DNA of 41,726 bases from Caldithrix sp. (GTDB lineage: Bacteria > Zhuqueibacterota > Zhuqueibacteria > Oceanimicrobiales > Oceanimicrobiaceae): assembly GCA_004356825.1 (NCBI GenBank), contig SMXC01000167.1, positions 1 to 41,726 on the forward strand. The letters are read 5' to 3'. Made by a program: the position numbers and the translations under genes. The notes below the pieces were generated by a model. That model saw only the letters and a list, made by a program, of their open reading frames with translations. It did not search any database and was not told the DNA's origin. Positions 1 to 41,726 of the stretch are shown here, in pieces; positions within the stretch are counted from its first letter, which is position 1, and each line of letters begins with the position of its first letter.

Positions 1-501
1 AAAATTATTGCTATCATCAACAGATATAATCGCACCTTGAGTGACAGCTCAAAATACGCCATTGCCAGTGAAATTCAAAAAATGAGCGTTAAATATTCAA
101 ACTTGGATATAAATCTGATTTGTGCGACCATTACTCATGAAAGCGCCCGGAGTTGGCAGCCGGAAGTTGTGTCCCACGCAGGAGCTTTGGGATTGATGCA
201 AATTATGCCATATACCGGAAAACTTCTTGTCAAGCATGAAGGGATTAAGTGGACATCTTCACGAGAGGTTCTGTTTAACCCGATTATCAATATAAGAATA
301 GGCTGCCGTTATCTTTCCATGTTGATCGAACTTTACAGTGTTGATGGCGGGCTGGCCGCTTATAACGGCGGGCCAAGACGAGCTAAAAAATGGATCGCCA
401 GCGGACGTAATTATGACGTTTTGTTTGAAGAAACACGTTATTATGTCCCTGCAGTTTTGGAATTATACGATCATTACAAACGCAGAACTTTGTTAGATTA
501 G
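1..501 (+). CDS. Lytic transglycosylase, SLT (goose-lysozyme-like) domain; 5' end outside the window
   Basis: THESARSWQPEVVSHAGALGLMQIMPYTGK ... GCRYLSMLIELY...GLAAYNGGPRRAKKW is the SLT catalytic pattern (E-S, GLMQIMP, AYNGG). Reading frame is open to base 1, so the TTG at 37 in the ORF track is probably not the true start. Confidence 0.85.
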   Translation, partial: KIIAIINRYNRTLSDSSKYAIASEIQKMSVKYSNLDINLICATITHESARSWQPEVVSHAGALGLMQIMPYTGKLLVKHEGIKWTSSREVLFNPIINIRIGCRYLSMLIELYSVDGGLAAYNGGPRRAKKWIASGRNYDVLFEETRYYVPAVLELYDHYKRRTLLD

Positions 502-514
502 GTTAGAATAGGAT

Positions 515-2227
515 ATGCCAGTAAAACCGAACCAGTTGTCAATTGAAAGTTTTCGTAACGAGCTTATAAATCGTTTTTTTCATCCGGATAGTTACTTTAT
601 GCATTGTTTCAGCCACCACCTCCAGGCTTTTCTAGATAAGGGTGGCAACTCAAATAATAATGAGTATCTGCTCGTTGGAAATTTAATGGATAAACTCGTC
701 GCTTCTCAAAATGCCATTGAGGATCTCGAGTCTGTTTTAGCACTGCAGGGTTTTGAGTCGTTCAATGAAAGACTGTCAAAAGGAATAGATTACCTCTATG
801 AGTCCGACCTGGAACCTGAAAAAATGAAAATCGAGATTGAGAGCTTGGCGCAATCCATGTTCAGTGGCGCTGTAGCTGCTCTGCAAAATAAAGAAAGTAA
901 TGACGAAATAACAAGCCTGCTTGGTATTAATCGTACACCGACAGATAATGTGGATGAGTTAGAGGTACAAGAGCCATCTTCTGAAGGACCAGGATTAACG
1001 AAACCGGAATTCTCAGTGGAAGAGATAGAAGACATGGATGCCACTCCTCAGAATCTATTAGAAGAAAAAGATTTTCTTCTGCCTTTGGATGAGTGTAAGG
1101 AAGCAAACCCCGGTAAATCGGAAGTTAGTTTGGTTGAAGAAGATGGCTCTCGTAACTTTGCTCAGGACGATGTTATCCTGGTTAATACAGAGATAAATCA
1201 GAAACCCGAAAGCGTTTTTGCAGGCTTTCAGACGGCGGTTGGAAATCAAATAGAACAATTACAGAATAAAATTGACCTTCTGAGTTCCAAGAACGGCTTG
1301 CTGGAATGTGATGGAATTTTTGAAAGTATCATTTCCAGTTCGATGATTTATGGTTTTGATGCTGTTGAAGAAGTCGCCGAAAAAGCAAGAAGATTTTTAT
1401 CGAAGGTTAGCAGGCAGTCAGCTTTTGACAGCAATCGTGTAACCTCAGTATTGACAAAAACAATCAGTCTTCTTAAGCGGACTCTTGAAAACGGCCCGGA
1501 TAACGTCGACAAACAAGCAATCTCGGATTTTTCTCAAAACCTGCTGAACCAAGAAACGATTCTGCCTGCCAAAAAAGAAAATTGCGCGACTCGAACACAA
1601 AGCGATGAAAAGAAAGATGAGCCGGGTCCTTCGCGGTCCTCCAGCCTTGAGGAATTTAAACTGCCTGGCGAGGATGAGATAGCTAGCTTATTAAGCGAGA
1701 TATCTGAAAACTGTCCACTTCAAAAAGACGAAGGTCTGCAGCCGGACTCGCCAGAACCGTCAGAGTCGGAAGTTTTAGTTATGGATGTTCCACAGGTAGT
1801 GCCCGGAGACTTGCTTTCAAGTTATAAACAGCAAGCTAAGCTCTATTTTGACGTGATTGAGCAAGCGTTGAATCTTCTTGAGGGGCAACCCGGCCATAAA
1901 ACTGCTCTTGAGGATGTTGAGCTAGCTTGCAATTCACTCTACGGTCTTGTATTGAAAATGGAACTGGACTCCATTGCGAAAACCCCCGAGCTGATCGCTG
2001 AACTGATTAGAAATATCATAGGTAATAGATATTCGCTGTCTAAAAACGAGCATGGCTTACTCAAGAATTCACTCCGGGATTTCAGGAATATATCCAACGT
2101 AATTGACGTGGAAAGGCAAGAATTTAAGGAAAACATCGTTTCATTACAAACCTTGAATTCAAAAATTTCAATGAGTCGGTCTTCATTTCGTAAAGCCAAA
2201 AGTATAGACAGATTTAAAATGAGATAA
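515..2227 (+). CDS. Acidic multi-domain protein with repeated HPt-like helical segments lacking the phospho-His
   Basis: 570-aa ORF, ATG after GGAT. Segments IISSSMIYGFDAVEEVAEKARRFL and ACNSLYGLVLKMELDSIAKTPELIAEL fit the HPt helix pattern; long acidic/Ser-Pro linkers between them. Confidence 0.6.
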   Translation: MPVKPNQLSIESFRNELINRFFHPDSYFMHCFSHHLQAFLDKGGNSNNNEYLLVGNLMDKLVASQNAIEDLESVLALQGFESFNERLSKGIDYLYESDLEPEKMKIEIESLAQSMFSGAVAALQNKESNDEITSLLGINRTPTDNVDELEVQEPSSEGPGLTKPEFSVEEIEDMDATPQNLLEEKDFLLPLDECKEANPGKSEVSLVEEDGSRNFAQDDVILVNTEINQKPESVFAGFQTAVGNQIEQLQNKIDLLSSKNGLLECDGIFESIISSSMIYGFDAVEEVAEKARRFLSKVSRQSAFDSNRVTSVLTKTISLLKRTLENGPDNVDKQAISDFSQNLLNQETILPAKKENCATRTQSDEKKDEPGPSRSSSLEEFKLPGEDEIASLLSEISENCPLQKDEGLQPDSPEPSESEVLVMDVPQVVPGDLLSSYKQQAKLYFDVIEQALNLLEGQPGHKTALEDVELACNSLYGLVLKMELDSIAKTPELIAELIRNIIGNRYSLSKNEHGLLKNSLRDFRNISNVIDVERQEFKENIVSLQTLNSKISMSRSSFRKAKSIDRFKMR

Positions 2228-2267
2228 AGTTTTATTCACCGTAAACCATGATGATAGGTTTAGTACA

Positions 2268-3911
2268 ATGTCAAACAAAACTAACGCTGAAATAGATAAG
2301 GAACTGGAAGAAGTCCTCGGTTCACACAAAACTAAAATTCGTATTATCGGTACGGGTGGAGGAGGCAATAACACAGTCACCCGTCTGCTAGAAGTGAGCG
2401 TTAGTGAAGTTGATGTGATTGCAGTGAACACTGATGCGCAGGACTTACTCTATGCGAAAGCCGATCACAAAATTTTGATTGGCAGGAATATTACGAACGG
2501 CCTGGGAGCTGGCAGCGATCCCCAAAAAGGTGAAGATTCAGCAAAAGAAACCATTGAAGAACTGGAGGAGATTCTTTCTGGTAGCGATATGGTATTTATC
2601 ACCTGCGGTCTGGGCGGCGGCACGGGAACAGGGTCGGCGCCGGTCATTGCTGACATTGCAAAGAAAAGCGGTGCGCTGACCATAGCTGTGGTGACGTTAC
2701 CATTTAGTGACGAAGGCATTGTTAGATGGGAGAATGCTCGAAAAGGACTTGAACAACTTCAGAATAGCGTTGATACGGTCATTGTTGTTCAGAATGACTT
2801 GCTTTTAGATTTAGTCCCGGATATGCCGCTAAATGCTGCTTTTAGATTTGCCGACGAAATTTTAGTCAATGCAGTTAGAGGAATTACTGAACTAGTAACA
2901 GAGCGGGGCCTGGTGAATCTCGACTTTGCCGATGTGAAAACCATCATGCAAAATGGCGGCCTTGCGATGATTGGTTTAGGGGAAACTGAATCGCAGGATG
3001 ATATCGAAGAAGCAGCCCAAAAGGCCCTGCAAAACCCGCTGCTTGATATTGATATTACCGGCGCGAAAAGCGCTTTAATTCACATAACCGGCGGTCAGGA
3101 ACTGTCTTTAAAATCTGCGAAAACTATTATGAAAACTGTCGCTGAGCGTCTGGATCCATCGGCAAAAATTATTTGGGGAACTCGTATCGATGAATCGATG
3201 GGTCACTCTCTGCGAGTAATGCTTATTGTGACTTGTTTGAAATCTGAGAAATACATAACGTCTAAGACCGACCGTTTCCGAACCGAATCGACTCCGAACT
3301 TCGAAATAAGTGATGAATCACACGGGCAGGATGAAACTACCGAAGTCGAAGTGATTGAGGCTTCAGAACAAGCCTCTTCACTCCACTCCTCTAAATCGCA
3401 AAAAGTGTTTTCCGAAATTTTCATGGAAGAGGCCGAAACCGACATTTCAGTTATGGCAGAGGCTATTGGCAACTTAGACGCAAAGAGCGATAATAAGAAA
3501 TATCTTCAGGATATTAGCAACTCTGCTTCGTCGATTTATAGTTCATCTGAATTGTTTGACTATAATAAAATATCAGAATTTGCAGAACTTCTTGGTGAAC
3601 TGACAAAAGATGGATTAAATGGCAAACTCATTCTGTCGGAAGAGGTTCTGGAATTATTTCAACAAATGCCGCCGGCGCTAAGAAATGCCATAGACGGCAA
3701 TGAACAAGACCTCGAAGCAATAAAGCTAAAGATTCTGACATTACTAGACTCCGTTACCCAATCGGGTGATACAGATTCGGCTCAGGATTTTGATTCCGCT
3801 GATGAGGAACCTGAGATTCTTAATGAATCCGAAGCCCGGGCAGATGAAATTGAGGATCTTGAGTATTCAAATGTTCGTGAAGCGGTAAAATATTTCGATA
3901 AGCTTCTTTAA
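2268..3911 (+). CDS. FtsZ-family tubulin-like GTPase, archaeal-type core, with ~215-aa C-terminal extension
   Basis: IRIIGTGGGGNNTVTRL, AVNTDAQDLL, GLGAGSDPQKG, MVFITCGLGGGTGTGSAPVIADIAK (tubulin signature), VVTLPFSDEG, NLDFADVKTIM, IIWGTRIDES; C-terminal acidic linker plus helical domain. Confidence 0.93.
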   Translation: MSNKTNAEIDKELEEVLGSHKTKIRIIGTGGGGNNTVTRLLEVSVSEVDVIAVNTDAQDLLYAKADHKILIGRNITNGLGAGSDPQKGEDSAKETIEELEEILSGSDMVFITCGLGGGTGTGSAPVIADIAKKSGALTIAVVTLPFSDEGIVRWENARKGLEQLQNSVDTVIVVQNDLLLDLVPDMPLNAAFRFADEILVNAVRGITELVTERGLVNLDFADVKTIMQNGGLAMIGLGETESQDDIEEAAQKALQNPLLDIDITGAKSALIHITGGQELSLKSAKTIMKTVAERLDPSAKIIWGTRIDESMGHSLRVMLIVTCLKSEKYITSKTDRFRTESTPNFEISDESHGQDETTEVEVIEASEQASSLHSSKSQKVFSEIFMEEAETDISVMAEAIGNLDAKSDNKKYLQDISNSASSIYSSSELFDYNKISEFAELLGELTKDGLNGKLILSEEVLELFQQMPPALRNAIDGNEQDLEAIKLKILTLLDSVTQSGDTDSAQDFDSADEEPEILNESEARADEIEDLEYSNVREAVKYFDKLL

Positions 3912-3935
3912 TTGCCTCTAATTAGACAGAAAGGC

Positions 3936-4496
3936 ATGAACTCGCATTTTAAACAAACCCAGCCATTTCAAAAATCCTATGTTCGTAAGGTGATGCGTGG
4001 ACTGAAAAATATAACGATTGCTCTTGCTAAAATGCATGACAACCCGAACGATCGTGAAGCCGCTATTGAAATTCGGGGAATCGCCAAAGCGATTTCAGAA
4101 CTTGCAATGATTCACGGCTATCATGGCGTGGAAAGCATTGCTCGCAAAATTTCTACTTCATTTAAATGTTCCAGGGTTAAATCAGATGCTGATTTTCTTT
4201 CTAAAATCGAACTAGCTATTAAGGGCATTCATCACGTCGTTGCAATGGAAGACGGGATTGAAAGTAAACTAATTATTGAAAAAATAACTCGGGCTGGCAA
4301 AGGGTCCCCTAGCCAAATTTCAAGTCTCGATGAACTTAGTGAAGAACAGCGCCGAATGGTTGAATCGGAAAGCGATGCGAAACTTCTATTTGATATAAAA
4401 GAGAGCGATTTTTTGAGTCATCTTCCAAGTGGGTTCATCCCCGAAAATCTAAAAGCTATATCAGAACGAAGACCAGCAGTTAAGATACCTTCCTAA
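3936..4496 (+). CDS. Small HPt-like helical protein (His-less)
   Basis: ORF 3912..4496; ATG at 3936 preceded by AGAAAGG is a better start than TTG 3912. REAAIEIRGIAKAISELAMIHGYHGVESIARKISTSF resembles the HPt core. Follows the FtsZ-like gene directly. Confidence 0.6.
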   Translation: MNSHFKQTQPFQKSYVRKVMRGLKNITIALAKMHDNPNDREAAIEIRGIAKAISELAMIHGYHGVESIARKISTSFKCSRVKSDADFLSKIELAIKGIHHVVAMEDGIESKLIIEKITRAGKGSPSQISSLDELSEEQRRMVESESDAKLLFDIKESDFLSHLPSGFIPENLKAISERRPAVKIPS

Positions 4497-4533
4497 GCAG
4501 ATAAATAAAAATTCGCCTCATAGTACCTCTTAC

Positions 4534-4560
4534 AGCCGGTTTTTCAAATCGGAAGCGGCT
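4534..4560 (+). terminator. Possible terminator after the FtsZ/HPt-like operon
   Basis: AGCCG ... CGGCT inverted repeat with inner CCG/CGG, followed by TTTA; no strong U run. Confidence 0.3.
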
Positions 4561-4803
4561 TTACTTCAAGTCAGTTTTGATCTGAATTCTAATTGATAAT
4601 TCAAGTGGCAGCATGGCGGAAATAAACCAGACTGGTAGAAGATTGTTTCAGTCAGGATCGAATCCTTAAGATGATTCTTTGCGGAGAATAACAAAGTTGA
4701 TTCCGCGATGTGAACAGCATTCCCCCCCCCCAAAAAACCTTCGAATATTTCGCAGCTACATAGTTATATTTAGAAAACGGTTGATTTTTTCGACGAGATT
4801 CAT

Positions 4804-5000
4804 TAAAATAACCTGAGTTCGATATAAGAAATCAAAGACCAAAAACTTACCCATACCGTCATTCCGGCAATCTTTAAGCCGGAATCTAGTTGTAATGACG
4901 ACAAGATTCCTGCCTGCAATCCGCAGGAATGACATTGGACGGGTCGTTTTTGGTCTTTGATCCTCCATTTTATTCCTTACGTCGAACTGACGTTAAAATA
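4804..5000 (+). repeat. ~197-bp dispersed MITE-like repeat, copy 1
   Basis: About 90% identical by eye to the reverse complement of 40142..40337. Contains hairpins ATTCCGGC..GCCGGAAT and ATTCCTGC..GCAGGAAT and imperfect terminal inverted repeats. Confidence 0.85.
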
Positions 5001-5031
5001 GCTTTGGTTGAAATCATATTCTGGAGACTCA

Positions 5032-6504
5032 ATGAGCAAAAAAGCTGTCAGCGAAGCGTTAACTTTTGATGATGTTTTACTGGTGCCGGATTATTCGGAG
5101 GTCCTGCCCAAAGAGACAGATACCAAAAGCTGGTTAACTAAAAATATTCAATTGAACCTGCCTCTGGTTGCCGCCGCGATGGATACGGTAACAGAATCCG
5201 GGTTGGCGATTGCCCTGGCGCGCGAAGGAGGCATCGGGATTATTCACAAAAACATGTCTATTAAACAGCAGGTACAAGAGGTGGATCGCGTCAAGCGTTC
5301 GGAAAGCGGTATGATTTACGACCCAATTACTTTAACACCGGTGCACAAAGTTAAAGAAGCCATGTCGCTCATGAACCGGTATAGAATTTCAGGAATTCCC
5401 ATTGTCGAAGGCTCAAAATTGGTGGGTATTTTAACCAATCGTGACTTAAGATTTGAAGTCGATACTGAATTAGAAATTAAGCAGGTGATGACAAGCAGAA
5501 ATTTAGTGACGGTTCCGGCCGGCACTACCTTGGAGCAAGCTGAGAAGATCTTGCAAAAAAACCGCATTGAAAAACTCCCGGTGGTCGATGGCGACAACAA
5601 TCTGAAAGGTTTAATTACGGTGAAAGACATCCAGAAAAAACGCCTTTACCCAATGGCCGCGAAAGATGAACACGGGCGGCTGCGAGTTGGGGCTGCTGTC
5701 GGCGTTGCAAGCGATACTCTGGAGCGGGTGCAGGTACTGGATGATGTACAGGTAGATGTTATTGCAATCGATACTGCCCACGGACATTCAAAAGGAGTGA
5801 TTGAAACGGTCAAGCTGGTGCGGCAGAAATATCCGCAAGTTGAAATTATTGCCGGGAACGTTGCGACGGGCAAAGGGGCACAAGCTTTAATTCAGGCAGG
5901 CGCAAATGCTATAAAAGTTGGGATGGGACCGGGCGCAATTTGTACTACTCGAGTGGTTGCCGGTATCGGGATGCCGCAGATCACAGCAATTATGAATTGC
6001 GCTGAAGTCTGTCAAGAGCACCGGATTCCTCTAATCGCAGATGGCGGAGTAAAGCAGACCGGTGATATCCCGAAAGCGATTGCCGCAGGAGCGGACACGG
6101 TTATGATTGGCAACTTGTTTGCCGGAACCGAGGAGAGCCCAGGCGAGAAGATTTATTTGGGAGGCAGAAGCTTTAAAGTTTACCGGGGTATGGGGTCCCT
6201 GTCCGCAATGCAACATGGGAGCAAAGACAGGTATTTTCAGGAAGGGGAGAAGGATTTGCGAAAATTAGTTCCCGAAGGAATTGAAGGCCGGGTTCCTTAT
6301 CGTGGAAAATTGAGTGAGGCGGTTTATCAAATGGTTGGCGGTCTAAAAGCGGCCATGGGGTATTGCGGCACAAAGAATATTGAAGAACTCCAGAAAAAAG
6401 GTCAATTTGTCAAGATTACAGGTGCCGGCTTAATGGAGAGTCATCCTCACGATATTGTCATTTCCCGCGAGGCGCCCAATTATAATATCGATCGAATTCA
6501 ATAA
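5032..6504 (+). CDS. guaB: Inosine-5'-monophosphate dehydrogenase
   Basis: [17 protein letters not shown], tandem CBS region, [46 protein letters not shown] 5032 with upstream GGAG preferred over 5008. Confidence 0.97.
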
Positions 6505-6509
6505 AAAAA

Positions 6510-6578
6510 GAAACCGGGGTTGCAAGCCTTTACCGGGATTAGGGGGAGTTACCGGTCCAGACACGCGTGCCCGGTTTC
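6510..6578. terminator. Possible bidirectional terminator between convergent guaB and rpsT
   Basis: GAAACCGGG (6510-6518) and CCCGGTTTC (6570-6578) inverted repeat; on the minus strand followed by T7; inner ACCGG/CCGGT pairing. Confidence 0.5.
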
Positions 6579-6602
6579 ACATATTTTATTAAAATATGAG
6601 TG

Positions 6603-6854
6603 CTAAAGGTTGTTGACAAAGATGGTTAGTCGTGATTTTTGATTTGCAGCTTTGTTTCGATGAATAATCCGTTTTGAAGCAAGCTTGTCCAGCAAGGAAG
6701 AGGTGTGCGGCAATAACTTTTCTCCGTCCTCCTTGGTTTTTGAGGAAAGCACTTTCTTGATTGCTGATTTCATCATTGACATGTAATGTCGATTGCGTTG
6801 CCTTGATTTTTCACTTCTCCGAATCCGTCTGACAGACGATGCGTAATTAGCCAT
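6603..6854 (-). CDS. rpsT: 30S ribosomal protein S20
   Basis: MANYASSVRRIRRSEKSRQRNRHYMSMMKSAIKK ... KRIIHRNKAANQKSRL is S20-like. Confidence 0.93.
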   Translation of the reverse strand: MANYASSVRRIRRSEKSRQRNRHYMSMMKSAIKKVLSSKTKEDGEKLLPHTSSLLDKLASKRIIHRNKAANQKSRLTIFVNNL

Positions 6855-7165
6855 TTTGTCCTAACGTATCTGCTTAATATTCAGTTTTTATGTTCCTAAT
6901 ATACAAAAACAGATCACTTTTGTCAATAGAAAAAACCATTCAAATTTTTATAGATTTCCTTGATCGGTTTTCGCTTAATGCCTATATTCCAAACACAAAG
7001 ATGAAGGCTCGTACAAATGAAAAAGAAAAAATAGAATCCTGTCAAATATTGAATGAAACCTTTTCCAATCGAAACTTGTTAAGCTAACGGGCGCAATACT
7101 TTAGAAATTCCTTTGTGAGATTCCATTTTTGCGGGCGATTAATTTTTAAAATAATTTGGTAAAAA

Positions 7166-9802
7166 GTGTCCAAATCCGAGTCAATAAAAATGACACCTAT
7201 GATGGAACAGTATCTTTCCATCAAAGCCAAACATCAGGATTCAATTCTGTTTTTCCGGATGGGGGATTTCTATGAGTTATTTTTTGACGACGCCAAAACC
7301 GCCTCTGAGGTCCTCGGACTGACCCTGACATCTCGGTCGCACGGAAAAAAATCAGCCGGCGTGCCCCTCGCGGGTTTTCCGCACCACAGCCTCGATACTT
7401 ACTTATCCAAAATGATTAAAGCGGGATTCCGGGTTGCAATTTGTGAGCAGCTTGAGGACCCCAAGACAACCAAAACCATTGTCAAGCGCGATGTCACCGA
7501 AATAATTACACCCGGCACGGTTCTCACAGATGATTTGCTTGACAGCAAACGGAATAATTTTCTGTGTTCGCTTTATTTTAAAAAGGAAACCTGCGGCCTG
7601 GCATTGGTCGATATTTCTACCGGCGAATTTGCCGTTGACGAAATGCCGAGGGAACAGTTTGTCGAAGAAATAAATCGAACCTCACCGGCGGAGATTTTAG
7701 TTTCAGAGGAGCAAGCTGCGTTTGTGGAAGGCAAATTGGGTACCGTTGAGAAATACTTTTTTACAAAACGGGAGGAGTGGATTTTTTCACGGGATTATGG
7801 CTACGAAACCTTGATCTCTCATTTCGGGACACTCTCTTTGAAAGGGTTCGGCTGCGAGGATCTTGACGCGGGAATATGTGCGGCGGGCGCTGCGTTCCAT
7901 TATTTAAAAGAAGTTCAAAAGTCTAAATTGCTGCATATCAGTCGAATCCAGCGTCAGCCCGTAAACCAATTTGTCGGCATTGACAGCGATACCAGGAGAA
8001 ATCTTGAGCTGATTAAATCGATGCGAAGTGGAACCAGTCAGGGAACTTTGATTTCAACTATCGATAGAACCAAAACGGCAATGGGGGGCCGCAAGGTGGT
8101 GCAGTGGATGCTGAGGCCGCTGCTGAATCCAAACAAAGTCCTGAAACGATTAGATGCTGTCGAGGAACTATTGAAATCCAGCAGGCTGCTGAACGAGGTT
8201 CGTGAAATCCTCGCACGCATTGGCGATCTTGAAAGATTTGTCTCGAAGATCATTACCAACCGTGCTACTGCGCGGGATTTAAATTCTTTAAAAAATTCTT
8301 TAAAGACATTTCCTGAATTAAAAGAAAGTCTGGGCAAAGTTGAGTCAGCGGATCTGGTTTCGGTTCGGAATAAAATCGATAATTTAGAGAACCTGGTTGT
8401 GGAAATTGAAAAGGCTATTGTCGATGACCCGCCGCTGGCGGTTACTGAAGGCGGCATCATCAAACGCGGGTACAATAAAGAGCTTGATGACCTGAGGGAC
8501 ATTTCATATTCTGGCAAAGATTGGATTGCCCGGCTGCAAACCCAGGAGCGTGAAAAGACCGGCATTCCATCTTTGAAAGTAAGCTTCAATAAAGTTTTCG
8601 GATATTACATTGAAGTTACCAAAGCGAATTTTTCAAAAGTCCCTGATTACTACACCCGCAAGCAGACCCTGGTCAATGCCGAAAGATTCATCATACCGGA
8701 TTTAAAGGCGTATGAAGAAAAAATCTTGGATGCCGAGGACAAAATTGTCACCATCGAGTATGAGCTCTTTGATAAAATTCGCAAAATGGCTGCTATGCAA
8801 GCTATAATAATCCAGGAAAACGCCAAGTTGATTAGTACACTGGATTGTTATGCCGGCTTTGCACAACTGGCGGTCGAAAATAATTATGTTCGTCCCGAAA
8901 TCAACAACGGTTCAAAAATCTCGATTAAAGAAGGTCGCCACCCTGTCGTGGAAAAACTGCTGCCTTATGGGGAATCTTTTATTCCCAATGATTCCCAGCT
9001 GGATACCCAGAAAGAGCAAATTATTATCCTGACCGGGCCCAACATGGCGGGGAAGTCAACATATCTGCGACAGGTGGGTCTGATTGTACTGCTGGCGCAA
9101 ATTGGGTCTTTCGTACCCGCGAAAGAAGCAAAGATTGGAGTGGTGGATAAAATTTTTACAAGGGTCGGTGCCTCGGATAATTTGGCAGGCGGTGAAAGCA
9201 CCTTCCTTGTGGAGATGAATGAAACCGCGAATATTTTAAACAACGCCACGCCAAAGAGCCTGATTCTACTCGATGAAATCGGCCGTGGCACCAGCACTTT
9301 TGACGGTCTTTCGATTGCCTGGGCAGTGGCCGAGTACCTTCATAATTCACCCCAGGTCGCTGCTAAAAGCATTTTTGCAACCCATTATCACGAGTTGACC
9401 GAGCTCGCTTTGATCTTAAAAAGAGTAAGAAATTACAATGTCGTGGTTAAGGAATGGGGAGAAAACGTCGTTTTTCTAAGAAAGATCGAAGAAGGCGCCT
9501 GCGACCACAGTTACGGCATTCAAGTGGCCAAATTAGCCGGTCTTCCGAACTCATTGCTGAACCGGGCAAAAGAAATTCTCTCCAATCTTGAAGCGGAAGA
9601 ATTGACCGCAAACAATCTGCCGAAATTGGCTGTCAGTAAAAATGGTCACTTGAAAAAGGAAGCTGAGCAATTAGATATTTTTGAAAAACAGGAACAGGTC
9701 ATTCGCACTGAAATCCAAAACTTGAAGTTAGACGAAATGACGCCTTTGCAGGCTTTAAATAAATTAAATGAGTTGAAAAGTACGGTTGAGAAGGCGAATT
9801 GA
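7166..9802 (+). CDS. mutS: DNA mismatch repair protein MutS
   Basis: TPMMEQYLSIKAKHQDSILFFRMGDFYELFFDDA; TGPNMAGKSTYLRQ Walker A; LILLDEIGRGTSTFDGLSIAWAVAE; GTG start. Confidence 0.98.
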   Translation: MSKSESIKMTPMMEQYLSIKAKHQDSILFFRMGDFYELFFDDAKTASEVLGLTLTSRSHGKKSAGVPLAGFPHHSLDTYLSKMIKAGFRVAICEQLEDPKTTKTIVKRDVTEIITPGTVLTDDLLDSKRNNFLCSLYFKKETCGLALVDISTGEFAVDEMPREQFVEEINRTSPAEILVSEEQAAFVEGKLGTVEKYFFTKREEWIFSRDYGYETLISHFGTLSLKGFGCEDLDAGICAAGAAFHYLKEVQKSKLLHISRIQRQPVNQFVGIDSDTRRNLELIKSMRSGTSQGTLISTIDRTKTAMGGRKVVQWMLRPLLNPNKVLKRLDAVEELLKSSRLLNEVREILARIGDLERFVSKIITNRATARDLNSLKNSLKTFPELKESLGKVESADLVSVRNKIDNLENLVVEIEKAIVDDPPLAVTEGGIIKRGYNKELDDLRDISYSGKDWIARLQTQEREKTGIPSLKVSFNKVFGYYIEVTKANFSKVPDYYTRKQTLVNAERFIIPDLKAYEEKILDAEDKIVTIEYELFDKIRKMAAMQAIIIQENAKLISTLDCYAGFAQLAVENNYVRPEINNGSKISIKEGRHPVVEKLLPYGESFIPNDSQLDTQKEQIIILTGPNMAGKSTYLRQVGLIVLLAQIGSFVPAKEAKIGVVDKIFTRVGASDNLAGGESTFLVEMNETANILNNATPKSLILLDEIGRGTSTFDGLSIAWAVAEYLHNSPQVAAKSIFATHYHELTELALILKRVRNYNVVVKEWGENVVFLRKIEEGACDHSYGIQVAKLAGLPNSLLNRAKEILSNLEAEELTANNLPKLAVSKNGHLKKEAEQLDIFEKQEQVIRTEIQNLKLDEMTPLQALNKLNELKSTVEKAN

Positions 9803-9866
9803 ATAAAGGGCACGTATCTTAAAATATTGAATCGAATTCAGATGTTAATTTTAATGAGGTTAGTAG

Positions 9867-10895
9867 ATGTTTAAGTTGAGATTTAAAATCTTGTTCGCCG
9901 CTTTGTTCTTATTATCAGGAAACCTGTGCGCACAGAGTTTATCGAAATATGCCGGTGAGTTCTTGGCGCTTGGTGTGGGAAGCAGATCATTGGGGATGGG
10001 CAGCGCCTATGTAGCAGTTGCCCGGGATGTCTCCGCGGGATATTGGAATCCCGCTGGTCTGGCGTTCATTAACTATCCCGAAATTATGCTGATGCACTCG
10101 AGACAGTTTTCGGGCTTGGTCAACTACGATTATGGCGGTGTTGGATTGCCGGTTGGAAACAGAAGTAGTCTGGGATTCGGTTTAATCCGTCTGGGAGTAG
10201 ACAATATTAAAGAAACCGACATCCCAAATCCGGATCTGGCAGTTGGTGAAATTTTTGTAGACGAAAACGGACAGGTAGTCCGAAATACACCTTTTGAAAA
10301 AGGCAGTTTTGGCGCTACGGACTACGCGTTGTTTTTGACCTATGCGAAGCGACTGGGGGAAAATTTTTCATACGGCGGCAATATCAAGTTGTTGAACCGC
10401 TCGATCGGGGACAATTCGGCCTGGGGCATCGGTTTTGATGTGGGCGTTATTTTTAACCCCGTTTCCAAACTTATCGTTGGCCTGAACCTGCAGGATGTGA
10501 CCTCAACAATGATTGCCTGGGATACAGGCCGCAAGGAGTTGATTACACCATCGTTGCGGACCGGTATTTCTTATCCGATTCAATTTGGGTTTATGGGAGG
10601 ACAAATTCTGCCGGCGATGGATATCCACTTCCGATTTGAGAACAGAAGATCGTCTGCTCAGGGAAATGTCGGACGTATAAGCTATGATCTCAATTTCGGC
10701 TGGGAATATCAGTATCATGATGCTTTTGCAATTCGGCTTGGCTCATCGGAGTTCGCACCATTTACTGCCGGTGTCGGTTTGCATTTACCTAAAATGCAAA
10801 TCGACTATGCTTTTTATCAACACCAGGATTTGAACAACACGCATCGTATTTCAGCAAAAATCACTCTCGAGGAACCAAAATTCAAGCGTAAGTAA
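9867..10895 (+). CDS. PorV/PorQ (UPF0164)-type outer-membrane protein
   Basis: Signal peptide; GEFLALGVGSRSLGMGSAYVAVARDVSAGYWNPAGLAFI motif; beta-rich remainder. Confidence 0.8.
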   Translation: MFKLRFKILFAALFLLSGNLCAQSLSKYAGEFLALGVGSRSLGMGSAYVAVARDVSAGYWNPAGLAFINYPEIMLMHSRQFSGLVNYDYGGVGLPVGNRSSLGFGLIRLGVDNIKETDIPNPDLAVGEIFVDENGQVVRNTPFEKGSFGATDYALFLTYAKRLGENFSYGGNIKLLNRSIGDNSAWGIGFDVGVIFNPVSKLIVGLNLQDVTSTMIAWDTGRKELITPSLRTGISYPIQFGFMGGQILPAMDIHFRFENRRSSAQGNVGRISYDLNFGWEYQYHDAFAIRLGSSEFAPFTAGVGLHLPKMQIDYAFYQHQDLNNTHRISAKITLEEPKFKRK

Positions 10896-11087
10896 CCTAC
10901 CTTAGAGAGATAACCTTTGAAAAGTTCAGGAAGAAAGAACGATTTTTAATAGAACGTCTGAAAATATTTTAATCGCCTAAACCTCGCTTTCTTTTTAAAT
11001 CCCTTCATAGGTTTTTTTCTGCTTGACGAGGAGGCCTTTTTGTTGTATTTACAAGGGTTTCGCTCACCAAAAAAGTTGAAATTTTAT

Positions 11088-11116
11088 TTGACAATTGCAA
11101 AAAATAGTCGTATAAT
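11088..11116 (+). promoter_or_regulatory. Sigma70-type promoter upstream of yicC
   Basis: TTGACA (11088-11093), 17-bp spacer, TATAAT (11111-11116). Confidence 0.7.
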
Positions 11117-11226
11117 TTAACTCAATTTGTGTGTTCTAACTCAATGTATTTTAAATTTTTACAAATTGCACATTTCGATACCATTTTGCGAAAAATACAA
11201 ATGGGCTGGGAGTTTAAAATAGATTC

Positions 11227-12105
11227 ATGATTGCAAGTATGACGGGGTTTGGCCGTGGCGAATCAAAACATAATGGTATGGTTGTATCTGCGGAAATTCG
11301 TTCATTGAATCATCGTTTTCTGGATGTTGAGCTTCATTTGCCGAAAAGCTTATGTGCCTTCGAGAGAGAGCTGAAAGGAATCATTAGTTCCGGATTGTCG
11401 CGCGGTAAAGTGAATGCAACAATAATGATTAAGGGCGAAGAAATCGCTTCGGCAGGGTTGACCATTGATAAAAAGTTAGCAACAACCTATATCAAACTAC
11501 TAAATGAACTCAAAGATGACCTGAAGATTGATGATTCCATAAAACTGGAACAATTGCTGAATTTCCCTGACATTATTACGGTTGACACCTCAAAGGAATT
11601 GGATGAAACCGTTTGGGCAGCTGTGAAAACAGCCATTGAATTGGCGATGGTCGACTTAAAGGATATGCGCCTCAAAGAAGGCTTGGAAATCAACAATGAT
11701 TTGGAGTCTCGGGTTGCCGCGATTGAAGACAAGATCGTTACAATCGAAAGTAGTTCAAAAGAAAAGTCTAAAGAAGAATTTGAGAAGTTAAAAAAGAGAG
11801 TTGAGGAGTTGGCGAGTTCCGAAATCATTAATGAAGGCCGCCTGGAAATGGAGATTGCCCTTATTGCTGAAAAAGTCGATACAACGGAGGAATGTATTCG
11901 TTTTAAAAGCCACAATAAGCTGTTCTTAGAATTGCTCAAAAACGGAAAGTCCGAGGGACGTAAACTAAATTTTCTCGTTCAGGAAATGCATCGGGAAGCG
12001 AATACAATCGGCTCTAAAGCCAACGATGCATCCATTGCCCATTTGGTGGTTGGAATCAAGGAGGAAGTGGAAAAATTACGCGAGCAAATCCAAAATATTG
12101 AATAA
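11227..12105 (+). CDS. yicC: YicC family protein (endoribonuclease-like)
   Basis: MIASMTGFGRGE...EIRSLNHRFLDVELHLPKSL and C-terminal GRKLNFLVQEMHREANTIGSKAND. Confidence 0.95.
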   Translation: MIASMTGFGRGESKHNGMVVSAEIRSLNHRFLDVELHLPKSLCAFERELKGIISSGLSRGKVNATIMIKGEEIASAGLTIDKKLATTYIKLLNELKDDLKIDDSIKLEQLLNFPDIITVDTSKELDETVWAAVKTAIELAMVDLKDMRLKEGLEINNDLESRVAAIEDKIVTIESSSKEKSKEEFEKLKKRVEELASSEIINEGRLEMEIALIAEKVDTTEECIRFKSHNKLFLELLKNGKSEGRKLNFLVQEMHREANTIGSKANDASIAHLVVGIKEEVEKLREQIQNIE

Positions 12106-12114
12106 ATTACATCT

Positions 12115-12690
12115 ATGGGAAGAAAAGGCCTTCTGGTTGTCATCTCTGCACCGTCCGGCGGTGGGAAAACGACAGTGATCCGGAGGGTTCTTGCATCGGG
12201 AAACGATAATTTTACTTATTCCATTTCGGCGACTACTCGCCGGCTTCGTGCTGGCGAAGTTGATGGTCAGGATTATCACTTTTTAAGCCTTGAAGAATTT
12301 AACCACAAAAAGGAAAAGGGTGAATTTGTGGAATGGGCAGAAGTCCATGGTAACTACTACGCTACCCCCAGAACACCGATTCAAAAATGGCTTAACGAAG
12401 GCAGGACAGTCTTGCTGGATTTGGATGTAAACGGTGGATTGGAAGTAAAAAAAGATTTCAAAGATTCTGCTCTTTTGATTTTTATTAAACCGCCCTCGGT
12501 CGAAAGCCTGGTGCACCGGCTCAAGGGTAGGAAGACCGAAACTCAAGCTGAAATTGATAAGCGGCTGACGCGGGTTCCTGAAGAGATGTCCAAATCACAT
12601 CAGTACCAATATAGAATTTTAAATGAGGATTTAGATATTACTACAACTGAAGTATTAAAAGTAATTAAAAACCATAATCATCGAGACTAA
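12115..12690 (+). CDS. gmk: Guanylate kinase
   Basis: GLLVVISAPSGGGKTTVIRRVL; YSISATTRRLRAGEVDGQDYHFLSLEEF; EWAEVHGNYYATPR. Confidence 0.96.
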   Translation: MGRKGLLVVISAPSGGGKTTVIRRVLASGNDNFTYSISATTRRLRAGEVDGQDYHFLSLEEFNHKKEKGEFVEWAEVHGNYYATPRTPIQKWLNEGRTVLLDLDVNGGLEVKKDFKDSALLIFIKPPSVESLVHRLKGRKTETQAEIDKRLTRVPEEMSKSHQYQYRILNEDLDITTTEVLKVIKNHNHRD

Positions 12691-12703
12691 CTGGAGTAAT
12701 TGC

Positions 12704-13009
12704 ATGATCAAAACACTTCCCATTCACAAATTTGACGATATGGCTGATAACATTTATGAAGCCATAATTGTCTTGTCAAAACGAGCTCGTCAAATTAATG
12801 ATTTACAAAAACAAGAATTAAGTCGAGGCCGGGAATATGATGACGAATACGATGATTACCGTGATGAGGAAATCATCGAGGATCCGAGTGAGACAAAATA
12901 TGTGAAGCTTCCCAAACCCGCTTCAGTTGCTTTGGAAGATTTCTTTGCTAAAAGAGTCAAATATGAATATCGTGAAAAGTCGGATGAAAATGAGCAGACA
13001 GAATCCTGA
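12704..13009 (+). CDS. rpoZ: RNA polymerase omega subunit-like
   Basis: Located after gmk; NIYEAIIVLSKRARQINDLQK resembles the omega core. Confidence 0.75.
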   Translation: MIKTLPIHKFDDMADNIYEAIIVLSKRARQINDLQKQELSRGREYDDEYDDYRDEEIIEDPSETKYVKLPKPASVALEDFFAKRVKYEYREKSDENEQTES

Positions 13010-13014
13010 TTTTA

Positions 13015-14244
13015 ATGAAGTTGGCAACTAAAAAAATTGCCATTGGCGTAACTGGAGGAATCGCGGCCTACAAGTCGTTTGAGCTGATTCGTGAGCTAAA
13101 AAAATCCGGCGCCGAAGTGCGGGTTGCAATGACCGATTCAGCGCGAAAATTTGTGACGAATTTGACGCTGGCAACGCTTTCCGAGAACCCGGTTTTGGAC
13201 TCTCTTTTTGAAGGAAACGAAAAGTTGGGTACGGTTCATATCGATTTGGCGCGTTGGTGTGACGTTTTTGTGATTTGTCCTGCGACGGCGAACATCATCG
13301 CCAAAGCCGCGGCTGGTCTTGCCGATGATGTTATTACGACTTCTATTTTAGCGACTCAGGCGAAAGTTATTTTCTGTCCAGCCATGAACTCAGTGATGTG
13401 GGAGAAACCAATTGTGCAGCAGAATATTACCAGGCTAAAAGAGCTTGGCTGCGATTTCGTCGATCCGGAATGGGGCAAACTTGCCACCAAAGCAGAAGGT
13501 GAAGGGTGGGGACGTTTGGCCTCCATCGAAAGTATTGTGCAAAAGTTGGAATTTACGCTTCTGGCTACAAGCGAATTGGTTGGCAAAAAAGTTCTGGTGA
13601 CTGCCGGGCCAACCAGGGAGCGCATTGATCCGGTTCGATTTATCACAAATTATTCGTCTGGTAAAATGGGATTTGCTTTGGCTGAAGCGGCTAAATTAAA
13701 AGGTGCTGATGTCGTTTTGATTTCCGGTCCGAATAATCTTAATAAACCGCAAGGGCTAAAATATGTCGAAGTGGAAACGGTTGAAGAACTGAGAAAAGCA
13801 GTTGAGGCTGAATATGAAGAGGCGGATATCCTTTTAATGTCAGCCGCAGTTTCTGATTATCAGACAAAAAAGGCCTCTGCTAAGAAAATAAAAAAGACCT
13901 CTGCTGAAATCACATTGCAATTAAAAAGATCCCCTGATATTCTGGCGCTTCTGGGAAAGAAAAAAGCCGATTGTATTCATATTGGGTTTGCCCTCGAAAC
14001 GGAAAATGGCGTCGAAAATGCAACTGAGAAGCTTAATACAAAGAATCTGGATCTGATTGTTTTGAACAATCCTCTTGAGCCCGGCGCTGCATTCGGAGGA
14101 GACACCAATATTGTCTCAATTATCAATAAAGATAAGCAGGTTGAGACCTTTACAAAACTGCCGAAAAACAGGGTTGCGGAGATCATTTTAAATAAAGCGG
14201 TCGAAATTTTACAGGATCGCAATCGCCAAGTGATTGCAGTTTAA
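13015..14244 (+). CDS. coaBC: Bifunctional phosphopantothenoylcysteine decarboxylase / phosphopantothenate-cysteine ligase
   Basis: IAIGVTGGIAAYKSFELIRELKKSGAEVRVAMT; PAMNSVMW; VLVTAGPTRERIDPVRFITNYSSGKMG. Confidence 0.96.
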   Translation: MKLATKKIAIGVTGGIAAYKSFELIRELKKSGAEVRVAMTDSARKFVTNLTLATLSENPVLDSLFEGNEKLGTVHIDLARWCDVFVICPATANIIAKAAAGLADDVITTSILATQAKVIFCPAMNSVMWEKPIVQQNITRLKELGCDFVDPEWGKLATKAEGEGWGRLASIESIVQKLEFTLLATSELVGKKVLVTAGPTRERIDPVRFITNYSSGKMGFALAEAAKLKGADVVLISGPNNLNKPQGLKYVEVETVEELRKAVEAEYEEADILLMSAAVSDYQTKKASAKKIKKTSAEITLQLKRSPDILALLGKKKADCIHIGFALETENGVENATEKLNTKNLDLIVLNNPLEPGAAFGGDTNIVSIINKDKQVETFTKLPKNRVAEIILNKAVEILQDRNRQVIAV

Positions 14245-14259
14245 TCCCCCAGGGACCCT

Positions 14260-14973
14260 ATGCTAAACCAGGAATCCAAAATAGAATTAACCAAAGAATA
14301 CTTTATTCAACAGAGTGAATTATACGGTAAAGAATTTTATGCAGATGTAGATTTCTCTTTTGCGGCAAAAAGCGCTGGGCCAGAAACGCTGAGTGAATTT
14401 AATCTTAAAATTCAGAATTGTCAGGATTGTCCGCTGTCGAAATCGAGAACCCAGGTGGTATTTGGTTCGGGTAATCCGCGGGCAAAACTGATGTGCGTTG
14501 GGGAAGCCCCTGGTTACGAAGAGGATAAACAAGGCAAGCCTTTCGTGGGCGCTGCCGGTCAGCTTCTCGATAAGATCTTGGCTGCAATCGGATTTAACCG
14601 CGAAGAAGTTTATATCGCAAATATCGTTAAATGCCGCCCCCCCGGCAATCGTGACCCTGAACCCAAAGAGGTGGCTGAATGCCTGCCGTTTTTGAAAAAA
14701 CAAATTGCCATGATTCAACCAAAGTGCATTTTGGCTTTAGGGCGTGTGGCCGCTCAGAATCTACTAGCTACGCGGCAGTCCCTCAGTAGTTTGCGCCGGA
14801 CGGTCCAACAATTTGAAAATATCCAGGTAGTTGTTACCTATCACCCGGCGGCGCTTTTAAGAAATCCGCAATGGAAACGCCAAACCTGGGAAGATGTCCA
14901 GACTCTCCGGAAACTCTATGATAAAATCGTTGGCGATAAACCGCCCATTTTGTCGAAAGCCAGCGAGACTTAA
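14260..14973 (+). CDS. Type-4 (Fe-S) uracil-DNA glycosylase
   Basis: CQDCPLSKSRTQVVFGSGNPRAKLMCVGEAPGYEEDKQGKPFVGAAGQLLDKIL; NIVKCRPPGNRDP; TYHPAALLR. Confidence 0.93.
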   Translation: MLNQESKIELTKEYFIQQSELYGKEFYADVDFSFAAKSAGPETLSEFNLKIQNCQDCPLSKSRTQVVFGSGNPRAKLMCVGEAPGYEEDKQGKPFVGAAGQLLDKILAAIGFNREEVYIANIVKCRPPGNRDPEPKEVAECLPFLKKQIAMIQPKCILALGRVAAQNLLATRQSLSSLRRTVQQFENIQVVVTYHPAALLRNPQWKRQTWEDVQTLRKLYDKIVGDKPPILSKASET

Positions 14974-14989
14974 AATTTTTTACTAACAA

Positions 14990-16375
14990 ATGAATAAGAA
15001 AAAAGAACCCAAAAAGGAAGGCCTTATCGAGCGAATGCCGCCGCAGTCGATCGAAGCGGAAATGGCGGTTTTGGGTTCCATGCTTATCGACAATGAAGCG
15101 GTCAGCAAGGCGATAGAAATTTTGGATGATTCCTCATTTTATCGGATGGCGCATCGAAAAATTTTTCAGGCCGCTGTTATGCTTTTCGAGCAGCAGGGGA
15201 ATGTTGACATGCTGACCGTCTCCAACCAACTGGAAAAGATGGGGTGTTTGGAAGAAGTCGGCAGTGCCTATTTTTTAACGGAATTGGTGAACCAGGTACC
15301 TTCATCAGCAAGTGTCGAGCATTATGCAAAAATAGTTTTAGAAAAATCCTTATTTAGAAAATTAATTGGTATTTCAACCGAGATCGCTTCGGAAGCTTAC
15401 GAAGCCAGAGAGGACGCTGCTGATCTCATTGACAGGGCCGAACAAAAAATCTTCTCCTTGTCCGAACGAAGACTCCGCAAAGGTTTTTTGTCCATCGACC
15501 CGATTTTACACGATACGTTTGAAATTATCGACGGCTACCATAAAAGAAAAGGAAGCGTTACCGGTATCCCAACCGGTTTCAGGGAGTTAGACAAGTTGAC
15601 CTCCGGATTTCAAAATTCCGACTTGATCATTGTGGCAGGTAGACCCTCGATGGGGAAAACGGCGTTTTGTTTAAATATCGCCCGCAATGCGGCTGTAAAG
15701 CACCGGATACCGGTAGGAGTGTTCAGCCTGGAAATGTCAAATACCCAGCTGGCAATGCGCATGTTATGTAGTGAAGCACGAGTAGATTCCCACAAGGTAA
15801 GAACAGGTACATTGCCAAATAAGCAATGGTCGGATTTAAGTAAAGTTGTGGGAAATTTATCCGATGCTCCAATTTATATCGATGATTCGGCCGCTTTGAG
15901 CGTCTTGGAAATCCGCGCGAAGGCAAGGCGTTTAAAAGCTGAAAAAAATGTTGGGCTTTTAATTATCGATTACTTGCAACTTGTCAGGGGTCCAAAGTCC
16001 TCAGAGAGCCGACAGGTCGAGATTTCTATGATTTCCCAATCTTTAAAAGCGCTTGCCAAGGAATTGGAGCTTCCGGTGGTTGCACTTTCGCAATTATCTC
16101 GTGCAGTGGAATCGCGTGGTGGAGACCGAAAACCGATTTTATCCGATCTACGGGAATCCGGCGCAATCGAGCAGGACGCAGATGTTGTCATGTTTATTTA
16201 CCGCCAGGAGGTGTATGGCCCGGTGGAGTTTCCAGGCATTGCCGAGATAATCATAGCTAAGCAGCGAAACGGCCCTACAGGTACGATTGAACTGCACTTT
16301 CATAAAAACTATGTATTGTTTGCTGATTTGGACAAAAATCGTGAAGAATCAGCTGTTGTCGAAGAGGCCTTTTAA
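14990..16375 (+). CDS. dnaB: Replicative DNA helicase DnaB
   Basis: PPQSIEAEMAVLGSMLID; IVAGRPSMGKTAFCLNIARN; LLIIDYLQLV; LSDLRESGAIEQDADVVMFIYR. Confidence 0.97.
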   Translation: MNKKKEPKKEGLIERMPPQSIEAEMAVLGSMLIDNEAVSKAIEILDDSSFYRMAHRKIFQAAVMLFEQQGNVDMLTVSNQLEKMGCLEEVGSAYFLTELVNQVPSSASVEHYAKIVLEKSLFRKLIGISTEIASEAYEAREDAADLIDRAEQKIFSLSERRLRKGFLSIDPILHDTFEIIDGYHKRKGSVTGIPTGFRELDKLTSGFQNSDLIIVAGRPSMGKTAFCLNIARNAAVKHRIPVGVFSLEMSNTQLAMRMLCSEARVDSHKVRTGTLPNKQWSDLSKVVGNLSDAPIYIDDSAALSVLEIRAKARRLKAEKNVGLLIIDYLQLVRGPKSSESRQVEISMISQSLKALAKELELPVVALSQLSRAVESRGGDRKPILSDLRESGAIEQDADVVMFIYRQEVYGPVEFPGIAEIIIAKQRNGPTGTIELHFHKNYVLFADLDKNREESAVVEEAF

Positions 16376-16378
16376 ACA

Positions 16379-18568
16379 ATGAAAAATGGGTATAAAAAAC
16401 CTTTCCAAGAATTGTTGCGAAGACACCGGCGTTTTACAACTCACAATGATACCGTTTTGCTCACACGTGCGTTCGAATTTAGCTTTGAAGCTCATAAAGA
16501 TCAGTTGCGTAAATCCGGTGCGCCTTATTTTGACCATTGTTTTGAAGTCGCTAAAATCTTAACTGATCTTAAAATGGATTCTGTGACGATTGCGAGCGGC
16601 TTTCTTCATGACATCGCAGAAGATACCGGTTATACTATTGAGGATGTTTCCGAAATGTTTGGCGCAGATGTCGGGCTTTTGGTCGATGGAGTGACTAAAA
16701 TAAGCGAACTCCGATTCGATAGCGTTGAAGAGCGGCAGGCTGAAAATTTTCGCAAGATGATTATTTCGATGATCAAGGATATTCGAGTGATTTTAATCAA
16801 GTTCGCTGATCGGTTGCACAATATGAGAACACTTGAGTTCTTGCCTAAAAAGAAGCAAGAACGCATTGCCATAGAAACACGTGATGTCTACGCGCCATTG
16901 GCGCACCGTTTGGGAATCGCCAAAATTAAGTGGGAGCTCGAAGATTTGATATTAAAAGCCCTGCATCCTGATTCTTATTGGGATTTGGTCAAAAAAATTT
17001 CTGATAAACGGGAAGAAAGAGAACGTTACATTCGGAAGGTTACGAATCCTATTCGAAAGGAACTTCGCCAGGGAAATATAAAGGCCACCATTACCGGCCG
17101 TCCAAAACATTTTTATAGCATTTATGGTAAAATGCACAAGCGAGAATTACCCTTTGAGCAGATCTACGACCTGTTGGCCATTCGAGTTATTTTAGAAAAA
17201 GTAGAGGACTGTTATTTTGTTCTGGGGATTGTGCATAACCTTTATACTCCGGTTCAGGAACGGTTTAAAGACTATATTGCAACGCCTAAGTCGAATTTTT
17301 ATCAATCTTTACACACGACTGTTGTTGGGCCATACGGCAGAATGGTGGAGATTCAGATTCGCACCGAAGAAATGCATCGAACCGCTGAAGAAGGCATCGC
17401 TTCCCATTGGCGTTATAAAGAAGGCAAACAGAAAGAGGACGAGCTTGACAAACATTTGTCCTGGCTCAGGCAGATGATAGAATCTCAACAGGAGGCCAGC
17501 GATGCCTCTGAGTTTATGGAGAATCTGCGCATCGAGCTTTTCAGAGATGAAGTCTTCGTCTTTACGCCAAAAGGAGATTTGTTGAGGCTGCCCCTTGGTT
17601 CGACCACCGTAGATTTTGCCTATGCGGTTCACACCGACGTTGGGTACCATTGTATCGGGGCAAAAGTGAATGGTAAAATGGTAGCGATCCGATATGAGTT
17701 GAAAAGCGGTGATTCGATCGAAATTATTACTTCGCCAAACCAAAAGCCAACCCCGGATTGGATTAAATTTGTTAAGACTTCTAAAGCACGGAGCAGAATT
17801 AAGCGCTGGTTAAGGGAATCATTCTATGAGCAAAGTTTGAAATTGGGCGAGGAGATTTTAACGAAGAGTCTGAAAAAGCATGGTATCAAAAAAGAGATCG
17901 ATTTGAATGAAATAGCCCAGAGTTTTAATTTCCAAAAAGCCGAACAGCTTTTTGCTTCAATTGGAGGTGGCGATACATCAATTCAGGCGGTAATGAACCG
18001 GATTGCCCCCGAGGAAAGAGTTGAGATCAAAGACAAGTCGGTCCTGCAAAAGTTCATAAAAAGAGCTCGAGGCTCTGTTAAGGGTATCCGGGTTCAAGGC
18101 TTGGATGATTTAATGATCAAGTTTGGCGGCTGCTGTCATCCTGTTCCGGGCGACAATATTTTGGGCTTCATTACCAAAGGCCGGGGTATTGTTGTTCACC
18201 GCAGTGATTGCAGAAATATAATTAATTTGCTGGAGAATCCTGACCGGAAAATCGATGTTGAATGGGACGTAGATAAAGACAAACATTTTATGGTGCGGCT
18301 GCAGTTGATAGGCGGAGACCGAAAAAATTTTTTACGGGATGTGTCTGATTCCATTTCTCAAACAGACACTAATATCGTCAGCATAGACATGAAAGTTGAG
18401 GATGCCGTTGTCAATAGTAATATCATTCTTGAAGTTAGAAATCTACAACACTTAACTCGAATTGTTAAAAAAATAAGCCAAGTGAAAGGAGTGATGAACG
18501 TAGAAAGACTAAATGGTACAGGCGAAAACATATCAGACATGAGTACTTTTGTTAGTGAAGATTCTTAG
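16379..18568 (+). CDS. (p)ppGpp synthetase/hydrolase, RelA/SpoT family
   Basis: HD motif FLHDIAEDTGYT; RFKDYIATPKSNFYQSLHTTVVGPYGRMVEIQIRTEEMH; TGS domain; C-terminal ACT-like region. Confidence 0.95.
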   Translation: MKNGYKKPFQELLRRHRRFTTHNDTVLLTRAFEFSFEAHKDQLRKSGAPYFDHCFEVAKILTDLKMDSVTIASGFLHDIAEDTGYTIEDVSEMFGADVGLLVDGVTKISELRFDSVEERQAENFRKMIISMIKDIRVILIKFADRLHNMRTLEFLPKKKQERIAIETRDVYAPLAHRLGIAKIKWELEDLILKALHPDSYWDLVKKISDKREERERYIRKVTNPIRKELRQGNIKATITGRPKHFYSIYGKMHKRELPFEQIYDLLAIRVILEKVEDCYFVLGIVHNLYTPVQERFKDYIATPKSNFYQSLHTTVVGPYGRMVEIQIRTEEMHRTAEEGIASHWRYKEGKQKEDELDKHLSWLRQMIESQQEASDASEFMENLRIELFRDEVFVFTPKGDLLRLPLGSTTVDFAYAVHTDVGYHCIGAKVNGKMVAIRYELKSGDSIEIITSPNQKPTPDWIKFVKTSKARSRIKRWLRESFYEQSLKLGEEILTKSLKKHGIKKEIDLNEIAQSFNFQKAEQLFASIGGGDTSIQAVMNRIAPEERVEIKDKSVLQKFIKRARGSVKGIRVQGLDDLMIKFGGCCHPVPGDNILGFITKGRGIVVHRSDCRNIINLLENPDRKIDVEWDVDKDKHFMVRLQLIGGDRKNFLRDVSDSISQTDTNIVSIDMKVEDAVVNSNIILEVRNLQHLTRIVKKISQVKGVMNVERLNGTGENISDMSTFVSEDS

Positions 18569-18636
18569 TGTAGTTTTTAGATTCGGATCAATTAATAGGT
18601 TAGAGTGCGGACAAGTATCCAAAGAGAGAGGATTTC

Positions 18637-18954
18637 ATGAAAAAAACCATTACCAAAAAGGATGTTGCTAAAAGAACCGCTAAATTAGTAGGCGAAAAGA
18701 TTTATCAGGCTGAAAGAATAGTGGACGGAGTTTTCACATCGCTGCGGCAGTTTATGGCTGAGGCTGACCCGGAAGTTAGAATTGAAATTCGCGATTTCGG
18801 AGTCTTTGAAGTAAAAAAAACAAAGCCTAAGCCAAAAGCCCGTAATCCCAAAACTGGGGAAATTATCTATGTTCCTGCTCGTCGAAAGACTCATTTTAAG
18901 GCAGGTAAACTTTTAAAAGATGTTTTAAAAACCCCACTGGATCAGATTAAATAA
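18637..18954 (+). CDS. HU/IHF-family DNA-binding protein
   Basis: TKKDVAKRTAKLVG...VRIEIRDFGVFEVKKTKPKPKARNPKTGEIIYVPARRKTHFKAGKLLKD. Confidence 0.93.
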   Translation: MKKTITKKDVAKRTAKLVGEKIYQAERIVDGVFTSLRQFMAEADPEVRIEIRDFGVFEVKKTKPKPKARNPKTGEIIYVPARRKTHFKAGKLLKDVLKTPLDQIK

Positions 18955-19019
18955 ATTTATGAGCCGGTCGTAGAACTGGACTCTTAAGATTCTAATTAAA
19001 TACTCGCTCTATCCTGAGG

Positions 19020-19451
19020 ATGCAGGGAAGAATTTTAGGCATTGATTATGGCAAAAAGAGGATTGGGTTGGCAGTTAGCGATCCAATGAGGAAAATTGCA
19101 CAAGGCCTGCCGACCCTTACAAATAGCAACCTTGCCCAGGTATTCACCGATTTGGAAAATATCATAAGCGAGCACGAAATAAAAAAAATTGTGATTGGTC
19201 TCCCGATTACGATGAAGGCTGAGGTTGGGAAAGCAGCCCAAGTCACTAATAAATTTGTTACGGCTTTAAAGGATCGGTTTGAGCTCCCTACAATGGTTTG
19301 GGATGAAAGGCTCACCAGCGTTTTAGCCAGGCGTACCATGAGAGAGCTTGGAAAATCGCCCAGTAAAAACAAAAACAAAGTTGATGAAATAGCAGCTATT
19401 CTTATTTTACAAAGCTATTTAGACAGTATTCCGCATAGTTTTAAGGATTAA
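19020..19451 (+). CDS. ruvX: YqgF/RuvX family pre-16S rRNA nuclease / putative Holliday junction resolvase
   Basis: RILGIDYGKKRIGLAVSDP; IVIGLPITMKAEVGKAAQ; VWDERLTSVLARRTMRE; NKVDEIAAILILQSYLD. Confidence 0.93.
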   Translation: MQGRILGIDYGKKRIGLAVSDPMRKIAQGLPTLTNSNLAQVFTDLENIISEHEIKKIVIGLPITMKAEVGKAAQVTNKFVTALKDRFELPTMVWDERLTSVLARRTMRELGKSPSKNKNKVDEIAAILILQSYLDSIPHSFKD

Positions 19452-19474
19452 AATGGTGGTTGAGAATATATTCG

Positions 19475-20503
19475 ATGTTACAAAAGATTCTAGCTTGTAT
19501 TTTGATTTTAACCGCAAATATTATTTGTGTTTTTGCCCAGAGCAATCGCTTTATAACTTTAAGCCATGTGAAAGCTCGTCCACTAGCGATGGGTGGCGCC
19601 TTTACCGCAGTTGAAGATGACCTGGCCGCGATTAACTTTAACCCCGCGGCATTTTCGCTTTATAAATTAAAGAAATCAAAACGGTTCACATTTTTCTTGA
19701 ATCCAGTTGCACCGATTATTGGGGCGATTGATAACAAAATATTATTTCAAGGCAGTGGGTCGAAGATTGAGGATTATTTGTTTTCGCTGGGTCTCCTGTT
19801 AAAATCCGTTTCTATCTCTCTAGGTTCGATCGATTTCGGCTTTTTACTCAGTGAGGAGGGCTTAAACTTACCTGACATCTTTGTTGATGAAAAATTCTTT
19901 AGAGTTTCGGGTTTTCGTCAAAACCATTCCCACACCTTTGTTGCTCGCTTAAAACTCGCAGATAAAGTTTCCTTTGGCGGTTCCGCCAGCGTTTTGTTCG
20001 GCAGCCAGGAAGCAGACCCCTTAGAACGCCAGAGTGGATTCGGCTTCAGTTACGGAATTTTGCTAAAACCCGAAAAAGGACTGAGCATTGGGGTTTCTTT
20101 TGTTAATATGGCTGATTCGCTGAAAGGATTTAGATTGCAGAGCGAAAGAATCGTTGACGAGTCTGTTAATGTTGGTATTTCTTATCAACCTTTTAACGGC
20201 ACCCTGCTTTCACTCGATGTTCGAAACGTGGGCGAAGAAGGTTCGAAAGTTGTGCGCGAATTTCATTTTGGACTTGAGCAGGTTATATTTTCACATGTGG
20301 CAATTCGGGGAGGGTATTATTTTAAAGGGGGTGGCGATAACGTTTTTAGTGGCGGAGTTGGAATTTTTGACTTGAACACTATCTTTGATTTGGAGGATGC
20401 TTTTAGCCATCGAAATTTTGTGCTTAATTATGCGTTTGTTTATGAAGAAACCGGAGTGATAAACGATCGTCGGCATTTTCTGTCTTTTTTGCTGAGACTA
20501 TGA
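19475..20503 (+). CDS. PorV/PorQ-like outer-membrane protein
   Basis: Signal peptide MLQKILACILILTANIICVFAQ; ARPLAMGGAFTAVEDDLAAINFNPAAFSLY. ATG 19475 preferred over TTG 19460. Confidence 0.7.
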   Translation: MLQKILACILILTANIICVFAQSNRFITLSHVKARPLAMGGAFTAVEDDLAAINFNPAAFSLYKLKKSKRFTFFLNPVAPIIGAIDNKILFQGSGSKIEDYLFSLGLLLKSVSISLGSIDFGFLLSEEGLNLPDIFVDEKFFRVSGFRQNHSHTFVARLKLADKVSFGGSASVLFGSQEADPLERQSGFGFSYGILLKPEKGLSIGVSFVNMADSLKGFRLQSERIVDESVNVGISYQPFNGTLLSLDVRNVGEEGSKVVREFHFGLEQVIFSHVAIRGGYYFKGGGDNVFSGGVGIFDLNTIFDLEDAFSHRNFVLNYAFVYEETGVINDRRHFLSFLLRL

Positions 20504-20572
20504 TATTCGTTTATTGCTTTAGCCGCCTTTAATCCGGTGGAACTTTGAAAGATCATAATAAGTTAGTATGAA

Positions 20573-21205
20573 GTGCTCTTTAAAAAACGGACAATATTGA
20601 TTGGCTTCTTATGGCTAATTGCAAGTTTTTCAAATCGTTGTTTGGCTCAAGAAAGTAATTTTTTGTTTATTTCAAGTTTGACAGACAGCTTATTGGACTT
20701 AGCTACAACTCAGTTAACTAGTGAAAAAGCCAGCCAAGCAGTCCTTAGAAGTTTAGAAGATAACAACATAAACTGGTTTTTTGAAGATAGGCTTGTAGAG
20801 TTATTAAAGCGAAAAAATATAGCTCATATTTATTTTGAAGATAAAGTTGAGGGGTCACGTGATTCTGAGAATTTATCCTTAGGTTTTGAATATAAAGTAT
20901 TCAAACTGGACGTAAAATATATGAAGCAAAGCAGGAATTCGAAGAGGGTTAAAAGAATTGCTGAAGTTGAATTTTTTTTAAGAATTATTCAACATGCCAC
21001 GGGTACGGTTTTATTGAGTGAAAACTTCGAAGGGAAAAAAGAAAAATGGCTTCATGTAAACCAGGCAAACTTGCAAGAGACAAGTGATATTCAATTTAAC
21101 CCGAGTCAACCAAAGCAAAAAAAAATAAATATCCTTCAACCGATATTAATTTCAAGTGTCACTGGCATTATCGTATATTTATTTTATGGATTGCGTAGCC
21201 GATAA
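20573..21205 (+). CDS. Hypothetical exported/membrane-anchored protein
   Basis: N-terminal hydrophobic segment ending CLAQ, C-terminal hydrophobic ILISSVTGIIVYLFYG; no family recognised. GTG start. Confidence 0.6.
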   Translation: MLFKKRTILIGFLWLIASFSNRCLAQESNFLFISSLTDSLLDLATTQLTSEKASQAVLRSLEDNNINWFFEDRLVELLKRKNIAHIYFEDKVEGSRDSENLSLGFEYKVFKLDVKYMKQSRNSKRVKRIAEVEFFLRIIQHATGTVLLSENFEGKKEKWLHVNQANLQETSDIQFNPSQPKQKKINILQPILISSVTGIIVYLFYGLRSR

Positions 21206-21237
21206 CTTAACAAAAGAATTAGTGATAGGGTAGGTGA

Positions 21238-22059
21238 ATGATAGTTAATTTAACAAGACATTGGAAATGGTTACTGATCTTAATTGTGGTTCAGTTCGGA
21301 TGTAAATCCTATAACGTGAGGCCCAATCTAACCGCGGAAAAGCGAATTGAATTAGCACGGTTAATGTTTAACAATAAAGATTATGTTGAGGCTAAAACTC
21401 AATATAAAATTTTGACCTTGAATAATCCCGGGCTACGATTTATTGATGAAGCGCAGTTTTTTTTAGCTGAATGTCACTTTAATATAAAAGAGTACATACT
21501 CGCTGCGGATGAATATAGTCGTTTGACCCGTTTGTATTCGAAGAGCCCCTGGGTTGACGACGCCTATTTTAAGATTGCACTCTGCAATTATAAACTCTCA
21601 CCGAAGCCTGCGCTGGATCAAAAATATACCAAGTTAGCCGTTTTGCATTTCGCAGCATTTATTGAAGATTTTCCGAACAGCGAGATTGTCCCCGAAGCCG
21701 AACGCCTGCTGAAAAGATGCAGAACCAAGTTAGCCGAAAAAGAATTTAAGGCAGGTGATCTCTATCGAAAGTTGAATATTAATCACGCAGCGCTTGTGTA
21801 TTTTGACAGTGTTTTGGAAACCTATTATGATACAAAGTATGCAAAAGACGCCTTATTTCTAAGAGGTGAGAGTCTGTACGAACTTGACCGTAAAGTTGAG
21901 GCAGATAAGGCATTTAAAGAGTTTATTGCTAAGTATCCGCAAAGCAAACTCGTTAGTAAAGCGAAGAGTCGTATTAAGGAAATCACATCCGAAGTAAACA
22001 AAGTACGGAAAGCAAACGGCGTTTCTCCTTCAGCGAAACAAGAACAAAAAAAACAATGA
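21238..22059 (+). CDS. bamD: BamD-like outer-membrane assembly lipoprotein (TPR)
   Basis: Lipobox-like VVQFGC; ARLMFNNKDYVEAKTQYKILTLNNPG...DEAQFFLAECHFNIKEYILAADEYSRLTRLYSKSPWVDDAYFKIALCNYKLS. Confidence 0.85.
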   Translation: MIVNLTRHWKWLLILIVVQFGCKSYNVRPNLTAEKRIELARLMFNNKDYVEAKTQYKILTLNNPGLRFIDEAQFFLAECHFNIKEYILAADEYSRLTRLYSKSPWVDDAYFKIALCNYKLSPKPALDQKYTKLAVLHFAAFIEDFPNSEIVPEAERLLKRCRTKLAEKEFKAGDLYRKLNINHAALVYFDSVLETYYDTKYAKDALFLRGESLYELDRKVEADKAFKEFIAKYPQSKLVSKAKSRIKEITSEVNKVRKANGVSPSAKQEQKKQ

Positions 22060-22066
22060 GCTTAAA

Positions 22067-22648
22067 TTGAAAATCGGTTTATATGGTGGCACGTTTGATC
22101 CGATTCATACCGCCCATTTGTTAATTGCTCAATATATTACAGAGGAACTAAATCTTCAAAAAATAATATTCATTCCTTCAGCAGACCCGCCACATAAAGC
22201 AGTCTATTCCAGCTCCGAGCATCGTTTTAAAATGCTACAACTTGCTATTTTAAAAAATACTGCCTTTGAAATCTCGGCATTTGAAATTAAAAAAAAGGGC
22301 GTATCTTTTAGTGTTGACACTATAGAGCAGCTTAGAAAACAACTAAATGTGGATAAACAAAACCTTTTTTGGATAATCGGCTCTGATAACTTTGTGGATT
22401 TTCCGAATTGGAAAGATCCGGATAAAATTTTTGAGTTATGCAATGTGGTGGTTTTTCCAAGAAACACCGATGATTTTGAAAAGGCTCCAAACGAATATCA
22501 GGAACGAGCGTTTTACTTGAAGAATACGCCTTTGTTAGATATATCCTCTACACGAATCCGAACCTTAGTCAAGGAAAAACGCTCAATTAAATATTGGGTT
22601 CCGCCCGCCGTCGAAGCGTTTATTCACTCTGAGAAGCTTTATGCTTGA
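22067..22648 (+). CDS. nadD: Nicotinate-nucleotide adenylyltransferase
   Basis: IGLYGGTFDPIHTAHLLIAQ; IIFIPSADPPHK; WIIGSDNFVDFPNWKDPDKIF; ISSTRIRTLVKEKRSIKYWVPPAVEAFI; TTG start. Confidence 0.95.
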   Translation: MKIGLYGGTFDPIHTAHLLIAQYITEELNLQKIIFIPSADPPHKAVYSSSEHRFKMLQLAILKNTAFEISAFEIKKKGVSFSVDTIEQLRKQLNVDKQNLFWIIGSDNFVDFPNWKDPDKIFELCNVVVFPRNTDDFEKAPNEYQERAFYLKNTPLLDISSTRIRTLVKEKRSIKYWVPPAVEAFIHSEKLYA

Positions 22649-22715
22649 ACATTATAATAATAGTACATCTGTTTAGTTTCCAATTTCAAACCATAAAAAG
22701 TTTTATGTTTTTGCG

Positions 22716-23166
22716 ATGAACACACTCTTTTTTGTGCAAAAATTGAGCAGCAATGGCATTCATTGTTTTCTGTTCCCGTGCCAAAAGGGTGGCTCAAGGC
22801 AGTTGACATGGTGCAGTGAAAAAAATGAAAGTGATGATGAATCTTTTAAGCGGGCATTGAGTGTATTGAAAAAAAGGCGCATCGTTTTTATGGCGCCCGA
22901 AGAAACACAGCAGATTGTCCCGTTGTTCCAATAGCGCTTGCAGGGACAAGAGCAATTCTGCCGCCGGGAGCAAAATTTCCCCGGTTTGTTAAGGTTAGCG
23001 CAAATGTGGGCAAAGAGATTAGATTTAAAGTGAATGCTATTTAGAAAATCGCGGTGAGCTGCAGGAGCAAGCAACCCAGGGAATGCATGCAATCTATCAA
23101 CTTAAAGATGAGCTTTTAACAAATATAAGTAACGGTTTTTCAAAAAAACATTACTACATGATCTAA
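22716..23166 (+). pseudogene. Decayed PlsC-family lysophospholipid acyltransferase
   Basis: Three frames in succession: frame of 22716..22934 (ESDDESFKRALSVLKKRRIVFMAPEETQ), then 22922..23044 (VVPIALAGTRAILPPGAKFPRFVKVSANVGKEIRFK), then 23044..23166 (ENRGELQEQATQGMHAIYQLKDEL), matching the order of PlsC C-terminal elements. Confidence 0.7.
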
Positions 23167-23183
23167 CTGTCCCGGTTTTTTGG

Positions 23184-23690
23184 ATGAAGTATTTTGTTAA
23201 GGTGTCGGGGAGAAAACTCTCGGTAGAAGTTGGCAAAGGTGATGATGAGCTTTCTCTCATTGTTGATGGCAAATCCTACCATACTGAACTTAAGAGAGTT
23301 GACTCAGGCAATATCTTTTCCTTAATTGTAGACAATTATTCTTATCAGTTGTTTTTCGAGGAGGCAGAAAACGGAAATTGGGTCTCGGTTGATGGTCACA
23401 AGTTTTTTGTTGAACTGGAAGACAAGAAAGCACACCTCATCCGCGGATTCATCAAAGCCGATCAAAAACCTCGGCGGCTGACCGAAATTACTGCGCCGAT
23501 GCCGGGCCGAATTACAAGACTTTTTGCCAAAGAAAATCAGTTGGTCAAAAAAGGCGACGGACTTGTTATCATTGAAGCTATGAAAATGGAAAATGAAATT
23601 CGCGCGAATGGCGATGGTACGGTGAGGGAGGTTTTAGTAAATGAAGGAGATTCGGTCGACAAAGACGCCGTGCTAATCCTGATGAAATAA
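23184..23690 (+). CDS. Biotin carboxyl carrier protein-like (biotin/lipoyl attachment domain)
   Basis: ITAPMPGRITRLFAKENQLVKKGDGLVIIEAMKMENEIRANGDGTVREVLVNEGDSV; EAMKMEN biotinylation site. Confidence 0.93.
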   Translation: MKYFVKVSGRKLSVEVGKGDDELSLIVDGKSYHTELKRVDSGNIFSLIVDNYSYQLFFEEAENGNWVSVDGHKFFVELEDKKAHLIRGFIKADQKPRRLTEITAPMPGRITRLFAKENQLVKKGDGLVIIEAMKMENEIRANGDGTVREVLVNEGDSVDKDAVLILMK

Positions 23691-23763
23691 TTCTATACCT
23701 CTACCGGACTGATAATACTTCTACTTCGTAGAAAGTAACCGTTTAAAAGAGTTTAGCAATATA

Positions 23764-24456
23764 ATGCCACCCAAAACCATCGGTATCCTTGGCGGGATGG
23801 GGCCTGATGCAACTGCGCTGTTTTTCCAAAGAGTTATCGCGCTAACTCCGGCCCAATGCGACCAAGAGCATATACCCATAATTATCAACAATAACCCCCA
23901 AATTCCTGACCGCACCGATGCTATCCTTGCAAATGGTGAAAATCCGGTCCCTGCCCTGCAAGATGCAATAATAATTCTTGAAAAAGCATCCGTGGATTTT
24001 ATTTTCATTCCGTGCAATACCGTCCATGTTTACTACGATGAAATGCAGCGGTGCGTGGATGTGCCGATCGTCAATTTAATTGAAAGTGTGGTTGACGATA
24101 TCTTGAAAAGGTTTCCGGACATCAATAAAGTTGGATTACTTTCTACCCTCGGCACTATTAAGTCCGGCCTCTATCATAATACCCTGCTTAAGCATGATAT
24201 TGAGTTAGTTGCACCGAATGAAGTTCAGCATGATAACCTCCAAGGTGCTATTCAGGAACTAAAAAAACAGTCCAAAGATACCTCTGCTATTCAGTCGTTA
24301 GCTAATGATTTAGTCCGGGCCGGCGTCCAGGGAATAATTTTAGGATGTACAGAACTTTCTCTTATTGCAAAGCAGCTAATATTAAGCGTGCCGGTTTTTG
24401 ATTCGATTGAAATTTTAGCTGAAAAAGCAGTTCGACTTGCTTTTGGGGGAAAATAA
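23764..24456 (+). CDS. Aspartate/glutamate racemase family protein
   Basis: IGILGGMGPDATALFFQRVI; FIFIPCNTVHVYYDEMQ; GIILGCTELSLI. Confidence 0.92.
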   Translation: MPPKTIGILGGMGPDATALFFQRVIALTPAQCDQEHIPIIINNNPQIPDRTDAILANGENPVPALQDAIIILEKASVDFIFIPCNTVHVYYDEMQRCVDVPIVNLIESVVDDILKRFPDINKVGLLSTLGTIKSGLYHNTLLKHDIELVAPNEVQHDNLQGAIQELKKQSKDTSAIQSLANDLVRAGVQGIILGCTELSLIAKQLILSVPVFDSIEILAEKAVRLAFGGK

Positions 24457-24460
24457 AAAA

Positions 24461-24482
24461 GCCCCCAGCATTCGCCAGGGGC
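24461..24482 (-). terminator. Rho-independent terminator of the response-regulator gene
   Basis: Minus strand GCCCCTGGC-GAAT-GCTGGGGGC followed by TTTTTT. Confidence 0.8.
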
Positions 24483-24505
24483 CCGGAGGGAGGAAAAAAT
24501 GAGTA

Positions 24506-25201
24506 TTAAAGGAAACGATATCCTGTGCCATGAATTGTTTCAATATACTGAGATGGGTATTTGTATTCACCCAATTTTTCCCGTAACCTTTTAATATGAA
24601 CATCCACTGTTCGGTTGGTCACGTAGACCTTCTTTCCCCAGACTCTATCGAGAATTTCTTTACGTGAAAATACATTCATTCTGCGAGATGCCAGGAGGTA
24701 AAGCAGTTTAAATTGGATGTAAGTTAAATCAATTTGCTTGCCAGCTTTACTTACACGATGCTCGTCGAGATTGATTTCGATATCCTTAACTTTTATCTTT
24801 TTCCCTTCATTAAAATCTAGTCTGCGGCTCAACGCTTTAATTCTAGCAACAAGTTCGCGTTTGCTGTAGGGTTTATTAACGAAATCATCAGCACCAATGT
24901 CAAAACCTTTGATTCGCAATGACTCGTCATTAGCAGATGATACTAGTATAATACCGGTTCGACGTGTTGCGATGTCATCTTTTAATTCCAAGCAGGTTGA
25001 CCAGACACTATCCCCAAATTCATCAAGATCGATGATAACAACCGAAGGTTTTGTGCGCATTGTCACTTCAAGTACATTCTGAAGGCTTTCGAAATGATTC
25101 GCCGTGTAACCCTCTCGTTCCAAAATTTCGTCAAGAACTCTGCCGCCGTTGAGCAATGATTTGTCAAAAAATGCAATATTAGTTTTTTCAACCTTTTCCA
25201 T
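24506..25201 (-). CDS. OmpR/PhoB-type response regulator with a divergent receiver domain
   Basis: Receiver with IIDLDEFGD, LVSSAND, GADDFVNKPYSKRELVARIKAL; winged helix LTYIQFKLLYLLASRRMNVFSRKEILDRVWG...TVDVHIKRLREKLG...IETIHGTGYRFL. Confidence 0.92.
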   Translation of the reverse strand: MEKVEKTNIAFFDKSLLNGGRVLDEILEREGYTANHFESLQNVLEVTMRTKPSVVIIDLDEFGDSVWSTCLELKDDIATRRTGIILVSSANDESLRIKGFDIGADDFVNKPYSKRELVARIKALSRRLDFNEGKKIKVKDIEINLDEHRVSKAGKQIDLTYIQFKLLYLLASRRMNVFSRKEILDRVWGKKVYVTNRTVDVHIKRLREKLGEYKYPSQYIETIHGTGYRFL

Positions 25202-25838
25202 GGTTTGTCCTCCAAAGAGTTTGGTTACTATTTAATAGTTATGCCACTTTCGAATTTGAATTATTCCATTAATTCAGGTCTCACACCGAGAAAACGGTGT
25301 CTTGTTAAAACTGGAATTTAATGTCTCTAAACTCTTCCTTTTAAATTGTGTTTAGGACAATCCGGCGATCCCGGCGTGAGACAACTGCTGAACATCATGA
25401 TGCGTGATTGAAATTTCAATTATGAAATCTGTGGTTTCTTTTTGCAACATCTGTGCCATTAGAAGACACTTTTGATCATAGTTCATGTTTTAAAGTAATG
25501 TTTGTTTCGATAAAGACATCGTTATCTTTAATTATTTAAATAAGTTAATGGCGGACGGAAAGTGCCGTTATTGTAAAAGAGATAATGTTTCATTTATAAA
25601 CATTGCATTGACGTCGTTTATATGTAGTAGATTTTATACGGTTAGAAATCGTGCAACTGCTCGAAAACAGTACATAATTTTCGCAAAATGATACAGTATT
25701 TCAATAAGTTTTAGCGTTTGGAGTTAAATAATCACTTTTTTCTATGGTAAGTATCTCTGTATAGAATTTACCTGATTCCAGGGGAAAAAACCGGACAAGA
25801 TGGTGCTCCTATTTAGGATTTTTGTGCCTAAAAAGACC

Positions 25839-25867
25839 TTGCAAATTGGTTTTATTTGTAGTATATT
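25839..25867 (+). promoter_or_regulatory. Putative promoter of the cPGS-like gene
   Basis: TTGCAA (25839-25844), 17-bp spacer, TATATT (25862-25867), ~48 bp before ATG 25915. Confidence 0.5.
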
Positions 25868-25914
25868 CTCCCCGAATTATTTGAGGATTAGTTGATTAAA
25901 CAACTGGAGGCTTT

Positions 25915-27228
25915 ATGCAACCAACAAAAGTTCTCATAATGGGAGCGGCAGGTAGAGATTTTCATAATTTTAATTTACTGTATAGGAATAACGACCAATA
26001 CAAGGTTTTAGCTTTTACTGCCGCCCAAATTCCTGATATCGAGGGTAGAATATATCCACCTGAGCTCGCAGGTAATCTATATTCTGAAGGCATTCCGATT
26101 CATCACGAAGACGAACTGGAAAGTCTGATTCAAGAGAAGCAAGTCGATGAAGTGGTGTTTTCTTATAGTGACGTTTCCCATGAATATGTTATGCACCAGG
26201 CGGCCTTGGTAAACGCTGCCGGTGCATCTTTTGTGTTGTTGAATACCCGCAAAACTATGATAAAAAGTACCAAGCCAGTGGTGGCAATTTGTGCCGTTCG
26301 CACGGGCTGCGGCAAAAGTCAGACTACCCGTGCCGTCGCTTCAATCTTAAAGAAAATGGATAAGAAATTAGTCGTTGTACGGCATCCGATGCCTTACGGG
26401 AATCTGGTTGCGCAAAAGTGCCAAAGGTTTGCGAATTACGATGATTTAAAAAAGCACGACTGCACAATTGAGGAGCGAGAAGAGTATGAACCGCATTTGG
26501 CAATGGGGTCAATTATTTATGCCGGAATTGACTATGAGGAGATTTTAGCCAAGGCACAAGTAGAAGCAGATGTCGTAATCTGGGATGGTGGCAACAATGA
26601 TACACCCTTTTTTAAGCCTGATTTGCACATTGTTGTCACGGATCCGCTTCGGCCCGGGCATGAACTAAGATACTATCCCGGTGAGACCAATTTGCGCATG
26701 GCGGATGTGGTTATTATTAATAAAGAGGGAAGTGCGAAGTTAGAAGATATTGAGAAAGTGCGGGAAAATACGCATAAGCTAAATGGTAAAGCAACTGTAA
26801 TTGATGCAGTATCCCCTATCTCTGTTGAAGATTCGGCCATTATTAGAGGTAAAAGAGTTTTAGCTGTCGAAGATGGGCCGACTCTCACCCATGGCGAAAT
26901 GAAATTCGGCGCAGCTGTGGTTGCAGCGAAAAAGTTCGGAGCTGCGGAAATTGTTGACCCAAGACCATTTCTCGAAGGTACTTTAAAGGAAACATTTAAA
27001 CTTTATCCCGAAATTGGTGCGGTCTTACCCGCTATGGGATACGGTTCTGCCCAGATGAAAGATCTGGAAACAACGATTAATAATACGGATTGTGACGTGG
27101 TTATTATCGGTACGCCCATTGATCTCAGAAAGCTGATTAACCTAAACAAACCGGCGGTTCGGGTGACCTACGATCTTCAGGAAGTTGGTAAACCAAATCT
27201 GGAAGACGTCCTGCAAAGATTTGCATAG
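25915..27228 (+). CDS. P-loop GTPase related to cyclic 2,3-diphosphoglycerate synthetase
   Basis: VLIMGAAGRDFHNFN; VVAICAVRTGCGKSQTTRAVASIL (Walker A); VIWDGGNNDTPFFKPDLHIVVTDPLRPGHELRYYPGETNLRMADVVIINK. Confidence 0.8.
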   Translation: MQPTKVLIMGAAGRDFHNFNLLYRNNDQYKVLAFTAAQIPDIEGRIYPPELAGNLYSEGIPIHHEDELESLIQEKQVDEVVFSYSDVSHEYVMHQAALVNAAGASFVLLNTRKTMIKSTKPVVAICAVRTGCGKSQTTRAVASILKKMDKKLVVVRHPMPYGNLVAQKCQRFANYDDLKKHDCTIEEREEYEPHLAMGSIIYAGIDYEEILAKAQVEADVVIWDGGNNDTPFFKPDLHIVVTDPLRPGHELRYYPGETNLRMADVVIINKEGSAKLEDIEKVRENTHKLNGKATVIDAVSPISVEDSAIIRGKRVLAVEDGPTLTHGEMKFGAAVVAAKKFGAAEIVDPRPFLEGTLKETFKLYPEIGAVLPAMGYGSAQMKDLETTINNTDCDVVIIGTPIDLRKLINLNKPAVRVTYDLQEVGKPNLEDVLQRFA

Positions 27229-27235
27229 ACATAAA

Positions 27236-28198
27236 ATGAAGGTGGATAGTTCAAATAGCGGCACAATTGCAGTGGTTGCGTTGGGGGGAAACGCAATTTC
27301 GCGGGAGTTCGAAGAAGGAAACATAGCGCAACAATTCGAAAATACGCGCCGCAGTCTCCTTGGAGTCCTCCACCTGATAAAAAAAGGCTACCGCCTGGCA
27401 ATCACGCATGGCAACGGCCCGCAAGTTGGAAACAATCTGATACGAGTTGAGGAAAGTCGACATTTGGTTCCACCCCTGCCGCTGGGGGTCATTGTTGCGG
27501 ATTTGCAAGGCGGCATGGGATACATGATCCAGCAGACGTTGCAAAATAAGTTGCATCTTGCCGAAATTAAACGCGAAGTTGCCACTATTTTGACCCAGGT
27601 AATTGTAGATAAGAATGATCCTTCTGTTTTAGAACCGACCAAGTTTGTCGGTCCCTATATAAAGGAGGCGGAACTAGGTGACGTGACCCGGAAGCGCGGC
27701 TGGGTTATAAAAGAGGATTCCGGTAGAGGCTACCGCAGGGTTGTTCCATCCCCCGTTCCAATTGAAATTGTGGAGAAAGAAACCATCAGGCATTTAGTTG
27801 AAAACGGCACTATTTTAGTCTGCGGCGGCGGCGGCGGGATTCCGGTTTATGTTGAGAACGACGGGACTTATGAAGGGGTCGATGCTGTTATTGACAAGGA
27901 TTTAGCAGCTGCGATCTTAGCGCGAAATATTAGGGCCGAGGAGTTATACATTTTGACCGCTGTTGAAAAAGTCGCTTTAAACTTCCGAAAAGCGAATGAA
28001 ATTCAACTCGATAAAATAACAGTCCGGGAAGCAAGAAAGTATCTTGAGGATGGCCAGTTTCCAAAAGGCAGCATGGGACCGAAGATTCAAGCGGCTATCA
28101 ATTTTATCGAAGAGGGTGGCAAAGAAGTGATTATTAGTTCAATTGATAAAATGACCGATGCTGCTGAAGGAAAAACCGGAACAAAGATTGTTGCTTAA
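27236..28198 (+). CDS. arcC: Carbamate kinase
   Basis: VALGGNAISREFEEG; YRLAITHGNGPQVGNNLIRVEESRH; ILVCGGGGGIPVY...GVDAVIDKDLAAAILA; GSMGPKIQAAINFIEEGGKEVIISSIDKM. ATG 27236 is the likely start. Confidence 0.9.
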   Translation: MKVDSSNSGTIAVVALGGNAISREFEEGNIAQQFENTRRSLLGVLHLIKKGYRLAITHGNGPQVGNNLIRVEESRHLVPPLPLGVIVADLQGGMGYMIQQTLQNKLHLAEIKREVATILTQVIVDKNDPSVLEPTKFVGPYIKEAELGDVTRKRGWVIKEDSGRGYRRVVPSPVPIEIVEKETIRHLVENGTILVCGGGGGIPVYVENDGTYEGVDAVIDKDLAAAILARNIRAEELYILTAVEKVALNFRKANEIQLDKITVREARKYLEDGQFPKGSMGPKIQAAINFIEEGGKEVIISSIDKMTDAAEGKTGTKIVA

Positions 28199-28291
28199 GC
28201 TGAGAAGTAATAATTTTCGAGCCGATCTTGTCGAGAATTATTAACAACTGCTTTCACAAAACTAGAATATCCCAATTTACAGGAGGTAGAT

Positions 28292-29449
28292 TTGAAAATT
28301 CACGAATATCAGGCAAAGGCAATTTTAAAGAATTTTGGCGTTGAGGTGCCTCGTGGCTATCTGGCGGAAACAGCGATCGAAGCTAAAAAGTTTGCTGCTG
28401 AATTAGGGGGGACTGTAGTTGTGAAAGCCCAAATACACGCGGGCGGCCGCGGCAAAGGGGGGGGCGTAAAAATTGCCAAAAACGCAGACGAGGCTGAAGC
28501 TTTTGCAACGGAAATGATCGGCATGAATCTCGTCACCCACCAAACCGGGCCGAAGGGGAAAAAAGTCCGCAAAGTCTTGATTGAAGAAGGGTTGGATATC
28601 CTGCGCGAGCTCTATTTGGGAATCGTTTTAGACCGGACCAATGGCCAACTGGTTTTTATGGCCAGTACCGAAGGCGGTGTAGAAATCGAAAAGGTGGCCA
28701 GCGAAACCCCGGAAAAGATTTTGAAAGAGCACATCGATCTTACGGTGGGGTTGCAGCCTTTTCAAGCGAGAAAGTTGGCGTTCGGTTTAGGTTTGCAAGG
28801 TGAACAGGTAAAGCATGCTTTAAAGTTTTTCAATGCGTTGTACAAAGCATTTATGGAATCGGACTGTTCAATGGCGGAAATTAACCCGCTGGTGGTGACC
28901 AAAGATGGCAACGTTCTCGCCCTAGATGCCAAAATAACTTTCGATGATAACGCCATGTATCGTCACAAAGATTTTGCTGAACTGCGGGACGTATACGAAG
29001 AAGAACCGCTGGAAGTGGAGGCATCGAAATACGGTTTAAACTATATTAAGTTGGACGGCGTGGTAGGGTGTATGGTAAACGGTGCGGGTCTGGCGATGGC
29101 AACAATGGACATGATAAAGATTGCCGGCTCTGAACCCGCTAACTTCCTGGATGTTGGCGGCGGCGCTAGCGCCGAAACTGTGGAAAACGGCTTCAAAATT
29201 TTGTTGTCCGACAAAAACGTCAAGGCTGTTTTGATTAATATCTTTGGTGGCATCGTGCGCTGCGATAGGGTGGCGAAGGGTGTCATTAAGGCAGCTTCGA
29301 AAATGGACATTAATGTGCCTGTGGTGGTTAGACTTGAAGGTACCAACGCGGAGGAAGCCGCCAAACTCCTTGAAGAGTCTGACTTATCTTTCGAAGTTGG
29401 CCGAAATTTCCAGGAGGCTGCTGAAAAGATTGTCGCAGCCATCGCTTGA
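28292..29449 (+). CDS. sucC: Succinyl-CoA ligase beta subunit
   Basis: [69 protein letters not shown] start after GGAGG. Confidence 0.97.
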
Positions 29450-29496
29450 TAATTACTTACGGACCTAGTTTTTATAAATCGTGAAGGAGAAATAAA

Positions 29497-30369
29497 TTGA
29501 GCATATTAGTTGATGAAAATACCCGACTTGTTGTTCAGGGGATAACCGGGAGTGAAGGGTCATTTCATACCCGCCAGATGATTGAATACGGGACAAATGT
29601 TATCGCTGGTGTTACACCGGGTAAAGGTGGCCAAAAGTTCGATGACAAGGTCCCGGTTTTTAATACACTAGATGAAGCAGTTCGGGAGACCGGGGCGAAT
29701 GCTTCTGCTATTTTTGTGCCTCCACCATTTGCTGCAGACGCAATCATGGAATCTGCAAATGCCGGAATTGCTTTGGTGGTCTGCATCACCGAAGGTATTC
29801 CCACCTTGGACATGGTAAAAGTCCATGCATATTTAAAAGATCGCAATACCCGCTTAATCGGTCCGAACTGTCCCGGAGTTATTTCACCCGGGAAATGCAA
29901 AATCGGAATCATGCCCGGTTTTATTCATCAACCGGGCAAGGTTGGCCTTATCTCTCGAAGTGGCACCCTCACTTATGAAGCAGTGAAGCAGCTCAGCGAT
30001 TTGGGGATCGGTCAATCAACTTGCATCGGAATAGGCGGCGATCCGATTATTGGTACAACATTTACCGACGCGCTTAAGATTTTCAAAGATGACACGGATA
30101 CCGAAGCCGTGGTCATGATTGGTGAGATCGGTGGCACTGCTGAACAAGAAGCCGCTGCTTATATAAATGAGAACCTGGATAAACCGGTGGTGGCCTATGT
30201 GGCGGGTCGGACGGCACCTCCTGGAAGACGAATGGGGCACGCCGGTGCAATTATTTCGGGAAGCGAAGGGACAGCCACTGAAAAAACCGAGATTTTGCGG
30301 AATGCAGGCGTTCATGTTGCGGAGACTCCCGCAGAGATTGGCGCAACGATGCAGAAAGCTTTAAGCTAA
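29497..30369 (+). CDS. sucD: Succinyl-CoA ligase alpha subunit
   Basis: [75 protein letters not shown] start. Confidence 0.97.
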
Positions 30370-30423
30370 ACTAAATTTAATCAACTCAACTCAACTCAAC
30401 TCACTTGTGCATTATTCATAAAA

Positions 30424-30600
30424 GTTTACTACAGAGACACTAAGCCTGTCCTGAGCGTGCCGAATGGACACGGAGAATAAAAGATTTATAACGAGCGTGT
30501 TTTCAAAACAAAGTTTTTGAAATCGAAATGATTACGCTGACATATGTTCAATATCTCCAATATAATCAAACCTCTGTGCCTTTGTGTCTCTGTGGTTCAT
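30424..30600. repeat. Intergenic element with ends of the ACCACAGAGACAC... type in inverted orientation
   Basis: CTACAGAGACACTAAG...ACACGGAGAA at left; reverse complement of the right end reads ACCACAGAGACACAAAGGCACAGAGG. Confidence 0.55.
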
Positions 30601-30672
30601 GAATTATTCAAACTCACTTCAGTTTGGTTTTTGTGAATTGGAGTTTATCTTTTAATCTAAGGAGAATATGTT

Positions 30673-31101
30673 GTGGAGCTAACTTTGGCAATATTAAAAC
30701 CTGATTGTGTCGGGGCAAATAAAATCGGTAAAGTTGTAGAAAGAATCGAGGCGGCGGGCTATCAAATTCTTTCGATGAAGATGGTTCGTTTAACAAAAGA
30801 AACCGCCGGCGAGTTTTATGCCGTTCATAACGAGAGACCATTTTTTACGGATTTGGTACAATTCATGAGTTCGGGAAAGTGTGTCCCGATGGCTTTGACC
30901 AAAAAAAATGCAGTCGCTGATTTTAGAAAATTAATTGGCGCAACCGACCCCGCCGAAGCTGACCAGGGCACCATTCGCCGGGATTTTGCCGAAAGTAAAC
31001 AAAACAACATTGTCCATGGCTCTGATTCCGTCGCAAATGGAAAACTGGAAATTGGCTTCTTTTTTTCTGAAAAGGAACTTGTCGAGAATAACCTGGCTTA
31101 G
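30673..31101 (+). CDS. ndk: Nucleoside diphosphate kinase
   Basis: [28 protein letters not shown]; active-site [12 protein letters not shown] start. Confidence 0.95.
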
Positions 31102-31121
31102 TTAGCTCAGCCAATTTTTTC

Positions 31122-31150
31122 TTGACTCTTGCCCGAAGAAGTGTTACATT
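31122..31150 (+). promoter_or_regulatory. Putative sigma70 promoter for the yceD-rpmF-fab operon
   Basis: TTGACT (31122-31127), 17-bp spacer, TACATT (31145-31150), just before ORF 31179. Confidence 0.5.
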
Positions 31151-31178
31151 AATTGTATTATTTGTAGACTCTTAATGT

Positions 31179-31694
31179 ATGAAGATTAATGTTCACAGCC
31201 TTACAGATGGCGTCCATATCTTTGAATTCGACTTAGATGGCTCTGAATTGGATCTGGGAAAACAAGATTTTTCTATTAAGGAGATATCTTTACGGTGTAC
31301 CGTAAATAAAAGCGATAAGAATGTTTATATAGCTTTCAGGGCAAGGGCTAAGGTTGGCTTTGTTTGTGACAGTTGCCTGGTCGATTTCGCCGATGTTTTA
31401 GTAGAGGAGTTCTCTATATTTTACACTTCAGAAAAAGAGACGGTTAAATACGATGACGAGCAAGTCGTTCAGTTATTCAAACCGGGCACTCCAATAGATC
31501 TGAGCAATGGACTCAAAGAGAATCTACTCTTAGCCATCCCGATGAAAATTGTCTGTTCAGAGGATTGCAAGGGTTTATGCTTATCCTGCGGTATGAATTT
31601 GAATGAAGATAGATGTAATTGTAAAAAGACTGTGGTGGACCCGAGATGGGCTGGCTTAGAACAATTAAGAAACGAATCACCCTGTATAAATTGA
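31179..31694 (+). CDS. DUF177/YceD family protein
   Basis: Upstream of rpmF; CDSCLVDFADVLVEEFSIFYTSE ... CSEDCKGLCLSCGMNLNEDRCNC...DPRWAGLEQL is typical of DUF177. Confidence 0.9.
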   Translation: MKINVHSLTDGVHIFEFDLDGSELDLGKQDFSIKEISLRCTVNKSDKNVYIAFRARAKVGFVCDSCLVDFADVLVEEFSIFYTSEKETVKYDDEQVVQLFKPGTPIDLSNGLKENLLLAIPMKIVCSEDCKGLCLSCGMNLNEDRCNCKKTVVDPRWAGLEQLRNESPCIN

Positions 31695-31713
31695 GTTAAA
31701 TAAGGAGAATAGG

Positions 31714-31896
31714 TTGCCATTACCGAAAAGAAGACATTCGAAATCACGGAGAGATAAAAGAAGAACGCATTGGAAGCTGACGGCGCCGAATGTAGCGGAA
31801 TGCTCTAACTGTCATCAACCGAAACTGCCGCATCATGCCTGTCCAAATTGCGGCTACTATAATGGCCGTTCGGTATTTCTTCCAAAAGAAGTTTAA
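31714..31896 (+). CDS. rpmF: 50S ribosomal protein L32
   Basis: MPLPKRRHSKSRRDKRRTHWKL; CSNCHQPKLPHHACPNCGYYNGR; TTG start. Confidence 0.95.
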   Translation: MPLPKRRHSKSRRDKRRTHWKLTAPNVAECSNCHQPKLPHHACPNCGYYNGRSVFLPKEV

Positions 31897-31961
31897 TCTG
31901 CAGAGTTGGGATTGAGGTTACCGCCTTTGGAGGGGTCTGACCACAATAATCTAAGAAATAA

Positions 31962-32984
31962 ATGAAGATCGCCATTGACGCTATGGGCGGTGATTATGCC
32001 CCTGAAGCCATCATCCATGGAGGCGTTGAGGCTGCCAAGTCTGGGAAAGGAGAATATGAGGTCGTATTTGTTGGAGATGAATCCACAATAAGTTCAATTC
32101 TTTCCAGACATTTTAGAATCCAAGAATATCCAATATCAATTATTCATGCATCTCAAAAGATCGAGATGTGTGAAACTCCTACCGTTGCTTTGAAAAAAAA
32201 ACCCGATGCTTCTGTTGTCGTTGCGATGAAGTTGCACAAACAGGGCAAAGTCGACGCCGTTGTAACTGCGGGTCATACCGGCGCTTCGATGGCTTCAGCT
32301 TTTTTTAGCTTGGGCAGGATAAAAGGAGTCAGGCGTCCTGCCATCGGCTCGCTCATCCCCCATGGGCAGGGAGTGACTTTACTCATTGATGTCGGTGCCA
32401 ATTTAGAATGTAAACCGATTCACTTATTACAATTTGGAATAATGGGTGACATCTATATGAAAAATGTTTATCATATTGCTGAGCCCAAAATAGGTTTGCT
32501 TAATATTGGCGAGGAAGCGACAAAGGGTAACAAAATTCATAAAGAAGGAAATAGAATTCTTACTGAGAGTAACTTGAACTTCGTCGGCAATGTTGAGGGC
32601 AGAGACATCATGAGCGGACTCGTGGATGTCATCGTCTGCGAGGGCTTTGTCGGCAATGTTGTCTTGAAGTTTGCTGAGAGTTTTAACGGAGTTTACTCCA
32701 AAACTCTAAAAAGAAAGATTGGGAAAAAAGTATTTTCAAACATCGGTGCGTTTTTTTTAAAACCGACGTTTAAGAGACTGCGTCGAATTTATGACTATGA
32801 AGAATATGGTGGCGCTCCTTTGTTAGGCATAAACGGAACCTGTATGATTTGTCACGGAAGTTCGACCCCCAAGGCAATTATGCACGCAGTCATAGAGGCA
32901 AGCTCCATGATTAAGCAACGGGTGAATGAAAAGATAAGTCAGGAACTTGTCGGAATGATGGAGGAGGGAAAAAATGCAGAATAA
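31962..32984 (+). CDS. plsX: Phosphate acyltransferase PlsX
   Basis: MKIAIDAMGGDYAPEAIIHGGVEAA; AVVTAGHTGASMASAFFSLGRIKGVRRPAI; GVNGTCMICHGSS-like GINGTCMICHGSS. Confidence 0.96.
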   Translation: MKIAIDAMGGDYAPEAIIHGGVEAAKSGKGEYEVVFVGDESTISSILSRHFRIQEYPISIIHASQKIEMCETPTVALKKKPDASVVVAMKLHKQGKVDAVVTAGHTGASMASAFFSLGRIKGVRRPAIGSLIPHGQGVTLLIDVGANLECKPIHLLQFGIMGDIYMKNVYHIAEPKIGLLNIGEEATKGNKIHKEGNRILTESNLNFVGNVEGRDIMSGLVDVIVCEGFVGNVVLKFAESFNGVYSKTLKRKIGKKVFSNIGAFFLKPTFKRLRRIYDYEEYGGAPLLGINGTCMICHGSSTPKAIMHAVIEASSMIKQRVNEKISQELVGMMEEGKNAE

Positions 32985-33966
32985 GACTGTGAGTTCAATG
33001 ATCTGCGGGATAGGCGCGGCCGTTCCGGAGAGAATTCTCACCAATGCCGATTTGGCAAAAATGGTGGATACCACTGACCAGTGGATTCATGAACGCACGG
33101 GAATGAAAGTCCGTCATATAGTTGACGATAAGGTGCAGAATTCTGACTTATCTGCACAAGCTGCAAAGAAAGCTTTGGACGATGCACAAATGACCGCCGA
33201 AGAAATTGACACAATTATCGTCGCGACAGTGACCGGCGATGTCAGATTCCCTGCCACCGCCTGCTATGTCCAGGAAAAAATTGGCGCTGTAAATGCCGCC
33301 GCTTTTGATATTTCAGCCGCGTGTTCAGGCTTTCTTTTCGGACTTAGAATCGCCGACGCATTTATCGCATCCGGAAAAAGTAAGAATGTCCTGATCATTG
33401 GCTGTGAAATTCTGTCCAGAATAGTGGATTGGAAAGACCGGGCAACCTGTGTTTTATTTGGCGATGCAGCAGGTGCTGCCATTGTGGGCCCGGCAAATAA
33501 CGACGGCCGCGGTGTTTTAGGAACATTTATCAAGACCGATGGCAGGCTCACTCAACTCTTGTGGGCGCCCGGCGGCGGTACCCGATTCCCTGCGGAGGTA
33601 GCTTTAAGTGAGAACATGAATAGTATCAAAATGAAGGGGCAGGAGGTGTTCAAAGCTGCAGTTACTGCAATGGGTGACGCGGCTGTCCATATATTGGAAG
33701 AAACCGGGATAACGCCGGATGAGATCGATCTTCTGATCCCTCACCAGGCAAATATCAGGATCATTAATGCGACTGCGCGCCGTTTGAAAATGCCGATGGA
33801 AAAAGTTTTTGTAAACGTACAAGACTATGGCAATACTTCGGCGGCCTCTATTCCGTTAGCGCTCACCGAAGCACGCCAAAAAGGAATTTTAAAAGACGGC
33901 GACATTTGTGTGATGGTAGCTTTTGGCGGCGGCTTTACCTGGGCTTCGGCTGCGGTCCGATTTTAA
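32974..33966 (+). CDS. fabH: Beta-ketoacyl-ACP synthase III
   Basis: GIGAAVPERILTNADLAKMVDTTDQWIHERTGMKVRHI; FDISAACSGFLFGL; LIPHQANIRIINATARRL; FGGGFTWASAAVRF. Confidence 0.97.
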   Translation: MQNKTVSSMICGIGAAVPERILTNADLAKMVDTTDQWIHERTGMKVRHIVDDKVQNSDLSAQAAKKALDDAQMTAEEIDTIIVATVTGDVRFPATACYVQEKIGAVNAAAFDISAACSGFLFGLRIADAFIASGKSKNVLIIGCEILSRIVDWKDRATCVLFGDAAGAAIVGPANNDGRGVLGTFIKTDGRLTQLLWAPGGGTRFPAEVALSENMNSIKMKGQEVFKAAVTAMGDAAVHILEETGITPDEIDLLIPHQANIRIINATARRLKMPMEKVFVNVQDYGNTSAASIPLALTEARQKGILKDGDICVMVAFGGGFTWASAAVRF

Positions 33967-34003
33967 ATCCATTTACGATTTTTGAATTTTACGGAGGGTA
34001 AAA

Positions 34004-34921
34004 ATCGGTAGACTAGCATTTATATTTCCTGGCCAGGGTTCGCAGTTTGTGGGAATGGCAAAAGATCTATATGACCGTTGTGAGTATGTAAAGCAAACCT
34101 ATAAGAGGGCCAATGAAATTCTTGGGTTTGATTTGGCCGAAATCTGTTTTAACGGACCCGAGGAAGAACTCAAGCAAACCCGGGTCACTCAGCCGGCAAT
34201 TTTTGTACACAGCGCTCTCTTAATAAATTTTTTTAGTGATAAGAATATTAAGCCGGCAATGGCGGCCGGACATAGTCTTGGCGAATATTCCGCTCTTTAC
34301 TGCGCAGAGGCTTTGACCTTCGACGACACATTAAGATTGGTCAAAGTTCGTGCAGAACTTATGCAAAAAGCCGGTGAAATCAATAAAGGGACTATGGCAG
34401 CGTTCATTGGCTTGCAGGAGGATGTTGTTGCAGAAGTTTGTGAAAGTGCAAGTTCCGCGGGCGTTGTTCAGGTTGCGAATTTTAATTCACCGGGACAAAT
34501 TGTGATTTCCGGATCTGTTGCCGGGGTAAATCGCGCTATCGAAATCGCCAAAGAAAAGGGGGCGAAGCGGGCAATTCTGCTTGGAGTTGGCGGCGCCTTT
34601 CATTCTCCTTTAATGGAATATGCTTCCGAAGGATTGCAGAAAGCGCTGGCAGAAGTTGAGATTAAGCCCACAAGTATCCCGGTTTATTCAAATGTGCATG
34701 CGAAGCCAATTACTCAACCGGACGAAATCAGACAGCTTTTGGCAGCACAGCTAACAAGTCCGGTGCAATGGCTGAAGATTGTAAGAAACATGATCCAGGA
34801 TGGCGCTTCGGAGTTTTATGAAGTGGGACCCGGCTCGGTTTTAAGAGGCCTTTTAAAACGGATTAACCGAGAAGTTACCGGAAAATCGATTGGTAAATTA
34901 TCTGATTTGGAAAATAACTGA
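34004..34921 (+). CDS. fabD: Malonyl-CoA:ACP transacylase, apparent AUC start
   Basis: In-frame upstream extension of ORF 34049: (M)GRLAFIFPGQGSQFVGMAKDLYDR; GHSLGEYSAL; GGAFHSPLM. GGAGG at 33993-33997 precedes ATC 34004; no ATG/GTG/TTG in frame after TGA 33983 until GTG 34049. Confidence 0.9.
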   Translation: MGRLAFIFPGQGSQFVGMAKDLYDRCEYVKQTYKRANEILGFDLAEICFNGPEEELKQTRVTQPAIFVHSALLINFFSDKNIKPAMAAGHSLGEYSALYCAEALTFDDTLRLVKVRAELMQKAGEINKGTMAAFIGLQEDVVAEVCESASSAGVVQVANFNSPGQIVISGSVAGVNRAIEIAKEKGAKRAILLGVGGAFHSPLMEYASEGLQKALAEVEIKPTSIPVYSNVHAKPITQPDEIRQLLAAQLTSPVQWLKIVRNMIQDGASEFYEVGPGSVLRGLLKRINREVTGKSIGKLSDLENN

Positions 34922-34924
34922 GCG

Positions 34925-35665
34925 ATGAGTCGACCGGATAAAATTGCAATTGTGACCGGGGCCTCACGGGGAATTGGTCGAACCATTGCACTCAGACTTG
35001 CCAAAGAAGGCGCCGACCTCGTGGTAACGGCAACAACATTTGCAAGTGCCAATAAGGTAGCCGGAGAAATTGAGCAGCTTGGCCGAAAAGCGCTGGCCTT
35101 TGCTTTAAATGTCGCCGAAATTCGGGAATGTGAAAGCTTGGTCAAAACTACCCTGGAGAAATTCTCCAGGATCGATATTCTGATAAACAATGCAGGCGTC
35201 ACCAGCGATAATCTTCTCATTCGGATGAAAGAGGAAGAATGGGATAAGGTAATCGATGTAAATCTGAAAGGGACATTCAACTGCATTCGAGCCTCTACCA
35301 AAACTTTCATGAAACAACGGGCCGGAAAAATTATTAATATCACATCGGTGGTTGGAATTAGCGGCAACGCCGGTCAGGCAAACTACAGCGCCTCCAAAGC
35401 AGGCGTGATTGGATTAACAAAGTCAGTGGCCAGGGAACTTGCCCCACGGAACATTCAAGTGAATGCGGTAGCGCCCGGTTATATTGAGACGGATATGACC
35501 AAAAGTTTGCCCGACGATGTCATGCAAACTTTGATAGATGCTATTCCACTTCGCCGCATGGGCACTACGGAGGATGTGGCGTCTTTGGTTTCATTTCTGG
35601 CCTCTGAAAATTCTGATTATATTACGGGTCAAATCATTAGCGTCGACGGTGGGATGGTGATGTAG
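34925..35665 (+). CDS. fabG: 3-oxoacyl-ACP reductase
   Basis: IAIVTGASRGIGRTIALRLAKEGA; NNAGVTSDNLLIRMKEEEWDKVIDVNLKGTFNC; YSASKAGVIGLTKSVARELAPRNIQVNAVAPGYIETDMT. Confidence 0.97.
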   Translation: MSRPDKIAIVTGASRGIGRTIALRLAKEGADLVVTATTFASANKVAGEIEQLGRKALAFALNVAEIRECESLVKTTLEKFSRIDILINNAGVTSDNLLIRMKEEEWDKVIDVNLKGTFNCIRASTKTFMKQRAGKIINITSVVGISGNAGQANYSASKAGVIGLTKSVARELAPRNIQVNAVAPGYIETDMTKSLPDDVMQTLIDAIPLRRMGTTEDVASLVSFLASENSDYITGQIISVDGGMVM

Positions 35666-35781
35666 CACCGTCACTACCCTGTTATTCGATCAGATAGAGT
35701 CATCTGATGATGCCCCTTACTAAAATGTCAAAATAAAGAGTTGTTTAAAGAAAATCTAATCAAATAAGGGAGGAGAGTTTA

Positions 35782-36024
35782 ATGGCACTAAAAGACAAAG
35801 TTAACGAAATAATAGTTGAACAACTAGGCGTGGAGGCAAGCGAAGTAAAAGACGGAGCTTCATTTATCGATGATCTTGGCGCTGATTCGCTGGATACGGT
35901 AGAACTTGTAATGGCATTTGAGGAGGAGTTTGACATTGAAATTCCGGATGAGGATGCAGAAAAGTTAAACACCGTTGGCGATGCTGTCAAGTACTTAGAA
36001 GATAAAATAGCAAAGAAAGAATAA
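35782..36024 (+). CDS. acpP: Acyl carrier protein
   Basis: [46 protein letters not shown] with DSL phosphopantetheine site. Confidence 0.98.
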
Positions 36025-36049
36025 AATTTCCAGGAATCATTTAAGCTCT

Positions 36050-37315
36050 ATGTCATCGATGACCAAAACCATAGAACTAAAAAGAGTCGTAATCACAGGT
36101 ATGGGCGTTGTTTCTCCTCTAGGTCACGATGTGCAGGAATTTTGGCAAAATCTATTGGCCGGCAAAAACGGCATCGATATGATTACGGGTTTTGATACAA
36201 AGGAGTTTACTACCAAATTCGCTGGTGAAATTAAAGACTTTTCACCAGAGGAATTCATGGATCGCAAAGAGAGCCGGAGAATGGACCGGTTTACCCAGTT
36301 TGCCCTTGTTGCGGCTGAAAAAGCTATTGAGCACTCCCAAATCGATTTTGACAATGAAGACAAAGATCGAATCGGCGTTATTGTTAGCTCGGGAATTGGT
36401 GGGATGCAAACCTTCGAGCAACAATCACGCGCCCTCTTTGAGCGCGGCCCGCGGCGAATCAGTCCGTTTTTTATTCCAATGATGATTGCCGACATTGCAC
36501 CCGGCCGAATATCCATACGATACGGTTTAAGAGGGCCCAATTTTTCCACTGTTTCAGCTTGTGCCTCCAGCTCACATGCAATCGGCGAGGCCTTCAGAAC
36601 GATTCAGCGAGACGATGCCGATGTCATGTTGTGTGGCGGCGCCGAGGCAACAGTGACTCCAATGGGAATTGGAGGTTTTAACGCAATGAAGGCTTTGTCT
36701 ACCCGAAATGATGAACCTCAAAAAGCCAGCCGGCCCTTTGACAAACAGAGAGACGGTTTCGTTATGGGAGAGGGCGGAGGCGTTATTATTCTGGAAAGTC
36801 TTGAGCATGCTCTTGACCGGGGCGCTGAGATTTGGGGTGAAATGGCGGGTGTTGGCTATACGGCAGATGCACATCACATTACGGCCCCGGCGCCCGGTGG
36901 TGAAGGTGCCACCCTTGCCATGCAAAAGGCCCTGCGTGATGGTGATTTGGCGCCGGAAGACATTGACTATGTTAACACACATGGGACCTCGACGCCATAC
37001 GGTGATATCGCCGAAACCAATGCGATTAAAGCAGTTTTCGGTGACCACGCCTATAAAATGAATATCAACTCTACAAAATCTATGATTGGCCATTTACTCG
37101 GCGCTTCGGGTAGTGTGGAATTTGTCGCGACGACGATGTCTGTTAGAGAAGATGCGGTTCACCCAACTATCAATCAGGAAGAGCCGGATTCGGAGTGCGA
37201 TTTAGATTACACCGCAAATGAATACAGAAAAAGACCGGTCCGGGCCGCCATTTCAAATTCCTTTGGATTTGGTGGCCATAACGTTTCAATCGTTGTAAAA
37301 AAATATCAAAACTAA
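36050..37315 (+). CDS. fabF: Beta-ketoacyl-ACP synthase II
   Basis: VVITGMGVVSPLGHDVQEFWQNLLAGKNGI; STVSACASSSHAIGEAFR; NTHGTSTPYGDIAE; STKSMIGHLLGASGSVE. Confidence 0.97.
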   Translation: MSSMTKTIELKRVVITGMGVVSPLGHDVQEFWQNLLAGKNGIDMITGFDTKEFTTKFAGEIKDFSPEEFMDRKESRRMDRFTQFALVAAEKAIEHSQIDFDNEDKDRIGVIVSSGIGGMQTFEQQSRALFERGPRRISPFFIPMMIADIAPGRISIRYGLRGPNFSTVSACASSSHAIGEAFRTIQRDDADVMLCGGAEATVTPMGIGGFNAMKALSTRNDEPQKASRPFDKQRDGFVMGEGGGVIILESLEHALDRGAEIWGEMAGVGYTADAHHITAPAPGGEGATLAMQKALRDGDLAPEDIDYVNTHGTSTPYGDIAETNAIKAVFGDHAYKMNINSTKSMIGHLLGASGSVEFVATTMSVREDAVHPTINQEEPDSECDLDYTANEYRKRPVRAAISNSFGFGGHNVSIVVKKYQN

Positions 37316-37350
37316 TAATGGACAGCTGAAAAGTTAACCGGGCACTCAAA

Positions 37351-37440
37351 TCCTTCGACGGAGTTTACTTTTCAATGCCGAAAAGTTCAGGATGAAGATA
37401 AGAATTCCTTCATGGTGAGCCCTTCGGTAAGGTTGGGATA
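37351..37440. repeat. Degenerate intergenic palindromic repeat
   Basis: TCCTTCGACGGAG...AAGTTCAGGATGAAG and CTTCATGGTGAGCCCTTCGG modules between fabF and rnc. Confidence 0.4.
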
Positions 37441-37517
37441 ACTTTAGTCGACTCCCTGTTTTTTTAAATTAGACCTTTTCAGCCTTTTAGCAACCTCAAA
37501 GTGTGTTACATCTAAGT

Positions 37518-38264
37518 ATGCTCAACTGGCTAAAGCTTCGTTTTAAGAAAACCCCTGCCAATTCAAAACCGCGAATAGATTTCACGGCACTAAAAGAAAC
37601 TCTCGGCTATGATCTGGTTAATGAAGAGTTTTTTGTGCAGGCTCTGAAACATCGCTCCTACTTGCCGGTAGCACAGGAAAATAGAATCGACTCAAATGAG
37701 CGGCTTGAACTCCTCGGTGATGCAGTTTTGGGATTCGTCGTTGTCGAGCATTTGTACCGGCGTTTTCCGGACAAAGATGAGGGTGAGCTGACGAACATGA
37801 AATCTCTCATTGTCAGCCGGGCAATTTTAGCCAAAATTGCCTGGGCATTAAAGCTGGGAGATTTTCTTTTGTTAAGCGAGGCTGAAATCAAATCCGGCGG
37901 TCGAAAACGAGCTTCGATCAATTCCGATGCGATGGAAGCAATAATGGGAGCGATTTATCTGGACGGCGGTTTGGAACCGGCACGCGAATTCATCGAACAG
38001 AAAGTTCTTTGCAACTTTGATGAGCTCATTTCCGAGGAGCTGCACAAGAATTTTAAGAGTATGCTTTTGGAGTACGCACAGAGTCAGAGTCTGGGCTCTC
38101 CGGCCTACTTAGTTCATTCAGTGAACGGCCCGGATCATGAAAAAGAATTTACTATCGAAGTAAAAATTCAAGATGATGTTTTAGGCTCTGGAACAGCAAA
38201 CAGCAAAAAACGGGCAGAGCAGTTGGCAGCTCGTGAAGCTCTGAAGAGCTTATATATTATTTAA
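37518..38264 (+). CDS. rnc: Ribonuclease III
   Basis: LKHRSYLPVAQENRIDSNERLELLGDAVLGFVVVEHLYRRFPDKDEGELTNMKS; dsRBD at C-terminus. ATG 37518 is the likely start. Confidence 0.96.
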   Translation: MLNWLKLRFKKTPANSKPRIDFTALKETLGYDLVNEEFFVQALKHRSYLPVAQENRIDSNERLELLGDAVLGFVVVEHLYRRFPDKDEGELTNMKSLIVSRAILAKIAWALKLGDFLLLSEAEIKSGGRKRASINSDAMEAIMGAIYLDGGLEPAREFIEQKVLCNFDELISEELHKNFKSMLLEYAQSQSLGSPAYLVHSVNGPDHEKEFTIEVKIQDDVLGSGTANSKKRAEQLAAREALKSLYII

Positions 38265-39951
38265 TATGCTGTAGGAGTCCTTCCTTTGTGTAAACAACCC
38301 TTCCCCCAACAATCGTATACAACACTTCTACTTTGGGTATAGCATTCACCGGTATGGTGAGAATATCCTCAGCAAGCACAACCATATCCGCTAATTTACC
38401 CGGCGCGATTGAACCTTTGATATGATCTTCAAATGAAGCATATGCCGAGGTAAGGGTATAAGCTTCGATAGCTTCCTCAACGGTTATTTTTTGTTCTGGA
38501 AACCAACCCTCCGGATTTGCGCCATCAGTGGTGCGGCGAGTCACAGCGGCGTCGATACCGAGAATAGGGTTCAGCGGCGCAACCGTCCAGTCGGAGCCGA
38601 AGGACAGCTTGACGCCACTATCCAGAAATGTGCGAAAGGGGTAAGTGGTTTTACCGCGCTCATGGCCGATGCGTTTTTCCGCCCAACGGCCATCATCGAT
38701 CGCGTGATAGGGTTGGACACAGGCAATCACGCCTAGTTCAGCGAAGCGTTCAAAATCCTTCGGATCAATATGCTGCGCGTGCTCGATGCGAAACCGGCGA
38801 TCTCGTCTTCCATTTGTATTTATTGCTTCTTCAAAAATGTCAAGTAATTCGGAATTGGCGCGGTCGCCAATCGCGTGAATGGCGAGGTGGAGGCCCGCCC
38901 TGTCCGCCTCCAGTATGTTGCGTTTCAGAACTGCGGGCCGGGTGGTATAAACGCCGCTGGTCGAGGGATCTTGAATGTAGGGTTCAAAAAATAAGGCGGT
39001 ACTCGAACCGAGCGATCCGTCGACATATTCCTTGAGCCCGCCAATTTTAATCCAGTCATTGTTGGTGAAATTACGCGTGATGCCCATGTCGGCCAACTCG
39101 CGCCAGCGGCTCATTGCCCAACGTCCGTTTATTCTGGCGGTCAGTTTTCCTTCACGGAGTAAATCCTGATAAATACGCAGGGTTCTAGGATTCAAGTTCA
39201 TATCCTCGAGGCTGGTGACACCGACGCGCCGGGCCTCCGCCAGGGCTGCTCCAATGGCCTGGCGTACTTCTGTGACACTGCGCTCCGGGATGACGCGATA
39301 GACCATCTCCTGCGCCGTGTCTTTAAGAACCCCCGCCGGAACTCGCGAACCAGGTTTGCGGACAATTACCCCGCCAGGCGGATCGGGGATGGTTGCACTG
39401 ACGCCTGCCATTCTCATGGCGAGACTATTGGCCACCGACATGTGACCATCGTAGCGGCTGACAAAAACCGGCCGATTGGGTACAAACCGGTCGATTAGCT
39501 CGGCAGTCGGCAGGTTGCCGCCGGGCCAATTGTCGTGATCCCAGGTGCCGCCGGTAATCCAGGCGCCGGGTGGCAGCTCTTTGGATTTTGCCGCCAGTCG
39601 CCGACCGAATTCTTCCTCATTTTCGGAGTCTTTAAGTTTGACCCCAGTCAGCCAAAAACCACCCTGGACAAAATGGGTGTGGTTGTCGTGAAAACCGGGC
39701 AGAACGAGCTTACCATCTAAGTCAAGAACCTTCGTTTCAGGCCCAATGAGGCTTCTAATTCTTGCCGTAGTGCCGACGGCAAGAATTTTTCCTTGCCAAA
39801 TTGCGATGGCTTGCGCCCGGGGTCTTGTTTGGTCAACTGTCCAGATTTTGCCGTTGGTAAGTATCAGATCCGCTTTAACCGGCGAATCACCGGAGCAGCC
39901 TGTCATTAAAAGGCTGAGAGCGATGAAAAAACAGATTAAAATGCGATTCAT
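38257..39951 (-). CDS. Amidohydrolase family 3 (YtcJ-like) lipoprotein
   Basis: Lipobox SLLMTGCSG; DLILTNGKIWTVD; LDGKLVLPGFHDNHTHFVQGG; LHLAIHAIGDRANSELLDIFEEA; LSFGSDWTVAPLNPILGIDAAVTR. Likely start ATG 39951. Confidence 0.92.
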   Translation of the reverse strand: MNRILICFFIALSLLMTGCSGDSPVKADLILTNGKIWTVDQTRPRAQAIAIWQGKILAVGTTARIRSLIGPETKVLDLDGKLVLPGFHDNHTHFVQGGFWLTGVKLKDSENEEEFGRRLAAKSKELPPGAWITGGTWDHDNWPGGNLPTAELIDRFVPNRPVFVSRYDGHMSVANSLAMRMAGVSATIPDPPGGVIVRKPGSRVPAGVLKDTAQEMVYRVIPERSVTEVRQAIGAALAEARRVGVTSLEDMNLNPRTLRIYQDLLREGKLTARINGRWAMSRWRELADMGITRNFTNNDWIKIGGLKEYVDGSLGSSTALFFEPYIQDPSTSGVYTTRPAVLKRNILEADRAGLHLAIHAIGDRANSELLDIFEEAINTNGRRDRRFRIEHAQHIDPKDFERFAELGVIACVQPYHAIDDGRWAEKRIGHERGKTTYPFRTFLDSGVKLSFGSDWTVAPLNPILGIDAAVTRRTTDGANPEGWFPEQKITVEEAIEAYTLTSAYASFEDHIKGSIAPGKLADMVVLAEDILTIPVNAIPKVEVLYTIVGGRVVYTKEGLLQHIK

Positions 39952-39972
39952 TGCCAGCTTTCCTTTCAAAGT

Positions 39973-40026
39973 GCCTTCGCCGAGTTTTTCGATAGTTTTG
40001 TAGTGGGATATAGTTTTGCCAATCAT
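39973..40026 (-). pseudogene. N-terminal remnant of a Ser/Thr protein kinase
   Basis: MIGKTISHYKTIEKLGEG matches the start of a kinase P-loop; sequence diverges straight after and runs into the amidohydrolase start. Confidence 0.7.
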
Positions 40027-40054
40027 CGACTCTCTCACAAGACTTTAGCTTTTT

Positions 40055-40113
40055 AGAGGGGCCGATTCGAACTCCCGACCTTTGGGTGCAGAGGATTGCT
40101 AGAGCGGTTCAGG
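40055..40113 (-). other. tRNA-like 3' remnant
   Basis: Minus strand ...CTCTGCACCCAAAGGTCGGGAGTTCGAATCGGCCCCTCT: variable-region/T-arm-like with T-loop TTCGAAT, but T-stem is imperfect and no 5' half is visible. Confidence 0.4.
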
Positions 40114-40141
40114 TAGTTTTTTCTGCACACTATGATTGCAT

Positions 40142-40337
40142 TATTTTAACCTCAGTTCGACGTAAGGCATAAAATGAGGATCAAAGACCAAAAACGACCC
40201 GCCCAACGTCATTTCTGCGGATTGTAGGCAGGAATCTTTTCGTTTTTACAAGTAGATTCCGGCTTAAAGATTGCCGGAATGAAGGTATATGTAAGTCTTC
40301 GGTCTTTGATTTCTTATAGCGAACTCAGGTTATTTTA
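40142..40337 (-). repeat. ~196-bp dispersed MITE-like repeat, copy 2
   Basis: Reverse complement matches 4804..5000 at about 90% by eye. Confidence 0.85.
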
Positions 40338-41487
40338 CCAACAACATTTTGGCCACTTTTTGAAAACTACCTGTTTCAAGTCGGTAGAGATAAAGTCCGC
40401 CGGGCACAGGTCGTCCTGCCTCATTGCGTCCATCCCAAACTGCCGAATACTCACCCGCGGCAAGCTCCTTTTGAACAAGCGTGCGAACCGGCCGGCCAAT
40501 TACATTGAATATCGTCAGCTTGACTTGTGAGCGTTGAGGGAGCCGGTAGGTAATCGTGGTCAGGGGATTAAACGGATTTGGATAATTCTGCGCCAGCGAA
40601 AAAGCTTCGGGCAATTCAGCCGCAACCGCCAATGTCGTTGATTCCACCGTAGTTACCAGGCCGTCTCTTGTTGATGCGCCGACTAAATCATTGAGAAAGC
40701 CTGTAAGTTGTAACGTGCCGCTGCCCGAGGCTTCAGTTGTCTGAAATACTACTTTAAGCAAAATTCCGGACCCTGTTGCTGGCATGGCCTCAAATCCGCC
40801 AATTATGATTTGACCATCGGTGTTCTCACTACAACCAGTGGCGAACCAACCATCCGTAAGGGTTTCTGCCGCATCGCAATTCATGAAATCAAGTAAATCT
40901 GCAGGATAGTTGAGCTTCAATCCAAAAGCATCTATTGAGTCGGAAGCTGGATTTGTCAGGAAAAGTGGGATGCTGATAAGAGTATCATCCGCATTCCATT
41001 TAACGCTGTACGGTGGCCTGAGATCAAATTCGTCGATTATCTCAACCATGCCATCCGTCGTTGCCGCCGTCGTTAGATCATCGCCAAAATCTCTGAGTTG
41101 CAACGTCCCGTTGCCCGGGACTTCTGTTGTCTGAAATACTACCTTAATCAAAACTCCCGACTCTGTTGCTGGTGTCGTATGAGATCCGCTAATTGTAATT
41201 TGACCTTCTGTGTTCTCATTGCAATCAACCGTAGTCCAACCAGCCGTAAGTGTTTCTGCAGGGTCGCAACTCATGAAATCGAGTAAAACTGCCGGATAGT
41301 TGAGTTTCAATCCAAAAACGCCTATGGCTTCGGAAGCTGGATTAGTCAGATTTAATCGAATTTCGACCGTTTGACCGGGCATTTGCTGCAAAAGTATGTT
41401 TGCCGGATCAAGCTCAAGCTGACCCATTGCTTGCAACGAGCAAAAACACTGGAACACACCAAGAAGTAAAAGACATTTTTTATACAT
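40330..41487 (-). CDS. Secreted protein with two cohesin-like repeats and a T9SS-type C-terminal sorting (FlgD-like) domain
   Basis: Signal peptide; repeats TNPASEAIGVFGLKLNYPAVLLDFMSCDPAETLTAGW / TNPASDSIDAFGLKLNYPADLLDFMNCDAAETLTDGW; C-terminal FSLAQNYPNPFNPLTTITYRLPQ...GGLYLYRLETGSFQKVAKMLLVK. Confidence 0.85.
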   Translation of the reverse strand: MYKKCLLLLGVFQCFCSLQAMGQLELDPANILLQQMPGQTVEIRLNLTNPASEAIGVFGLKLNYPAVLLDFMSCDPAETLTAGWTTVDCNENTEGQITISGSHTTPATESGVLIKVVFQTTEVPGNGTLQLRDFGDDLTTAATTDGMVEIIDEFDLRPPYSVKWNADDTLISIPLFLTNPASDSIDAFGLKLNYPADLLDFMNCDAAETLTDGWFATGCSENTDGQIIIGGFEAMPATGSGILLKVVFQTTEASGSGTLQLTGFLNDLVGASTRDGLVTTVESTTLAVAAELPEAFSLAQNYPNPFNPLTTITYRLPQRSQVKLTIFNVIGRPVRTLVQKELAAGEYSAVWDGRNEAGRPVPGGLYLYRLETGSFQKVAKMLLVK

Positions 41488-41489
41488 AA

Positions 41490-41717
41490 TCAGAGAGTCT
41501 CTAGTGTTGAACCGGTTTTAGTGAGCGCCGGTTGGCCTTTCATTTTTGCCAGTCCGAAATCCATGACTTTCACCAGACCGTCGTCGGTCACCATGATATT
41601 GGCCGGTTTGATGTCGCGATGCACGATGCCCTTTTTGTGGGCGGCCTGCAGGCCTTCGGGAATTTGGGTGGCATAATCGATGATTCCAACCAACGTTAAC
41701 GTAGGGGCGGGTTTCAA
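41490..41717 (-). pseudogene. Ser/Thr protein kinase catalytic-core fragment, truncated in the activation loop
   Basis: [58 protein letters not shown] and DFG present, stop replaces the expected AYMSPEQ. Confidence 0.75.
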
Positions 41718-41726
41718 ACCCGCCCC
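41704..41726. repeat. Perfect 11-bp-arm palindrome at window edge
   Basis: GGGGCGGGTTT-C-AAACCCGCCCC. Confidence 0.8.

Follow-up and report, generated by a model that had tools for sequence, protein, structure and literature searches.

Three consecutive genes of a Caldithrix genome, which belongs to a little-studied KSB1/Caldithrix-like group of bacteria, encode four domains with the fold of a CheA P1-type HPt domain, and none of the four has the phospho-accepting histidine. Two of them (D2 and D3) lie in a 570-aa protein, HPT570, and one in a 194-aa protein, P194; the remaining one forms the C-terminal tail of a second FtsZ, FtsZ2, whose GTPase motifs are intact. The cluster is syntenic with genes for receivers (REC) that retain their Asp. 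The genes lie at the start of the window, that is, the whole stretch of 41,726 nucleotides that was analysed (contig SMXC01000167.1), and their features are as follows.

1..501, + strand: lytic transglycosylase (SLT), conserved upstream neighbour, 5' end truncated by the contig edge
515..2227, + strand: HPT570, 570 aa, with helical D1, an acidic linker, pseudo-HPt D2, an acidic LPGED(D/E) linker and pseudo-HPt D3
542..934, + strand: D1, conserved non-HPt N-terminal domain, residues 10-140, seven helices
1205..1558, + strand: D2, His-less CheA-P1-type HPt fold, residues ~231-348; His column Glu270, codon 1322-1324
1655..1714, + strand: conserved linker motif (K/Q)LPGEDxxELxxLIxEIS, residues ~381-400, in a disordered stretch, weakly helical
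1802..2185, + strand: D3, His-less CheA-P1-type HPt fold, residues ~430-557; His column Asn473, codon 1931-1933
2268..3911, + strand: FtsZ2, second FtsZ, 547 aa, archaeal-type GTPase core, GGGTGTG and NLDFAD intact
3390..3764, + strand: C-terminal pseudo-HPt of FtsZ2, residues 375-499; His column Ser421, codon 3528-3530
3873..3908, + strand: short amphipathic C-terminal helix of FtsZ2 (VREAVKYFDKLL), after an acidic linker; recognisable in many orthologs
3912..4496, + strand: P194, pseudo-HPt protein, 194 aa, HPt at residues ~16-112, closest to D2
4389-4403, + strand: conserved F(D/E)IKE motif of P194, downstream of its HPt domain
5008..6504, + strand: downstream neighbour in close relatives, which from its sequence we take to be IMP dehydrogenase

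HPT570, FtsZ2 and P194 are encoded on one strand, 40 bases separating the first two genes and 0 bases the last two. The second gap becomes 24 bases if P194 starts at the ATG at 3936, which is likelier than the doubtful TTG at 3912.

HPt-type domains without the histidine

HPT570 gave no match over the cut-off in Pfam or NCBIfam, a V-SNARE hit at E 0.07 being due to chance; therefore, single-sequence HMM scans overlook these HPt domains. Profile-profile comparison (hhalign) with 22 canonical HPt domains of the same genome group, selected with a pattern that permitted H or N, aligned D2 over 87 columns at E = 6e-8 (94.7%; reversed null 0.09) and D3 over 83 columns at E = 2e-7 (93.8%; reversed null 0.3). 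The FtsZ2 tail and P194 matched the canonical domains at E 1e-10 and E 4e-6, respectively, and the reversed-sequence nulls were at least 0.01 for all four domains versus E 1e-10 to 4e-6. These comparisons assign D2, D3, the FtsZ2 tail and P194 to the HPt fold family, CheA P1 type (PF01627).

An earlier note on this DNA had read at least two and perhaps three HPt repeats in HPT570, at residues 77-94, 272-295 and 471-497. The latter two fall within D2 and D3 and are borne out by the profile comparison, whereas the first (window positions 743-796), inside D1, stayed at null level (E = 0.02 versus a reversed null of 0.04). D1 was accordingly rejected as a third repeat, and its profile comparison failed against other domains as well; it is a confident bundle of seven helices in the AlphaFold2 model and contains the motif LINRFFxxxSYFFxC. 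The FtsZ2 tail and the HPt domain of P194, which likewise lack the histidine, had escaped the note.

The AlphaFold2 model of HPT570 consists of three helical domains of good confidence separated by disordered acidic linkers, and it matches CheA P1 (1i5n) with TMt 0.77-0.79 and rmsd 2.3-2.7 A (Foldseek). The top matches include the synthetic BRIC1/BRIC2, which are CheA-P1-like in sequence alignment, and CheA P1 is among the best PDB matches; the same listing holds complexes of CheA P1 with CheY-type receivers (2lp4, 3kyi and 3kyj). Linkers 141-230 (28% D+E, net -19) and 349-429 (23% D+E, net -11) are mostly disordered (pLDDT < 50). They are acidic, as the note had said, but their composition bias is mild rather than of strong low complexity. 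The conserved LPGED motif in the linker looks like a candidate docking peptide, and F(D/E)IKE of P194 like a further one.

The profile alignments confirmed Glu270 of D2 and Asn473 of D3 at the phospho-acceptor column, as the note had placed them. Histidine does not occur at this column in any ortholog of D2 (0/30), D3 (0/30), P194 (0/20) or the FtsZ2 tail (0/44), the HPT570 orthologs being taken from the same family and class; canonical HPt domains of the same genomes retain it. D2 orthologs carry L/E/Q/R/D/N/A/Y/G/W/K and D3 orthologs Y/N/S/A/K/Q/R/V at this position, and D3 mostly retains the SLKGxAxKLG signature surrounding the absent histidine. A misaligned conserved histidine was also rejected: across two columns on either side of the site in 80 sequences of D2, D3 and P194, no column held one consistently, and stray residues appeared at +1 only (1/30 D2, 2/20 P194). 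Since no sequence of the four domains carries the histidine, phosphotransfer or phosphorelay through them is very unlikely. The adaptor or scaffold role that the note had drawn from this loss is thus the best inference that the sequences allow. Elsewhere in the genome, a 275-aa frame with a weak, sub-cut-off Hpt match (G000:C108:4495-4743) might be another His-less HPt protein.

Phosphate could instead be carried by a different residue, namely the His at +9 of D2 and P194, or Ser, Lys or Tyr at the former His position. At +9, His is frequent in D2 and P194 (MIHGY). However, many orthologs have Tyr, Gln, Asn or Ser there, the position lies about 2.5 turns off the phosphorylation site, and FtsZ2 tails, from which further conserved active-site residues are gone, have a conserved Phe in its place. 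We consider phosphate transfer by such a route extremely improbable.

Few pseudo-HPt systems have been described; those that we found are FimL and AHP6. FimL of Pseudomonas aeruginosa contains two HPt-like domains with Gln for His, and a role in localisation and binding with the Chp chemosensory system has been proposed for it (PMC3019171). By architecture, HPT570 resembles FimL in having two HPt-like domains with the histidine replaced (D2 and D3). Unlike FimL, which has no FtsZ link, the cluster domains are tied to FtsZ and their replacements vary (E/N/Y/S/L/Q/K). AHP6 of Arabidopsis has an HPt fold with Asn for His; it cannot relay phosphate, and still competes for relay partners and inhibits the relay (PMC7402358). 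The cluster domains may act in the same way, sequestering kinase or receivers to damp a working relay, with the FtsZ link being secondary. The D3 site is often Asn or Tyr, and canonical HPt proteins occur elsewhere in these genomes. AHP6 is a single-domain plant inhibitor outside cytoskeletal proteins, unlike the FtsZ2 tail. Against competition, the joining of one such domain to FtsZ and the build-up over three genes, with linkers, suggest assembly, and the cluster loci inspected contain no canonical HPt. A competitor role is therefore quite improbable in our judgement.

A second FtsZ with a pseudo-HPt tail

FtsZ2 scores 419.5 bits against the ftsZ equivalog cut-off of 295.2 (TIGR00065). Residues G116-G118, T119, G120 and G122 of the nucleotide loop GGGTGTG, and N217, D219 and D222 of the T7 motif NxDxxD, are invariant in the ortholog alignments. 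With GGGTGTG and NLDFAD intact, GTPase activity and polymerisation are expected.

The core is of the archaeal type. Its best structural and sequence match in the PDB is archaeal FtsZ1 from M. jannaschii (1fsz/1w58; 390 bits, 54% identity in structural alignment), whereas the best bacterial FtsZ reaches about 283 bits. Likewise, the FtsZ2 profile scored ~490-590 bits with the full-length archaeal FtsZ found and ~357-393 bits with the canonical FtsZ of the phylum. In an IQ-TREE tree of 67 rows, bacterial FtsZ, including that of the phylum itself, was split from archaeal FtsZ plus FtsZ2 (100/100). FtsZ2 formed a single clade (98/96) amid the archaeal rows; most of these were gathered via one motif, and the tree has some long branches, so that its exact sister is unsure. 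The archaeal FtsZ nearest to FtsZ2 in the tree belongs to archaeon UBA543 (contig DAPM01000018.1, L179:6001-6144); either this archaeon may stand close to the donor or sister lineage, or its MAG may be a mixture.

The C-terminal region, residues 375-499, forms confident helices in the predicted model; among the Foldseek matches listed for FtsZ2, all places are taken by FtsZ cores. It matches Pfam Hpt at E 7.7e-5, slightly below the cut-off, which five ortholog tails exceed, and a match at E < 0.01 was obtained in 10 of the 20 aligned FtsZ2 orthologs. The tail-region profile found CheA P1 of Salmonella (2e-8), E. coli CheA (4e-8) and T. maritima CheA (8e-6) in the PDB, as well as BRIC1, a synthetic CheA-P1-like tandem (1e-18). 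Thus, CheA P1/Hpt (PF01627; 1i5n, 1tqg) shares its fold with the cluster domains and is alignable in sequence with the FtsZ2 tail (E 2e-8), but the cluster domains lack the phospho-His in every ortholog and have no attached kinase core. The loss extends beyond the histidine: Lys at +3, the second His at +19 and Glu at +22 are each present in 14/14 canonical P1 domains, versus 6/44, 0/44 and 19/44 FtsZ2 tails. The surface round the former His site is variable (entropy 2.6 bits at column 0 and 3.3 bits at +3). The fold core is conserved (L/I at +2, A at +6 and F at +9), which points to selection on something besides phosphotransfer.

FtsZ usually terminates in a short peptide that follows an unstructured linker. 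The terminal helix of FtsZ2 looks like a candidate stand-in for this peptide and a candidate docking peptide. In six loci of families f9 and f13 (L127, L134, L135, L138, L139 and L097), FtsZ2 reaches 670-900 aa and the linkers are longer. L097:8817-11783, a TPR/cytochrome protein, was rejected as a homolog and removed from the alignment. In family f2 (L140-L142, G008-G010; e.g. L141:5839-7401), the lytic transglycosylase is followed by a divergent protein of 510-527 aa with a Tubulin GTPase match and no FtsZ_C, next to which L141 has an aromatic amino acid lyase; this protein seems to be an FtsZ2 that has decayed or been repurposed.

The genome also encodes a canonical FtsZ of ~412 aa, on a different contig from the cluster (G000:C298; L143:1714-2952), with a bacterial-type core whose best match is B. 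subtilis FtsZ, and a similar C-terminal end. FtsZ2 differs from archaeal FtsZ1 in occurring in a bacterium, in standing beside a normal bacterial FtsZ and in carrying a C-terminal pseudo-HPt. The coexistence of the two raises the possibility that FtsZ2 is a second cytokinetic FtsZ that acts together with the canonical one at the septum, and whose tail replaces the lost FtsA/SepF/ZipA-binding peptide as membrane or divisome anchor. Such a role would agree with the canonical protein having its own C-terminal peptide and FtsZ2 lacking the usual one and often ending in a short helix, and the archaeon Haloferax divides with two FtsZs (PMC8187382). However, signalling genes abound in the FtsZ2 cluster, and the canonical ftsZ lies on another contig. 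Moreover, FtsZ2 was not found in ~30 of the 82 phylum genomes, including well-completed single-FtsZ genomes, and is therefore dispensable for division within the group. We regard a septal role as improbable.

Accessory proteins of the FtsZ superfamily with conserved neighbourhoods outside the division cluster, FtsZl1 and FtsZl2, have been described (Makarova and Koonin 2010, PMC2875224), in a paper whose main text mentions neither histidine nor response regulators. These are separate FtsZ-like families, unlike FtsZ2, which exceeds the ftsZ equivalog cut-off (419 bits). Searches of the open-access literature yielded no description of an HPt-tailed FtsZ, of a KSB1 FtsZ or of this cluster. Pseudo-HPt domains are a known kind, and their setting, an FtsZ tail and its cluster, is new within that literature, which is not proof of absence elsewhere.

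Distribution and gene neighbourhood

FtsZ2-type proteins occur in ~50 of the 82 phylum genomes, spread over many families. The named contigs with a match are KSB1 or Caldithrix/Calditrichaeota-type MAGs, apart from two records labelled 'bacterium' and one labelled 'Bacteroidetes'. Among the best 80 matches, with 196 relatives scanned, those extending into the tail came only from KSB1/Caldithrix-type MAGs and these vaguely or doubtfully named records, and the other matches listed were archaeal and limited to the FtsZ core. The contig scan for the fusion used a single core motif that deep families escaped, so other fusions may have escaped it too.

The usual gene order is histidine kinase, NtrC, REC-PATAN (DUF4388), ParA-like ATPase, single REC, lytic transglycosylase, HPT570, FtsZ2 and P194, followed by IMP dehydrogenase in close relatives. 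Over 45 FtsZ2 loci, the neighbours included REC in 31, HPT570 in 30, SLT in 28, NtrC in 27, and ParA and P194 in 22 each. The stretch read had no REC in 14/45 loci, several of which are contig ends; family f13 has a very different neighbourhood, without HPT570 or P194. Apart from a few exceptions, the receivers inspected retain the acidic pair, Asp, Thr/Ser and Lys. The REC-DUF4388 (PATAN) protein (L079:11767-12519 and orthologs) bears a signature like DDEEDLTWSISR, and the deep families have a shorter relative of it, consisting of REC only, immediately before FtsZ2. Towards the far end of the window, a frame at 40330-41487 on the minus strand encodes a protein that, like surface-exported proteins, has a cohesin-like domain together with a C-terminal FlgD-Ig domain.

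The four domains fall into two pairs of mutual closest relatives: D3 with the FtsZ2 tail (E 1e-14), both nearer each other than canonical HPt, and D2 with P194 (E 6e-18, hhalign). This pairing suggests a homotypic scaffold, in which D3 would bind the FtsZ2 tail and D2 would bind P194, cross-linking or bundling FtsZ2 filaments with receivers left unbound. HPT570, FtsZ2 and P194 are adjacent and on the same strand in most loci that have them, and the disordered acidic linkers carry the conserved LPGED and F(D/E)IKE motifs, both of which would suit such a scaffold. However, the pairwise similarity may simply reflect duplication and common descent. Isolated P1/HPt domains are mostly monomeric, which also counts against homotypic assembly. 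In nine deep-branching loci (families f18-f23) a tailed FtsZ2 follows kinase/NtrC genes with HPT570 and P194 absent from the locus, and in six of the nine a REC gene lies immediately upstream of FtsZ2. The tail is therefore useful without those partners, and we consider homotypic assembly possible, though on the unlikely side.

Receiver docking as the proposed function

Because no copy has a phospho-acceptor and the fold is kept, the domains appear to have been retained for binding. REC is the most likely ligand, since complexes of CheA P1 with CheY-type receivers have been solved and REC genes are persistent neighbours. We therefore favour, with confidence just short of an even chance, that the pseudo-HPts are docking modules that need no phosphorylation of their own, most likely for the neighbouring REC domains, and that they tie two-component signalling and ParA to an accessory FtsZ2 polymer. 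In this model, the cluster would constitute an accessory tubulin-like system around an FtsZ2 with an intact GTPase and polymerisation core, and HPT570 and P194 would be its partners, built of the same dead domain, linkers and short motifs. Each dead HPt would bind a receiver encoded upstream, in a manner dependent on the phosphorylation state of that receiver. The histidine-kinase/receiver pathway and the ParA-like ATPase would thereby set the place or time of FtsZ2 polymerisation, and the same inputs would determine the site of wall remodelling by the partner lytic transglycosylase.

Several observations speak against REC docking. The former His surface is variable, making a conserved REC contact at precisely this site less likely, and the usual driver of REC recognition, the histidine, is missing. 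Neighbourhood is no proof of binding, and the similarity between D3 and the FtsZ2 tail fits homotypic assembly equally well. Extended to its origin, receiver docking yields a doubtful, more far-reaching scenario: a bacterial lineage would have adopted an archaeal-type FtsZ and joined it to a dead CheA-P1 domain, the resulting second tubulin-like filament would be gated by the docking of phosphorylated receivers and cross-linked by the two partner proteins made of such domains, and ParA and the lytic transglycosylase would serve as spatial and wall outputs.

Taken together, second FtsZ proteins across the phylum form a family that carries a folded, His-less signalling domain, and in many genomes two further dead-domain proteins adjoin it, in a neighbourhood of receiver, ParA and transglycosylase genes. 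If receiver docking is true, two-component signalling would be physically linked to a polymer of the tubulin family without phosphotransfer to the polymer, and an archaeal-type FtsZ would work alongside the bacterial FtsZ in these organisms.
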